A stretch of 53,534 nt of DNA from Candidatus Thermoplasmatota archaeon. GTDB taxonomy: Archaea; Thermoplasmatota; Thermoplasmata; UBA10834. Where the stretch lies: assembly GCA_018814355.1 (NCBI GenBank), contig JAHIZT010000052.1:1-53534 (forward strand), read 5' to 3'. Shown here one piece after another: positions 1 to 53,534 of the stretch. The notes under the pieces are model-generated. The model saw only the letters and a program-made list of their open reading frames with translations. It had not been told where the DNA came from and searched no databases. Made by a program: the position numbers and the translations under genes. Within the stretch, counting starts at the first letter, position 1. Each line of letters starts with the position of its first letter.

Positions 1-41
1 ATATAACAGCGTTAATAGGTCTACTTGAGTAGGCGATAGCC

Positions 42-272
42 TTGAAGTGCCCAAAGTGCGGACTGGACCCTGACGAGAGACATTCACCTGAGTACTACTC
101 GAGCTGCCAGAGGTGCTCAGCGATAGCACGGAGAAGAAGGATGCGCCCGGGCCGCGACTGGAGGCTGGTGGAGGGGAGCACTACACTCAGGAACGACTGC
201 TTCTGCCAGGATTGCGGCAGACTCCTGGTTGCGCCCGCGCAATTCTGTCTCGCATGCGAGTTGGGGCGTTAA
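42..272 (+). CDS. Small double zinc-ribbon protein
   Basis: A 76-residue basic protein with four Cys pairs: CPKC near residue 3, CQRC near 22, CQDC near 55 and CLAC near 69. This looks like two zinc-ribbon or rubredoxin-like knuckles separated by an Arg-rich linker (RRRRMRPGR). The start is TTG at 42, which places the first CPKC pair immediately at the N-terminus. Proteins of this shape often bind nucleic acid or act as small adaptors, but I do not recognise a family. It stands alone, converging on glyA across about 250 bases in which I see nothing convincing. Confidence 0.6.
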   Translation: MKCPKCGLDPDERHSPEYYSSCQRCSAIARRRRMRPGRDWRLVEGSTTLRNDCFCQDCGRLLVAPAQFCLACELGR

Positions 273-524
273 TCGCCCCGTAGTTGAAGGTGTCCCGAGC
301 AGGAATCCCTTCCCAACATACGGCCGGTCCTGCGGAACTTCTTGCCGGTTGAAAATGGGATCGCCTTTCATTCCACACGATTTTCTTCTCACATTTGCAG
401 ACGCAGGTTGACCCATTCCGCATTTTCCTGAGACAAGATTCAGCATCTCCGATTTGAACGTCAGTTCGCACCAAGGAATCAGGACGCGCAAGGGCACGGA
501 TCTAAGACCAGTTCGTGTCCGGCT

Positions 525-1772
525 CTATCTGAACCTGTACTCCATGTCGAAATCATCCCTGAGAGTCTTGACATCCTTCTTCACGTTCTTGCCCTTGGTC
601 GCGGCCATGAAGAGGTCCGCTAGTGCTGACAGATCCTTCTCCCTAAACCCCATTCGGGTGATCTCACCAGTGCCGATCCTCCCGACCGAGTCGATGATCA
701 GGTTCGACCGTTCCATCCGGATGGAGAAATCGTTCAAGCCCAAGCCATAGATAGCTCTCATCTCCTTTACGTCGTACAGGAGTTGGTGCGACCTAGAGAA
801 CCCGAGCTCTTCGAACATGATCGGGAAGCCTCTCTCCTTCAACTCTTTCCCGAGCCTCTGAGTGTTCTTGACGACCTGCTTTGCATACTTCGGTCCGAAC
901 GCCCTCATCTCCAGGAGCGCATGGCCCATAGAGGCAACTCTGTTCCAGTGCACGTTATCCACTATCCGCCAGGTCAGATTCCTCCTGATGGACTCGTCGT
1001 GCTCCTTGCGGTCTGTGAGTATGATGCCTCCTTGGGGGCCGAAGAAGCTCTTGTGAGTGGAACCGTAGAGAATCTCAGCGCCTTCCTTCAGGGGATTCTG
1101 GAACTCCCCGCCGGCTATGAGGCCCAGGACATGGGAACCGTCATACACCAGGGTGGAGCCCGCGTCATCGCAGGCCTCCCTGATAGGCTTCATGTCGTAG
1201 GGGAACAGTATCAGCGATGCTCCCAGGATTACCAACTTGGGCTTCCGCTTGAGAATGACATCCCCTGCTGCTTCAGTGTCCAGATTGTATTTGTCCATAT
1301 CGAACGGCAGCGTGAACGCTCCGAGCCCGAAGATGTCCGGCAGATAGTTGGGGGCGTATCCGTCGTACCCTCCGTTTTCCGGGGGTATCGCGCACATGAC
1401 GTCGCCCTTCTTGGTGGTCGACACGATTGTGATCATCGCCGCGATGTGGCCCGACATGGGCTGCACGCAGGCGTGTTTCGATTTGAAGACCTCGCGGGCC
1501 GCCTCCTCCGCCTTCCTCTCGACCTCCGTGGTGATCCTGGTGCCCCTGTAGGCGTTCTCGATGAACTCGCCGCCGGAGACGGAGTTCAGGGGAAGCGTGT
1601 ACCTGTTCACGAACTCCGATGACAGGAGCGCCCTTACCTGTGGGCTCGTCTGGTTCTCCGAGGGCAGGAGGTTTATGGAATCCTCAATGCGCCACTTCTC
1701 CTGAGCCCTCATGCTGTCCAAGAAGTATGTGTTCTTCATCTCGTTCCCCATCGGGGTAACGGGCTCTTCCAC
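525..1772 (-). CDS. glyA: Serine hydroxymethyltransferase, archaeal type
   Basis: PLP enzyme of fold type I that interconverts serine and glycine while passing a one-carbon unit to tetrahydrofolate or tetrahydromethanopterin. At 415 residues the length is normal for the family. The N-terminal signature LLPSENQTSP matches the substrate-loop region, YRGTR follows, YDGSHVLGL carries the PLP-contacting Asp/His, and YGSTHKSFFGPQGG holds the Schiff-base lysine. The pterin used cannot be told from sequence. It is the last gene of a minus-strand run that starts with the GTPase at 4044 and lies 5 bases after the small coiled-coil gene, so the two are almost certainly co-transcribed. Confidence 0.92.
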   Translation of the reverse strand: MEEPVTPMGNEMKNTYFLDSMRAQEKWRIEDSINLLPSENQTSPQVRALLSSEFVNRYTLPLNSVSGGEFIENAYRGTRITTEVERKAEEAAREVFKSKHACVQPMSGHIAAMITIVSTTKKGDVMCAIPPENGGYDGYAPNYLPDIFGLGAFTLPFDMDKYNLDTEAAGDVILKRKPKLVILGASLILFPYDMKPIREACDDAGSTLVYDGSHVLGLIAGGEFQNPLKEGAEILYGSTHKSFFGPQGGIILTDRKEHDESIRRNLTWRIVDNVHWNRVASMGHALLEMRAFGPKYAKQVVKNTQRLGKELKERGFPIMFEELGFSRSHQLLYDVKEMRAIYGLGLNDFSIRMERSNLIIDSVGRIGTGEITRMGFREKDLSALADLFMAATKGKNVKKDVKTLRDDFDMEYRFR

Positions 1773-1777
1773 TTAAG

Positions 1778-1957
1778 TCAATTGTAGATATTGAACCTGT
1801 TCTCGTTGCCAGGGTATGAGGGGAACTCGGGCTCTTCCTCTTCCATGTCCTCCTCCATCACTACGTTCACGAGCACGTTCACGATTTCCCGGAGTTGCTT
1901 CACGTCCTCCCTGAGTCGATCGATCTCAGCGAGGAGTCCTTTGTCATTCTCTGTCAA
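1778..1957 (-). CDS. Small acidic coiled-coil protein upstream of glyA
   Basis: About 59 residues: a heptad-like helix (IDRLREDVKQLREIVNVLVNVV) followed by a very acidic stretch (MEEDMEEEEPEF) and a short tail ending NIYN. I chose TTG at 1957 because GGGGGAG sits 6 bases upstream. An ATG at 1993 would add 12 residues without a ribosome site. The helix probably forms a dimer or trimer. It is sandwiched between csl4 (67 bases upstream) and glyA (5 bases downstream) in one operon. No known family is recognised. Confidence 0.6.
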   Translation of the reverse strand: MTENDKGLLAEIDRLREDVKQLREIVNVLVNVVMEEDMEEEEPEFPSYPGNENRFNIYN

Positions 1958-2023
1958 ATGTGCTCCCCCTTCTGCCGGCCAACCTATCCGCAATCCCGCT
2001 ATATGGGGCTTGCGCTTTGCCTC

Positions 2024-2596
2024 TCACTGGGAGAACGAGCGATAGTCGTCCGCGATCTTCCTGTTCTCAGTCCTGTCGCACTTCTCGCAGTACAGACCTC
2101 TGCCCTTCTTCTCCAGCGGGCTCCTGCACCTTCCGCAGAGCGCCCGGAGAACTCCGAAGTGTGGGCCTGCAGTCGATAGCTGAACCGAGGGATCGGCCTG
2201 GATGACTGTCCCTCTGATGATGTCCCCCGGCCTCATGAGGTCCCCAGCGTCCTCAACATACGAACTTGACAGCTTAGAAACGTGAACGGATGCGAGTGTC
2301 TCCGAGGACACCGCCCTCGCGTTCCCCTCCTGTGCTATGATCGAGATTATTGCCATGGCCGGCCTCGTGTCCGTGACCTCTCCGAGCACCAAGTCGCCTT
2401 CCTGTAGAACGACCGGCGGGTTGTCCAGAATGACCTTAGCCAGCTTGTCTCTGGGGTCCAGGTCGAGCTCTCCGACCGCGCTAGCGAATATCTTCCCGTC
2501 CATCTCGTATGTGCCCTCGCCGGACATGTACTCCTCGGCGATGGCCACCTCGTCCCCCGGCAACACTTTTCGACCAGTCCTAGCCAGCTGAATCAC
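2024..2596 (-). CDS. csl4: Exosome complex RNA-binding protein Csl4
   Basis: RNA-binding cap subunit of the archaeal exosome, the 3'-5' RNA degradation and tailing complex built on the Rrp41-Rrp42 ring. An N-terminal domain with PGDEVAIAEEYMSGEGTYE is followed by a central S1 domain (residues about 65-140, from VLQEGDLVLGEVTDTRPAMA to RPGDIIRGTVIQ). A C-terminal zinc ribbon has CGRCRSP and CEKCDR pairs. This N-S1-zinc ribbon layout and 190 residues are typical of Csl4. The GTG start at 2596 directly follows the TAG stop of the methylase gene, implying translational coupling. Rrp4 and the ring subunits are not in the window. Confidence 0.9.
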   Translation of the reverse strand: MIQLARTGRKVLPGDEVAIAEEYMSGEGTYEMDGKIFASAVGELDLDPRDKLAKVILDNPPVVLQEGDLVLGEVTDTRPAMAIISIIAQEGNARAVSSETLASVHVSKLSSSYVEDAGDLMRPGDIIRGTVIQADPSVQLSTAGPHFGVLRALCGRCRSPLEKKGRGLYCEKCDRTENRKIADDYRSFSQ

Positions 2597-3193
2597 CTAT
2601 CTCTCAAACCTCAAAAGAACTACTGAAACGGTCTCGGTAGCCTTTCTGTGGAATTCGAACGCATATGGTATCTCGAATTTATACTTTTTGAGTGGCTTGA
2701 CATCCCCTCCCAGGGAAGATACCAGCCTGGCCACGAAGTCTTCAGTGCCGTCATTGTGAAGGCTGTAGGCCCTCGGCGCTAGCTCCAAGGCCTTCTTGAT
2801 GAACGCACGGTCCGCGTGCTGGGTCTGTGCCCCGAAGGGCGGGTTCTGGAGGACTGTATCGAACTTGCCCGTTGCGGATGAGACGTCCTGCTCCTTGAAG
2901 TCGATGTCGAGGGAGAGTGCCTTGGCATTCCCATGGGCTGTCCGGACCGCTCCTGGGTCGATGTCTATCCCGGTGGCATTCCCGGCCCCCAGCAGCATGG
3001 AGCCGATCGCGAACACGCCGTTGCCGCAGCCGAGGTCGATGACCGACCTGCCCTCGATGTCCCCGGCCGTGAACGCCTCCCAGAGGATGTCGGTGGCGAC
3101 GTCCGCCGGGGTCAAGTACTGTTCCAGTCTCGAGGATCTGGAACTCAGCGGCATCAGCTTCTGAAGCACTATTTCGAGTTGCCGCTTCTTCAT
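2597..3193 (-). CDS. METTL5-like RNA N6-adenine methyltransferase
   Basis: A 198-residue class I SAM-dependent methyltransferase. LEQYLTPADVATDILW is the N-terminal signature of the METTL5/archaeal methylase group, VIDLGCGNGVFAIG is the SAM-binding motif I, and LQNPPFGAQTQ is the catalytic NPPF motif of N6-adenine methylases. Human METTL5 modifies one adenosine of small-subunit rRNA, so the likely substrate here is 16S rRNA, though this is inferred from the family. The gene lies between the GTPase and csl4 with a 30-base gap upstream and none downstream, which fits an RNA-processing operon. Confidence 0.85.
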   Translation of the reverse strand: MKKRQLEIVLQKLMPLSSRSSRLEQYLTPADVATDILWEAFTAGDIEGRSVIDLGCGNGVFAIGSMLLGAGNATGIDIDPGAVRTAHGNAKALSLDIDFKEQDVSSATGKFDTVLQNPPFGAQTQHADRAFIKKALELAPRAYSLHNDGTEDFVARLVSSLGGDVKPLKKYKFEIPYAFEFHRKATETVSVVLLRFER

Positions 3194-3222
3194 GGATAAG
3201 CCCCTAGAAAGTGGCCCAGGGC

Positions 3223-4044
3223 CTACCTGACCTCGTCGATCATCTTCCAGCGCCTGAGCTTGTTGACCTCGGACACGTCTCTTCCATGGACGTCGCGCTC
3301 GATGTCGGACAGATACTCGATCGCCATGAGCAGCGAGTCCTTCGCGGGTGCGTTGACGTTGACCTTGGCTTTAGTGAACTCACGCTCGATTATATCCATG
3401 GCCCTCGAAGTGTCGCCGTACTGTTCGCAGAAGTCGCTGACGACGTCGTCTACGGCCTGCGCGAGGGATTCCGCTGTGGGCTCCTGGGAACCTTTCTTGT
3501 CACCAGAGTCAGTCCATGTCATCAACTCTCCGATCTTCCTGAAGGTTGCCTCGACATTCTCGCCAGTCTTCGCGCTTCCTAGGAGCAGCGGAACCTCCAT
3601 TTTGACTGAGACCTGCTTGAGTGCCAGGGCGCCGGGCGATTCTGCTGGGGCCAGGTCCGACTTGTTGCCGACAAGCAGAACCGGGGCGTTTGGGACGACC
3701 TCACTGACCTCGGGAAGCCAGAAGTCCTCGACCGATTTCACTGTCTCGAGCCGAGTCAGGTCGGAGACCAAGATTACTCCGTGCGCGCCTGTCAGCCCCT
3801 GGGTCCTCATCTTCTTGTAGTCCTTCTGCCCCAGGATGTCCCACATCATTAGCGTCAGATAGACGGTCTTGTCGGGAAGCTTGTACTCGAGATCCTTCTT
3901 GCTGACTTTGGCACCTATGGTCGCGATGTACTTGTCGTCGAACACGTCGATGACGAATCTGCGGATCATGGAAGTCTTCCCGACCGACGAATCGCCAACG
4001 AGCGCGACCTTCTTGATATATCGCTTAGACTTGATTATGCTCAC
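3223..4044 (-). CDS. Ras/Rab-like small GTPase with helical C-terminal extension
   Basis: Ras-superfamily GTPase. P-loop GDSSVGKTS near residue 16 (from the chosen start), switch-I Thr in YIATIGAKV, switch-II WDILGQ keeping the catalytic-type Gln but with Ile-Leu for the usual Thr-Ala, NKSD for guanine and GSAKTGEN as the G5 loop. After about residue 185 comes an extra helical region of about 85 residues with no terminal Cys, so no prenylation is expected. I chose GTG at 4044 because TATA-like sequence lies about 25 nt upstream and Ras folds start near the P-loop. An ATG at 4152 would add 36 unusual residues. It heads the operon with the methylase and csl4 and is divergent from the coiled-coil gene at 4255. 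Confidence 0.82.
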   Translation of the reverse strand: MSIIKSKRYIKKVALVGDSSVGKTSMIRRFVIDVFDDKYIATIGAKVSKKDLEYKLPDKTVYLTLMMWDILGQKDYKKMRTQGLTGAHGVILVSDLTRLETVKSVEDFWLPEVSEVVPNAPVLLVGNKSDLAPAESPGALALKQVSVKMEVPLLLGSAKTGENVEATFRKIGELMTWTDSGDKKGSQEPTAESLAQAVDDVVSDFCEQYGDTSRAMDIIEREFTKAKVNVNAPAKDSLLMAIEYLSDIERDVHGRDVSEVNKLRRWKMIDEVR

Positions 4045-4064
4045 TTGATTCCCAGCCTGGAAGA

Positions 4065-4073
4065 TGAATAATG
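4065..4073 (-). promoter_or_regulatory. TATA-like box of the GTPase-csl4-glyA operon
   Basis: On the minus strand TCATTATTC is centred about 25 bases before the GTG at 4044, which would give a leaderless message and supports that start. Confidence 0.4.
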
Positions 4074-4220
4074 ACTTGGGATGCGATGCATCAGAGAATA
4101 CATAACCCTTTCCAGAGCCCCACGGAGCTGGCACACAGTGCTCTCGATCCATTTCTTTGGGTGTAAGACTCTACTGGCCTAGCTGAGAATCATGCACTGA
4201 ACCCAAGTAGGAAAAGCTCA

Positions 4221-4228
4221 ATAATAGA
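4221..4228 (+). promoter_or_regulatory. TATA-like box for the coiled-coil gene
   Basis: ATAATAGA lies about 30 bases before the ATG at 4255, which is the usual archaeal spacing for a leaderless or very short-leader transcript. Confidence 0.45.
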
Positions 4229-4254
4229 TAGCCGATAATCCCCGAGAAGATCAA

Positions 4255-5562
4255 ATGGACAACTCCTCTCCCCAGGCCTCATTTCCCGCTAAGAAGGCGC
4301 TTGAGAACTATGCTATCTCCTACATGGGCGCCTACCTGAATACCGTCAAGAAGGAACGTCCGGAGCATGAGCCCTTCCTGGCGAGGAACCAGTTCTATGA
4401 GATAGAGGTCAGCCAGATGCCGAACAGCTGCATCGCAATGCTGTTCGAGAAGGCGGACAAACAGAATGTCGTGGCGAAGACCTGCGACTGGGACTTTGTC
4501 GAGGGCAAGGTGATGTCTGGCGTCGCATACCTCGTTACCGTGTACGCCCACGAAGGCATCTCAGTCGCTGACGCCATTTCGAGGGGCAAGAAGGACGCGA
4601 TTAGAGACATACGCACCCTCGAGGACTCGTCCATATCCAAGGCGGTCACGCAGCTGGAAAAGATACTCCAAGGCATGTCCAGAGTTGGAAAGGGTAACAA
4701 GTCCATGGTAGAGCTCGGGGAGCGTGAACTCGCGAAGCTAGAGCCAATCAAGGACGCCATCCGGAACGCGGGACCCGAGCTAGACATGTTGCAGATGATA
4801 GATGCGCTCAAGAACTATCCAGGAGTTCATACAGAGACGTGCATTGGCGACCAGGAGAAAGAACTCCTTCAGAGGATCGTAACCGAGCTCGGGGACATGT
4901 CCGATGTCATCCGCAGAGCTGAGGCCCAGGACAAGAAGCTCGAGGAGCTCGAGCAGGCCATGAAGAAGGCCCTGTCCGAATTCAACAGGACTGTGGACGA
5001 GAGGGTATCGAAAGGCCTCGCTGTGATCCTTCAAGCATCTGATAAGAAGATCGACAAGGGCTTTTCCGCTTTTGCTGGAGCCTCGAAACATCCTTCCGAC
5101 CTGCAGCTCCCGAAGGACCTTGAGACCAGGCTGGAGAGGATCGAGAAGACGGTTGCTGCCACTGTGTTGCATCTGAAGGACCAGTCCAGCAGGAGCATTG
5201 CCGAGACGGGGGCTCCGGCCGATCTGGAGAAGCGCATCGCCACATTAGAGAAGGCTCTTGGGCAGCTCGAAGTGAGGATTCAAGAGAGAGCGGCTAGGGC
5301 GGATGTCTCGGTCGCGCTTCCGAAGGACATGGAACAGCGGCTCGAGATGCTCGACAAGTCTGCCAGCGCCCTCCAGACACAGGTCCAGCAGTGGATCCAG
5401 GCGCAGCAGGCCAAGCCGGCGGTCCACGGAGAACTTGTTCTGGCCGTAGCCGACCTCAAGGAGAACATCGCCAGGACGAACAACAGGATCATCAAGATCG
5501 AGGAATTCTTGCAGCAGGCTTCGGGCGCGCGCGTCCGAACACTCAAGCAGAAGCCGCAATGA
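4255..5562 (+). CDS. Coiled-coil protein with three 35-residue repeats, unknown function
   Basis: A 435-residue soluble protein. The first 140 residues look globular (YAISYMGAYLNTVKKERPEHEPF, then a Cys-Trp-Asp region) and match no family I know. From about residue 200 it is rich in Glu, Lys and Leu with heptad character. Inside this part three copies of a P-x-D-[LM]-E-x-R motif begin at prolines encoded at 5110, 5215 and 5320, exactly 105 bases apart. The C-terminal helix ends in a basic tail. No signal peptide or membrane segment is seen. It is divergent from the Rab-like GTPase operon, so a partner role with that GTPase is possible but unproven. Confidence 0.7.
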   Translation: MDNSSPQASFPAKKALENYAISYMGAYLNTVKKERPEHEPFLARNQFYEIEVSQMPNSCIAMLFEKADKQNVVAKTCDWDFVEGKVMSGVAYLVTVYAHEGISVADAISRGKKDAIRDIRTLEDSSISKAVTQLEKILQGMSRVGKGNKSMVELGERELAKLEPIKDAIRNAGPELDMLQMIDALKNYPGVHTETCIGDQEKELLQRIVTELGDMSDVIRRAEAQDKKLEELEQAMKKALSEFNRTVDERVSKGLAVILQASDKKIDKGFSAFAGASKHPSDLQLPKDLETRLERIEKTVAATVLHLKDQSSRSIAETGAPADLEKRIATLEKALGQLEVRIQERAARADVSVALPKDMEQRLEMLDKSASALQTQVQQWIQAQQAKPAVHGELVLAVADLKENIARTNNRIIKIEEFLQQASGARVRTLKQKPQ

Positions 5563-6354
5563 TCATCTGCGCCAGATGCCCTTGATGCCGAACAGGACCG
5601 CCTCGTTGGTTCTGTGGATGAGCGGATTGGACCGGACCCTCCTGGTGATGACTGGGTTCTTGAGCACGACCTCGCGAAGCTCTGCAAGGCTCGTGCAGTC
5701 AGGAGCTTGGATCCTGCCGTTGCCGATCTCCATGACTAGGTGAGCGTCGGAGACAGCAATCCCTGGTTTGTTGAGTCCGGAGGCGAGGTCGACGGATCTC
5801 TGATTGTCTTTCGCGCTGAGCGTAGCGTTGAACGCCTCATAACCGTCGGCAATCTCGATTGCCCCCTTGGTGACCTTGCGTGACTCGCCCGGATGAGGTA
5901 CTATAGCGATGCCTGCCTGAGCGTGAATCTTCTCCACCGCCTCTTCGAACGAGTATGACTTGATCTCCTTCTCCACGAATAGTGCTACAAGATCCCCCTT
6001 GTCGGTCTTGAGCTCCGCGCCGGGAACGATCAATAGGTTGGGCGGAGTGACCCTCGACGCGGCTCTTGCCCCTTCCCAAGAGTCGTGGTCAGTGATGGCA
6101 ATCGCACCAAGGCCGACATCCGAGGCTCTCCTGACCATCGCTTCGATCTTGCTTCGAGAGTCAGGCGAGTAGAACGAGTGCATGTGAAGATCGACCTCCA
6201 AACTCTTGTCCTCCGGTTTCCACACGGATATCCGCGCCTTCACATAATGCTTCGGTCGAAGTCTCCGTATCGATACTCTCTCTGAAGTTCTTGGAATCGC
6301 GATTTGGCGCAAGATTGACCTAGCCACACGCAGGTCCCTCTTCGATGGAGGCAC
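5563..6354 (-). CDS. PHP-domain metal-dependent phosphoesterase
   Basis: A 263-residue PHP protein with the metal-site motifs in order: HMHSFYSPDS (HxH), AITDHDS, PGAELKTDKGD, VPHPGESR and VSDAHL. These build the two- or three-metal site of stand-alone PHP phosphoesterases related to 3',5'-nucleoside bisphosphate phosphatases and to the PHP domain of bacterial polymerases. The exact substrate is unknown. An N-terminal basic segment of about 50 residues precedes the fold. The real start could be downstream of the ATG at 6354, such as a GTG near 6239, because no ribosome site precedes 6354 and it nearly abuts the divergent gene at 6360. Confidence 0.82.
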   Translation of the reverse strand: MPPSKRDLRVARSILRQIAIPRTSERVSIRRLRPKHYVKARISVWKPEDKSLEVDLHMHSFYSPDSRSKIEAMVRRASDVGLGAIAITDHDSWEGARAASRVTPPNLLIVPGAELKTDKGDLVALFVEKEIKSYSFEEAVEKIHAQAGIAIVPHPGESRKVTKGAIEIADGYEAFNATLSAKDNQRSVDLASGLNKPGIAVSDAHLVMEIGNGRIQAPDCTSLAELREVVLKNPVITRRVRSNPLIHRTNEAVLFGIKGIWRR

Positions 6355-6359
6355 ATCAC

Positions 6360-6722
6360 ATGGGCGAGGCGATGAATCCCGAGGTGCGCGAGTTCGTCGA
6401 CGACCTGGACGAAAGCAAGAAGGGTATCGTTCTGAATCTGAGAAAGCTTATACTCGATTCGATACCAGGTGTCAAGGAACTGATAAAGTGGAAGACCCTG
6501 ACGTATCAACGGAACGAGGTCATCTGCATGATTCTGGTGTTCAAGAAACAAGTGAACCTGCGGATCTGGAAAGGAGCCGAGGTCGACGACGAGAGCGGCC
6601 TGCTGGAGGGGAAAGGAAGAGTCATGAGACACTTGATTGTGGTCACAAGTTCCGATATCAATCCGAAGGTGTTCAGAAGTATCCTGGCCAAGGCGATGGC
6701 TCTCGACAAGAAAGGGCACTGA
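6360..6722 (+). CDS. DUF1801/YdhG-like domain protein
   Basis: A 120-residue protein of the YdhG-like (DUF1801) fold. PEVREFVDDLDESKKGIVLNLRKLI and the IPGVKELIKW segment followed by beta strands are typical of this small, functionally unclear family. The ATG at 6360 is chosen because GGAGG at 6347-6351 sits 8 bases upstream. An ATG at 6345 would lie on the ribosome site itself. It is single and divergent from the PHP gene. Confidence 0.75.
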   Translation: MGEAMNPEVREFVDDLDESKKGIVLNLRKLILDSIPGVKELIKWKTLTYQRNEVICMILVFKKQVNLRIWKGAEVDDESGLLEGKGRVMRHLIVVTSSDINPKVFRSILAKAMALDKKGH

Positions 6723-6836
6723 GTGTTGTCAGGCGGCATTGACCCAGACGCCAGGAGGCCTCTGCCTCACAAGCCTCTTATGCAGCGTGAAGAAACCTCT
6801 ATGGGCCGCAGAGATTATTGCGTGACATATTCTTTC

Positions 6837-7337
6837 TCAGAATCTGCGTCGCTTCAGCATGCTCCAGAGCGCCCAGCCGCCGCCGTTCACAATCCCGACC
6901 ACGAGCAAGGACAGGATGAATACAGCGAGGTTCTGGTAGCCGTTGTAGTCTCCTGCATAGAAGAACAGCCAGATTATGAGAAACACCAGCCATCCGATGC
7001 CGGACGCAATGGATATGACGGTCATCAGGATCGGACGGCCGAACTGCATGGGCTGCGCCACGCCCGCCCTCGTAGCCATCCGCATACCCCATGGCGCCCA
7101 CATCGCGCCGAGTACGCCGACGCTCACGAGCACCGACACGATCACGATTGCCAGGTTCTGGAATATGTCGAAATCCCCTGCGTAGAAAAACAGCCATAGG
7201 ATCAGGACGCTCACCCAGCCAATGACTATCAATATCGATGCTGCCACTCTCCATCCGAACCCCGGGGTCGTCCGGACGTCGGGATGAGAGTGTTCTGGCC
7301 AAGACCCTTGTTGAGGTGATTCTTCTTGTTGTTCCAT
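6837..7337 (-). CDS. Membrane protein with internal duplication (4 TM)
   Basis: A 166-residue protein with four predicted membrane segments. The two halves are clear copies: GWVSVLILWLFFYAGDFD-x-FQNLA in the first and GWLVFLIIWLFFYAGDYN-x-YQNLA in the second, each followed by a second helix and a Trp-rich turn (APWGM / ALWSM). The N-terminus is polar (MEQQEESPQQ) and the C-terminus is basic (KRRRF), which suggests both ends are cytoplasmic. It is a single gene with a TATA-like TTAAATA about 40 bases upstream. The function is unknown. Confidence 0.72.
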   Translation of the reverse strand: MEQQEESPQQGSWPEHSHPDVRTTPGFGWRVAASILIVIGWVSVLILWLFFYAGDFDIFQNLAIVIVSVLVSVGVLGAMWAPWGMRMATRAGVAQPMQFGRPILMTVISIASGIGWLVFLIIWLFFYAGDYNGYQNLAVFILSLLVVGIVNGGGWALWSMLKRRRF

Positions 7338-7438
7338 GCAAACGCACCCGACGTTGACGAAAGACTTTGACCTATTTAACTCGAACCACGAATTTCGGGT
7401 GTGTCGACTCGTTCCTCGGCCCAGCTGGAGAGAAGAGA

Positions 7439-7456
7439 AGTGAGCCCAACCGGATT
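7439..7456 (+). repeat. att-like repeat, distal copy of the tRNA-Val 3' end
   Basis: AGTGAGCCCAACCGGATT matches 17 of 18 bases at 8208-8225, which is the 3' part of the tRNA-Val gene (acceptor and T arm). The pair brackets the recombinase gene, as expected for attachment sites made by integration into a tRNA gene. Confidence 0.65.
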
Positions 7457-7580
7457 AGGGCGGGTCAGGCCGACTGGCTAGAGGTCGGAAATTTCCGCTT
7501 TCGGAAATCTCATCGCCGAGGATGCGAGAGATGATACAAACCCCTTCTCGTCCTTTTTCTCATGGTCATGTCCTGGTTGC

Positions 7581-8228
7581 ATGAAGTCGTCATATGGGAT
7601 AAGGGACTACGAAACCGAGTGGCTGACCCTCGAAAATGTCCTTCCTGGGGCATCTTCGCCGAGGAGAAGAATCGAGCTGTTGAGGTTGAGACCCAAGGAT
7701 TTCCAGACTGGCAAGGCCTTCAACACCATTTCCATACTTGGCAAGGGTAGGTATGGTGGCAAGCTTCGAACCATTGACTGGCACCCTGACACGCCTGCCG
7801 AACTCGAAGCCTATCTTGATTTGAGGGACAGTATGGTGATGAGGGCCAGAGGCAAGAACCAGAATGTGGAGATGCCAGAGGACTTCTTGATCTATGAGAG
7901 AGATGGAAAGCTGTATCCCTACTCGGAGTCGGGGGTTGACTCAATCATAGGCAGGTTGTCTGAGAGGACACATATCGAGTTCATGAACCACGACCTTCGC
8001 CGAACATGTGGGAGAATGATGTACCGAGCTGGAGTCAGGATCGGACAGATAGCTCGGATATTCGGCCACAGCGACATACGCACAACGATGAAGTATCTCG
8101 GTCTCGACCATGAAGACATGGCCGAGGCAATGAGCCAATATGCCCAGTATCAGAAAGCGGTAGTTTTTCCGAAAGTGGAAAGAATCGAGCATGAGCCAGA
8201 TGGTGAGAGTGGGCCCAACCGGATTTGA
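7581..8228 (+). CDS. Tyrosine recombinase (integrase), catalytic domain, truncated N-terminus
   Basis: A 215-residue phage-integrase-family protein. It retains a box-I Arg in RRRIELLRLRP, the beta-hairpin Lys in GKGRYGGKLRT, HDLRRT (H-x-x-R), FGHSDIRTT and the nucleophile in MKYLGL. So all catalytic residues are visible, but the N-terminal core-binding domain of usual 300-400 residue integrases is missing. The last codons (SGPNRI) and the stop at 8226-8228 lie inside the tRNA-Val gene on the opposite strand. If the element were excised at the repeats, the frame would run on for 25 more codons. It is probably a decayed relic, though expression cannot be excluded. Confidence 0.75.
   Translation: MKSSYGIRDYETEWLTLENVLPGASSPRRRIELLRLRPKDFQTGKAFNTISILGKGRYGGKLRTIDWHPDTPAELEAYLDLRDSMVMRARGKNQNVEMPEDFLIYERDGKLYPYSESGVDSIIGRLSERTHIEFMNHDLRRTCGRMMYRAGVRIGQIARIFGHSDIRTTMKYLGLDHEDMAEAMSQYAQYQKAVVFPKVERIEHEPDGESGPNRI
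8208..8225 (+). repeat. att-like repeat within the tRNA-Val 3' end
   Basis: AGTGGGCCCAACCGGATT, the intact partner of the copy at 7439-7456. It covers the discriminator base, the 3' acceptor strand and half of the T arm of the tRNA gene on the minus strand. Confidence 0.65.
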
Positions 8229-8282
8229 ACCGGTGATCTGCGCTGTGTGAGAGCGCCGTCATAACCGCTAGACCATGGGCCC
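8210..8282 (-). tRNA. tRNA-Val (anticodon CAC)
   Basis: A 73-base cloverleaf on the minus strand. The acceptor is GGGCCCA paired with TGGGCCC and followed by discriminator A. The D arm includes TCTAGCGGTTATGA. The anticodon stem is GCGCT/AGCGC around loop CTCACAC (anticodon CAC), and the T arm is ACCGG-TTCAAAT-CCGGT. CCA is not encoded and no intron is present. Its 3' end overlaps the end of the recombinase gene on the other strand. Confidence 0.95.
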
Positions 8283-8313
8283 GACCTGAGCAGGCTGATG
8301 AATGCCCGATTGG

Positions 8314-8322
8314 TTTAATATT
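8314..8322 (-). promoter_or_regulatory. TATA-like box for tRNA-Val
   Basis: AATATTAAA on the minus strand lies about 35 bases before the first base of the tRNA, suiting a short leader. Confidence 0.4.
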
Positions 8323-8386
8323 CTTTTGGAGCTGTGCTGACCCCATTCTTTTATCAACCCAATCTCATTCATGGGGTCGATCAAAG

Positions 8387-9382
8387 ATGCTAGTAAGGAC
8401 GGCCGAAGGAAAGAGGGACATCAGAGCTCTCTGGATGGAAAAGGGGGTCGTCAAGGCGATAGACCAACGTCTCCTCCCGAGCCAGCTCAAGATTGTCACG
8501 ATAAGGACCGTCGCTGAGATGGCGCATGCAATCTCAGACATGACCATCAGAGGCGCTCCTTCCATAGGCGCTGCCGGAGCTTACGGCATGGCGCTCGCAT
8601 GGCTGAGGAAGGAGAATCTGACCAAGGCCTCAATCACCCTGGTCAAGACGCGTCCGACCGCGCACGACCTCTCCTACGGCGTCAACCTGATGCTGTCGAA
8701 ATGCGACGAGGATCTGGTGGAGGTCGCAGAATCATTCGCAGATGACATCGTGGAAATGTGCCGGAAGATCGGCGAGAACGGCGCCAAGCTGATCAAGGAC
8801 GGTTACAGGATACTCACACACTGCAACGCAGGCGCGCTCGCGACCGTTGATTTCGGAACCGCCCTGGCTCCCATGAGGGTGGCGCATAGGCAGGGAAAGA
8901 GTATCTTCGTGTATGTGGACGAGACGAGACCGAGGCTCCAGGGAGCGAAACTCACTGCCTGGGAGCTCGGGAACGAAGGCATAGATCATGCGATCATTTC
9001 GGACAACGCCGCTGGGCATTTCATGAAGAGCTCAGTGGACCTCGTGATCGTCGGCGCTGACAGGATAGCCAGGAACGGCGACTTCGCGAACAAGATAGGG
9101 ACATACAGCATAGCCGTGCTTGCGAAGGAGAACTGGGTCCCGTTCTATGTTGCTGCTCCGATGAGCACGTTCGACCCCAAGATGAGGACGGGCAAGGAGA
9201 TTATGATAGAGGAGCGGTCCGAGGACGAGGTACTACAGGTGGGCGGGTGCAGGATAGGCCCGAAAGGCTCAAGGGCTTTGAATCCGGCGTTCGATGTGAC
9301 ACCAGCTCGTTATGTCAAGGGTTTCATTACAGAAAAGGGGATCCTAAGACCCGGGGAGTTCGCGGGTCTAAGGGGACGATGA
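8387..9382 (+). CDS. mtnA: S-methyl-5-thioribose-1-phosphate isomerase
   Basis: Isomerase of the methionine salvage pathway that converts methylthioribose-1-phosphate to methylthioribulose-1-phosphate. It is a member of the eIF2B-alpha-like fold. Family motifs are IRGAPSIGAAGAYG (substrate phosphate site), THCNAGALAT with the catalytic Cys, VDETRPRLQGAKLTAWEL, and VGADRIARNGDFANKIGTY with the catalytic Asp. The spacing of these motifs favours MtnA over the related ribose-1,5-bisphosphate isomerase, but some archaea use this fold in nucleotide salvage, so a dual role is possible. It has its own promoter (CTTTTATC about 35 bases upstream) and no salvage partner nearby. Confidence 0.88.
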   Translation: MLVRTAEGKRDIRALWMEKGVVKAIDQRLLPSQLKIVTIRTVAEMAHAISDMTIRGAPSIGAAGAYGMALAWLRKENLTKASITLVKTRPTAHDLSYGVNLMLSKCDEDLVEVAESFADDIVEMCRKIGENGAKLIKDGYRILTHCNAGALATVDFGTALAPMRVAHRQGKSIFVYVDETRPRLQGAKLTAWELGNEGIDHAIISDNAAGHFMKSSVDLVIVGADRIARNGDFANKIGTYSIAVLAKENWVPFYVAAPMSTFDPKMRTGKEIMIEERSEDEVLQVGGCRIGPKGSRALNPAFDVTPARYVKGFITEKGILRPGEFAGLRGR

Positions 9383-9490
9383 TTGAGGGATCACCGCTTC
9401 TGCGCGGCGCGTCTTCAACCAGGGCTTTCCAGCTCGACTGCATATTGCCACCTGAGAGCGTGAGAGAGTGGACATGGAGTCCCGGTAGCC

Positions 9491-9498
9491 TTTTTATC
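9491..9498 (+). promoter_or_regulatory. TATA box of nop5
   Basis: TTTTTATC centred 27 bases before the ATG at 9521, which predicts a leaderless transcript. Confidence 0.5.
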
Positions 9499-9520
9499 CA
9501 GGTTCAGGATACAGAGCGCG

Positions 9521-10585
9521 ATGATCCTCACCACCAAATGGTTCGGTTCGTTCCTGTGCGATGAGGGGAAGGTCAGGAAGGCAGCTCTTTTCCCCAAGGA
9601 TCCGAAGGAGATCGCTCTGAGACTCGAGAGGATTGGGAACGGTGAGATACTTGACGAGGAGCTGAACCTCGCATCATCCGCCAAGCAGGTCACGGACCGG
9701 AGGCTCTCCGAGTACGGCAAGAAAGTCAAGTTCGATTCATCGTTCATCAAACCCGAAGACTACGGTTTCTCTCTGGACATGTATCGGGAGGCCACCATCG
9801 CCCTCGCAAAGCAGGTCGTGAGAACCAGCATCGGACCAGACGTGCACCTCGGTCAAGCAGTCCGTGCTTATGGCGACCTCGTGTTCACCAACAACATGCT
9901 GTCCGAGAGGCTGCACGAGTGGTACGGGCTGCACTTCCCGGAGCTCGAGAATGTCGTGACGGGAGAGACGTACACGAAAGCCATCTCCGAGCACGGTTCG
10001 AGAGACGCGGTATTGTCCGCGCTCAACCTCGAGATGGATTCGATTGGTTCCGAGGTCGCACAAGAAGACCTCGATTCCGTCAGACTGCTCGCTCATGCGC
10101 TGAAGGAGTCGCAGGCGACGAGAGACAAGATAGAGAGATATGTCGAGAGGCGGATGAGCGAGGTCGCGCCGAATGTCAGCAACCTCGTCGGCCCGATTAT
10201 AGGCGCGAGGCTGATCATGCATGTAGGGAGCCTGCGGCGACTTGCATCCATGCCCTCAGGGACCATCCAGCTCCTTGGAGCTGAGAAGGCGATGTTCAGG
10301 CACCTCAAGGAGGGTAGCCGACCACCCAAGCACGGCATCCTGTTCACACATCCGATGGTTAGGAACGCTCCAGGTTGGCAGAGGGGCGCGATCGCGCGAG
10401 CGCTCGCCGGGAAGATATGTTTGGCCGCCCGTGCGGACGAATACTCGCATAATGACATCTCAGGATTGCTCAAGGAGCAGTTGGAGAAGCGCGTGGCCGA
10501 GATCAAGAGGCAGCGTCCCGTCCCCCCGAAGAGGATGCCGAAGAGGCAGCAGAAACACAGGGATTCCTCGAGAAGGAACCGATAG
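9521..10585 (+). CDS. Nop5/Nop56-family C/D box RNP core protein
   Basis: Scaffold of the archaeal box C/D ribonucleoprotein that guides 2'-O-methylation of rRNA. It bridges L7Ae-bound RNA to fibrillarin. The N-terminal domain is followed by a coiled-coil (residues about 170-210) and the NOP domain, seen as GARLIMHVGSLRRLASMPSGT, GAEKAMFRH and THPMVRNAPGWQRG. The last 35 residues are a Lys/Arg-rich tail, as usual in archaeal Nop5. The gene for fibrillarin usually follows nop5 in archaea. Here the next gene is a convergent M20 hydrolase, so fibrillarin must be elsewhere. Confidence 0.9.
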   Translation: MILTTKWFGSFLCDEGKVRKAALFPKDPKEIALRLERIGNGEILDEELNLASSAKQVTDRRLSEYGKKVKFDSSFIKPEDYGFSLDMYREATIALAKQVVRTSIGPDVHLGQAVRAYGDLVFTNNMLSERLHEWYGLHFPELENVVTGETYTKAISEHGSRDAVLSALNLEMDSIGSEVAQEDLDSVRLLAHALKESQATRDKIERYVERRMSEVAPNVSNLVGPIIGARLIMHVGSLRRLASMPSGTIQLLGAEKAMFRHLKEGSRPPKHGILFTHPMVRNAPGWQRGAIARALAGKICLAARADEYSHNDISGLLKEQLEKRVAEIKRQRPVPPKRMPKRQQKHRDSSRRNR

Positions 10586-10603
10586 GGAGCATTCTAAGAG
10601 AAG

Positions 10604-11821
10604 TCATTTCGCCCGTGCGAGTTCGAGCACCGCTGAGCAGTGAATCCTCGCGGCTGTACCTAGCTGTGAGATACTTATCGCCTCTTCCGGCTGATGATAC
10701 CGCGCGAGTGCGCCTTTCTCCCCTGGCCCGACGCAGACGACAGGAACTCCGACCTCCTTGGCAATGGTATTGTCATCGGCCTCCGAGAGCCCGCAGACGA
10801 GCGAAGGTTCTTTTCCAGTGTAGTAGGTGTTCCATTTTCGCGTCACCTTGGCGAGCTCGCTGTTTGCCTGCGTCATATGAGGAAGGTACGGGTCGCCAGA
10901 CCCCACTTTGAGTCGGACTTCCACTTTGCTATTGAGCTTGAGCTTCTTGATGGTCGCTTCGATTTCTATGCTGATGTCATATGGTTTTCCCGGAACTGTG
11001 GCCCTCATCATACGGATGTGGCACTTCTCAGGAACGCTGTAGCTTGTACTATTGCCAGATATTCCAAGAACCAGTTGGCTCTCCCTTAGCGGACTGCTGT
11101 TGTCAGACATGACGCCTTGCGCAGATCGCATCCCCATCTTATCGAGCGCGGTGACGATCTTCGCCGCGTCGGAGATCGCATTCACCCCAAGTCGAGGCGT
11201 TGACCCGTGCGCGGACCTTCCGCTGACCCAGATGTCGTAGTATGACCCGCCTCGCCTTCCTATTGTGATCACATCAAGGCTGCCGATCCCTTCTCCGACG
11301 ATGACCGCCTTCGCATTCCGGAACCTGCCCGCGCTGATGAGCGTCCTGGTTCCAGCGCTGTTTTCCTCCTCTCCCGACACCGCTTGAAAGACGATGCTAC
11401 AATCAAGCCTCCGATTTGAGTGAGCGATAGTCCTGAAAGCAAGCATGAGCGACGCGAGCCCGCACTTCATATCCAAAGAGCCAAGTCCGTAGAGCATGCC
11501 TTTCTCGACCTTTGCTCCGAACGGATCATGCTTCCAGCCGTCTTTGACCTCGACCGTGTCCATGTGGCCGTTCAAGACAATTGCTGGCCTGTTCCTAGGA
11601 CCTATCCTCGCCACCACGGAAGGTCCATAGCCTTCTACAGGCACCAACTCCGGCGCCAGTTTCCACTTGTCGAGACGAGAGGCGATGAACTTGGCAATCC
11701 TTTCCTCATCTCTGTACACGCTCGGAATCCGTATGAGTTCCCTGCAGAGTTCTAGTAGTTCCCTCTCGTCGATTGACTCTGCGATGTCGATGTACTCGTT
11801 TGAGGACCCTTTCACGGCCAT
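10604..11821 (-). CDS. M20-family metallohydrolase (ArgE/DapE-like)
   Basis: A 405-residue zinc amidohydrolase related to acetylornithine deacetylase, succinyl-diaminopimelate desuccinylase and carboxypeptidase G. All metal-site motifs are intact: LNGHMDTVEV (His ligand), GLGSLDMKCG (bridging Asp), SGEEENSAG (general base and ligand Glu) and a C-terminal His in the ARYHQPEEAI region. HGSTPRLGVNA is the dimerisation-domain His region. The substrate cannot be assigned without lysine or arginine genes nearby. It is convergent with nop5 (18 bases) and divergent from aIF5A. Confidence 0.82.
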   Translation of the reverse strand: MAVKGSSNEYIDIAESIDERELLELCRELIRIPSVYRDEERIAKFIASRLDKWKLAPELVPVEGYGPSVVARIGPRNRPAIVLNGHMDTVEVKDGWKHDPFGAKVEKGMLYGLGSLDMKCGLASLMLAFRTIAHSNRRLDCSIVFQAVSGEEENSAGTRTLISAGRFRNAKAVIVGEGIGSLDVITIGRRGGSYYDIWVSGRSAHGSTPRLGVNAISDAAKIVTALDKMGMRSAQGVMSDNSSPLRESQLVLGISGNSTSYSVPEKCHIRMMRATVPGKPYDISIEIEATIKKLKLNSKVEVRLKVGSGDPYLPHMTQANSELAKVTRKWNTYYTGKEPSLVCGLSEADDNTIAKEVGVPVVCVGPGEKGALARYHQPEEAISISQLGTAARIHCSAVLELARAK

Positions 11822-11888
11822 GATCTCGCCAGGTAGATGGCATAGGCCATCTAAAGAACCTTCAGCGCCCTCACCACATTCGGTAAGG

Positions 11889-11896
11889 TATTTAAG
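11889..11896 (+). promoter_or_regulatory. TATA box of the aIF5A-agmatinase operon
   Basis: TATTTAAG centred about 32 bases before the GTG at 11924 and 41 before the ATG at 11933. Confidence 0.5.
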
Positions 11897-11923
11897 CGCT
11901 CATACTTTACCGATGGAATCGAA

Positions 11924-12319
11924 GTGAATGCCATGGCTACGGAGCAGGTGGAAGTCAGGGAGCTTAGGGAAGGCCGGTACGTGGTTATCGACGATGAGCC
12001 GTGCAAGATCTCAAGCATATCGACTTCTAAACCCGGGAAGCATGGAGAGGCCAAGGCCAGGATCGAGGCCATCGGGATTTTCGACGGGAACAAGAAGAGC
12101 GTCGTATACCCAGTGAAGCACAGAGTCCAGGTACCCATCATCGACAAGCGCACGGCCCAGATCGTGTCGATCATGGGGGCCGAGGTGCAACTCATGGACC
12201 TTGAGACATACGAGATGTTCCACCTGCCGATTACTGACGATGTGAAGGACGACCTGAAGCCGGGCGGCGAGATATTGTACCTCATCACCATGGACAGGAA
12301 GAAGATCACAAGGGTGTGA
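11924..12319 (+). CDS. eif5A: Translation factor aIF5A (hypusine-containing)
   Basis: Archaeal homologue of eIF5A, which binds the ribosomal E site and helps peptide-bond formation at difficult sequences. The modification loop SKPGKHGEAK contains the Lys (residue 39 from the GTG start) that deoxyhypusine synthase converts using spermidine. An SH3-like N-domain is followed by an OB-fold C-domain ending KKITRV. The total of 131 residues is normal. The start is GTG at 11924 or ATG at 11933; the sequence does not decide. The stop overlaps the start of agmatinase (TGATG), so the two are one translation-coupled operon. Confidence 0.93.
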   Translation: MNAMATEQVEVRELREGRYVVIDDEPCKISSISTSKPGKHGEAKARIEAIGIFDGNKKSVVYPVKHRVQVPIIDKRTAQIVSIMGAEVQLMDLETYEMFHLPITDDVKDDLKPGGEILYLITMDRKKITRV

Positions 12320-13179
12320 TGATGCCGATTCGCGGCATGCTGAGGTATGCGGACGCGGTCTCTTCGCCCGAGGACGCAGAATTCGTGATAGTTGGAGTGC
12401 CCTTCGATAAGACCACGACATATAGGAGCGGCACGAGGTTCGCGCCTACAGTTGTCAGGGAGACCTCACAGACCTTCGAGAAAGAGAACTTCGAGCACGG
12501 CATCACATTCGACGATATCCCCGTCCACGACGCCGGCGACATGTACGAGGAAGGCCATGTGGACGAGATGGTCCAGTCCGTCGAGGCGGAGGCCAGGAGT
12601 ATAGTCTCGGCCGGGAAATTTCCGCTGTTCATTGGTGGCGAACACTCGATCTCCCCTCCCGTGGTCAAGGCCTTCGGTGAGATATCGGTCATCACGATAG
12701 ACGCTCATCTTGATTTCAGGGATGAGTACCAGGGCCTGAAGAACAGCCATGCATGCGCGCACAGGCGTATTGTCGACCATGTGGGCAAGGGGAACGCATT
12801 CGCGTTCGGGGTCCGTGCCATCTCCGCGGACGAGAAATTGGATGAGGCGCTCTACGCCGATGCCTTCAGGATCCACGAGGAGGGCACTGAGAAGGTATTC
12901 GAGGAGATGTTGTCAAAGCTGAAGCGAAAGCCCATCTACCTGTCGTTGGACATCGACGGCATCGACCCTGCATACGCTCCTGGGACAGGCACTCCCGAGC
13001 CGTTCGGGCTCACGCCCTGGGATGTTAGGTACATCATCAACAGGATTGGCGATCGGCTGGTCGGATTCGATGTGGTCGAGATATGCCCGCCCTACGACAA
13101 CGGCAACACATCGATACTGGGCGCGAGGATGATGCGCGAGGTAATGGCCGTCAAGTGGAAGGCTATGCACAAGAAGTAG
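12319..13179 (+). CDS. speB: Agmatinase (ureohydrolase family)
   Basis: Manganese ureohydrolase that splits agmatine to putrescine and urea, feeding spermidine synthesis. Metal-ligand motifs are complete: GGEHSIS, IDAHLDFRDE, NSHACAHRR and SLDIDGIDPAYAPGTGTPEP. The ARMMREVMA C-terminal region is also typical. The 286-residue length fits agmatinase better than arginase or formiminoglutamase, though closely related guanidino hydrolases cannot be excluded. The ATG at 12319 shares one base with the TGA of aIF5A (GTG at 12316 and ATG at 12322 are alternatives). The pairing is sensible because aIF5A needs spermidine for hypusine. Confidence 0.88.
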   Translation: MMPIRGMLRYADAVSSPEDAEFVIVGVPFDKTTTYRSGTRFAPTVVRETSQTFEKENFEHGITFDDIPVHDAGDMYEEGHVDEMVQSVEAEARSIVSAGKFPLFIGGEHSISPPVVKAFGEISVITIDAHLDFRDEYQGLKNSHACAHRRIVDHVGKGNAFAFGVRAISADEKLDEALYADAFRIHEEGTEKVFEEMLSKLKRKPIYLSLDIDGIDPAYAPGTGTPEPFGLTPWDVRYIINRIGDRLVGFDVVEICPPYDNGNTSILGARMMREVMAVKWKAMHKK

Positions 13180-13182
13180 AGA

Positions 13183-14553
13183 CTAGCCTCTGACGATCTT
13201 CTCCACTCGCTTCTTGAACTCGTCAGCTAGCTGCTCTGATCTCTCCTCGCTTTTCGATTCCGAATAGATCCTGAATATCTGCTCTGTCCCAGAGGGCCTG
13301 AGCAGGACCCATCCGTCCTTGAAGAATATCTTCAGCCCATCGGTGGTATCGATCCTTTCGCCCTTGGAAGATTTCGCCAGCTCTGATAGTACCTTCTGCT
13401 TCTTGTCCTCAGGGCATGCCGTCTTCTTCTTGCATTGGCAGTACTGAGGTATCCTGTCGTTGATCTCCGAGAGCTTGCCGTGCTTTGCCACAATCTCAAG
13501 TATCTTTGCAACTGCCATCGCGCCGTCCCTGCAGTACTGGAAGTTGGCAAAAATCAGCCCTCCGTTCTCCTCACCGCCGAACACGCCGCCCGTGTCCATC
13601 ATTACTCTGGCGACGACTGGGGACCCGACCTTGGTGTAGATCACAGATCCATTGGCCATCTTGACTGCGTCCTCGATGCACTGCGAGCCCCCGACCGTCG
13701 TTACCACCAACCGCCCGGGCTTGTCGAGACAGACGAAGTGAGCGACGATTGCCAAGCTCCTGTCTCCGTAGAGGTATCTGCCCGTGTCATCCACGAATAT
13801 CGTCCTGTCGGCATCGCCATCATGGACAAATCCGAAATCGAAACCGCCTGAGCTTACCAGCTTCACGAGGTCCTTCGTGTTCTCGGGTGTTGGTTCGCTG
13901 TTGTGACCGGGGAACGCCCCGTTCAGGTCTGCGTTGAGAGTGACATACCTGACACCTAGCCTCTCGAGTAGCTTCGGGGTGACGAGGCTGCCAGCGCCGT
14001 TGCTGCAGTCCACTGCCACTCTGAGATTCGCCTTCCTTATCGCTCCGACATCAACCTTCGAGATGATGCCGCCGATGTACCTATCGATCGCGGTCGTGTG
14101 AGGGGTCAGTCTGCCGACCCTCGCCCAATCGGCCCTGGCAAACTTCCCTTCGTGGTAGAGCCTTTCGATCTGCTCCTCCCTCTCCCGGCTCATCTCGGTC
14201 CCATCCGCATCGATCGCCTTGATGCCGTTGAACTCCGGCGGGTTGTGCGAAGCAGTGATGACCACGCCCCCCTGTACACGGCCGGTCTTGACCGCGTACT
14301 GGAGAGTCGGTGTTGGCACTATGCCGCAGTCGAGCACGTTGCATCCCGTGGCCATCAGGCCTGAGGCGCACGCGGACTTGATCATCTCGTTGGATGTGCG
14401 GGCGTCGGTCCCGATCATGACAGTACCTTTCATTAACGTACCAATCGCCATTCCGAGCCTGAGAGCGAACTGGGTGTCCATCGCGTCTGTGTTGACGAGG
14501 CCCCTCACGCCGTTTGTCCCGAAAAGCCTTGGAGCGGATTTCTCGACTGCCAT
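13183..14553 (-). CDS. glmM: Phosphoglucosamine/phosphomannomutase family enzyme
   Basis: Alpha-D-phosphohexomutase that moves phosphate between C6 and C1 of glucosamine- or mannose-phosphate. Motifs are RLFGTNGVRG at the N-terminus, VVITASHNPPEFNGIK with the phosphoserine, the metal loop HDGDADRTIF, the sugar loop GEENGG and the phosphate loop RPSGTEQIFRIY. At 456 residues the enzyme is full length. Archaeal members are often GlmM-like with broad specificity, so the symbol is tentative. I chose ATG at 14553 since GAGGTG precedes it and a TATA box is 29 bases upstream. With the nucleotidyltransferase at 17603 it could supply UDP-GlcNAc. Confidence 0.82.
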   Translation of the reverse strand: MAVEKSAPRLFGTNGVRGLVNTDAMDTQFALRLGMAIGTLMKGTVMIGTDARTSNEMIKSACASGLMATGCNVLDCGIVPTPTLQYAVKTGRVQGGVVITASHNPPEFNGIKAIDADGTEMSREREEQIERLYHEGKFARADWARVGRLTPHTTAIDRYIGGIISKVDVGAIRKANLRVAVDCSNGAGSLVTPKLLERLGVRYVTLNADLNGAFPGHNSEPTPENTKDLVKLVSSGGFDFGFVHDGDADRTIFVDDTGRYLYGDRSLAIVAHFVCLDKPGRLVVTTVGGSQCIEDAVKMANGSVIYTKVGSPVVARVMMDTGGVFGGEENGGLIFANFQYCRDGAMAVAKILEIVAKHGKLSEINDRIPQYCQCKKKTACPEDKKQKVLSELAKSSKGERIDTTDGLKIFFKDGWVLLRPSGTEQIFRIYSESKSEERSEQLADEFKKRVEKIVRG

Positions 14554-14577
14554 CGGCACCTCTGATGTTCGAATCTC

Positions 14578-14587
14578 CAATAAAAGC
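14578..14587 (-). promoter_or_regulatory. TATA box for the hexomutase gene
   Basis: On the minus strand GCTTTTATTG is centred 29 bases before the ATG at 14553 and supports that start over a longer frame. Confidence 0.45.
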
Positions 14588-14681
14588 TTCCTATCCTTGA
14601 CCGGAAGATGGATTTGCCGGGCCAGTATTGTGACAGGAATCGAACATAGCGTTATCGTCTACAATGTGGCGTCCGCAAGGA

Positions 14682-14690
14682 TTTATAATT
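14682..14690 (+). promoter_or_regulatory. TATA box of the DUF47-pit operon
   Basis: TTTATAATT about 42 bases before the ATG at 14728, leaving a leader of about 15 bases that includes the ribosome site GGAGCAGGAAGG. Confidence 0.5.
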
Positions 14691-14727
14691 CCACCCAATC
14701 ATGCCCCTCCGAGGGGGAGCAGGAAGG

Positions 14728-15357
14728 ATGGGTTTCAAGGAATGGATAATCCCGCAGGAGAAGCACTTCTTCGACCTTTTCGAGCAACAGGCCGATGTGG
14801 TCCTCGAGGGTGCTGAAGCGCTCATGGATATGGTCAAGAACTTCGATAACTTAGCCAAGAGGCGGGACCAGATCAAGGACATAGAACACAAGGGTGACGA
14901 GCTGGTCCACACGATTGCGGAGGCCCTCAACAAGACATTTGTGACGCCGATGGATCAGGAGGACATCTCCAAGCTCGCGTCAAGGCTGGACGACATCCTG
15001 GACTACATCGAGGCCGCTTCGCATCGTCTGTGGTCATATGAGATAAAGGCCGTTCCGCCTGACATGGTGAAACTCACGGAGGTCATCGTGACCTCCTCCA
15101 GGGAGGTCAACCACGCGGTCAAGGATCTCAGGAATTTCAAGAAGAAGAACGAGATACTGAAGCATTGCATAGAGATCAACCGGCTGGAGAACACGGGAGA
15201 CGACATCACCCACGAGGCTGTCGCAGAGCTTTTCAAGAAACACGATGCAGTGGACATTATCAAGCTCAAGGAGATATACGAGTACCTGGAAGAGGCCACC
15301 GACAAATGCGAAGACGTAGCTGATGTCATCAAGGATGTCTTCATGAAGAATTCTTAG
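14728..15357 (+). CDS. PhoU-like DUF47 protein, phosphate transport accessory
   Basis: A 209-residue all-helical protein of the DUF47 family, which resembles PhoU and is usually paired with Pit phosphate carriers, where it is thought to modulate uptake. Visible features are repeated E/D-rich helices such as QIKDIEHKGDELVHTI and DITHEAVAELFKKHDAVDIIKLKEIYEYLEEATDKCED, the conserved metal-binding-type motifs of the family. The ATG at 14728 has a good ribosome site just upstream. Pit follows 10 bases after the stop, confirming the pairing. Confidence 0.88.
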   Translation: MGFKEWIIPQEKHFFDLFEQQADVVLEGAEALMDMVKNFDNLAKRRDQIKDIEHKGDELVHTIAEALNKTFVTPMDQEDISKLASRLDDILDYIEAASHRLWSYEIKAVPPDMVKLTEVIVTSSREVNHAVKDLRNFKKKNEILKHCIEINRLENTGDDITHEAVAELFKKHDAVDIIKLKEIYEYLEEATDKCEDVADVIKDVFMKNS

Positions 15358-15367
15358 AGGAGTCCCG

Positions 15368-16381
15368 ATGGAACTGCTTGGCCTCGCTGCAATCACAATC
15401 ATCTTGACCCTTGGCTTTGACTTCGTGAACGGCTTTCACGACTCAGCGAACTCCATAGCGACCATAGTCGCCACAAAGGTGTTGTCACCGATCGCGGCCG
15501 TGAGCATGGCCGCAGTATTCAACTTCGTCGGCATCGTCGTCGGTCAGGAGGTCGCCAAGACCGTTGGCAAGGGCATAATCGACACAGACATCGTCTTTGA
15601 GCACGGCGTCCTGCTGGTGTTCTGCGCCGTCATGGGGGCGCTCATCTGGGACCTCATCACGTGGTGGTTCGGCATCCCGACCTCCAGCAGCCACGCGCTT
15701 GTCGGTGGTCTCATAGGAGCGGGCGGCGCAGTGGCTGGTTTGGATGCCATAGTCTGGGGAGGCACGCTCAAGACCTCGTCTTTCATCGTGATTTCTCCGC
15801 TGGCTGGATTGACCGCCGCATTTCTGCTTATGATCCTGGTGATGTGGATTGCCAGGGGATTCACGAGAACTCTCGTGAATAAGTGGTTCAGAAAGCTGCA
15901 GCTTGGCTCGTCCGCCTTCTACTCCTTCACGCACGGCACGAATGATGCTCAGAAGGGAATGGGAGTAATCACGCTAATACTATTGATCAACGCGCCTGGT
16001 GCTTCTGGGTCCAGCGAGTTCGTGGTACCGCTCTGGGTCATGGTGGCCTGTCACTTGTCGATCTCCCTGGGCACCTTCTTCGGCGGCTGGAGGATAGTCA
16101 AGACGATGGCGTCGAGGATCACCAAGCTGGATCCGTATCAAGGGTTCTGCGCTGAGACGGGTGGGGCAATCATGTTGTTCGCGACGGCCAAGCTGGGCAT
16201 ACCTGTCAGCACGACGCACACGATCTCCGGAGGCATAATGGGCGTAGGCGCGACGCGTCGTCTGTCTGCGGTCAGATGGGGTGTCGGAAGGAAGATCGTC
16301 ATGGCATGGATACTCACGATCCCTGCCTCCGCGACCATTGCTGGTGCGCTGTTCCTGATCCTCTTGGGTTTGGGATTCTGA
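15368..16381 (+). CDS. pit: Pit-family inorganic phosphate transporter
   Basis: A 337-residue membrane carrier that imports phosphate with a cation. The two signature repeats of the family are present: GFDFVNGFHDSANSIATIVA near the N-terminus and SFTHGTNDAQKGMGVI near residue 185, with about ten hydrophobic segments. The GIPTSSSHALVGG and GIPVSTTHTISGG loops are also typical inverted-repeat halves. The first gene of the operon encodes its DUF47 partner. No phosphate-responsive regulator is seen nearby. Confidence 0.92.
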   Translation: MELLGLAAITIILTLGFDFVNGFHDSANSIATIVATKVLSPIAAVSMAAVFNFVGIVVGQEVAKTVGKGIIDTDIVFEHGVLLVFCAVMGALIWDLITWWFGIPTSSSHALVGGLIGAGGAVAGLDAIVWGGTLKTSSFIVISPLAGLTAAFLLMILVMWIARGFTRTLVNKWFRKLQLGSSAFYSFTHGTNDAQKGMGVITLILLINAPGASGSSEFVVPLWVMVACHLSISLGTFFGGWRIVKTMASRITKLDPYQGFCAETGGAIMLFATAKLGIPVSTTHTISGGIMGVGATRRLSAVRWGVGRKIVMAWILTIPASATIAGALFLILLGLGF

Positions 16382-16388
16382 TCGCAGC

Positions 16389-16604
16389 TCACGACCTATG
16401 GCTGGCCTTTCTGCGCTCCTGCCAGCGGTAGATCAGGTAAGTGACAAAAAGAGCAAACCCGAGCGCGACCCCAACCGCCACTTCATCTGAGAGGCCGACG
16501 GCTCTCGCAGCCAAAGCTGCCGCCGCCATCGCCCCCCATGGGATCAAAATCAGAACGAAGAGCTCCCAAGGCTTGGTCCTTCTCTTCCTGATCTTCTTTG
16601 CCAT
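16389..16604 (-). CDS. Small membrane protein (2 TM)
   Basis: A 71-residue protein with a very basic start (MAKKIRKRRTK), two hydrophobic segments (about 13-33 and 43-60) and a basic end (WQERRKASHRS), so both termini are probably cytoplasmic. It lies 9 bases after the nucleotidyltransferase gene on the same strand, suggesting co-transcription. No family is recognised. Confidence 0.6.
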   Translation of the reverse strand: MAKKIRKRRTKPWELFVLILIPWGAMAAAALAARAVGLSDEVAVGVALGFALFVTYLIYRWQERRKASHRS

Positions 16605-16613
16605 GCAATCACC

Positions 16614-17603
16614 CTAGACGTCCTTCTCGTCTGGCACGGCATTGCTGACAATGGTGGATATGACCTCTTCGCCGTCGGGGATCGTCACGCCGGAATCCAC
16701 TATCGAATCTACGATCCGGCACCCGGTGCCTATTCTGGCGTCCTCAAGAACTACCGAGCTTTCCACTCGGGAACGAAGCCCAACGATGGCTCTCTCGGAC
16801 ACATAGGCACGAGGTCCTATCACCGCCCCTGCAACGACGGCTTCCTCACAAATGATGAACGGGTTCCTCAGGGTCGCACCCTCGGTCACGCACTTCTTGT
16901 GGAGAGTCTTGGATTCCTTCCCCATGAGCGTCCAAAAAGCATCTAGCACGTTCTCGCGCCTGCCGCAGTCTATCCAGTAGCCGTCGAACTTCATACCGTA
17001 CATCCCCTTATCGAGGATCTTCGGGAACACCTCGCGCTCCATGGACACGAAGCCCTTTCCTATGTAGTCGAGCACTTCATGCTCGAGCGCGTACGCGCCC
17101 GCATTTATCAGGTTCGAGAAAGCCTCCTCTCGCTTGGGCTTCTCCTGGAACCTCCTGATCCGGGCGTCCTTGTCGAGGTCGACAACCCCATAGGGTGTGG
17201 GATCGTCCACCGGCCAGAGGGATATAGAGGCGATGCCCTTCTTCCTCCTGTGGAACTTGATGAACTTGCCTATGTCGAGCGATGAGATGCTGTCGCCGTT
17301 GATCACGAGGAACTGGCCGTCTATGTGGTCCTCGACATTCTTGACGGCCCCACCTGTGCCCATAGGCTTAGGCTCGTCAACGAGCGTTATCTTCCGCTTC
17401 GGCTTGCTCTTCAGAAGGTACTCCTCCATCACGTCCTTCTTGTAGCTAACGGGGACGACGACCTCGTCCACTTCCCTCGGGATCGAATCGATGACATGCA
17501 TTATCAGAGGTTTGCCGACGACAGGGACCAGTGGTTTGGGAATGCGATATGTCAGCGGTCTCAACCGCGTGCCCATGCCTCCGACCAGCAGTACGGCCTT
17601 CAC
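16614..17603 (-). CDS. Sugar-1-phosphate nucleotidyltransferase with beta-helix C-terminus
   Basis: N-terminal Rossmann-like nucleotidyltransferase (MKAVLLVGGMGTRLRPLT signature, then the PKPLVPVVGKPL sugar/base loop and NGDSISSLD metal Asp). A C-terminal left-handed beta-helix tail of hexapeptide-like repeats runs from about residue 235 (GATLRNPFIICEEAVVAGAVIGPRAYVSERAIVG). This layout is shared by archaeal glucose-1-phosphate thymidylyl/uridylyl- and mannose-1-phosphate guanylyltransferases and by GlmU-like bifunctional enzymes. The nucleotide and sugar are not determinable here. The GTG at 17603 is chosen because a TATA box lies 28 bases upstream; an ATG at 17615 adds four residues. Confidence 0.8.
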   Translation of the reverse strand: MKAVLLVGGMGTRLRPLTYRIPKPLVPVVGKPLIMHVIDSIPREVDEVVVPVSYKKDVMEEYLLKSKPKRKITLVDEPKPMGTGGAVKNVEDHIDGQFLVINGDSISSLDIGKFIKFHRRKKGIASISLWPVDDPTPYGVVDLDKDARIRRFQEKPKREEAFSNLINAGAYALEHEVLDYIGKGFVSMEREVFPKILDKGMYGMKFDGYWIDCGRRENVLDAFWTLMGKESKTLHKKCVTEGATLRNPFIICEEAVVAGAVIGPRAYVSERAIVGLRSRVESSVVLEDARIGTGCRIVDSIVDSGVTIPDGEEVISTIVSNAVPDEKDV

Positions 17604-17627
17604 GGCATTCTGCATGCCGTTCGTTCG

Positions 17628-17634
17628 TATAAAG
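17628..17634 (-). promoter_or_regulatory. TATA box for the nucleotidyltransferase
   Basis: CTTTATA on the minus strand, centred 28 bases before GTG 17603, which points to a leaderless GTG start. Confidence 0.4.
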
Positions 17635-17707
17635 ACATCTTGTGCTCCATTCTCTGCGTGACGGCGCTGACGCTGGCAGAACGGAAATCAGAGAACATTC
17701 GACCGTT

Positions 17708-17923
17708 TCAGAGGGGCGAGATGCTTACGACGTTGTTCCCGCGGAGAATGACGGTGCCCAGGCGCTTCACGTTCTCGCCGTACGTCTCCTCCGTGTCCTC
17801 AAGAACCATGTTCAGATAGTCGTCGAAGCCAGCGAGTGTGCCTACGAGAGACCTGCTGTCTTTCAGCAGGAGCGAGACCTTCTTGTTCATGGATTTCTCT
17901 AACAAACTTAGAGGCATCACCAT
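17708..17923 (-). CDS. Sm-like archaeal RNA-binding protein (SmAP/LSm)
   Basis: A 71-residue Sm fold that assembles into a heptameric ring binding U-rich RNA. The Sm1 motif is visible in VSLLLKDSRSLVGTLAGFDDYLNMVLEDTEE (Gly, Asp, Asn at RNA-contact positions) and Sm2 in LGTVILRGNNVVSIS. In many euryarchaea this gene precedes ribosomal protein L37e, but here no L37e follows; the next gene is the nucleotidyltransferase with its own promoter. A TTTAAAT box 25-35 bases upstream suits a leaderless start. Confidence 0.92.
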   Translation of the reverse strand: MVMPLSLLEKSMNKKVSLLLKDSRSLVGTLAGFDDYLNMVLEDTEETYGENVKRLGTVILRGNNVVSISPL

Positions 17924-17997
17924 CTTGAATCACGCTCTTGTCAATGACCACACGTCATTTAAAGGTTTGCGTGAGATGCTGACGCCGAACGCGCGCA

Positions 17998-18939
17998 TCA
18001 GGGTATCCTGGACGCTGCTGGTTTTCCCCAGGCGAAGAGCCGAGCCTTGATCGAACCTCTCCTTCCCAAGTACCCGAACCCGATGGGGAAAATGAAGGAC
18101 ACAAGGACAACTGCGACCGCAAACGCTCCCAACCATATGCCGTTGCCAAGACCGCTAGTCCAAGTCAGGTCTCCCACGACGCTCGTTCCCAGGCTGTTTC
18201 GGGCCGAACCCCACCACCAGAGCAGCCCCATCAGCTGCGTCAACCCGGCGAGAGGAGTCACGAATGCCGCTGCCGAGCTGAGGATGAAGATCCACGCCCC
18301 CACCTTCCACGCGGAGCTCCCCTTCATGAACTGGTATAGGTTAGACTCCAACGGCGATATCTGGATCGAGCTTGTCGATATATTCATGGTGAGCCATGGG
18401 AGGGCGATCGCGACGAAAGCGATGAACGCGCCGATGACGCACAGCAGGTTGATCCGCAACTTCGCGGATGAATCGTATGGACTGAACGTCAGGAACCTGT
18501 TGGCCGTGCTAACCATCCTCCGCAACACGCTCGTGTTCGATCTATGCCCGGGCCCGATTGGCAGGCAAAGGCCCACAAGCACTACAGCTACGGACAAGAT
18601 GCCGAGGTATGCTCCTAATGAGAGTTCCTGAGTCCCCTGCATGTCTCTGTAGGCGGCTGGGTACGCATACAGGAAGCCAAGCATCCCTCCCAGCTGCGCG
18701 AATCCGCCTGTCGGTGTCACGAACGCCAGACCTGAGCCGACCACGAACATCGAACAGGCGAGGATGAACACGGTCGTGAAGCCAGGCGGCCCCAACAGGA
18801 TGTCATTGACAAGCAGATCGCGATAGTGGACATGATCGGGCAGGTCGCCGCCGATTATCCATGGAAAGAACAGGGACGCGAAGCCTAGGGCCGTCCCGAG
18901 CACGCACAGGACATTGACCTTGAGCTGGATTACGCTCAC
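17998..18939 (-). CDS. Membrane protein with tandem duplication (about 8 TM)
   Basis: A 313-residue integral membrane protein made of two similar halves of four membrane segments. Paired stretches include KVNVLCVLGTALGF/RINLLCVIGAFIAF, LAFVTPTGGFAQLGG/AAFVTPLAGLTQLMG and GILSVAVVLVGLCLPIG/GAFAVAVVLVSFIFPIG. A linker of about 25 polar residues separates the halves near residue 150. The start is GTG at 18939 with a TTAATA box about 28 bases upstream. No transporter family is recognised, and the gene stands alone. It may be a lineage-specific family. Confidence 0.7.
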   Translation of the reverse strand: MSVIQLKVNVLCVLGTALGFASLFFPWIIGGDLPDHVHYRDLLVNDILLGPPGFTTVFILACSMFVVGSGLAFVTPTGGFAQLGGMLGFLYAYPAAYRDMQGTQELSLGAYLGILSVAVVLVGLCLPIGPGHRSNTSVLRRMVSTANRFLTFSPYDSSAKLRINLLCVIGAFIAFVAIALPWLTMNISTSSIQISPLESNLYQFMKGSSAWKVGAWIFILSSAAAFVTPLAGLTQLMGLLWWWGSARNSLGTSVVGDLTWTSGLGNGIWLGAFAVAVVLVSFIFPIGFGYLGRRGSIKARLFAWGKPAASRIP

Positions 18940-19044
18940 CCGTTGTGAAATCTGCTTGTTCCAGTATTAAGCCTTGTGACCGTGTTATCATGTGGCAGAC
19001 TGCAGTCAAAACAGGCCAGCTGGCGAATCCACCTCAGCTAGGCC

Positions 19045-19560
19045 TTAGACAGGCTTCCCGGACATCTTGGAGAGCTCGACCTCGAGCCACGCCTTGACAT
19101 CCTGCCTTGACCTGGCGTCGATCCCGAAGGTCTCTATGAACTTCTTCGTGGTGGTGAGCTCAATGCTCTTCCTCTTCGGCTTCGCCTTCACGAGTCCGAG
19201 GTCGACTAACTGCTTGACATGGTCGTATATCTTGTTCCCAACGAGGTCGAACATCTTGCTCTGGAGGACCGGCTGGTAGTACGCTATCAGTGAAGCTGTC
19301 TTGATCATGTCCTTGGGCACCTTGAGGTCTGCGAACCTCGCCGCCGGTTGGCTGAACTCCTTCTTGACCTGCATGGCGTACCTTGTGCCCATCTTGGCTA
19401 TCTCGATGGCCCTGTCCGAGCCGTTGTACTCATCGATGAGCTTGTTCAGCGCCGACCGAATGGTCCTCACATCCAGGCCAGAAGCCGTCTGCAGGTCCGT
19501 GACCGTCACGGGCTTCGCGGCTGAGAAAAGCTCAGCCTCGACTATCCTCTCGCTCTTCAC
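19045..19560 (-). CDS. scpB: Chromosome condensation protein ScpB
   Basis: Kite-type winged-helix subunit of the SMC-ScpAB condensin-like complex. Two winged-helix domains are visible: the first in VEAELFSAAKPVTVTDLQTASGLDVRTIRSALNKLIDEY and the second in the KMFDLVGNKIYDHVKQLVDLGLVKAKPKRKS region with the conserved turn. At 171 residues it is standard. I chose GTG at 19560 because it overlaps the scpA stop as GTGA; a longer frame to 19632 would run through scpA coding sequence. It is the last gene of the smc operon. Confidence 0.88.
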   Translation of the reverse strand: MKSERIVEAELFSAAKPVTVTDLQTASGLDVRTIRSALNKLIDEYNGSDRAIEIAKMGTRYAMQVKKEFSQPAARFADLKVPKDMIKTASLIAYYQPVLQSKMFDLVGNKIYDHVKQLVDLGLVKAKPKRKSIELTTTKKFIETFGIDARSRQDVKAWLEVELSKMSGKPV

Positions 19561-20486
19561 TTGACCACCGAAACCTCTTCCATCTTCTGTGCCTCGATGG
19601 CCGACGCGTCTTCGATCTGCGCGATGTCCCACGGGACCGTCAGCTCAAGGAATATCTCGCCGTAGGGCATCTTCTCCTGCCAGATGTGTATCTTCCCGAT
19701 GCGGGCGAGGAACAGGATCGAAATGAACACCATGACCCGGTCAGCCTTGCCGGTCGTGTACAGGTCGGCTATCGGCACGGAGCCCTGACCGCACTTCTGG
19801 ATCCTCTCCCAGACCAGGGCGATGTCCTCTTCCAGGTTCTCCTTGTGTGCCTTGTCGTCGAAGTCCGGCCTCTTGTACTTCTGCATGAACTTGGCCAGCT
19901 CCTGCCGGATGTCGCTCTCCTTCTTGGCCTCCTCGAACGCGTCCAGGAGGTCTATGAGGGTGACGGGCCTGTCGCACTTGCGCCTGACCTTCTCGTCTAT
20001 GGGCATCTCATCTGTGTGCAGAAGCATCTCGCCGGTCCCGAGCTCGAACGGGTCCACGAACAGGTCCAGGTTCTCCGGGTTCCAGCCGTCGAACATCATC
20101 TCGACCTGCTCGGGCCTGTCGACCCTCAGCAGGACCTGCTCGGACTGGAGCTTCAGTATCTCCCAGGCCATGTAGACTATCTTCCCGGCTATGATGAGGT
20201 TCAGCTCAGAGGCCTTCTTGACCCTCTGGAGGTACATCTTGGAGAACTCGATCAGGTTGATGTCCCACGGGTTCATGCGCTGCGTGACCACTAGCTCGAA
20301 GACGAGCGCGACGCTCTTCTCGAAGGGGTCGTCCGATCCGACGAGCGTGCCTCTCTGCATCTCATCGACCATCTTGAGATAGCATTCGATCCTCGATTCC
20401 TTGCCCGCGCCTGAGTCATCCTCTATGATGGACTTCTGGAACATCAGGTGGTTCAGGACATCGCTGCATTCTGTCGTGAAAGTCAT
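19557..20486 (-). CDS. scpA: Chromosome condensation protein ScpA (kleisin)
   Basis: Kleisin that closes the ring between the two heads of the SMC dimer and recruits ScpB. The N-terminal region (DPFEKSVALVFELVVTQRMNPWDINLIEFSKMYLQRV) carries the SMC-neck-binding helices typical of ScpA, the middle is acidic, and the C-terminal winged-helix (about residues 240-295, TGKADRVMVFISILFLARIGKIHIWQ) binds the SMC head. The length of 309 residues is slightly long because of about 60 extra N-terminal residues. The ATG at 20486 directly follows the smc stop (TAGATG), so translation is coupled. Confidence 0.9.
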   Translation of the reverse strand: MTFTTECSDVLNHLMFQKSIIEDDSGAGKESRIECYLKMVDEMQRGTLVGSDDPFEKSVALVFELVVTQRMNPWDINLIEFSKMYLQRVKKASELNLIIAGKIVYMAWEILKLQSEQVLLRVDRPEQVEMMFDGWNPENLDLFVDPFELGTGEMLLHTDEMPIDEKVRRKCDRPVTLIDLLDAFEEAKKESDIRQELAKFMQKYKRPDFDDKAHKENLEEDIALVWERIQKCGQGSVPIADLYTTGKADRVMVFISILFLARIGKIHIWQEKMPYGEIFLELTVPWDIAQIEDASAIEAQKMEEVSVVK

Positions 20487-23400
20487 CTAGCTGGCCTCCT
20501 CTTCCGCCTTCGGCTGTTCATCGGTCTGCTCCGGCACGTCCGCGCCCTCGCCGATGTTGGGCTTCATGACGAGGTAGGATATGCCCTCGCGCTGCATCGT
20601 CACACCTATGATGTGGTCCGCCTCCCTGAGCGTGATGTTCCTGAGGGATATCTGTATGAACTGGGCGTTCTTCGCGCTCCTCTTGACGGCCTTGGCGACG
20701 TTCTCCGCGTTGATCCCGTCCAGGAACATGTCGACCTCATCCAGCAAATAGAACGGCGAGGGCTCGTGCGCCTGGATGGCGAATATGAACGATAGCGCGG
20801 TCAGGCTCTTCTCGCCGCCCGACAACGCCTCCATCCGGACGACCTTCTTGTCCTTCGGCCGCGCCTTGATGATGAGTCCGCCCGCGAGCGGGTCCTCCTC
20901 GTTCTCGAGCAACAGTTCGGCATCTCCACCGTTGGACAGCTCGGCGAAGATCCTTTTGAAGTTCTCGTTGATCCCGACGAATATCTTATTGAACCCGAGC
21001 TTCTTCTTGTCGTTGAGCTCCGCCACGAGCTTCATGAGGTTGGACTTCTGTTTCCCTAGCTGGCCGATCTCGTCCTTGAGCCCATCGAACCTGTGTCTCT
21101 TCTCCTCGTATTCGTCTATCGCCTTGAGGTTGACCGCCCCGAGAGTGGATATCTGTCTCTCGCAGTCCCCGATGGTGATCTTCAGGTCCTCGACGGACGG
21201 GACCTGCTCGGGCAGCTTGACCGCGGAGTACTGAGCGAGCTCTGATTCCGCCTCCTGTAGCTTCTTCTCGGTCTCGCCCACCTTCGTCTGGAGGCTCAGG
21301 ACGAAGTCGCAGCTCGTCTGAGCCTTCGTGTGGAACTTCTCGATGCCGGCCTCGGTGTCAGTCTTCTTCTTGTAGAGTGAATCGCGCTTGGTCCTGAGGG
21401 TGTTAAGCTTGTCACCCATCGACCTCTCCATCTTCTGGAGGGCCTTGAGTTCGGTCTCCTGTTGGACCTGCTTCTCGGCGCTCTCCTCGCCCTTCTGCTT
21501 GAGCTCCTTGAGCTTGTCTTCGGTTTGCTGAATGCCGGCTTCGAGCTCGGCTTTCCTGCCCTGGACTAGCTCCATCTGCTTTGTTGTTGTCTGTATCTCC
21601 GAGTTGAGGTTCGCCACCTCGTTCGACAGTTCGAAGATCTCCGCCTCAAGCTCCTTCAGCTGCTTCGAGAGCTCGTGGGGCGTTGCCTCCATGAGCTTCT
21701 TGTCCTTGGTCTCCTTCTTCTTCTTGGTCTTCTCGATGTCGTCCTGGAACCTGCCCAGGTCGGTCTTCGTCCTGTCCAGGAGGTCCATGCTGTCGGCGAT
21801 TTCCTTGTTCTTGGTATCCAGCTCCGCCTCGAGTGATGATAGCTTCGTCTCGAACTCCTTCTTCTTGGTCTCGAGCACTGCTATCTTGACGCTCTCTCCG
21901 CCGTCCTTGGTCGTGGCATCGTGGATCTGGGTCTCCAACTGAGATATGCTGAGCTTGAGCTCTGCGACCTCCGCCTGTATCTTCTCGGACTCCTCGATGG
22001 CCGTCCGGAGCTCTGCCGCCTTCTTCTCGATCTTGCTCTCCGACGGCGCGCCGAACTTCATCATGTTCTTGTCGAGCGTTCCACCGACCATCGCGCCGCT
22101 TGCCTCTGCCAGTTCGCCCTCCAATGTGACAAGTCTGATCCCGCCCATCAGTCTCCTGGCCTCTTCCAGGTTCTTCACGACGACGGTGTCGCCGAAGACG
22201 AACCAGAAAGCCGTCCTGTACTTCTCCTCGAACTTGACAAGGTCGATCGCGAATCCGATGGAGCCTTTGGCCGCCATTATCGCCTTGCCCCTCGGTCTGC
22301 CATCGATCATCTTGTTGAGCGGCAGGAACGTCGCCCTGCCGACCTTGTTCTTCTTGAGGTAGCTGATGCAGTCGGATGCGACCGCATCTGAATCGACAAC
22401 TATGGACTGCATCCGGGCGCCTGCAGAGACATTCACCGCAGTCTCATACTCGTCTTGGACCTCAGCCAGTTCCGCGATTGTGCCATGGATGCCCTTGATT
22501 GTGCCCTTGTCCCTAGCCTCGAGGAGCGTGCTCACGGCGTTGTTGTAGCCCTTCCTGACCTGGTTGACTGCCTCAGCCTCCGCCTTGAACTGGTTGTACT
22601 CCCTCGTGAGACTCTTGATGGCGTTCTCCAGATCCTGATACTGCTCCAACAGCTTCCGTTCCTTGTTCCTCTTCGCCTGGTATTCTTCCTGGAGCTTCCT
22701 CGAGCTCTGGGTCGTGCCCTTCGTCTCGTTCTTGAGCTCCTTGATAGACCATTCTGCGTCCTTGAGCTCGAATTCGTAGGTCTTCTTCGTCTCTTCCAGG
22801 TTGGCGATGTCGATCTTCAGTCTCTGGACCCGCTCGTTGAGCCTGTCCTGCTCGAGGTTCAGCGCGTGGAGCTTCTCCTCCTTCGTTGTGACCTCTACCG
22901 ACAGTCCTATGGCTTCCTTCTGGAGGTTGCTGAGATCGGAATCTGATTTGGAGATCTCGTCCTGATGCTCGGTAAGCCGTCCCCGCTTCTCCTCGAGATG
23001 TCCCGACTTCTCCTTGTGTGTCTGCTTGAGCGGCGCGAGCTTGTCATCCAGCTCCTTCAGGTCCTTCGTGACGGCCTTCTGGTCCTCCTGCTGGGCCACC
23101 TTGACCTCCTTGAGCGACTCGATCATCTCCGCGGAGTTCGTGACGGAATCCTTGGCACGGGCGATCTCCACCCTGAGGGTGTCGATCTTGTCCTTGATCT
23201 CCTTGGCCTCCTCGCCCCCGCGCTCGGTGATCTCCGCCTCCACGGCCGTGAGCTCCTGGCTGACCTCCGTGAGCTCCGCCTCCAGCTCCGTCTTCTTGGC
23301 TTCCGCCTTCTCCTTCTCGGCTGTGTAGTTGGTGATCTGCTCATTGACGGACGCGATCTCTCGTTCGATCGACACCTTCCTCTTCATCACCATGCACGCC

Positions 23401-24092
23401 TGCGATGAAACGAGTGTGTCGTGGAGGTCCTTGTACTTCAGGGCGCCCTCCCGGTCCGCGTCCAGCTGCCTCATCTGTTTCTTGAGCTCGTCGTGGATGA
23501 TGGACAGGCGGTTGATGTTCTCCTCGGCTGCCAAGCGTTCCTTCTCGGCGCTCTGGATCTCCTCGTCGAACTTGGTTATGCCTGATATGTCGTCGAGTAT
23601 GCGCCTGCGTTCCAGGTTGGTCATCTCGACTATCCTCGTGATGTCTCCCTGCTGGACGAAGTTGTACCCGTCCGCGCTTATGTGCGCATTTGCAAGGAGA
23701 TTGTCGAATTCACCCAAGGAGGACCTTCTGTCATTGACATAGAAGTAAGAGTAGTATCCCTCCACGTTATCCGAAACGCGCACGACGCGCGTGAGCTTCA
23801 CCGTGGCGGAATCGATCGGGATGAGCCTGTCGGAGTTGTCGAAGACCAGGCTCACCTTGGTCTCGCTTGCAGGCTTCTTGTCCTTGCCGCCGTTGAATAT
23901 GAGGTCAGTGAGCTTTCCCGCCCTGATCACTCTCGAGCTGCGAGGACCCAGCACGAACAGGATCCCGTCAGAGATGTTCGACTTGCCTGCGCCGTTCGGC
24001 CCGGTGACTGCGCTGTAGCCCTCCAATAGAGGGATTCTCGTCTTCCGAGCGAACGACTTGAAGTTCTCGAGCTCGATCTCCTTCAGATACAT
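20487..24092 (-). CDS. smc: Chromosome segregation ATPase SMC
   Basis: SMC subunit of the archaeal condensin, 1201 residues. The ATP head has Walker A GPNGAGKSN at residues 31-39, the C-terminal signature LSGGEKSLTAL near 1090, and Walker B FYLLDEVDMFLD soon after. Two long coiled-coil arms flank a hinge at about 500-640 (GIHGTIAELAEV...VGRATFLPLNK). Start: ATG at 24092 is chosen since MYLKEIELENFKSF is the conserved N-terminus and GGAGAGG lies 7 bases upstream. The frame is open to 24200, where upstream ATGs would add 36 unconserved residues. It leads the smc-scpA-scpB operon. Confidence 0.95.
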   Translation of the reverse strand: MYLKEIELENFKSFARKTRIPLLEGYSAVTGPNGAGKSNISDGILFVLGPRSSRVIRAGKLTDLIFNGGKDKKPASETKVSLVFDNSDRLIPIDSATVKLTRVVRVSDNVEGYYSYFYVNDRRSSLGEFDNLLANAHISADGYNFVQQGDITRIVEMTNLERRRILDDISGITKFDEEIQSAEKERLAAEENINRLSIIHDELKKQMRQLDADREGALKYKDLHDTLVSSQACMVMKRKVSIEREIASVNEQITNYTAEKEKAEAKKTELEAELTEVSQELTAVEAEITERGGEEAKEIKDKIDTLRVEIARAKDSVTNSAEMIESLKEVKVAQQEDQKAVTKDLKELDDKLAPLKQTHKEKSGHLEEKRGRLTEHQDEISKSDSDLSNLQKEAIGLSVEVTTKEEKLHALNLEQDRLNERVQRLKIDIANLEETKKTYEFELKDAEWSIKELKNETKGTTQSSRKLQEEYQAKRNKERKLLEQYQDLENAIKSLTREYNQFKAEAEAVNQVRKGYNNAVSTLLEARDKGTIKGIHGTIAELAEVQDEYETAVNVSAGARMQSIVVDSDAVASDCISYLKKNKVGRATFLPLNKMIDGRPRGKAIMAAKGSIGFAIDLVKFEEKYRTAFWFVFGDTVVVKNLEEARRLMGGIRLVTLEGELAEASGAMVGGTLDKNMMKFGAPSESKIEKKAAELRTAIEESEKIQAEVAELKLSISQLETQIHDATTKDGGESVKIAVLETKKKEFETKLSSLEAELDTKNKEIADSMDLLDRTKTDLGRFQDDIEKTKKKKETKDKKLMEATPHELSKQLKELEAEIFELSNEVANLNSEIQTTTKQMELVQGRKAELEAGIQQTEDKLKELKQKGEESAEKQVQQETELKALQKMERSMGDKLNTLRTKRDSLYKKKTDTEAGIEKFHTKAQTSCDFVLSLQTKVGETEKKLQEAESELAQYSAVKLPEQVPSVEDLKITIGDCERQISTLGAVNLKAIDEYEEKRHRFDGLKDEIGQLGKQKSNLMKLVAELNDKKKLGFNKIFVGINENFKRIFAELSNGGDAELLLENEEDPLAGGLIIKARPKDKKVVRMEALSGGEKSLTALSFIFAIQAHEPSPFYLLDEVDMFLDGINAENVAKAVKRSAKNAQFIQISLRNITLREADHIIGVTMQREGISYLVMKPNIGEGADVPEQTDEQPKAEEEAS

Positions 24093-24176
24093 CGGTTTCC
24101 TCTCCAAGCGGAATGCGAAAACATGGCGTGGCTGGAGCTTAGCTGCAATGCTGTTCTCTGCATCCCATCCCGTGAA

Positions 24177-24194
24177 GTCCGACATGTGTCGGAC
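24177..24194. promoter_or_regulatory. Inverted repeat at predicted smc transcription start
   Basis: GTCCGACA-TG-TGTCGGAC, two perfect 8-base arms with a 2-base centre. It starts about 28 bases downstream of the TATA box, where RNA polymerase would begin, and ends 85 bases before the smc ATG. This position suits a repressor site. Confidence 0.5.
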
Positions 24195-24216
24195 GCACAA
24201 TAAAATGGGCTACAGA

Positions 24217-24227
24217 GTATATAATAC
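24217..24227 (-). promoter_or_regulatory. TATA box of the smc-scpA-scpB operon
   Basis: GTATTATATAC on the minus strand, a near-ideal archaeal TATA element, with predicted transcription start near 24192-24196. Confidence 0.5.
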
Positions 24228-24228
24228 T

Positions 24229-24248
24229 TAGGCCCACAAGTGGGCCTA
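24229..24248 (-). terminator. Hairpin at the stop of the glycosyltransferase gene
   Basis: TAGGCCCAC-TT-GTGGGCCTA on the minus strand. Nine-base arms begin at the TAG stop codon itself. There is no long T run, so it may shape the 3' end rather than terminate strongly. It lies directly upstream of the smc TATA box. Confidence 0.4.
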
Positions 24249-25379
24249 GTTCGGCCGGCTCAGAGCCTGGTATGCGCTCAGAAGCTCCGTTCTGGACCGG
24301 TTCCAGGAGTACTCCTGGTCGTAGAGCTGTCTTCCCTTTCGCCCCATGTCGACTAGCGATTTGGTGTTTGATGTGGACTTGATCACAGCCTCAATGAATG
24401 CCGCCTTGTTGTACGGGATGACGATCCCGCATCCTGCCGCTTCGACCTTCTTCGCGATGTCCAAACCCTTGGTAGTGAGCATCGGCCTGCCCACCGCCAT
24501 CGCGTTGATGATCTTGCCAGGGGTTCCAACCACATTGTTCGAATTTGAGGGGTCCATCATGGCGATAACGAGGTCGCTCGCGTATGTGATCCTGAGTGCC
24601 TCATCCGTATCGACCGTACCTATGAACTTCACAGCTGGGTTGTGCAAAGCCTCCCTTGACACCATCGGTTTGAGAGTCCCGTTCCCTGCGACCACGACGG
24701 TGATCTTGTCCGCTGCTGTGAAAGAGGTGACTGCCTCCTCAACGAATCTGCCCGGTTCGAGCGAACCTAGGTATGACACGACGAACCCTCTTAGCCCGTA
24801 TCTGCTTCTGATGGCCTGGACGTCTGTTCCCTCGATCACGGACGGGTCCTGACTGGTCGTCACGACCCGCGCCCTATCCTTTCTGCCAGCGGACAACTCT
24901 TCAGCCAGGGCTTCGCTGACCGTTATGACGGCATCGGCTCTCCGGGCGCACCTCCTCTCCCAGGTCCACACGAGCTTTGAGATCGGGCCCACTTCATTCT
25001 CAATCATCTTTGCGTAGAGCTCGTGCGCATCGTAGAGAAGTGGTCTTCCTGACAACTTCGAGATCGCCATACCGAGTGGGAGAGTATCGAAATCATTTGC
25101 GTGTATGACATCGAATTCGATGTGCCTGCTTGCTCGCAAAGCCCTGATCCAGAACCTCGGAAGCCTAGCCAGAATCTTGCCTGGAGCTCTCTGCGGAGCC
25201 TTCGGACCTAGGCGGATGACATGGATTCCAGCCTCATCTGCCTCCGGAGGTCTGCTCATCTCCCTATCCCAGGCTAGGAGATGGACCTGGTACCCCGCGC
25301 TGATTAGCGCCCTGGCCTCAAGTTGGACCCTAGGGTCTGGCCTGTAGGGATTAGACAGCAGCATCAGGGTAGAAGGCAT
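24246..25379 (-). CDS. Glycosyltransferase, GT4-like (GT-B fold)
   Basis: A 377-residue GT-B enzyme. The N-terminal half starts MPSTLMLLSNPYRPDPRVQLEARAL and contains FDVIHANDFDTLPLG. The C-terminal half has VSYLGSLEPGRFVEEA, a GNGTLK loop, FIGTVDTDEALRITYASDLVIAMMDPSN and PGKIINAMAVGRPMLT, which binds the nucleotide-sugar donor. The usual ExxxxxxxE donor motif is altered to a KIINAMA type, as in some cell-surface polysaccharide transferases. The donor is not known. It lies 50 bases after the WbpB-like gene but has its own TATA box, and probably works on the sugar made there. Confidence 0.82.
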   Translation of the reverse strand: MPSTLMLLSNPYRPDPRVQLEARALISAGYQVHLLAWDREMSRPPEADEAGIHVIRLGPKAPQRAPGKILARLPRFWIRALRASRHIEFDVIHANDFDTLPLGMAISKLSGRPLLYDAHELYAKMIENEVGPISKLVWTWERRCARRADAVITVSEALAEELSAGRKDRARVVTTSQDPSVIEGTDVQAIRSRYGLRGFVVSYLGSLEPGRFVEEAVTSFTAADKITVVVAGNGTLKPMVSREALHNPAVKFIGTVDTDEALRITYASDLVIAMMDPSNSNNVVGTPGKIINAMAVGRPMLTTKGLDIAKKVEAAGCGIVIPYNKAAFIEAVIKSTSNTKSLVDMGRKGRQLYDQEYSWNRSRTELLSAYQALSRPN

Positions 25380-25402
25380 CGGCCAGTGAATCCACGGACG
25401 GG

Positions 25403-25410
25403 CTATAAAA
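25403..25410 (-). promoter_or_regulatory. TATA box for the glycosyltransferase at 25379
   Basis: TTTTATAG on the minus strand, 28 bases before the ATG, predicting a leaderless transcript. Confidence 0.5.
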
Positions 25411-25428
25411 TGACATCCGTTTGTCTGG

Positions 25429-26379
25429 TCAGACCTTGATTACCTTTCCCTCGACCATGGATCTCTTCGCAGCCTCGATCAGCTCGACCGTCCTTACGCC
25501 GACGGTCCCGCTGTTCCTGGTCTCGTTCGTAGGGTCGCTGAACGACTGCACGAAGTGTATGAGTTCGTCTCTTATCGTGTTGTTCGGGTTGATCAGGATG
25601 TCCTTTGTGTAGCCGCTCTCGTATACGGTGATCTTCTGAGCGACTGCATCGATCAGGGCGGACCTCGTCTCGCCCGCGATGAATATCTGCCTGGTCTTCT
25701 TGGGCACCAGCCAGGAGATGTTCGCCATGGAGATCATGCCGTCCTTGAACTTGGATGCGACATAGGCCGTTTCCTCGCCATCCTTCCTTCTGAACGGCCC
25801 ACCCGTGCAGCTCACCTCGACCGGCCACTGGTCCGTTAGATAGTTTTGGATGTCGAACATGTGCGGCGCGAGGTCGAATAGGACGTCCCTGTCGGGAAAC
25901 GCCTTCTCAAGGTTGAGCCAGTCGCACTCTATCAGGTAGAGCTTCCCGAAGTAGTTCTCCTCCTTGATAAGGCGTCTGACCTCGTGCAGGGCGTTGTTGA
26001 ACCTGAAGATGTGGCCTACTGACAGCGTTAGCTTCTTCTTCTGCGCGAGCCCGACCAGCTCCTTGCCCTCCTTCGAGTTCAAGGTGATGGGCTTCTCCAC
26101 CAGGACGTGCTTCCCGGCCTCCAGCGCCTCCTTCGTGATCCTGTAGTGCATCTGGTTGGGAGTGCATATGTTGACCGCGTGGAGGTCCTTCATTGCCAGG
26201 AGCTTCTTGTAGTCCGTGAAGCCGTTCTTCACGCCGTACCTCTCCGCGCAGAACTGGAGGTTCTTCTCGTCCAGGTCGGAGACGCCTACCAGACTGACTT
26301 CTTCGACCTTGGTGTACTCATCGACGATCTTCCTACCCCAATATCCGACGCCTATGACACCGACATTGTACTTGGCCAT
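25429..26379 (-). CDS. Gfo/Idh/MocA-family sugar dehydrogenase, WbpB-like
   Basis: NAD-dependent sugar oxidoreductase of 316 residues. GVIGVGYWGRKIVDEY is the Rossmann nucleotide loop, VNICTPNQMHYRITKEALEAGKHVLVEKPITLNSKEG is the EKP catalytic lysine region, and GHIFRFNNA and DLAPHMFDIQNYL line the sugar site. Next to a DegT aminotransferase and a hexapeptide acetyltransferase it most resembles WbpB, which oxidises C3 of UDP-GlcNAcA. The ATG at 26379 is chosen as it starts MAKYNVGVIG. It follows the aminotransferase stop by 10 bases in one operon. Confidence 0.85.
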   Translation of the reverse strand: MAKYNVGVIGVGYWGRKIVDEYTKVEEVSLVGVSDLDEKNLQFCAERYGVKNGFTDYKKLLAMKDLHAVNICTPNQMHYRITKEALEAGKHVLVEKPITLNSKEGKELVGLAQKKKLTLSVGHIFRFNNALHEVRRLIKEENYFGKLYLIECDWLNLEKAFPDRDVLFDLAPHMFDIQNYLTDQWPVEVSCTGGPFRRKDGEETAYVASKFKDGMISMANISWLVPKKTRQIFIAGETRSALIDAVAQKITVYESGYTKDILINPNNTIRDELIHFVQSFSDPTNETRNSGTVGVRTVELIEAAKRSMVEGKVIKV

Positions 26380-26389
26380 GTGAATCCGC

Positions 26390-27493
26390 CTACTTGTCGT
26401 AGAACTCCTTGACGCAATCGACAACGTACTTGATCTGGTCCTGCGTGATGTCCGCGAACATCGGGATGGCGATGACCTCCTTGCAGCACTTCTCCGTCAC
26501 CGGGAGCATGCCCTCCTTGAAACCGAACATCTGCTTGTAGATCGGCTGAAGGTGAATCGGTATCTCGTAGTTAAGTCCGACGCCCACACCTTTGCCGTCG
26601 AGGTGGGCCTTGAGCTCGTACCGCGTCTTCGTCCTCATGGTGTACAGGTGGTACACAGGCGTCACATCGCTCGTCGGGCCCGGCGGGAGCACCAGGTCTC
26701 CCACGCCCTTGAGCATCTGGTCGTACATCTTGGCCGCCACGCGCCTCTTGTCGTTCCACTCGGGCAGCATCTTTAGCTGCTCGATGCCGACCGCCGCGTT
26801 GGCCGAGTTGAGCCTGTAAGTGTATCCGATGATGTCGTGCTCGTAGTTGCTCCCCTTCTTGCGGCCGCAGTGCCTCATCCTCTGGCACGCGTCAGCGACC
26901 TTGTCGTCGTTGGTCGTGATCATGCCTCCGTCGCCACCCACGTGCATGTTCTTGGTCGGATAGAATGAGAAGCATCCTGCGTCCGCCAGGTTGCCTGCAG
27001 TATTTCCCTTGTAGCGGGCGCCGTGCGCTTGGCAGGCATCCTCGATGACCACTATGTTGTTCTTCTTCGCGATTTCGTTGATCTCGTCCATCGCCGCGAC
27101 ATGTCCGTAGAGGTGGACGGGCATGACGGCCTTGGTCTTCTGGTCGAGCGCGGCCTTCAGCTTCGCGGGATCGATCGTGTAATCCTTCTCCAGTACGTCG
27201 GCGAAATCCGGCACTGCACAGAATGGAACGAATGCGTTCGTAGTCGCGACGAAAGACATGGCAGGCGTCACGACCCTGTCCCCGGCCTTGAGTCCGTAGG
27301 CCTGCAGTGCCAGCTGGAGCGAGGCTGTTCCTGAGCTGACTGCGATTGCGTACTTCGACCCGCACATCTTCGCGAATGCCTCTTCGAACTTGAAGACGCT
27401 CTCGCCGAGCGTCAGCCTCTCGTTCCTGAGGGCGTTCGCCGCGGCCTCAATCATCTTTTCGGTCATGACTGGTTGAGCGATTGGAACCTTCAT
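26390..27493 (-). CDS. DegT/DnrJ/EryC1/StrS aminotransferase, WbpE-like
   Basis: PLP-dependent sugar aminotransferase, 367 residues. Motifs: [17 protein letters not shown] (phosphate cup), [25 protein letters not shown] with the PLP-ring Asp, and [21 protein letters not shown] with the internal aldimine lysine. In WbpE this enzyme aminates the 3-keto UDP-uronic acid using glutamate. The ATG at 27493 ([14 protein letters not shown]) overlaps the stop of the acetyltransferase as ATGA; a longer frame to 27898 merely reads through the acetyltransferase gene in another frame. It is the middle gene of a three-gene sugar operon. Confidence 0.88.
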
Positions 27494-27984
27494 CTCTTTC
27501 CCTTTCCTTTGTTGGGCTTCCTCTTGTCCGCTCCCCTTGAACCGATCTTCTTCGCCGGGACGCCCCCGACGATGGCATTGGCCGGGACGTTCTTCGTGAC
27601 GACAGCTCCCGCGGCCACCAGGGCGTTCTCGCCTATCGTCACACCGCAGACTATGGTGGCGTTGGCACCTATCGATGCGCCCTTCTTCACCAGCGTCGGG
27701 GTGACCTCCCAGTCGCCCACGGCCTTGGGCACTTTGTCGTTGGTGAAGCACGCGTGCGGTCCGATGAAGACCTCGTCCTCGATCGTCACTCCCGTCGGGA
27801 TGAACGCGAAGGCTTCGATCTTGCACCTGTCGCCTATCTTGACCCCGCGCTGAATCTCGACATAGGCGGCGATCCTGCAGCTCTTGCCGATCTTGCACCC
27901 ATACAGATTCACGAATTCCCGCACGATAGTGTCTTCTCCAACGTCCACGTCCTCAATGCTGTAGTACTTGGCCATCAGCTTCAA
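27490..27984 (-). CDS. Hexapeptide-repeat N-acetyltransferase, WbpD-like
   Basis: Left-handed beta-helix acetyltransferase of 164 residues with many [LIV]-G-x-x-x-x repeats ([35 protein letters not shown]). [16 protein letters not shown] is the typical catalytic-His and Asn-Asp loop of WbpD/FdtC enzymes, and the C-terminal cap [11 protein letters not shown] is conserved. WbpD acetylates the 3-amino group of UDP-2-acetamido-3-amino-glucuronate. It is the first gene of the operon. The start is ATG at 27984 or the ATG at 27975 (MAKYYSIED). Confidence 0.85.
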
Positions 27985-28017
27985 GGCAGAACCTCTTACT
28001 GCGGAATCCCGACCTAG

Positions 28018-28026
28018 CTATAATAC
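28018..28026 (-). promoter_or_regulatory. TATA box of the WbpD/E/B-like operon
   Basis: GTATTATAG on the minus strand, about 38 bases upstream of the first ATG of the acetyltransferase gene. Confidence 0.4.
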
Positions 28027-28124
28027 ATTATGGCGTATGATTCAAACCCTGATGGCCTAGAGAATGCCCACCCTCCCACAGCCTTGATCTACTGGCTTGG
28101 CATTTCGGCGGACAAGGTGGTAGT

Positions 28125-28610
28125 TTGGAGAGTATTGCAGTCGCTGGTGGAACGAAACCTTCGGTTCTGAAAGTGATAAAATCTGATTTGATTGCTTTCA
28201 TAGCCTGGCCGTCCTTGCTGGTGGGACCGGTGTTCCTAGTGTTGGCAATGTTGTCTTCCGGGAAATCCACGGAGACTTCTGAGAGCGCGGACCCGAATCT
28301 CATGCCAACAATACTCGCTATCCTGGGAATTGTTGAGTTGACCTCAGGTGCCCTTCTCCTCGCTTGGAAGTCAAGCATTGTCGCTGACGTATTCGCACAT
28401 GGCGTCGAAACCAGGAGTCGCCTGGTGAGTTACGACAAGGAGGCTGGAAGAGTGACATTCGAGTTTGCTTTTGAGGAACAGCAACAGAAAGCATCTAAGC
28501 ACGTGTTCGGGCGCAAGTCGTTTCCAAACCCACAAGTAGGCCAAGAAGTCGTACTGATCGTCCATCATGACCGGCCAGACAGGTTCGTCATCCGCGATCA
28601 GTATCTGTGA
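28125..28610 (+). CDS. Predicted membrane protein with C-terminal soluble domain
   Basis: A 161-residue protein with two hydrophobic segments (about 24-45 and 61-82) and a soluble domain rich in Val, Glu and aromatic residues (RVTFEFAFEEQQQKASKHVF... NPQVGQEVVLIVHHDRPDRFVI). This pattern resembles the DUF3592 type of small two-TM proteins, but I cannot assign it firmly. The start is probably TTG at 28125 or a GTG at 28173; no clear ribosome site decides. It converges on galU with a 5-base gap and is flanked by sugar genes of the opposite strand. Confidence 0.55.
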   Translation: MESIAVAGGTKPSVLKVIKSDLIAFIAWPSLLVGPVFLVLAMLSSGKSTETSESADPNLMPTILAILGIVELTSGALLLAWKSSIVADVFAHGVETRSRLVSYDKEAGRVTFEFAFEEQQQKASKHVFGRKSFPNPQVGQEVVLIVHHDRPDRFVIRDQYL

Positions 28611-28615
28611 CACCG

Positions 28616-29476
28616 TCAATGCTTCCTGATGGCGAACTCGGGCGCGGACTTCAGTTCATCTGCCAAGTCCTTCCTTTCCATGCTGAGCGCAACGGTCGCC
28701 CGTATCCAATCGGCCTTGCTGCCGATGTCAAATCTTCTGCCCTTGAACTTCAGGCCGTAGAGCCCGCTCTTTCGGCAGACCAATCGCATCGCGTCCGTGA
28801 GCTGGTACTCGCCCCCCTTGCCCGGGCCTATCTTCTCCAGGGACGAAAATATGTCCGGTTGGAACACATAGCGGCCGATGATGGCAAGGTCTGACGGCGC
28901 CTCCTCAGGGGACGGCTTCTCCACCAGGTCGTCGACCTTGTAGATGTCATCCTTCACGCGCCTGCCCTTGATGACCCCATATCTCTGTATCTTGGACTTC
29001 GGTACCTGCTCCACTCCAACCACAGACGCCTTCACGTCGTCGAACACGTCGACGAGCTGACCGATGCACGGCTTGTCGCTGACGACGATGTCGTCGCCGA
29101 GCATGACTGCGAACGGCTCGTTGCCTATGTGCTTCTTGGCGCAGAGTATTGCGTGCCCTAGCCCCAGCTGTTCTTTTTGTCGGATGTAGAATATGTCGGC
29201 CATGGAGGCGATCCTCTGGACCTCCGCGAGAGCCTCCGAGTTGCCCGATTCCCTAAGCTTGTGCTCGAGCTCGTAGGATTTGTCGAAGTGGTCCTCAATC
29301 GCTCTCTTCCCTCTGCCCGTGATGATGATGATGTCCGTCATCCCCGACGCGACCGCCTCCTCGACCACATACTGAATCGCGGGCTTGTCGACCACGGGCA
29401 GCATCTCCTTGGGCTGGGCTTTCGTAGCGGGCAGGAACCTGATCCCCATGCCCGCAGCCGGTATGACGACCTTCAT
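28616..29476 (-). CDS. galU: UTP-glucose-1-phosphate uridylyltransferase (GalU-like)
   Basis: Makes UDP-glucose from UTP and glucose-1-phosphate. The N-terminus VIPAAGMGIRFLPATKAQPKEMLPVVDKPAIQYVVEEAVASG is the canonical GalU signature, with GRGKRAIEDHFD, the metal Asp in VMLGDDIV, and EKPSPEEAPSDLAIIGRYV following. At 286 residues it is full length. The ATG at 29476 is preferred: a TATA box lies 28 bases upstream, making the transcript leaderless; ATG 29491 or 29533 are less likely. It is divergent from the UDP-sugar dehydrogenase that could use its product. Confidence 0.9.
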   Translation of the reverse strand: MKVVIPAAGMGIRFLPATKAQPKEMLPVVDKPAIQYVVEEAVASGMTDIIIITGRGKRAIEDHFDKSYELEHKLRESGNSEALAEVQRIASMADIFYIRQKEQLGLGHAILCAKKHIGNEPFAVMLGDDIVVSDKPCIGQLVDVFDDVKASVVGVEQVPKSKIQRYGVIKGRRVKDDIYKVDDLVEKPSPEEAPSDLAIIGRYVFQPDIFSSLEKIGPGKGGEYQLTDAMRLVCRKSGLYGLKFKGRRFDIGSKADWIRATVALSMERKDLADELKSAPEFAIRKH

Positions 29477-29500
29477 CGTCCGAATGAACATCTGGCAGCC

Positions 29501-29508
29501 ATATAATC
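29501..29508 (-). promoter_or_regulatory. TATA box of galU
   Basis: GATTATAT on the minus strand, centred 28 bases upstream of the ATG at 29476. Confidence 0.5.
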
Positions 29509-29542
29509 CTTTCCTGATTGCCTGGCCAGGCAATGGGAAGGG

Positions 29543-29549
29543 TTATTAC
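29543..29549 (+). promoter_or_regulatory. TATA box of the UDP-sugar dehydrogenase
   Basis: TTATTAC centred 27 bases before the ATG at 29573. It lies about 40 bases from the galU TATA box on the other strand, so the two genes share a compact divergent promoter. Confidence 0.45.
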
Positions 29550-29572
29550 TCTCCCTGCCGGTTGCAGGCTCG

Positions 29573-30883
29573 ATGAAGATATGCGTCATCGGCGCGGGCT
29601 ATGTCGGCCTCGCGACCGGTGTCATGTTCGGGAAGCTGGGGCACGATGTGTCCGTGGCGGACATCGACCAGGGTAGAGTCAAGACAGTAAATTCAGGGAG
29701 ACTGCCATTCTATGAACCCCCGCTGGAGAAGGAGCTCGCGAGACTTGTCAAGAACGGCCTTCTCAAGGCGACGATGGAGACTGTCCGGGCAGCCTCAGAG
29801 TCCAAGTTCGTGTTCATCTGCGTCCAGACACCGTCGTTGCCGTCCGGCAGGATAGATGTCAGGCCGGTCAAGGCCGCCAGCAGGAGCATAGCGAAGGCCC
29901 TGAGACGCTCTGACAAATACAAGGTTGTCGTGGTGAAGAGCACAGTGGTCCCTTCCACCACCGATTCAATCGTGAAACCGATCCTCGAGAAGGCCTCGGG
30001 CAAGGATTTCGGGCTCTGCATGAACCCGGAGTTCCTCCAAGAAGGGAGCGCTCTCAGGGACAGCATGAAGCCGTCCAGAGTGGTGGTCGGCTCCGAGGAC
30101 AAGCGCGCTGGCGACCTTCTGATGGCTCTCTTCGCCCCGATCAAAGCCCCAAAGATAAGAACCGACCTTCGCTCGGCGGAGATGATCAAGTACGCATCCA
30201 ATATGTTCCTCGCCACCAAGATATCCTATTCAAACGAGATCGCGAACATGTGTGTCAGATTCGGGGTCGACTCCGAGGGCGTGCTGAAGGCTGCTGGCAT
30301 GGACCCCAGGATCGGGCCCCTGTTCCTCAAGCCAGGCCTCGGCTACGGCGGCAGCTGCTTGCCTAAGGACGTCAAAGCCCTGAAGGATAAGGCACGGGCG
30401 GAGGGCTACAGCTCGAAGCTCCTGTCCACCTTGCTGGCGATCAACGACCTGCAGCCGATCGAAGGCGTTCGCATCCTCGAGGAGGAGATAGGGAGCTTGG
30501 AGACAAAGAGGGTAGCCGTTCTCGGACTCGCGTTCAAAGGCGGCGTGGACGATATCCGCGAGACCCGGGCGGTGCCGCTCGTGACTCAGTTGCTCGCCAA
30601 GGGCGCGCGTGTGGTTGCCTTCGACCCGATGGCGATGGGGAGCTTCATCAGACTAATGCCGACGATAGAGTACGCGGAATCCGCTGCCGAGTGTCTCGAG
30701 GGCGCTGACGGATGCATCATCCAGGCAGACTGGCCGGAGTTCAGGAAGCTCGGAAAGAGAGAGTTCTCCAAGATGAAGAGGGCAGTGATCGTTGATGGCA
30801 GGAGATGCCTGGATCCTCAGAAGGTCGAGAGGGCGGGCGCGAGGTATCTCGGGATCGGCTACGGCAAGGCCAGGAAAGGATAG
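29573..30883 (+). CDS. UDP-glucose/UDP-GlcNAc 6-dehydrogenase
   Basis: NAD-dependent dehydrogenase that oxidises C6 of a UDP-sugar to a uronic acid in two steps. KICVIGAGYVGLATGVMFGKLGH is the NAD site. The central domain contains FVFICVQTPSLPSGRIDV and SAEMIKYASNMFLATKISYSNEIANMC. LGYGGSCLPKDVKAL holds the catalytic Cys, and the C-terminal domain AVLGLAFKGGVDDIRETRA binds UDP-sugar. At 436 residues it is normal. Given the WbpB/E/D-like operon next door, a WbpA role on UDP-GlcNAc is plausible, but use on UDP-glucose from GalU is equally possible. Confidence 0.88.
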   Translation: MKICVIGAGYVGLATGVMFGKLGHDVSVADIDQGRVKTVNSGRLPFYEPPLEKELARLVKNGLLKATMETVRAASESKFVFICVQTPSLPSGRIDVRPVKAASRSIAKALRRSDKYKVVVVKSTVVPSTTDSIVKPILEKASGKDFGLCMNPEFLQEGSALRDSMKPSRVVVGSEDKRAGDLLMALFAPIKAPKIRTDLRSAEMIKYASNMFLATKISYSNEIANMCVRFGVDSEGVLKAAGMDPRIGPLFLKPGLGYGGSCLPKDVKALKDKARAEGYSSKLLSTLLAINDLQPIEGVRILEEEIGSLETKRVAVLGLAFKGGVDDIRETRAVPLVTQLLAKGARVVAFDPMAMGSFIRLMPTIEYAESAAECLEGADGCIIQADWPEFRKLGKREFSKMKRAVIVDGRRCLDPQKVERAGARYLGIGYGKARKG

Positions 30884-30940
30884 GCCAGGAATCCGAGAAA
30901 CCATAATATGCAGCTAAGGTTTTCTGAAGGTGCCAATAAC

Positions 30941-31774
30941 ATGATGATAAGCGTCGTCCTCAACCTGCTCAACGAGAAGAACCACATAAGGGACCTTCTG
31001 GACAGCCTCGTGACGCAGGAGCTGCCGTTCGAGATAGTCATAGTCGACGCGGGCAGCTGGGATGGCACTGTGGACATCGTCAGGAAGTACATGGAAGGCC
31101 ACCCCGAGGTCGCCCTGTACCATCGCCCGGGAACAAGGGGCGAGAGCACCAACTTCGGGCTCCTGAAAGTGAAGGGGGACGCGATCGCCACCATCGGCGG
31201 AGACTGCATCGCGAACCCATTCTGGCTGAAGGAGCTTAGAAAGACCCTTAAGACGCACGACATCGCCGCTGGCAAGACGATCAACATCGGCTACCACGCC
31301 TTCGAGGACCTCGAGCGTGTGGAGTTCTATCACCGTGGCATGGATATCTCGTATCCTAGCGGCAACATGGCCTGGCGCAAGAAAGTCATAGACGATGTCG
31401 TAGGGTTCGACCCGTGGTTCGTGACCGCTGAGGACATCGATCTCAATTATAGGGCGGTCGAGAAGGGGTACACCCTCGGCTACAACGAAGACGCAATCGT
31501 GTATCACAGGATGAAAGAGAGCTTCCGCAAGTTCTTCAAACAGGCCTTCTGGAACGGCTGGGGCAGGAAGCAGCTCACAATGAAGCACGGCAGGCTGTGG
31601 TCGAGCTACAAACCGCAGAGGTTGCTCGAGACATCCAGGTCCGTCTGGGCCGTCGCGAGGCTGTTCTTCGCGGTGCTCGGATACTTGGTGTGCAAATTCT
31701 ACGAGCGGTCACCGTACATGCCGCCCACAGGCAAGCGGCCGCGGAGATTCAGGCTAGTCTTCCCAGGGAGGTGA
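30941..31774 (+). CDS. GT2 glycosyltransferase with C-terminal hydrophobic helix
   Basis: GT-A fold family 2 glycosyltransferase. MMISVVLNLLNEKNHIRDLL is the N-terminal donor region, VIVDAGSWDGT the nucleotide Asp, IATIGGDCIANPFW the metal region where the usual DxD is replaced by GGDC, and TAEDIDLNYRAVEKGY the ED acceptor motif. A hydrophobic helix (VWAVARLFFAVLGYLVCKFY, about 235-255) would anchor it to the membrane. The ATG at 30941 is taken as start since it begins the fold; the upstream ATG at 30908 adds 11 residues. A TATA-like CATAATAT lies at about 30901-30908. The next GT2 gene follows 19 bases after its stop. Confidence 0.82.
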   Translation: MMISVVLNLLNEKNHIRDLLDSLVTQELPFEIVIVDAGSWDGTVDIVRKYMEGHPEVALYHRPGTRGESTNFGLLKVKGDAIATIGGDCIANPFWLKELRKTLKTHDIAAGKTINIGYHAFEDLERVEFYHRGMDISYPSGNMAWRKKVIDDVVGFDPWFVTAEDIDLNYRAVEKGYTLGYNEDAIVYHRMKESFRKFFKQAFWNGWGRKQLTMKHGRLWSSYKPQRLLETSRSVWAVARLFFAVLGYLVCKFYERSPYMPPTGKRPRRFRLVFPGR

Positions 31775-31793
31775 TCGCACGGACAAGGGCAAG

Positions 31794-32450
31794 GTGTCGG
31801 TCATCATCCCGACAATGAACGAGGAGAAGAGCATCGGCCTGGTGATCGGCGAGGTCAAGCAGGCCCTGGGACACAGGCCGTTCGAGATCTTGGTCGTGGA
31901 CACAGACTCCAAGGACCGTACCAGAGAGATCGCATCCGGGACGGGCGCTGTCGTCATCGATGAGCCTCGGAGGGGTTACGGCCGTGCCTACAAGACGGGT
32001 TTCGAGAAAGCCTCGGGCGACTACATCGTCACGCTCGATGCGGACATGACCTATCCGGCATCTGACATCCCAGCACTCCTTGACATGCTCGAGGGCAAGG
32101 CCCTCGACTTCATCACGACGAACAGGTTCGCGCGGATGGAGGAGGGCGCGATGGGCGCGAAGCACAGGTTCGGGAACTGGGTCCTGTCGACGGCCACGAG
32201 GCTGCTCTTTCGAGTCAAGGTCAAGGACTCCCAGAGCGGCATGTGGGTGTTCAGGCGTGCGATACTGAAGGACCTCATCCTTAAGAGCGATGGGATGGCT
32301 CTGTCAGAGGAGATCAAGGTGGAGGCGTTCAGGAAGTCCAAAGCGGCAGAGGTGCCGATCACCTACAGGCAGAGGGTGGGTGAGGTCAAGCTCAGCAGTT
32401 GGCATGACGGGTTCGGGAACCTCAGATACTTGTTCAAGAAGCGGTTCTGA
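31794..32450 (+). CDS. GT2 glycosyltransferase, dolichyl-phosphate sugar synthase-like
   Basis: A 218-residue GT2 enzyme of the DPM1/DPG1 type that transfers a sugar to a dolichol (archaeal polyprenyl) phosphate. VSVIIPTMNEEKSIG is the first strand, ILVVDTDSKDRTREIA the UDP/GDP loop, YIVTLDADMTYPASDIPALLDML the DxD metal region, and DSQSGMWVFRRAI and EIKVEAFRKSKAAEVPITYRQRVGEVKLSSW are the typical C-terminal DPM blocks. It has no membrane domain. The start is GTG at 31794; a GGGAGG site 20 bases upstream is distant, so this is only probable. Together with the preceding GT2 it forms a short operon, suggesting lipid-linked glycan assembly. Confidence 0.85.
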   Translation: MSVIIPTMNEEKSIGLVIGEVKQALGHRPFEILVVDTDSKDRTREIASGTGAVVIDEPRRGYGRAYKTGFEKASGDYIVTLDADMTYPASDIPALLDMLEGKALDFITTNRFARMEEGAMGAKHRFGNWVLSTATRLLFRVKVKDSQSGMWVFRRAILKDLILKSDGMALSEEIKVEAFRKSKAAEVPITYRQRVGEVKLSSWHDGFGNLRYLFKKRF

Positions 32451-34346
32451 TCAGTCCTTGTTCGAGGAGTTCTTTCCTTTCTCCAGGAGCAACAATAGCG
32501 CGAATATGAGTATCAAGATCCCGGGCAGAATAGAGAGGCACAGAAGCACCAGATCCCCAGCCTGTTTATGGGGCTGGTCGAACACTTGTATCTCGGTCAG
32601 CGACTGGTTGGAGGTCACCACGATCCATCCGTTGCCCACGACCTCACCGTTCGGTCCGTTGAGGACCTCCACCCGCACCATCTGTCCGATGTCGACATCA
32701 GACGGTGCGATTAGCACCATTGCGAAAGTCGGGTTGATGTCCCGGACTAAGAGGCTTTTGTTCCCGACGGTCCCCCTCACTTGATAACCTTGATGGATGA
32801 CCTCACCGTCCTTGACGAGCCTTACCTCCATCAAGACCTGCCCGTAGAGGGTCGCGTTCAGCGCCTGGTAGGAGACAGCCACCCCGTCCCTCTCTGCGCT
32901 GGTCGCCAGCACTAATGACCCGAACACGTCGTTGATCACAATCGGCGACTTGTCGCTCTTACTGAATATGTCTAGCAGCGTCATGCCGCCAGGTTCGCGC
33001 CTGAAGACCCAAGCTGTGATGGTCGTGTAGTCGTAGGACCAATTCAAATCCAACTCCGTGGGCAATCCGAAGAGTCCTATCGAATCGTTCCCGGCTTTGT
33101 ATGTTATCGTCGGGCCCGGCAAGCTCTCGTTTGTAGGTCCTGGGTGTCTCGCGAGTCTGCCGAAGTCATACCATGATGTGGACGCCAGCTGGAGCTCGAT
33201 GTATGTGTCATCTACGGATGATGTGTTCGGAGCGTAGATGATCGCGCCCGTTGCGTTGTGCGTTGTGATCCCGTCATAAGGATCCGGGTTGGACCACTCT
33301 TTGAAGTACGTGACCATATTCTGGTAGGACATCGCTGACTCGATAGCCAACATGCGTATCTCGAACGGAAGATTTCTCCTCTGCAATTGGTCCATCAGAT
33401 TCCCGAAGTCCACTGCCCAAGCGGTCTCGTATGACTCAGCGGCCTCAAAAGCTTCCATGATGGTCCCGTGGAAGATGCTATCGTACTTCTTCCCCTGGTC
33501 GGAGAGCGCTATGAGGTCGTTCATCACTGGCTCGAGCCTCGAGAGGTTGTAGACTCCCATCGTTGCTGAATATGGCGAATTGACCATCGACCAGTCAACA
33601 TACGCGTCCACGATTCTAGCACCGAACGCCTCGGGTGCCAGGTTCGTGTCGATTGCTAGGCCGTCCAGGACTTGCGTGTATGGAAGACCTTGGAACGGGA
33701 CGTCCTTCTCCGAGCTGACGAAGATCCTGGTGTACTCTCTGATCTGGTTCAGCATCTCGAAAGAAGCCTCCGCGCACGAGTCGATGATGACCATGTCCAG
33801 AGGCCTTCCGAGGCTCGATGTGGAGCTGACGAGGGCAGACCTCAGCTCTGGAAGTGACATGATGTCCGTGCCGTCAGGGCACAGGCCGTGCCAATTCGCC
33901 CCGTGTCCCCAGAGTATCAACACATATCTCTGCGCTGGATACGCGGACACGGAGAAGTTGATGAACGCGCTGAGCGTGTCCGGGGATGCCATGTTCACCT
34001 CTCCGCTCGGAGGTATCACGATGCCCGAGTCGTTCACTCTCCACGAGACTATCGTTGGGTCGAGGCCGTTCGGATCCTGCTGCACCCTCAGCAGAGTCGT
34101 GTTGCTGTCGCCGTACTCATCTACAAGGGCGATGATGTTCGTCCCCGCCATCTGCTGCGCGGCCTCCATCTCGTTGACGTCGTCCTGCCAAGATAGGATC
34201 GGGGTCGCGTCGTCCGCCATATAGACCATTATCGTCCAGGTCGTCACGGTCAGGTCCGCTTTCATGGCCTTGGACGATATTCCGACTGGGCTCATCAGGA
34301 TAGGAAGAAGAAGGATGGCGGTCAGAAGGATCTGCGGCCGGCTCAT
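32451..34346 (-). CDS. Clostripain-type (C11) surface protease, membrane anchored
   Basis: Cysteine protease of the caspase-like C11 clan. It has an N-terminal signal peptide (MSRPQILLTAILLLPILMSPVG), then WTIMVYMADDATPILSWQDDVNEMEAAQ, the catalytic His in YVLILWGHGANWHG, and the catalytic Cys in VIIDSCAEASFEML. A second domain of beta-rich sequence follows, and a C-terminal membrane helix (VLLCLSILPGILILIFALLLLL) with a Lys-rich tail anchors it outside the cell. The 631 residues suit an outer-surface protease that degrades proteins. The ATG at 34346 has TATA-like CTTATTGTAC 30 bases upstream. It abuts, but is convergent to, the DPM-like gene. Confidence 0.88.
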   Translation of the reverse strand: MSRPQILLTAILLLPILMSPVGISSKAMKADLTVTTWTIMVYMADDATPILSWQDDVNEMEAAQQMAGTNIIALVDEYGDSNTTLLRVQQDPNGLDPTIVSWRVNDSGIVIPPSGEVNMASPDTLSAFINFSVSAYPAQRYVLILWGHGANWHGLCPDGTDIMSLPELRSALVSSTSSLGRPLDMVIIDSCAEASFEMLNQIREYTRIFVSSEKDVPFQGLPYTQVLDGLAIDTNLAPEAFGARIVDAYVDWSMVNSPYSATMGVYNLSRLEPVMNDLIALSDQGKKYDSIFHGTIMEAFEAAESYETAWAVDFGNLMDQLQRRNLPFEIRMLAIESAMSYQNMVTYFKEWSNPDPYDGITTHNATGAIIYAPNTSSVDDTYIELQLASTSWYDFGRLARHPGPTNESLPGPTITYKAGNDSIGLFGLPTELDLNWSYDYTTITAWVFRREPGGMTLLDIFSKSDKSPIVINDVFGSLVLATSAERDGVAVSYQALNATLYGQVLMEVRLVKDGEVIHQGYQVRGTVGNKSLLVRDINPTFAMVLIAPSDVDIGQMVRVEVLNGPNGEVVGNGWIVVTSNQSLTEIQVFDQPHKQAGDLVLLCLSILPGILILIFALLLLLEKGKNSSNKD

Positions 34347-34370
34347 CGAACGATTGATACGGTTGGACAA

Positions 34371-34380
34371 GTACAATAAG
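34371..34380 (-). promoter_or_regulatory. TATA-like box for the C11 protease
   Basis: CTTATTGTAC on the minus strand, 30 bases upstream of the ATG at 34346; it lies just downstream of the udg stop. Confidence 0.4.
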
Positions 34381-34383
34381 ATT

Positions 34384-34953
34384 TCATTTCTTGGGTCCCG
34401 TCTTGACAACGCCTGCAGCTTCCAGGCATCTCCTTATGTCCTCCTCGAACCTCTTGAGGCTCTTCCTCTGGTAGAGACAAGCTGCTGGATGGAATGTGAC
34501 GAAGAGCCGGACCTTCTTCCCGGCGATGGTTAGTGGAATCTCCTTTCCTGCCAGGTCGGATATTTTATCTCTGTTGTTCAATAAATAGTTTGCTGCCGTC
34601 TGGCCCAGAGCGCAAACGACTTTCGGAGAGACGTCTCTCAACTCCGATTCGAGGAACATGGAACATTTCTCGACCTCATCCCTCCTGGGTTTTCTATTGT
34701 CTGTCGGCCTGCACTTGACTAGGTTTCCGACAAAGACCTGATCACGACTGGCGCCAGCTCTCTCGATGGCGTCATTGAGAACCTTCCCTGCGCGACCGAT
34801 GAAAGGCTGTCCCTTCAGGTCCTCGTCCTTCCCTGGGGCCTCGCCGATGAAGAATATCCTGGAATCGCATGGACCGTTTCCGGGAACCACCTGCGTCCTG
34901 CTCTTTGACAGACGGCATCTGGTGCATCTGAAATCAATCTTGCCGCAGGTCAT
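34384..34953 (-). CDS. Type-4 uracil-DNA glycosylase (Fe-S)
   Basis: Removes uracil from DNA after cytosine deamination. Family-4 motifs: IGEAPGKDEDLKGQPFIGRAG (motif 1) and HPAACLYQRKS (motif 2). The N-terminal Cys pair CTRCRLSKSRTQ and later Cys in KCRPTDNRKPRRDEVEKC are the ligands for a [4Fe-4S] cluster characteristic of this family. The 189 residues are standard. The ATG at 34953 overlaps the stop of pyrE (ATGA). It is the last gene in the carS-pyrE-udg operon. Confidence 0.92.
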   Translation of the reverse strand: MTCGKIDFRCTRCRLSKSRTQVVPGNGPCDSRIFFIGEAPGKDEDLKGQPFIGRAGKVLNDAIERAGASRDQVFVGNLVKCRPTDNRKPRRDEVEKCSMFLESELRDVSPKVVCALGQTAANYLLNNRDKISDLAGKEIPLTIAGKKVRLFVTFHPAACLYQRKSLKRFEEDIRRCLEAAGVVKTGPKK

Positions 34954-35450
34954 GCCAGGTCCTTTGCTTTGAAAAGTGAGATGAGCTCGATGCCGTGTTC
35001 CGTGAGCATCTCCTTGGCGCCCTCTTCGCGGTCCACCACGACGATGGCCTTGGACACATTGGCGCCCTTCTCCCTGAGCGCGCTCACGACTCTCATCGTG
35101 GAACCACCGGTGGTAGCGACATCCTCGACTATTACGAACTTCTCTCCGGGCAGGACCTCTCCCACGATGAGCTCCTTCGTGCCGTGGTCCTTCGGTTCAT
35201 TCCTCACCATAACGAACGGTCTGTCGGTCTCGAGCGCTACCGCGACCGCCAGAGGCACTGCTCCGAGGGCCATGCCCGCTATCTTCGCCTCGTCCACGAA
35301 CGGTGCCATCGCCTTGCCTATCTCGCGAAGCACCTTCGGATTCGTGCTCGCGCGCTTGATGTTCACGAAGTAGTTGCTCTTCTTGCCGGATGCGAGTATG
35401 AACTCCCCTGTCTGCACGACCTTCATGTCCTTCAGCATCTGCTTCAGCAT
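34950..35450 (-). CDS. pyrE: Orotate phosphoribosyltransferase
   Basis: Fifth step of pyrimidine synthesis: orotate plus PRPP gives OMP. It has the type I phosphoribosyltransferase fold, with the PRPP-binding motif VIVEDVATTGGSTMRVV, substrate strand ASGKKSNYFVNIKRA, MALGAVPLAVAVAL and FVMVRNEPKDHGTK flexible loop region. The 166-residue length fits archaeal OPRTs. I take ATG 35450, just after GGGAGG, though ATG at 35438 is also possible. Ten bases separate it from the carS stop. Confidence 0.9.
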   Translation of the reverse strand: MLKQMLKDMKVVQTGEFILASGKKSNYFVNIKRASTNPKVLREIGKAMAPFVDEAKIAGMALGAVPLAVAVALETDRPFVMVRNEPKDHGTKELIVGEVLPGEKFVIVEDVATTGGSTMRVVSALREKGANVSKAIVVVDREEGAKEMLTEHGIELISLFKAKDLA

Positions 35451-35460
35451 GGCCTCCCAC

Positions 35461-36024
35461 CTACCAGGGCACATTCTTCTTGCCCAACTTATAACCTATG
35501 ATGTTCACGCCTCTGTGAAGGAGCGGGACGACGGCCAGGAATAGCACCAGGCCGAAGATCCCGTCGCCTTCGATGTAGTGGTCGATGAACCAGCTGGACT
35601 GGAAGATCAGCACGAGCACGATCGCCCCTGCGACGAAGTTGTACTGGTCGAGCACAGGCGCCTTGTCTCCCCGGCCGATCTCGAGCCGCCTCTTGACGAA
35701 CGAGCCCAAGCTGTCCCCAAGCATCGCACCGAAGCCGAGGCTCAGCACCACGCACAAAGACCGTGGCCAATCGCCGAAGCCCCACGAACTCTCGGTCCCA
35801 AACAGGTCCGCGAGTCCGATCTGGACTATGCCGAACACCACGCCTGCCAGCGACCCGCCAAAGAACCCCCTCCAGGTCTTCCCATCTCCGAGGACCCTAT
35901 TGCCTCGCCAGATCTTGCCGAAGTCCATCGGCCTCCCACCGCCGAAGAGCACTGCCGCGGAGTTTGGTATCAAGGCTGGCAGCATCAGCCACACGCCCGC
36001 CAATGCCGCCTCGATCGGCGTCAT
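35461..36024 (-). CDS. carS: CDP-archaeol synthase
   Basis: Activates the archaeal ether lipid 2,3-digeranylgeranylglyceryl phosphate with CTP to give CDP-archaeol, the precursor of polar membrane lipids. At 187 residues with about five membrane segments it matches CarS. GDGKTWRGFFGGSLAG, LGDSLGSFVKRRLEIGRGDKAPVLDQ carry the conserved Gly/Asp/Lys residues shared with bacterial CdsA. It is the first gene of the carS-pyrE-udg operon on the minus strand, with its ATG at 36024. Confidence 0.92.
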   Translation of the reverse strand: MTPIEAALAGVWLMLPALIPNSAAVLFGGGRPMDFGKIWRGNRVLGDGKTWRGFFGGSLAGVVFGIVQIGLADLFGTESSWGFGDWPRSLCVVLSLGFGAMLGDSLGSFVKRRLEIGRGDKAPVLDQYNFVAGAIVLVLIFQSSWFIDHYIEGDGIFGLVLFLAVVPLLHRGVNIIGYKLGKKNVPW

Positions 36025-36090
36025 TCGGACGGCATATCGCGGAAGGTCGTATTAATGTGAACGCAGAAGAGCCCTCGTCTTGTCTGCCGG

Positions 36091-38046
36091 CTACAGCTGC
36101 AGCCCTTTTCTCTTTGCTTGAACGCGTTGCAGGGAGGCCGCCTTGGGCATGGGTTTCTCGAAGAAGGCGTTCACATCTTCCACGGAATCCTCAGTTCTCT
36201 TGGCGGATATCGTGTCCGTGAAATGGATCGCCCGCTTGTCGAGTATGATCGCCACGCCCCTGTCCGTCTCGCTCCTGATCAGTCTTCCGATGGCCTGCTG
36301 GAGCTTGCGTGCGGTCGGGGCTTTCACCGCCCTTTCCCATCCCCTTCCGAACCTGATCTCGCAGAAGTGCTGGAAGGCGCGTTGCTTCGCCGTCGGCTTG
36401 GGGTAAGGGATGCCCGCGAGTATCGCAACCTCCATCTCCGTACCGGGGAAATCGATCCCCTCGCTCACCCTGCCACCTGCTATCGCATGAAGGAACGCCT
36501 TGCCTGGTGATAGCTTGAAATCGTTCACGACCTTCATGAAGTCTCCCTGTCCCATCCCCTTGCTCTCGAAGAACACGTTCCTGCCGAGGAGCGCAGTGGC
36601 GGTCTTACTCGATATCTTCTGCATCAGGGCGTACGACGGATAGAACACTATCGTGCTCCTGGGCACCCGGTGGGCGAGCTCCGTGATGCGCTCCGCCAGC
36701 CTTTCGATCATGCCATCATCACGCTCGATGTCATCGTACTTGGTCGTGACATCGTCCATGAAGAGAACGAGCCGGTTCTCAGGAGGAAATGGGGATGGTA
36801 TGTCCACTAGCCTTGCGTCCTTTGGCAGCCCGATGGAGTCTCTGTACTCGTCCAAAGGTTTCAGAGTCCCGGACATATGCACGCTCGCGTGACACTCCGC
36901 AATCGGCCTGCATGCGATCGCTGAGTCCAGACAATACGCCTCGAACGCCTTCGCGTCGTCGTACTTCGTGATGAGCTTGACATACTCGCTCTCTTCCAGG
37001 GTCTGCCAGAATGTGAGGAACCCCGCGGTGCCGTGGACGTACGACCTGGGCAGTCTCCCGGCGAGCTTCCTGTGATCCCTGACCATCTCGCCGAAGTTGG
37101 CGATCTGGGACAGAACGCCATTCAGCCCCCTGCTCGTCATGTGGGTGCCAAACATCAGTTCCTCCTCAAGCTGCGACTGAGGGATGATCCCGTCCTCGTC
37201 GATCAGGTATTCCTCAACGGCCTTGTCCAACGCCTCCTCGGTCATCAGGAGGACGTCCCGGAGGCTTATGCCGTCCCCGACCTCAGGGTCCCCGAACTCG
37301 TCCACCTCCTTCTGGGCGAGCTTGAGTACGATCTCACTCAACGCAGCGGACTCGAGCTCCCTCGCGTAGGACGGCAGGTTGTGCGCCTCATCCACGATCA
37401 GAACGATGTCCTGGAGCGACGATGCCATCCAGTCCATGAGGGCGTGGCGAATGAATCCGTCGAAGAACATGATGTATGGGGTTGCGACGACGTCCGCCGC
37501 AGGGACGTGCATCTTCGCGACTTCGTATGAGCACAACCCTCTGTCGACGCAGTACGCGGAGAACTCCTCGGCTGTCGGCAGCTCCTCCCTCGCGTAGCGC
37601 ATGATCGGCGTGAGATCATCAGAGACTGTTGCCGCATAGTACTTGCACGCCTCCTCCTCTCCTCTTATGACCTTGGCCTTGCGCTCTCCGCAGACCTTGG
37701 ATAGTTCTTCCGGGCTGCCTTGCGAGAGCTCATGGTCAGTGCGCGCCAGAGGGCACATGTTCTTCCTGCCCTGGAGCGCGACGGCGAACACATTGGTGCG
37801 CTCGGCGATCTGACGGAGCTCGAGCATCACCTGCCTCTGCTGCGAGTTCGTGCGTGTCACGTAGAGTATCTTCTTACCCCTCTCCTTGCAGAACTCGACG
37901 CACGCGGCCAGCGAGCACACGGTTTTCCCTGTACCGGTGCCGCTCTCGACCACCAGGTGCGCGCGGTCATGGCAAGCGTTCCCGACAAGCTCCATCAGCC
38001 TGTCCTGTCCTGGCCTAGGGACGTACGGGAATATTCTAGATGCCAT
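36091..38046 (-). CDS. XPD/Rad3-like Fe-S DNA helicase
   Basis: Superfamily 2, 5'-3' helicase related to eukaryotic XPD, used in nucleotide excision repair or transcription-linked repair. VVESGTGTGKTVCSLAA is the Walker A motif, DIVLIVDEAHNLPSYA the DEAH box, and AIGRLIRSETDRGVAIILDKR motif VI. The Fe-S domain sits between motifs I and Ia with cysteines in NMCPLAR, KVCGERKA, EACKYY and GLCSYEVAK, appropriate for a [4Fe-4S] cluster. At 651 residues it is full length. It is a single gene. Confidence 0.92.
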   Translation of the reverse strand: MASRIFPYVPRPGQDRLMELVGNACHDRAHLVVESGTGTGKTVCSLAACVEFCKERGKKILYVTRTNSQQRQVMLELRQIAERTNVFAVALQGRKNMCPLARTDHELSQGSPEELSKVCGERKAKVIRGEEEACKYYAATVSDDLTPIMRYAREELPTAEEFSAYCVDRGLCSYEVAKMHVPAADVVATPYIMFFDGFIRHALMDWMASSLQDIVLIVDEAHNLPSYARELESAALSEIVLKLAQKEVDEFGDPEVGDGISLRDVLLMTEEALDKAVEEYLIDEDGIIPQSQLEEELMFGTHMTSRGLNGVLSQIANFGEMVRDHRKLAGRLPRSYVHGTAGFLTFWQTLEESEYVKLITKYDDAKAFEAYCLDSAIACRPIAECHASVHMSGTLKPLDEYRDSIGLPKDARLVDIPSPFPPENRLVLFMDDVTTKYDDIERDDGMIERLAERITELAHRVPRSTIVFYPSYALMQKISSKTATALLGRNVFFESKGMGQGDFMKVVNDFKLSPGKAFLHAIAGGRVSEGIDFPGTEMEVAILAGIPYPKPTAKQRAFQHFCEIRFGRGWERAVKAPTARKLQQAIGRLIRSETDRGVAIILDKRAIHFTDTISAKRTEDSVEDVNAFFEKPMPKAASLQRVQAKRKGLQL

Positions 38047-38133
38047 GTGATTGATGGTTAGGGCCGGTGAGGTCTAATCGCTTTCGCTGAGAGAAGTGAA
38101 AGTAGAAAATGAGCTGCTGGAGGTGGTCTGCGA

Positions 38134-38556
38134 CTATTCTCTGTTCCAGATGTCGTCAGGGATATCGGCGTAGACGTTCTCCGAGATGCCATCTCCGGAG
38201 GTCAAGCCCTTCTTTCCCGTCAGGAGCTCATGTATGCGCTCCTTGCGGAACATCCAGTAGTGTATTCGCCACTCGCGACCATCGTAGAGCGTCGTCTCCT
38301 CTCTCTCGGTCATCAAGATGCCCGCGTCCTCGAGCATGTAGAAGGCGTCCCTGTCCTCGGGCTCGAGCACGTTGTCGATGATGCGCTCGCTGTACCCGAA
38401 GAAGTTCATGACATGCTGGGCCATTGATCTGGCTTCCTCCTCCGGCATGCCCGCCTTGTCTATGCTGTTCTTGATGGCCTTCGTGAGGTGCTCCACCGTT
38501 AGGGTCGAGCCTGCAGATTCCCCATCCGACTTCTTCAGCTTCGTTAGAATATTCAT
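38134..38556 (-). CDS. Hypothetical protein, possibly Thermoplasmata-specific
   Basis: A 140-residue soluble protein. A helical N-half (LTVEHLTKAIKNSIDKAGMPEEEARSMAQHVMNFFGYSERIID) is followed by FYMLEDAGILMTEREETTLYDGREWRIHYWMFRKERIHEL, which looks like a winged-helix-type module. The ATG at 38556 is chosen because GGATAATAG lies about 30 bases upstream; the frame is open to 38685 without a better start. It resembles a family of unknown function found in Thermoplasmata, but I cannot name it with confidence. It is divergent from the thiamine-binding protein. Confidence 0.6.
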   Translation of the reverse strand: MNILTKLKKSDGESAGSTLTVEHLTKAIKNSIDKAGMPEEEARSMAQHVMNFFGYSERIIDNVLEPEDRDAFYMLEDAGILMTEREETTLYDGREWRIHYWMFRKERIHELLTGKKGLTSGDGISENVYADIPDDIWNRE

Positions 38557-38753
38557 GTTCTCACGGCTGCTTCTTACCACTATTATCCCCCTCTCAGATG
38601 GTTCAGACAAGAATCTGCTTTCGCAACATTCATTTAGCAATTCGTCATATAAATATGTTCGTTCACGACGGCTCATTGTTCGCACGCGCGCTAGGTTTCC
38701 ACTGGAAACCGGCCAGTATGTGGATTGGACAGATATGTACGGAGGATGAGGAG

Positions 38754-39059
38754 ATGTTGGCGGAGTTCAGCGTGGTGCCGATTGGCAAGGGCGAGAGCGT
38801 GAGTCAGTATGTCGCGGAATGCTTGAAGATTGTGGAGGCGTCGGGCATCGCCTACAAGCTCAACCCCATGGGAACCGTGCTGGAGGGGGATTATGACGCT
38901 GTCATGGCGGTGATAAGGGCGTGCCACGTGCGAGTCATGGGGATCTGTCCAAGGGTCATGACGACTATCAGAATAGATGACAGAAAGGGCGTTCAGAACG
39001 CCCTCGAGAAGAAGATCGCCTCAGTGGAAAAGAAGGTCGGAAAGGAATTGGAGAAGTAA
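38754..39059 (+). CDS. MTH1187-family thiamine-binding protein
   Basis: A 101-residue ferredoxin-like fold protein of the MTH1187/YkoF type. MLAEFSVVPIGKGESVSQYVAECLKIVEASGIAYKLNPMGTVLEGDYDAVMAVIRACHV is the family's signature, and members bind thiamine or hydroxymethylpyrimidine. It ends in a Lys/Glu-rich helix. The ATG at 38754 is directly preceded by GGAGGATGAGGAG. A long upstream frame to 38598 is not supported. A TATAAATA-like box lies at about 38647-38655, giving a leader of roughly 80 bases. Confidence 0.88.
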   Translation: MLAEFSVVPIGKGESVSQYVAECLKIVEASGIAYKLNPMGTVLEGDYDAVMAVIRACHVRVMGICPRVMTTIRIDDRKGVQNALEKKIASVEKKVGKELEK

Positions 39060-39098
39060 ATTACGGAAATGGTTTGAGAGCGTCTAGTCGCACAGCGT

Positions 39099-39473
39099 TC
39101 AAAAGACGAAGTTCAGGTTCGTGAACCAGAAACCGACGACGGCAATCAGGAACGCCGCGGATACTATCATCGCGGTCCTGACCCACTTCTCCATGTCGGT
39201 TCTGACTATCGCACCCAAAAGCAACGCAACGGTCAGTATGAACATCCCAAGGGACTTCACTACCTGCCCTGCGTTGACTCCGCCTTCCGTGTCCATCAAT
39301 CCAATCAGCCATGACCCGACCATCACGAGCAGCAGGCTGACCACTACCGCAATGGAAAGCATCAGGTCAGACACCACGGTCTTCACGTAGTCGACTGCTG
39401 GCTTGTGCGGCGGTTGATAAGCCGGCTGGTACATCGGGTACGGACCCTGTGGTCCAGGTTGTCCAGAAACCAT
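39099..39473 (-). CDS. Small membrane protein with Pro-rich N-terminus (3 TM)
   Basis: A 124-residue protein with a Pro/Gln/Tyr-rich N-terminal tail (GQPGPQGPYPMYQPAYQPPHKP) followed by three hydrophobic segments at about 40-62, 75-95 and 100-120. The Pro-rich tail suggests a cytoplasmic protein-binding or flexible region. The ATG at 39473 has GGAAGGG 8 bases upstream. I recognise no family. It is convergent to the thiamine-binding protein. Confidence 0.6.
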   Translation of the reverse strand: MVSGQPGPQGPYPMYQPAYQPPHKPAVDYVKTVVSDLMLSIAVVVSLLLVMVGSWLIGLMDTEGGVNAGQVVKSLGMFILTVALLLGAIVRTDMEKWVRTAMIVSAAFLIAVVGFWFTNLNFVF

Positions 39474-39619
39474 TTTTATCCCTTCCATTTCGATAATGGT
39501 GTCAACATGTAATATCTCTTTCGGAAGGGGGTATATAAGCATCGAGAACGGTCAGAACAGTGGATGTCGGTCGTTCTCTAGAGGATTGTCGGGTGCAAGA
39601 AGTGGGCTTGGGATAGAGT

Positions 39620-39733
39620 TCAGCGATCAGACCCGTTCGTGGTCTCATCTTCCTGCCGATGTCTCTTCCTAACGAGGACGAGTCTGCACTTCTTCACCTT
39701 GGCGATGACTGGCTTGCCGAAGTGTACCTCCAA
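39620..39733 (-). CDS. Possible 37-residue basic small protein
   Basis: The only frame of note in the 400-base stretch between 39474 and 39883. TTG at 39733 is preceded by GAAGGTG at 5-base spacing, and GGTATACTG about 50 bases upstream could be a TATA box. The product has a basic beta-like core, VIAKVKKCRLVLVRKRHRQ. An in-frame stop lies just upstream of the ribosome site, so the start is well defined if real. No homologue is recognised. The rest of the stretch holds a short inverted repeat (39858-39873) and otherwise nothing I can support. Confidence 0.3.
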   Translation of the reverse strand: MEVHFGKPVIAKVKKCRLVLVRKRHRQEDETTNGSDR

Positions 39734-39857
39734 CTTGACACCTTCTCAAAGGCAGACTGATCGCCCCACCCTGACGACAGTATACCTTTCTCAGGAACCG
39801 TGTTACGCGTTCTGTCCTATTTAAACCAGATGTCGCCTTCATGGACTCAGCGGACGG

Positions 39858-39873
39858 AACCTCTACGGAGGTT
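39858..39873 (-). terminator. Hairpin after the gamma-CA-like gene
   Basis: AACCTC-CGTA-GAGGTT on the minus strand starts about 10 bases after the stop of the gene at 39884. It has 6-base arms and no T run on that strand; on the plus strand it is followed by six T, but no plus-strand gene ends there. Confidence 0.3.
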
Positions 39874-39883
39874 TTTTCTAGGG

Positions 39884-40396
39884 TCACTGTTGCGACCGGT
39901 ACTTGGCTGCCTTGGCAGCCAGCAACTTCAGCTCTTCCCTAAGCCAGTCAACATCCTTGGCAGAGGTCTGTCTGACCACGTGGGCTGGAAGGCCCATGAC
40001 GAACGATTCCGCGGCTATTCTTGTACCAGGCGGCACGAGACAGCCCGCAGCTATGACCGATCTCTCCCCGACGACGGCTCCGTCAAGAATGAGTGCTCCG
40101 ATGCCAACAAGCGTCTCATCGCCCACCTTGCACCCGTGCAGCCGTGCTGAGTGCGAGACGATGCATCCGTCTCCTACGATGACGGATCTCCCCTTGGGTG
40201 CCTCCGCGAACGACATGTCCATCATGGCTGATCCCCTGCCTATCTCCACCATGTCGTCATCTGCTCTGAGTACCGCACCGGGCCAAACACTCGAACTATC
40301 GCGGAGGAACACCTCACCAATCACAACGGCCGATTCGTCCACGTAAACGTCCGAGCCCAGAGTCGGGCTCTTGTTCCCGAAACTCCTGAGAACCAT
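39884..40396 (-). CDS. Gamma-carbonic-anhydrase-like hexapeptide protein, one zinc His missing
   Basis: A 170-residue left-handed beta-helix protein of the gamma-CA/PaaY/YrdA family. The two adjacent zinc histidines are visible in VSHSARLHGCKVGD. The first zinc His, normally in a QDNxxxH segment, is replaced: the equivalent segment reads MMDMSFAEAPKG. The C-terminal cap FVMGLPAHVVRQ and the trailing helix are conserved. It is either a non-enzymatic relative or one with a different metal site. It stands alone; the ATG is at 40396. Confidence 0.75.
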   Translation of the reverse strand: MVLRSFGNKSPTLGSDVYVDESAVVIGEVFLRDSSSVWPGAVLRADDDMVEIGRGSAMMDMSFAEAPKGRSVIVGDGCIVSHSARLHGCKVGDETLVGIGALILDGAVVGERSVIAAGCLVPPGTRIAAESFVMGLPAHVVRQTSAKDVDWLREELKLLAAKAAKYRSQQ

Positions 40397-40536
40397 GGAC
40401 CCCTAATCGACGCTCGAACCGATATAGCTTTCAGGTGTGATTGGCCGAACGAACAGCTTATCTACAGCGAACAGCGTTTCCACGGATGTCGCTATGACGC
40501 AATGGAGGGCACCCTCTCCCCCGGAGGTCCTGTTAA

Positions 40537-42192
40537 TTGTCGCAGTCCAATGACTACGAATCACCCATCCTCAAGACTCTGCATCGTCTCTCCGCAAAGA
40601 TGCAGAACCTACAGGGTTCGGAGGAAGGTTTCAGAATCATCGCAGACGAGCTCAGGTCCATTGCGAACTCCGACTACGCAGCCGTTTTCCTGGTCGACAA
40701 TGACAATTCCACTCTGAAGCTCGTGGGTCTGTCCGGATTCGATAGGGACAAGGCCAAGAGCCTGCCGGTCGTCAAAGTGGACGAGGAATACAGACGGCAG
40801 GTCTTTGGCGCTAACGGACCCAGGATCTTGAAGCTCCGCTCACAATCTGATTTCCCGAGCGTCGCCCAAGACCTCGCAAAGGCGACCGATATGGAGACAG
40901 GTCTTCTCTCACCGATCATGCTGAGAGGGGAATTCCTCGGATATGTCGCCATCGGGAACAAGAAAGGGAGCCCCGATGTCAGCGAAACCACGGAAGAGCT
41001 CATGGCCTCGTCATCAGACGCCGTCGCGGTGGTCATCGACAGCATGCGGATCTACTCGAAGCTCAGCCAGGCGAAGGAGAACACGGACCGTATCTTGTCA
41101 CTGGCGCCTATTGGAATCTTCAGCTGCGACCCGAAGGGCATCTTCAAATCGGTCAACCGACAGATGCTGGCCATGCTCGATAGCGACTCAGAGCAGGAGC
41201 TCATTGGAACCAGCGTGTTCGAGCTCCCCGTCGTTACGAAGTCCGGCCTGGACGCGCTTCTAATGCAGGGCGTAGAAGGACATGAGGGCGAGAAGGCAGA
41301 TGTTCACTTCGTTCTTCGCTCGGACAGAGCGCTGTACCTGCACGTGAAGGTCACTCCCCTGAAGACTGAGAAAGGCGATGTCCAGGGGCTCCTAGCCGTC
41401 GCAATGGACATCACATCCAAGATAAGGCTCCAGAACCAGCTCGAGAGGTCGTACGAGAAGCTCACACAGACATACCAGGAGCTGGAGCGGGTGACCAAGA
41501 TGAAGACGCAATTCATCGATGTCGTCTCGCACGAGCTAAGAACCCCGCTCACCGTCATGAGGGGTTACATCGACCTTGTGGAGTCCGAGTACTCAGCAAA
41601 GCTCGAGCCCAAGTTCGGGTCGAGGCTCAAGATCATCAAGGCGAACACGGACAAACTCTACGGCCTTGTCGAGAGCATGCTCGATGTCAGCAGACTCGAA
41701 AAGGGTTCGCTCATGATACACCCCGAACCCGTCAGGATCGACACCATCCTGGAAGAGATAGTCCGGACCATGATTAACGACGCCGAGGTGAAGAATCAGA
41801 CTCTCATCCTCGACATCGAGGGGAAGTTGCCGCTCATCATGGCCGATAGGCGGAGACTCAAGGACGTTTTCAGCAATCTCATCGACAACGGATTGAAGTA
41901 CACGCAGGAAGGGGGCAGAATCCAGGTGAGCGCGAGGGACGAGGGACGTATGCTGCATATCTGGGTCAAGGACAATGGTGTTGGCATCCCGCTCGAGAAC
42001 CTCGGCAAGATCTTCGACAGGTTCCACATAGTGACCAGCGACGACCTATCCCATCAGGTCAACAGACTCGGTCTTGGACTGCCAATCGCGAAAGGGATAA
42101 TCGAGGCGCACGGTGGCAGGATCTGGGTCGAGAGCCAGGTGGGCAAAGGCAGCGTGTTCCACGTCGACCTTGTCAAAGAGTCCCCCAAGTAG
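40537..42192 (+). CDS. Soluble sensor histidine kinase (GAF-PAS-HisKA-HATPase)
   Basis: A 551-residue cytoplasmic sensor kinase: a GAF domain (residues about 25-175), a PAS domain (about 185-295), a short coiled coil, the H-box SHELRTPLTVMRG with the phosphorylated His at 332, the N-box NLIDNGLKYTQ, G1 VKDNGVGIPLENLGKIFDRF and G2 GLGLPIAKGIIEAHGG. No membrane segment or signal peptide is present. It starts with TTG at 40537, with GGAGGT 8 bases upstream. No response regulator adjoins it, so its partner is encoded elsewhere. The GAF ligand is unknown. Confidence 0.88.
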   Translation: MSQSNDYESPILKTLHRLSAKMQNLQGSEEGFRIIADELRSIANSDYAAVFLVDNDNSTLKLVGLSGFDRDKAKSLPVVKVDEEYRRQVFGANGPRILKLRSQSDFPSVAQDLAKATDMETGLLSPIMLRGEFLGYVAIGNKKGSPDVSETTEELMASSSDAVAVVIDSMRIYSKLSQAKENTDRILSLAPIGIFSCDPKGIFKSVNRQMLAMLDSDSEQELIGTSVFELPVVTKSGLDALLMQGVEGHEGEKADVHFVLRSDRALYLHVKVTPLKTEKGDVQGLLAVAMDITSKIRLQNQLERSYEKLTQTYQELERVTKMKTQFIDVVSHELRTPLTVMRGYIDLVESEYSAKLEPKFGSRLKIIKANTDKLYGLVESMLDVSRLEKGSLMIHPEPVRIDTILEEIVRTMINDAEVKNQTLILDIEGKLPLIMADRRRLKDVFSNLIDNGLKYTQEGGRIQVSARDEGRMLHIWVKDNGVGIPLENLGKIFDRFHIVTSDDLSHQVNRLGLGLPIAKGIIEAHGGRIWVESQVGKGSVFHVDLVKESPK

Positions 42193-42233
42193 ATTCTAAT
42201 ACCTCAAATACTTCCGAGCAATCTCCGAACCCG

Positions 42234-43157
42234 ATGGTAGCTAGGGAGAAGAAAAACGCCATATTCCTAACTGTCCTCGCTAGCCTGATATGGGGCACAT
42301 CGTTCCCGGGGACGAAGTGGGGCCTTGGGTTCGTGGGCAACGACGTCTTCTTCCTGTTTCTCAGGTTCCTGGTCGCATGCGCCATCACGCTCTCCGTGGT
42401 CGTCTACTTGGGCAAGCTGAGGCTGTCCATCTTCAAGGAGCCTATGATGTGGGTGATCGGAGGGTTCAATGCGGCAGGGTTCGTGCTGCAGTACGTCGGC
42501 CTGAATGACCACACCGGCTACGGTACCACGGCATCCAAGACGGCCTTATTGGTGGACATCAACGTCGTCGCTGTCGCCATCATCTCCTACTTCATGTTCA
42601 AGGAACGTCTGGGCCGGATCCAGACCGCAGGCATCGTGTGCGGAACGGTCGGCGTGATCTTTCTAACGCTCAACAAGGATCTCGTGTTTGACCCCAATCA
42701 GATCGTAGGCGACATCATGGTCTATATGGCCGGCTGGAGCTGGGCGTTCTTCATAGTGTACAACAAGCGGATGCTGGGCAAATACAGCGGCGTGGAGATT
42801 AGCTCGGCAGCGATCACAACATGTGCTTTTTGGCTCGTGCTGCCGACCTCCTACCTCTTCTATAAGGGTGCGGACTTCTCGATAGAGCCGGTCGGTTGGC
42901 TGATGATAATCTATCTGGGCCTGTTCTGCACATCCATCGCGACCCTGCTCTGGGCAATGGGCCTCGAAGGAGTCTCGGCCACCGCATCAGCGACCATAAT
43001 GCTGATTGAGGTGCTGACCGCATTGGCATTGTCTATCGGCGTTCTCGGAGAGACCATGAGCGTCGCCGCCACCTTCGGAGGCGTTCTCGTCCTATTGGCG
43101 ATTTTCATGGTGGCGGGGACGGGCATCGGTGAAAAAGAACCGGTCAAGTCCGCCTAG
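42234..43157 (+). CDS. EamA/DMT-superfamily transporter
   Basis: A 307-residue integral membrane protein with ten hydrophobic segments arranged as two repeated EamA units. LASLIWGTSFPGTKWGLGF is the first half and ERLGRIQTAGIVCGTVGVIFLT sits at the end of it; the second half carries IMLIEVLTALALSIGVLGETMSV. Such proteins export or import metabolites, amino acids or purines, but the substrate cannot be read off. It starts 41 bases after the kinase gene on the same strand, so read-through is possible. Confidence 0.85.
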   Translation: MVAREKKNAIFLTVLASLIWGTSFPGTKWGLGFVGNDVFFLFLRFLVACAITLSVVVYLGKLRLSIFKEPMMWVIGGFNAAGFVLQYVGLNDHTGYGTTASKTALLVDINVVAVAIISYFMFKERLGRIQTAGIVCGTVGVIFLTLNKDLVFDPNQIVGDIMVYMAGWSWAFFIVYNKRMLGKYSGVEISSAAITTCAFWLVLPTSYLFYKGADFSIEPVGWLMIIYLGLFCTSIATLLWAMGLEGVSATASATIMLIEVLTALALSIGVLGETMSVAATFGGVLVLLAIFMVAGTGIGEKEPVKSA

Positions 43158-43198
43158 GCCTCTTCTGGCCGGCATGAGCGAACGCCCAAATCGAGCGA

Positions 43199-43819
43199 TC
43201 AGCCTAACGTGCCCGCGTAGTCCGAGACGCCGTCTAATATCATCTGCACGGCATACGCAGACGCCAAGAGCCCCATGACCCTGGTCAGGGCTCTCGTGCC
43301 GGCCTTGCCGATGAGCTTGAAAATCAGGTCCGCGCGCACCAGAATAAGCGTGGAAACCAACATGACGGTGATTAGCGAAGCTATCACGAGCGGGATTTCT
43401 GATGTCCCCGAGAGGATGATGACGACAGACATTGCGCCTGGTCCGGCCAGCATGGGAGTGCCGAGCGGAACGAACGCCATGTCCTCGGGTAGCTGCTTCT
43501 CCTCGACCTCCTCTTCCCCCTTGCGCCTGGACCTGGGCGGGTCGCCCTCGTAGAGCATGCTGATACCTATGACGAGCAGGAGCAGTCCACCGGTTATGCG
43601 CAGCGCATCGATTGAGATGGACAGATAGTCGAGGATGGCCTTTCCGAGCACGGAGAAGACGATCAGGAGGGACGTCGCGAACAGAATCGAGTACCTCAGG
43701 GTCTTCATCCTGGCAGTCCTGTTCATGCTACCTGTCAGCGTTATGAAGAGCGGGAGCACGCTGAACGGGTCTATGATGATGAACATCGGAATGAACACGA
43801 GCAGGAACTCAACAGCCAT
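43199..43819 (-). CDS. MarC-family membrane protein
   Basis: A 206-residue protein with six membrane segments of the MarC/UPF0056 family, whose function is not settled. IDPFSVLPLFITLT near the N-terminus and FVPLGTPMLAGPGAMSVVIIL are the two signature stretches; a charged loop (RSRRKGEEEVEEKQL) separates them. The ATG at 43819 starts the hydrophobic fold; the frame is open to 43873 but adds a basic segment. It is convergent with the EamA gene and divergent from the M20 homologue. Confidence 0.85.
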   Translation of the reverse strand: MAVEFLLVFIPMFIIIDPFSVLPLFITLTGSMNRTARMKTLRYSILFATSLLIVFSVLGKAILDYLSISIDALRITGGLLLLVIGISMLYEGDPPRSRRKGEEEVEEKQLPEDMAFVPLGTPMLAGPGAMSVVIILSGTSEIPLVIASLITVMLVSTLILVRADLIFKLIGKAGTRALTRVMGLLASAYAVQMILDGVSDYAGTLG

Positions 43820-43911
43820 TGGCACGAGCACGGTATTTCTGCTATGTTTCGCTCTCGCAAGTCTGGGCCGCAAACACCTTTACCACTGAGTCGCATTTGC
43901 CGCGCAAGAAC

Positions 43912-45354
43912 ATGCCTAGTGATTCCTCGCTCGAAAGGATATACGAGCGCATTGACAAAGACAAGGGCAGGCACATCGCGAACGTCACGAGACTGCTGAA
44001 GCAACCGAGCTCCAGCCAGCAAGACATAGGGATCAAGGAGTGCGCGGAGCTGGTCGCGAAGATGTACGAGGCCGCAGGTTGCGAGAAGGTCGAGATCGTC
44101 AAGACCAAGGGCAACCCGATCGTGTACGGCGAGTGCAAGGGAGAGTCGGAGAAGACGCTCATGGGCTACTTCATGTACGACACGATGCCCTACAACGAAC
44201 CCGGCTGGAACCATCCCGCCATGGGCGCCAAGCTGGTCGACATGAAGCTCCCTGCCGGGAAGGTGAAGGCGATCGTCAACAGGGGTTCTGACAACACCAA
44301 AGGTCCCTTGGCCGCGTTCCTCAACTCGGTCGAGGCGAGCGACAAGGCCGTCGGGAGGCCCCCGTGCAATCTCATACTCGTGGCCGAGGGCGAGGAGGAG
44401 CTCGGGAGCCCGAACCTTCCGTCATATTTGCAGAAGGACAAGAAGAGGCTCTCGAGAGCTGACGCGTGCTATTTCCCCTACTTCGCCCAGGACTCGGACG
44501 GCGCCATGAACATCTACCTTGGCGTGAAGGGCGTTGTGTATTTCGAGCTTGAGTGTTCGGGCAAGAACTGGGGCAGGGGGCCGCAGGAGTTCGCGATACA
44601 CAGCGCAAACAAGGCCTGGGTCGACAGTCCCGTCTGGCGCATGATTGACGCGCTCAAGACGATGACTTCGGACAACGGGAACAAGATCCTCATCGACGGA
44701 TTCTATGACGATGTCGCTCCGCCGTCCGAGGAGGACAAGGAGGTGATTGCCGCGTCCGCCAAGACCTTCGATCCGAAGGCGACGAAGGACGCGATGAAGG
44801 TCAAGCGGTTCATGATTCCCGATGAGGAGAAGGCCGAGCTGCTGAGCTTGTTCACTTACGGCACGACCCTCAATATCGACGGTATCTGGGGCGGATGGAT
44901 CGAGAAAGGATCGAAGACCATCCTGCCGCACAAGGTCACGTGCAAGATCGACATCAGAGTGGTGCCGAACCAGAAGAAGGACAAGATGATGCCGCTCGTT
45001 AGGAAGCACCTTGACAAGATGGGGTACAAGGACATCACGATGAGGGAGATAGACACCGGCTACGACTGGTGCAGGACGAGCGTGAAGGCTCCCGTCGTCC
45101 GGGCGTTCATCAGGTCGTTCAAGGCGTTCGGCGGCGAGCCCACCATTTGGCCGACCTCCGGAGGGTCCGTTCCGTTCTTCGTGTTCAACAGGATTCTGAA
45201 GCTCCCGTTCACGATGGGAGGCATGGGACACAGCGACCTCGCGCACAGTCCAAACGAATACATGGTCGTAGAGGGGAACGCTAAGATCGCGGGGTTGGCA
45301 GAGATCGAGAAGTTCATGGTCCACTTCATGAACGAGTTCGGTCAGTCTGTCTGA
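43912..45354 (+). CDS. M20-like hydrolase with altered metal ligands
   Basis: A 480-residue M20-type fold. It keeps EGEEELGSPNLP (general base and Glu ligand region), AIHSANKAWVDSP (dimerisation region) and GHSDLAHSPNEY (C-terminal His). However, the usual GHYDV segment reads FMYDTMP, so the first His ligand appears to be Met, and the SDDKG segment reads SDNTKG, with Asn at the bridging Asp position. It may use one metal, another metal geometry, or have changed function. The ATG at 43912 begins the conserved fold. Its last 13 bases overlap the end of the convergent glycosyltransferase. Confidence 0.8.
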   Translation: MPSDSSLERIYERIDKDKGRHIANVTRLLKQPSSSQQDIGIKECAELVAKMYEAAGCEKVEIVKTKGNPIVYGECKGESEKTLMGYFMYDTMPYNEPGWNHPAMGAKLVDMKLPAGKVKAIVNRGSDNTKGPLAAFLNSVEASDKAVGRPPCNLILVAEGEEELGSPNLPSYLQKDKKRLSRADACYFPYFAQDSDGAMNIYLGVKGVVYFELECSGKNWGRGPQEFAIHSANKAWVDSPVWRMIDALKTMTSDNGNKILIDGFYDDVAPPSEEDKEVIAASAKTFDPKATKDAMKVKRFMIPDEEKAELLSLFTYGTTLNIDGIWGGWIEKGSKTILPHKVTCKIDIRVVPNQKKDKMMPLVRKHLDKMGYKDITMREIDTGYDWCRTSVKAPVVRAFIRSFKAFGGEPTIWPTSGGSVPFFVFNRILKLPFTMGGMGHSDLAHSPNEYMVVEGNAKIAGLAEIEKFMVHFMNEFGQSV

Positions 45355-46454
45355 AGCGCCTTTCTGTACTCCTCGAGGACGACTCTGGCAGTGCTGTCCC
45401 AGGAGAACTCCTTCACTCTCTCCATTCCTGCATCGCCCATGCGCTTCCTGAGGACAGGGTCGTCCAGGAGCATGATGATCGCTCTAGACAGCGCCTTCAC
45501 GTCCCCCGCATCCACGAGAATGCCGTCTACGCCGTCTCGGACGAGCTCGGGAATGCCCCCGACCCTCGAGGCGACGACCGGCTTGCCGCAGGCCATCCCC
45601 TCCATCAATGAAAGACCCCAGCCTTCAGTCTTCGACGGCAGGACCACAAGGCTGCAACCCGCGTAGAAACCTAGGAGCATCTCCTGGCTCACAGACTCGT
45701 GGAACTCGATGTTGTCGCTGATGCCGAACCGATCCGCCAGTTCTTTGAACCAGCGCTGTTCGTCCGTTCCCCTGAACCCGGTTTTCGCGACCGAGATCAG
45801 ACGAGTACCCGGCATCTTCCCCACGACATGCACCATCGCATGGATGAGCTGCTCGAGACCTTTCCTGGGTTCGAGGCCGCCCACGAAGAGGATCGTCGGG
45901 GTCTTCGCTTCACGCGCGCGCGTCGCACTGAAATCGGATGCATCTATTCCGTTGTAAGTTACAATCGACTCGTACCCGTAGTCGCGCGCGAGAGCGTCCT
46001 TCCAGTAGTTCGAGACGACGAACCTGTGGTCTGCGTGGGCAACTGCCCTCTCCTCGAACTCAAACAGTCTTGGCTCGGCGAAATCGTCGATGTGATGAAT
46101 GGTCCTGAAGATCGGTGCGGAGATCAGTCCCTTCGCCTTCATGCTTGCCAGGGACGTGCCTCCAACACAGTCCTGGGCGTGATATATGTCCGAGTCCCGC
46201 GGAAGGTTGTCCGAGTATGATCCGATCATCCGTTCTAGCCGCGTCATGAGCTCCGGGCTCCAATCGTACGGGAATATCTCGAACGGGACGGATACGTCGC
46301 GGAAGTATTTCTTGAGCGAGTTTGGGTCGTCCGACCTCGCCAGAGAAAAGAGCGTGACATCGACTCCGAAAGCCTTCAGGCGCTCCGCGAGTTTGAGCGC
46401 GTGCACGACACCTCCTCTTGGCCTCGTGCTGTATGTCAGCATCGCCACCTTCAA
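45342..46454 (-). CDS. Glycosyltransferase family 4
   Basis: A 370-residue GT-B glycosyltransferase. KVAMLTYSTRPRGGVVHALKLAERL is the N-terminal acceptor domain; ILFVGGLEPRKGLEQLIHA begins the donor domain, and PSKTEGWGLSLMEGMACGKPVVASRVGGIPELV holds the E-x7-E donor motif. This is typical of GT4 enzymes that use nucleotide-activated sugars. TTG at 46454 with GGAG 9 bases upstream is chosen; the frame is open to 46985 but reads the divergent leader and ppsA on the opposite strand. It is probably involved in surface glycans or compatible solutes; no partner genes are adjacent. Confidence 0.82.
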   Translation of the reverse strand: MKVAMLTYSTRPRGGVVHALKLAERLKAFGVDVTLFSLARSDDPNSLKKYFRDVSVPFEIFPYDWSPELMTRLERMIGSYSDNLPRDSDIYHAQDCVGGTSLASMKAKGLISAPIFRTIHHIDDFAEPRLFEFEERAVAHADHRFVVSNYWKDALARDYGYESIVTYNGIDASDFSATRAREAKTPTILFVGGLEPRKGLEQLIHAMVHVVGKMPGTRLISVAKTGFRGTDEQRWFKELADRFGISDNIEFHESVSQEMLLGFYAGCSLVVLPSKTEGWGLSLMEGMACGKPVVASRVGGIPELVRDGVDGILVDAGDVKALSRAIIMLLDDPVLRKRMGDAGMERVKEFSWDSTARVVLEEYRKALQTD

Positions 46455-46809
46455 TTCGGCATCTCCGGTCGCGGCAACGCAGTCTTGTGATAATTCCTTT
46501 CTCCCTGGAGGACAAGGACTCCTCGGAGATTGTTGCACGGAGTTGGACGTGACATTCACACCAATTTCGAGGTCAGACAGTCGAAGGGTTTTCGAGCCCT
46601 CCGACCGTAACTGAGAAATGTTATTAAGCGCGGGACATTTATCCCCTTCATGTTGCGAGCAGTCAGCATGCCCAGATGACGCTGTGAATGGCGCTTGGGC
46701 ATCGTTCGAACTGCTCCTAGCCGCTCGCTGGAAATCGCAGGGAGTTCCTGGGCTTCGGCGTTCGAACGAGCAACAAGTAGCATCAACCTGTTCCGGGCTG
46801 GGGCGAAGT
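46455..46809. other. Divergent intergenic region between GT4 and ppsA
   Basis: 355 bases with no supported gene. A TTATTAA motif near 46621-46627 reads as a TATA-like box in either direction, giving leaders of about 140-160 bases to both genes. The ppsA side contains an inverted repeat ATGCCCA/TGGGCAT (46668-46674 and 46696-46702) and two copies of the 8-base palindrome GTTCGAAC (46704-46711, 46760-46767). Their function is unknown. Confidence 0.45.
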
Positions 46810-49245
46810 ATGCTCAAGGGGGAGAACACCTCATCTAAGAGAACCAACGAGCAACTGCTATGGTTCGACGAGATTGGTCTCAAGGACCTCCCGAAGGTGG
46901 GCGGCAAGAACGCCTCCCTTGGTGAGATGATTCGCCACCTCACATCCGTGGGCATCAGGGTGCCCGAGGGTTTTGCCGTAACCACTAAGGCCTTTCACGA
47001 GTTCGTAGACGCTGCCGTTCTCGAAGAGAAGATTCAGGCAGCTCTGGTGGGGCTTGACCCTGACAACCCGTCCGATGTGGCTCAGAGGGGCAAGGTCATC
47101 AGGAAGATGTTTCTGGATGCCGACTTCCCCCAGGAGCTCAGGAGGGAGATAGAGTACGGATACTGGGAGCTCGGGCGGAAGCTGAACATGCCCAACCCAA
47201 GCGTCGCCATACGCTCGAGCGCGACCTCCGAGGACCTCGAGGGAGCATCCTTTGCGGGCCAGCACGAGACGATCCTCAATGTCCGTGGAGAGACCGCAGT
47301 GCTCAAGGCGATCAAACAATGCTTCGCATCTTTGTTCACCGACAGAGCGATCGCATACCGCGTCCACAAGGGCTTCGGACACATCGGGAACGCGCTCTCG
47401 GTAGGGGTGCAGCGCATGGTCAGGAGCGACTTGGCTTGCTCGGGCGTGATGTTCACGCTCGACACCGAGAGCGGCTTCGACGGCGTAGTCTACATCACGG
47501 GTTCGTGGGGCCTTGGTGAGATGATAGTCCAGGGCGCTGTAAACCCGGACCAGTTCTATGTTCTCAAGTCCGCTATTGGAAAGTTCGAGGACCCGATCGT
47601 CGAGAAGAAACTCGGCAGCAAGCATCAGAAGCTCGTTTACGCCTCGAAGGGTCCTGGCATGGCCGATGCTGAGGTGTCCGAGGCCGACAGACAGAGGTTC
47701 ATTCTCGCGGACGATGAGATCGTCACTCTTGCCAAGTGGGCTTGCATCATAGAGAATCACTACAAGAAAGCCATGGACATCGAGTGGGCCAAGGACGGAA
47801 TCACCGGGGAACTGTACATCGTCCAGGCCAGACCAGAGACGTTCCATGCGGTCAAGTCGCAGAACGTGCTGGAGACTTATGTGCTCGAATCGAAGAGCGA
47901 GGTGCTCGCGCGCGGCGAGGCCGTCGGGAGCAAGATCGGCATGGGCGTCGTGAAGGTTCTCGAGAGTGCCTACGAGATCTCAGAGTTCAAGAAGGGCGAA
48001 GTGCTGGTAACGGACAAGACCGACCCGGACTGGGAGCCTATCATGAGAATCGCATCGGCTATCGTCACTGACCGAGGAGGCAGGACGTGCCACGCTGCGA
48101 TCGTGTCGAGGGAGCTCGGCATACCCTGCATCGTGGGGACGGGCAATGGCACAAGAGCGCTCAAGACCGGTCAGCAGGTCACGATCGACACCTCCGAAGG
48201 CCAGGGAGTAATCTACCAAGGCCTCCTGAAGTTCAGGATCGACAAGACCGACCTAGCGAACCTCCCGAAAACTCGCACCAAGATCATGATGAACGTCGGA
48301 GTGCCTGAGCACGTGTTCACTCAGGGCCAGATACCATGCGACGGCGTCGGTTTGGCGAGGCTGGAGTTCATCATCGCATCCCATATCGGCATCCACCCGT
48401 TGGCACTAATAGAGTTCGACAAGCTCAGGAAGAAGGCGGAGACGGACCCTGATATTGCCAGGGTCGTCGACCAGATCGAGGAGAGGACACACGGGTACGA
48501 GAACAAGGAGGATTTCTTCGTCGAGATGCTCGCGTGGGGCATAGGCAAGATCGCCGCGACATTCCACCCGAGAGACGTCATCGTGAGGCTGTCGGATTTC
48601 AAGACCAACGAGTACGCAAGCCTGCTCGGCGGAACACTGTACGAACCTAAAGAGGAGAACCCGATGATCGGTTGGAGAGGTGCTTCGAGATACTACGCAG
48701 GTCCTTTCAAGGAGGCCTTCAAGCTCGAGTGCATCGCGCTAAAGCATGTCAGGGACAAGAAGGGACTGACCAATGTGAAGGTCATGGTCCCGTTTTGCAG
48801 GACCCCTGAGGAAGGTAAGAAGGTCATACACACGATGAACGAATTCGGGCTCAAGCAGGGGGAGAACGGACTGGAGGTCTACATGATGGCCGAGATACCG
48901 AGCAATGTCGTCCTTGCGGAGCAGTTCGCAGAGGTCTTCGACGGCTTCTCGATCGGCTCGAACGACCTCACTCAGCTGATGCTAGGTCTCGACAGGGACT
49001 CGGAGCTGGTGTCCCATCTGTACAACGAGAGGAACCCTGCGGTCAAGCACATGATACAGAACGTCATAGAGCGCGTCAAGAAGACGGGCAGGAAGATAGG
49101 GATATGCGGTCAGGCGCCGTCCGACTTCCCTGATTTCGCTGAGTTCCTGGTCGAATGCGGCATAGACAGCATCTCCCTCAATCCGGACAGCGTCATAAAG
49201 ACCAGGCTGCTCGTGGCCGAGAAGGAAAAATCATTGGGCCAGTAA
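46810..49245 (+). CDS. ppsA: Phosphoenolpyruvate synthase
   Basis: Converts pyruvate and ATP to PEP, AMP and phosphate for gluconeogenesis. It has an N-terminal ATP-grasp-type nucleotide domain (GGKNASLGEMIRHL, AIRSSATSEDLEGASFAGQHET). The central swivelling domain has the phosphohistidine in GGRTCHAAIVSRELGIPCIVG (His 428). The C-terminal PEP-binding TIM barrel includes the catalytic Cys in GICGQAPSD (Cys 766). 811 residues. The ATG at 46810 is selected because WFDEIGLKDLPKVGGKNASLGE follows closely, matching the family start; upstream in-frame sequence is not conserved. Confidence 0.93.
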   Translation: MLKGENTSSKRTNEQLLWFDEIGLKDLPKVGGKNASLGEMIRHLTSVGIRVPEGFAVTTKAFHEFVDAAVLEEKIQAALVGLDPDNPSDVAQRGKVIRKMFLDADFPQELRREIEYGYWELGRKLNMPNPSVAIRSSATSEDLEGASFAGQHETILNVRGETAVLKAIKQCFASLFTDRAIAYRVHKGFGHIGNALSVGVQRMVRSDLACSGVMFTLDTESGFDGVVYITGSWGLGEMIVQGAVNPDQFYVLKSAIGKFEDPIVEKKLGSKHQKLVYASKGPGMADAEVSEADRQRFILADDEIVTLAKWACIIENHYKKAMDIEWAKDGITGELYIVQARPETFHAVKSQNVLETYVLESKSEVLARGEAVGSKIGMGVVKVLESAYEISEFKKGEVLVTDKTDPDWEPIMRIASAIVTDRGGRTCHAAIVSRELGIPCIVGTGNGTRALKTGQQVTIDTSEGQGVIYQGLLKFRIDKTDLANLPKTRTKIMMNVGVPEHVFTQGQIPCDGVGLARLEFIIASHIGIHPLALIEFDKLRKKAETDPDIARVVDQIEERTHGYENKEDFFVEMLAWGIGKIAATFHPRDVIVRLSDFKTNEYASLLGGTLYEPKEENPMIGWRGASRYYAGPFKEAFKLECIALKHVRDKKGLTNVKVMVPFCRTPEEGKKVIHTMNEFGLKQGENGLEVYMMAEIPSNVVLAEQFAEVFDGFSIGSNDLTQLMLGLDRDSELVSHLYNERNPAVKHMIQNVIERVKKTGRKIGICGQAPSDFPDFAEFLVECGIDSISLNPDSVIKTRLLVAEKEKSLGQ

Positions 49246-49369
49246 CATTGATTCTCTTCCCGCCCGCTAGCAGTATCAATTTTGATAACGTTTATTAGCC
49301 TAGACGCCGTTTTCCCAATTCTGTTCTCCCCCTACTTTTTCTTGGCGATTGCTGGGGAGGGCCATCTCA

Positions 49370-50596
49370 TCAGAACTGTTTCAGAGCCCGAAGTTTCTTG
49401 GTCTTCTTCCTGGAGATGTCGACTTCCTTGTTCCAGACTGTCAAAAGGTAGAACCCTATGGGCAGGATAGATATGGCAAGGATCAAGAGGCTCTCCCTTG
49501 TGCCCCAAGCGGTGGCCAAGAACCCGAATCCGATCTCGACCGGGGCCAGCACCATCGTGAAGAGCAGCGTGCCGATTGAAACGACTGTGGACCGGTGCTG
49601 CGAGTCCACCCTTTGGTTGATGTAACCGTTCGTGATGGGTCCGACTAGGATCGAGACGGAGTAGATCATGAACTGTATGACGATGGCTGCTGGGGACTTC
49701 ACGAGGAACACGATCCCGAACGAGCCGACGATTGACAGGAGGATGAACAGCAATGAGCTCTTCTCGCCCAGCCTCCGCTCGATCTTGCCTGCCTGGGTAG
49801 CCACGATGCCTCCGACGATTGTGAACGCACCGATGAACAGGCCGATGTAGAAGTAGTTCAGGTTCAGGTCATCGTTCATGTAGACCGATCTGAAGATGGC
49901 CATGACGTACAAAGCGATCTCGACGATGATCTGGAACGCGATCAGAACGATGATGGCCCTCGATGTCTTCACGTGGTTCCATCCGACGGTCAGCTGGATT
50001 TTGAACGAACCGAACTTGGTCCGGTCCACCTTGGGCTCCCTCAGAAGCAAAACGGTGAAGGAACCCGTGAGACCCACGAACGCGCTTATGATCAGGGTGA
50101 GGTCGAGCCTGTCCGGCAGAATGTACTGAACGATGACTCCGCCGGTCACGCACGCCAACGCGGACATTACTGCCATGACCGCCCATGACTTAGCCATCAC
50201 CCCTATGAACTCGCCAGACCGCTTCAGCTCCAGGAGCGTGTCGTAAAGGAACGGTGTGTCGCCGCTGACAATGAAGCAGACTCCGATGGCCCACAGGATG
50301 TTCGATGCCAGGAACTGCCAGAACTCCGTGCTCAATCCAAAGGCCAGGACTCCGGCGGCGAACATCACCTCGCCAATGAACAGCATCAGCTTCCGGCCGT
50401 ACTTGTCTCCCAGCAGTCCCGCAGGCAGCTGAAAGCAGATCATCGTCGACCAGAAAACCGCATCGACGATCGTGAGCAGAAAGAGGCTATCCAAGTACTT
50501 GTTCGCCCAGAGGGTCCAGAAGGGGATCCAGAGTGAGAATGACGTGACCGCTTTGAAGAGAAAGTATTTCCTGATGCGGTCGTCCCCTGCTGCCAT
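49370..50596 (-). CDS. Major facilitator superfamily transporter
   Basis: A 408-residue membrane transporter with about twelve hydrophobic segments. It has the MFS loop LLGDKYGRKLMLFIGEVMF (GxxxDRxGRR-like) after helix 2 and a cytoplasmic central loop. Substrate is unknown. It belongs to no operon. Between ppsA and this gene lie 124 bases with pyrimidine-rich runs (ttttgataacgttt, ctactttttc) that could serve as terminators on the plus strand. Confidence 0.85.
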   Translation of the reverse strand: MAAGDDRIRKYFLFKAVTSFSLWIPFWTLWANKYLDSLFLLTIVDAVFWSTMICFQLPAGLLGDKYGRKLMLFIGEVMFAAGVLAFGLSTEFWQFLASNILWAIGVCFIVSGDTPFLYDTLLELKRSGEFIGVMAKSWAVMAVMSALACVTGGVIVQYILPDRLDLTLIISAFVGLTGSFTVLLLREPKVDRTKFGSFKIQLTVGWNHVKTSRAIIVLIAFQIIVEIALYVMAIFRSVYMNDDLNLNYFYIGLFIGAFTIVGGIVATQAGKIERRLGEKSSLLFILLSIVGSFGIVFLVKSPAAIVIQFMIYSVSILVGPITNGYINQRVDSQHRSTVVSIGTLLFTMVLAPVEIGFGFLATAWGTRESLLILAISILPIGFYLLTVWNKEVDISRKKTKKLRALKQF

Positions 50597-50725
50597 CGTG
50601 GCCCCGTATGTGAAATGGTCTATAAACTGATGCTGTGGGCGCCTGTTCGATTCAGGAATTCGCCTACGAAAAAATCAATGATCTCGGAGGGAGGGACGAA
50701 CCGCTCCGCTCCGGTTGTAGTTTGA

Positions 50726-51934
50726 TCAGAGCTTCTTCTCGAGGCAGTTCATGCCGTACTTCGGGAGCATCTTCACGAACGGTGCTGGGTCGAGCATCTC
50801 CGGCGGGAACACACCTTTCTGTTTGATCTTGCCCTGTGCGAACAGGATCGCAGCTATCGCGAGCGGAACGCCTACAGACCAAGCGGTGGCGCTGTTCTTG
50901 TACTTGTCCCAGATCTTCTTGTGGTCGAGTGAGGTCCAGATGTAGTACCCGACTTCCTTGCCGTCCTTTACACCCGTCGTGACAGCTCCTATGGCACACT
51001 GGCCCTTTGACAGGTGGCCCAACTGAGATGGGTCTGGGAGCACGGCGTTGACCACATCCCTCGGTGCAACCTTGGCCCCCTTCACATCGATCTTGTTTGG
51101 GTTCGACAGGCCGAGCTTACCGATCATCTCTATCGCGTCGACATACTCGTCCCCGAGGGCGATCTTGAAGTCGCAATAGTCGCACCCTTTGCCCAGGACC
51201 TCGCCGATGTATGTCGGCAGGGTCTCGGCCTCCTCGTGGTCCACATTGTATATCGGTATCTTGCCGACGCCGTCCGGGAAATCGAAGATCTCCTTGTTCT
51301 CGAACGAGCCGTATTTCCTGTAATGCCCGTCTGCGTAGTAGGTCGCAGGCATGAGGACCTCTTCAATTAGCGTCTCAGGGGACCAGAGGGGCGCGAAATC
51401 ATAGCCTTCGACATAGCCGTTGTCCCCATCCCTGATCAGGATCTTCTTGACCTTGTCCATCCTGTCAGCGGCCATCCTCGCAAACATGTTCGAGAGGCCG
51501 GGGTCGCACCCGATGCCCAGCATTCCTGTCAGGCCCAGTTTCTTCCAGGCTTTGTCCTTCTTGAGATACATGAATGACGGTGGTGACGGCTTGATTATTC
51601 CGCCGGCCTTGGTCTTGTCCAATGCGATGTCCCAGGCCGTGTTCGCGTAGTGAACCTTCGCCTTCTCGCAGGCGTCCATGACGGCACCGCAGTACCTTGG
51701 TATCACCACGTCCAGCACGATGTCCAGACCTTTGAACGCCTTCGCCATGCTCGTTACGTCGGACGCGTCAATCTTCTGAACTGAAACCTTGTCGTTCGAT
51801 ATCTTCTTCTGAAGCCTCTTGCCCTTCTCCGGGTTGCGTGCGCCAAGTATCACCTTGTCGAACTCATCGGATTTGGCGAGGACTTCAGCGGTCACTGATC
51901 CAATCGCTCCCACTCCAAGAACCATAGCCTTCAT
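50726..51934 (-). CDS. Saccharopine-dehydrogenase-like oxidoreductase (paralogue 1)
   Basis: A 402-residue NAD(P)-dependent oxidoreductase of the saccharopine dehydrogenase family. VLGVGAIGSVTAEVL is the Rossmann loop; the family GxDPGLSN motif reads GIGCDPGLSNMFA; GCDYCDFKIAL and PLAIAAILFAQGKI are the C-terminal catalytic-domain blocks. The reaction could be in lysine metabolism or in polyamine synthesis (carboxyspermidine dehydrogenase type); the sequence alone does not decide. It is very similar to the gene 185 bases upstream. A GGCATATGCC palindrome lies 25 bases before its ATG. Confidence 0.82.
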   Translation of the reverse strand: MKAMVLGVGAIGSVTAEVLAKSDEFDKVILGARNPEKGKRLQKKISNDKVSVQKIDASDVTSMAKAFKGLDIVLDVVIPRYCGAVMDACEKAKVHYANTAWDIALDKTKAGGIIKPSPPSFMYLKKDKAWKKLGLTGMLGIGCDPGLSNMFARMAADRMDKVKKILIRDGDNGYVEGYDFAPLWSPETLIEEVLMPATYYADGHYRKYGSFENKEIFDFPDGVGKIPIYNVDHEEAETLPTYIGEVLGKGCDYCDFKIALGDEYVDAIEMIGKLGLSNPNKIDVKGAKVAPRDVVNAVLPDPSQLGHLSKGQCAIGAVTTGVKDGKEVGYYIWTSLDHKKIWDKYKNSATAWSVGVPLAIAAILFAQGKIKQKGVFPPEMLDPAPFVKMLPKYGMNCLEKKL

Positions 51935-51958
51935 TATTTCACATGCCTACGAGAAACC

Positions 51959-51968
51959 GGCATATGCC
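51959..51968. promoter_or_regulatory. Palindrome upstream of paralogue 1
   Basis: GGCATATGCC, a perfect 10-base palindrome. With ATGCC at 51943-51947 it also forms a larger inverted repeat. It is a candidate operator or an incidental element. Confidence 0.3.
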
Positions 51969-52119
51969 CAGCTCCCCCACCGTCCAATGCCTAGCGCCTA
52001 GATAAACCTCTCGCGCCCTTCGAGACCAGCGTCTAGCTGAAATCGTGGGCTGAACGATGTCCGGGCAACTGGGCTCGAAGTCTCTCGTAGGCACTTGACA
52101 CTAGCCTTGGTAGCGCGGC

Positions 52120-53334
52120 TCAGTAGCGCCTCTGTTCTATGGTGTGGACGGGCATGCCGTACTTCTTAAGCAGAGGCAGCCAGGGCTCCGGGTTCAGCAT
52201 CTCCGGTGGTATGACGCCCTTCTGAGAGATCTTTCCCTGCGCAAACAGGGTCGCCGCAATCGCTAGGGGCACGCCGACCGAGTAAGCAGTCGCGCTGTGG
52301 CCGTACTTCTTGAAAGTGTTCTCGTGGTTCAGCTGGACCCAGATGTGGTAGCTGACATCCTGTCCGTCTTTGATCCCTTTCGTAACCGTGCCGATGGCGC
52401 AGTCGCCCGTGGCCCTCTCACCGAGGGTGGAGGGGTCGGGTAGACATGCAGCGACGACATCCCTCGGAGAGACCTTCGCGCCCTTCACGTCGATCTTGCC
52501 GGGGTTCGAGAGGCCGAGCATTCCTATCATCTGGATCGCCTCGACGTATGCATCGTCGAGTGCTATTTTGAAGTCGCAGTAGTCGCAGCCCTTGCCCAGG
52601 ACCTCGCCGATGAACGTCGGGAGCGTTTCGGATTCCTCATGGTCGACGTTGTAGATTGGGAGGCTTCCGACTGGGGCAGGGAACTCGAAGAGCTCCTTCC
52701 CGCTGAACGGGGGTAGTTTCCTGTAGCTGCCATCCTTGTATATGGTCGCAGGCATGAGGACCTCTTCGATCAGGGTCTCGGGCGACCAGAGAGGAGCGAA
52801 CTTATGGCCCTGGACCATGCCGTTGTCGCCGTCTCGGACGAGTATCTCCTTCACCCTGTCGAGCCTGTCAGCCGCCATCCTCGCGAACAGGTTGGACAAA
52901 CCTGGGTCGCAGCCCAGTCCCATCATCCCGGTCAGACCCGCCTTCTTGAACTCCGGATCCATCTTCAGCTGCTTCCAGGCGGGGGTCTCCCTAATGACCT
53001 GTCCCGCTTTCGTTTCGTCCAGCGCAACGTCCCACGCCATATCGGCGTAGCTGGCGTGCGCTTTCAGGCATGCGTTCATGATGTTCATGTTGAACCGCGG
53101 TATGACGCCGTTCAGGATCAGGTCAAAGCCTTTGAACGCCTTGGCCATGCCGTCCACGTCGGACGCGTCTACCTTCGCCACGGTAACCTTGTCGCTCGAG
53201 ATTCTCTTCTCTGTCCGCTTAGCGCGCTCGAGGTTCACGTCCGCGATCACTACCTTGTCGAACTCCTCGGAGTGCGCGAGAATCTCTGCGGTCACAGAGC
53301 CCACCGCTCCGACTCCTAGCATCATAGTCTTCAT
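52120..53334 (-). CDS. Saccharopine-dehydrogenase-like oxidoreductase (paralogue 2)
   Basis: A 404-residue paralogue of the gene at 50726. MLGVGAVGSVTAEIL is its Rossmann loop, GLGCDPGLSNLFARMAADRLDRVKEILVRDGDNG and APLWSPETLIEEVLMPATIY match its neighbour closely, and GCDYCDFKIAL and SVGVPLAIAATLFAQGKI are shared. Differences cluster in residues about 110-140, near the substrate site, suggesting distinct substrates. The ATG at 53334 has GGAGA 7 bases upstream; the frame open to 53361 adds 9 residues. It is preceded by a perfect 20-base palindrome and a TATA box. Confidence 0.82.
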   Translation of the reverse strand: MKTMMLGVGAVGSVTAEILAHSEEFDKVVIADVNLERAKRTEKRISSDKVTVAKVDASDVDGMAKAFKGFDLILNGVIPRFNMNIMNACLKAHASYADMAWDVALDETKAGQVIRETPAWKQLKMDPEFKKAGLTGMMGLGCDPGLSNLFARMAADRLDRVKEILVRDGDNGMVQGHKFAPLWSPETLIEEVLMPATIYKDGSYRKLPPFSGKELFEFPAPVGSLPIYNVDHEESETLPTFIGEVLGKGCDYCDFKIALDDAYVEAIQMIGMLGLSNPGKIDVKGAKVSPRDVVAACLPDPSTLGERATGDCAIGTVTKGIKDGQDVSYHIWVQLNHENTFKKYGHSATAYSVGVPLAIAATLFAQGKISQKGVIPPEMLNPEPWLPLLKKYGMPVHTIEQRRY

Positions 53335-53353
53335 AAAATCGTCTCCAAGGAGA

Positions 53354-53373
53354 CCCTCCAATTAATTGGAGGG
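53354..53373. promoter_or_regulatory. Perfect 20-base palindrome at predicted start of paralogue 2 transcript
   Basis: CCCTCCAATTAATTGGAGGG, fully symmetric. It begins about 20 bases downstream of a TATA box and ends 20 bases before the ATG. An extra AATTGGAG half copy follows at 53377-53384. This is the expected location of a repressor operator. Another short inverted repeat, GTCTCC-AA-GGAGAC, adjoins it at 53341-53354. Confidence 0.6.
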
Positions 53374-53391
53374 AGGAATTGGAGCGTCACC

Positions 53392-53400
53392 AGATATATG
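53392..53400 (-). promoter_or_regulatory. TATA box for saccharopine-dehydrogenase-like paralogue 2
   Basis: CATATATCT on the minus strand, giving a predicted start near 53368-53373, inside the palindrome. The 130 bases from here to the window end hold short inverted repeats (CGTAG-CTC-CTACG; GATACCG-TGA-CGGTATC) but no gene I can support. Confidence 0.5.
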
Positions 53401-53534
53401 TATCTCCTCAGACAATCCACTCTCGTAGCTCCTACGGGCAAGTCGTCAGCAATGACGGGGCGGATAAGATGTCTGTGAAGCCTTCCTGTGGGAGTAGGCT
53501 GCTGATACCGTGACGGTATCTGAGGGGCGGCATC

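Follow-up and report, generated by a model that had tools for sequence, protein, structure and literature searches.

A decayed integrase remnant beside an archaeal tRNA-Val gene and a family of Thermoplasmata elements whose attachment site probably lies inside the integrase gene

A stretch of Thermoplasmata DNA of 53,534 nucleotides, called here the window, contains a nearly empty interval of some 770 bases abutting a tRNA-Val gene, and the only recognizable reading frame in this interval, a piece of a tyrosine recombinase, ends inside the tRNA. Is this the ordinary leftover of an integrated element, or did the element carry its attachment (att) site within its own integrase gene? An earlier note, made from the letters of the window, had raised the second possibility, proposing that the frame would continue past the att core in a circular form of the element, as in SSV-type archaeal elements. 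We compared the locus with public genome assemblies, mostly draft, the evidence being assembled sequence. The interval is probably a decayed, integrase-only remnant of a tRNA-targeting element of Thermoplasmata, in whose family the integrase gene has attP within its 3' end; the likeness to SSV-type elements, as discussed below, goes only part of the way.

The integration itself is well supported. AGTGaGCCCAACCGGATT (7439–7456) and AGTGgGCCCAACCGGATT (8208–8225) form a direct repeat, identical at 17 of 18 positions with a spacing of 769 bp, in agreement with the repeat of the tRNA-Val 3' end noted earlier around about 770 bases. ARAGORN places a tRNA-Val(CAC) gene, the target, at 8209–8282 on the minus strand, and the right copy of the repeat is therefore the real tRNA 3' end; its core (8209–8225) is read on the plus strand, in frame, as (S)GPNRI. 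The displaced core at the left end, GTGAGCCCAACCGGATT (7440–7456, plus strand), differs from the tRNA copy by one mismatch. A genome of the same genus (G005) carries the empty site: sequence closely matching the native left flank of the window (7270–7439) there abuts an intact tRNA-Val(CAC), with the same downstream gene adjoining (L203). Both marks of a tRNA-integrated element are thus present, namely a relative whose site is empty and a tRNA 3' end that has been displaced, and since G005 carries the empty site we take the insertion into tRNA-Val(CAC) to be real and precise, as the integrated-element reading had it. In another genome (G015:C1, L212), the right arm at the same tRNA-Val(CAC) site contains CCGAAAGTGGAAA, a string that it shares with the window. 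Small membrane proteins are encoded directly left of the left core; that of the window (6837–7337), for which no Pfam match was found, resembles one in L080 (6796–7284, flipped).

The frame inside the interval is composite. The plus-strand ORF 7581–8228 ends at a TGA (8226–8228, plus strand) formed by the antisense of the tRNA T-arm, the same TGA that ends the integrases of relatives, and it matches PF00589 with an E value of 2.2e-12 over the second half of the domain only; the earlier description of a truncated tyrosine recombinase running into the opposite-strand tRNA is therefore accurate. Alignment to database integrases, however, bears out only part of the ORF as recombinase: homology begins at about residue 28, and the earlier residues belong to a second left end. 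A single integrase spanning all 215 residues was accordingly ruled out, residues 1–25 matching left ends and not integrases. This second left end (7585–7676) is of a type that carries tRNA-Ala cores elsewhere. It consists of a degenerate core (7585–7601, plus strand), which aligns with left ends in G004, G008, G015 and G018, and of tail codons (RDYETEWLTLENVLPGASSPRRRIE; 7602–7676, plus strand), which are 91% identical over 82 nt to G004:C241 and are fused to the integrase. The fusion point is a 12-nt microhomology, AGAAGAATCGAG (7665–7676), shared by Ala-type left ends, in their tail end (RRRIER), and by the intact integrase L174, in box I (RRIE): Ala-type left ends finish with ...RRRIER and a stop, box I of L174 reads ...LRRIEV, and the window ORF switches between them at AGAAGAATCGAG.

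From the box I Arg to the att core (7665–8225, plus strand) extends the catalytic half of a tyrosine recombinase, 53% identical to G017:C100 and identified by PF00589 and its place in the integrase tree. The PF00589 match is accompanied by the invariant R, K, HxxR, GH and Y columns, and the presumed catalytic Tyr codon (8094–8096, plus strand) occupies the invariant Tyr column of alignment A2, 115 nt before the core. The window copy thus holds the catalytic R-K-HxxR-H-Y set, though without the N-terminal domains of the integrase. Since that N-terminal half is lacking, the copy is almost certainly inactive; the loss of that half would be explained by a deletion or recombination at the AGAAGAATCGAG microhomology. 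The contig L030 (G017:C100) starts at CAGAATCGAG, nearly the same box I string as at the fusion point of the window; the string may mark a place of repeated recombination or the point where assembly broke off.

When the core at 8209–8225 is joined to position 7457, as it would be in a circle, the frame continues as RAGQADWLEVGNFRFRKSHRRGCER to a stop at 7532–7534, confirming the 25 codons that had been predicted past the core. These putative C-terminal tail codons (7457–7534, plus strand) have homologs at related left ends, which were found in G001, G004, G008, G013, G015 and G018; the left ends in G000:C15 and G001:C34, 85% and 80% identical, retain both the frame and the stop. This homology upholds the proposal that the att site lies within the integrase gene. 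In 25 left ends from four families of a single class, one of them that of the host, the read-through frame has no stop within the first 16 codons in any case, as against 13 and 23 left ends with stops in the other two forward frames; f29 and f20 genomes add three more with the read-through frame open. On a minimum spanning tree, which corrects for relatedness only partly, the probability of finding no in-frame stop when the observed changes are placed randomly on same-base positions is P = 0.00175, and the pN/pS of the tail is 0.69, versus 0.90 and 1.00 in shifted control frames. Changes are distributed over the three codon positions as 54/55/65, third positions being only slightly more variable. 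Amino-acid constraint on the tail is thus weak, and stop avoidance is the stronger signal. Many of the open tails belong to elements that have no integrase. Weak tail matches in G180, G237 and G352 looked like chance and were set aside.

Intact, more distant relatives reveal the gene from which such a remnant could derive. Intact integrases of the same class, in families f1, f6, f20, f29 and f30, end inside tRNA-Ala or tRNA-Ile genes in the same frame, with the shared pattern (n)GT GGn nnn nnn nGG ATT TGA, and the copies of the window and of G006 read into tRNA-Val by this same pattern. The T-arm TGA ends the integrase in L030, L094, L179–L183, L225 and L247; in L184 and L155 the T-arm reads CGA, and the integrase frame is consequently slightly longer. 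The linker between the Tyr codon and the core measures 103, 106, 109, 112, 115 or 118 nt, equal modulo 3 in all 13 integrases compared. Four elements are complete, each having its two cores, an open tail and an intact integrase: L094 (5.3 kb, in tRNA-Ile, with a tail of 16 codons), L181 (6.65 kb, in tRNA-Ala, 33 codons), and two more (L183+L192 and L184+L193), located at G375 C13:240326-252174 (33 codons) and G222 C4:42749-55628 (25 codons). In all four the tail codons are at the far end of the element, and in complete integrated relatives all catalytic residues fall within one ORF.

The undivided gene is found in G363:C60, where an uninterrupted frame of 372 residues, ...SQKNGGPSGI-CIREYDWPIEQSYRYRK followed by a stop, comprises integrase, core and tail. 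This is a tandem junction, a further core with its own open tail being present 5.84 kb upstream. The possibility that G363:C60 is itself a circle or plasmid was rejected, because its ends do not overlap and the second core 5.84 kb away marks a tandem array. In the assembled DNA, these genes demonstrate in-frame read-through across the att core. A search for a free circle in viral contigs, phages and plasmids yielded no close relative, only distant integrases. The read-through family was seen in one archaeal class, Thermoplasmata, and no read-through was seen among the few matches examined from other classes of the phylum. A serine recombinase gene of the resolvase type stands just upstream of the tyrosine integrase in L094 (6502–7233), where PF00239 was confirmed, and in L084 (8165–8767, flipped).

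The same codons also bear regular DNA motifs. Both attP arms, including palindromes peculiar to each element, lie inside the integrase ORF. In the window, the left arm contains the perfect palindrome ATTTCCG-CTTT-CGGAAAT (7491–7508) and the right arm contains TTTTTCCGAAAGTGGAAAGA (8164–8183), inside the integrase coding sequence and built on the same element-specific half-site. In most elements the palindromes end 22–25 nt before the core and start 33–35 nt after it, and their sequence is common to both arms of one element but different between elements, with half-sites TTTCCG/CGGAAA in the window and G363, TTGTACC/GGTACAA in L181 and TGCCC/GGGC in L032. Of the 28 left ends compared, 24 have such a palindrome at the expected place, which shuffled sequence matches in 11% of cases; it is absent from the three left ends of the L094 type. 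Closer in, the core is flanked by an AGCCAG...CTGGC pair, represented in the window by AGCCAG at 8194–8199, a motif present in most right ends, and by its inverted partner CTGGCT at 7474–7479, the CTGG of which occurs 17 nt past the core in most of the 28 left ends. The palindromes and the AGCCAG/CTGGC pair are probably binding sites of the recombinase or an accessory factor. Because the palindromes sit in tail codons, DNA and protein constraint on the tail are confounded; this dual use of the DNA would account for the weak protein-level selection, and the tail may be conserved at the DNA level.

A sister group of integrases ends just before the core (...VPDV and a stop). In six of seven left ends of this group the codon next to the core is TGA, which rules out reading in the tail frame; the group keeps the CTGGC arm motif. 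In the integrase tree, nine of the ten read-through integrases fall into one set of 16 rows, with 97% SH-aLRT, and the read-through state takes five changes, a number equally low in 1 of 500 shuffles. L094 falls among the stop-before integrases, which implies two or more gains of read-through, with a separate one in L094, or else repeated losses.

A longer element with the core of the window, which the earlier note had suggested seeking, was found on another contig of the genome to which the window belongs, G000:C15 (L028). This 3.85-kb element (3100–6948) lacks an integrase but has the same two ends, and as a circle it would read EAMKQYAQYQKAVVFPKTERIDSEPDERSGPNRI-RTGQTEWLTVKNFRSRKSHRRGCER to a stop. 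Its cargo is one protein of 1046 aa with weak reprolysin-like and CARDB matches, and no tRNA gene lies at its right flank. Other integrase-less elements, often of one gene, are found by tRNA-Ala and tRNA-Val genes (L080, in G015:C10, 6292–10583; L091; L032; L087). They occur in tandem or singly, and each begins with the conserved left end; judged by eye, the proteins that they carry include ones resembling an aminotransferase, an MFS transporter and a flavodoxin. These elements resemble a tRNA-anchored cassette array. A motif of roughly CCCYTATGGYCTTTTCYSAGAAT precedes the core where the integrase right end is lacking (L080, L093, L032, L088, L082, L087 and L091).

We propose the following course of events for the family. 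In the circle, the ORF would extend from the catalytic Tyr through the linker, with its right-arm palindrome, and through the core into a tail of 16–33 codons, which in most cases would also hold the left-arm palindrome. On integration, the core would be the cut point: the catalytic part would remain beside the tRNA, its frame ending at the TGA read antisense to the T-arm, so that the tRNA gene would supply the stop, and the last 16–33 amino acids would be removed, their codons moving to the far end of the element. The circle would thus yield an integrase with a tail, and exchanging that tail could alter the activity or direction of the enzyme after integration, given that XerA, a distant relative, still cleaves but no longer recombines, and forms higher-order assemblies less well, when its C-terminal alpha-N helix is deleted (PMC3646895). 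By this analogy we infer a functional role for the tail swap. An AlphaFold model of L174, from a 10-row alignment, gives the linker and tail a pLDDT under 50, with no structural role visible. A more specific version, in which the tail acts as a sensor of the integration state, the long tailed enzyme being made in the circle and the T-arm antisense stop taking effect once integrated, would provide directionality without a separate factor; we put it forward tentatively, as a possibility more doubtful than the arrangement of the gene itself.

Several other explanations must be weighed against this one. It had been allowed that the 25 codons could be open by chance; the repeat would then be the usual att duplication of a tRNA end, left by an element in decay. 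By simple arithmetic a random frame of 25 codons is open about 30% of the time. With homologous tails in the same frame and with the same stop at the left ends of many related elements and in many genomes, this explanation is scarcely credible. Hardly more probable is an integrase of the SSV type (Type I, suicidal), which integration would divide and inactivate. The att core does lie inside the ORF, but it follows the catalytic Tyr instead of falling in the N-terminal part, the catalytic residues of complete integrated relatives share one ORF, and the Pfam matches are to PF00589, not PF16795. It is considerably easier to conceive, though we doubt it, that attP merely overlaps the integrase 3' end, with the arms kept as DNA sites and the open tail a by-product without protein function. 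Such an overlap would agree with the palindromes and CTGG/AGCCAG motifs at fixed distances in tail and linker, with the weak codon-level constraint, with the tails still carried by integrase-less cassettes, and with the sister group, which stops before the core yet keeps the CTGGC motif. Against it stand the stop avoidance (P = 0.00175), the favoring of the read-through frame over the other two, linker lengths that are always in frame, and the further gain of read-through by the L094 clade.

A further alternative bears on what became of the window copy and leaves room for an att site inside the integrase gene of the family: the remnant could be a non-autonomous mini-element, MITE- or CIME-like and mobilized in trans, instead of a dead leftover. 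Integrase-less elements with the same ends, such as that of G000:C15 and the arrays in G015, lend it some plausibility. We consider it unlikely, as the left core is point-mutated, two left ends are combined in the window element, and none of the PF00589 matches in G000 was recognized as an intact integrase of the read-through kind. A decayed remnant of a family with attP in the integrase 3' end remains the reading that we prefer.

Among tyrosine recombinases of archaea, integrases that are split by integration are distinguished from those left intact (PMC8371274). SSV-type elements (Type I, including SSV1, pTN3 and pT26-2) have att inside the integrase gene, target a tRNA and alter the gene on integration, which separates an N-terminal piece from the catalytic part (reviewed in PMC8371274). 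The present family is alike in the position of att within the integrase ORF, in its tRNA target and in the change that integration brings to the gene. The comparison drawn by the earlier note fails beyond this point: att lies at the 3' end, 103–118 nt past the Tyr codon, the catalytic domain is left undivided, and the exchange is confined to the C-terminal tail; in none of 13 integrases does the core separate the N-terminal from the catalytic part. No match to PF16795 (Phage_integr_3) was obtained in the window ORF (E up to 1) or in L181 (E up to 0.01). In pNOB8-type (Type II) elements the catalytic integrase stays one ORF after integration (PMC8371274), as it does here; unlike in that type, the integrase gene does not come through integration unchanged, its C-terminus being replaced and ended by the tRNA gene and its tail codons left at the far end of the element.

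Among solved structures, archaeal XerA (4a8e, 5hxy) is the best sequence match (E 5.5e-23). Its C-terminal segment controls catalysis, the C-terminal helix being reported as a molecular switch (PMC3646895). XerA differs from the integrases described here in resolving chromosome dimers at dif and in not being known to swap its C-terminus; the location of the integrases beside tRNA genes speaks against a XerA-type role at dif. The integrase-less, att-flanked elements are presumably comparable to CIMEs or MITEs, carrying cargo between the same arms without an integrase (G000:C15, G015:C10), but they often consist of one gene and in some cases stand in tandem next to archaeal tRNA genes, and their mobilization is putative. 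Bacterial phages in which attP overlaps the 3' end of int are possible precedents. In the open-access literature we found no description of a C-terminal swap on integration, which does not prove that there is none. The arrangement offers a testable model for the control of integration direction in archaea, and it fixes the exact limits of elements and single-gene cassettes that would otherwise lack annotation. The family fits neither the split-gene nor the kept-gene class: the enzyme is retained, and its tail is exchanged.
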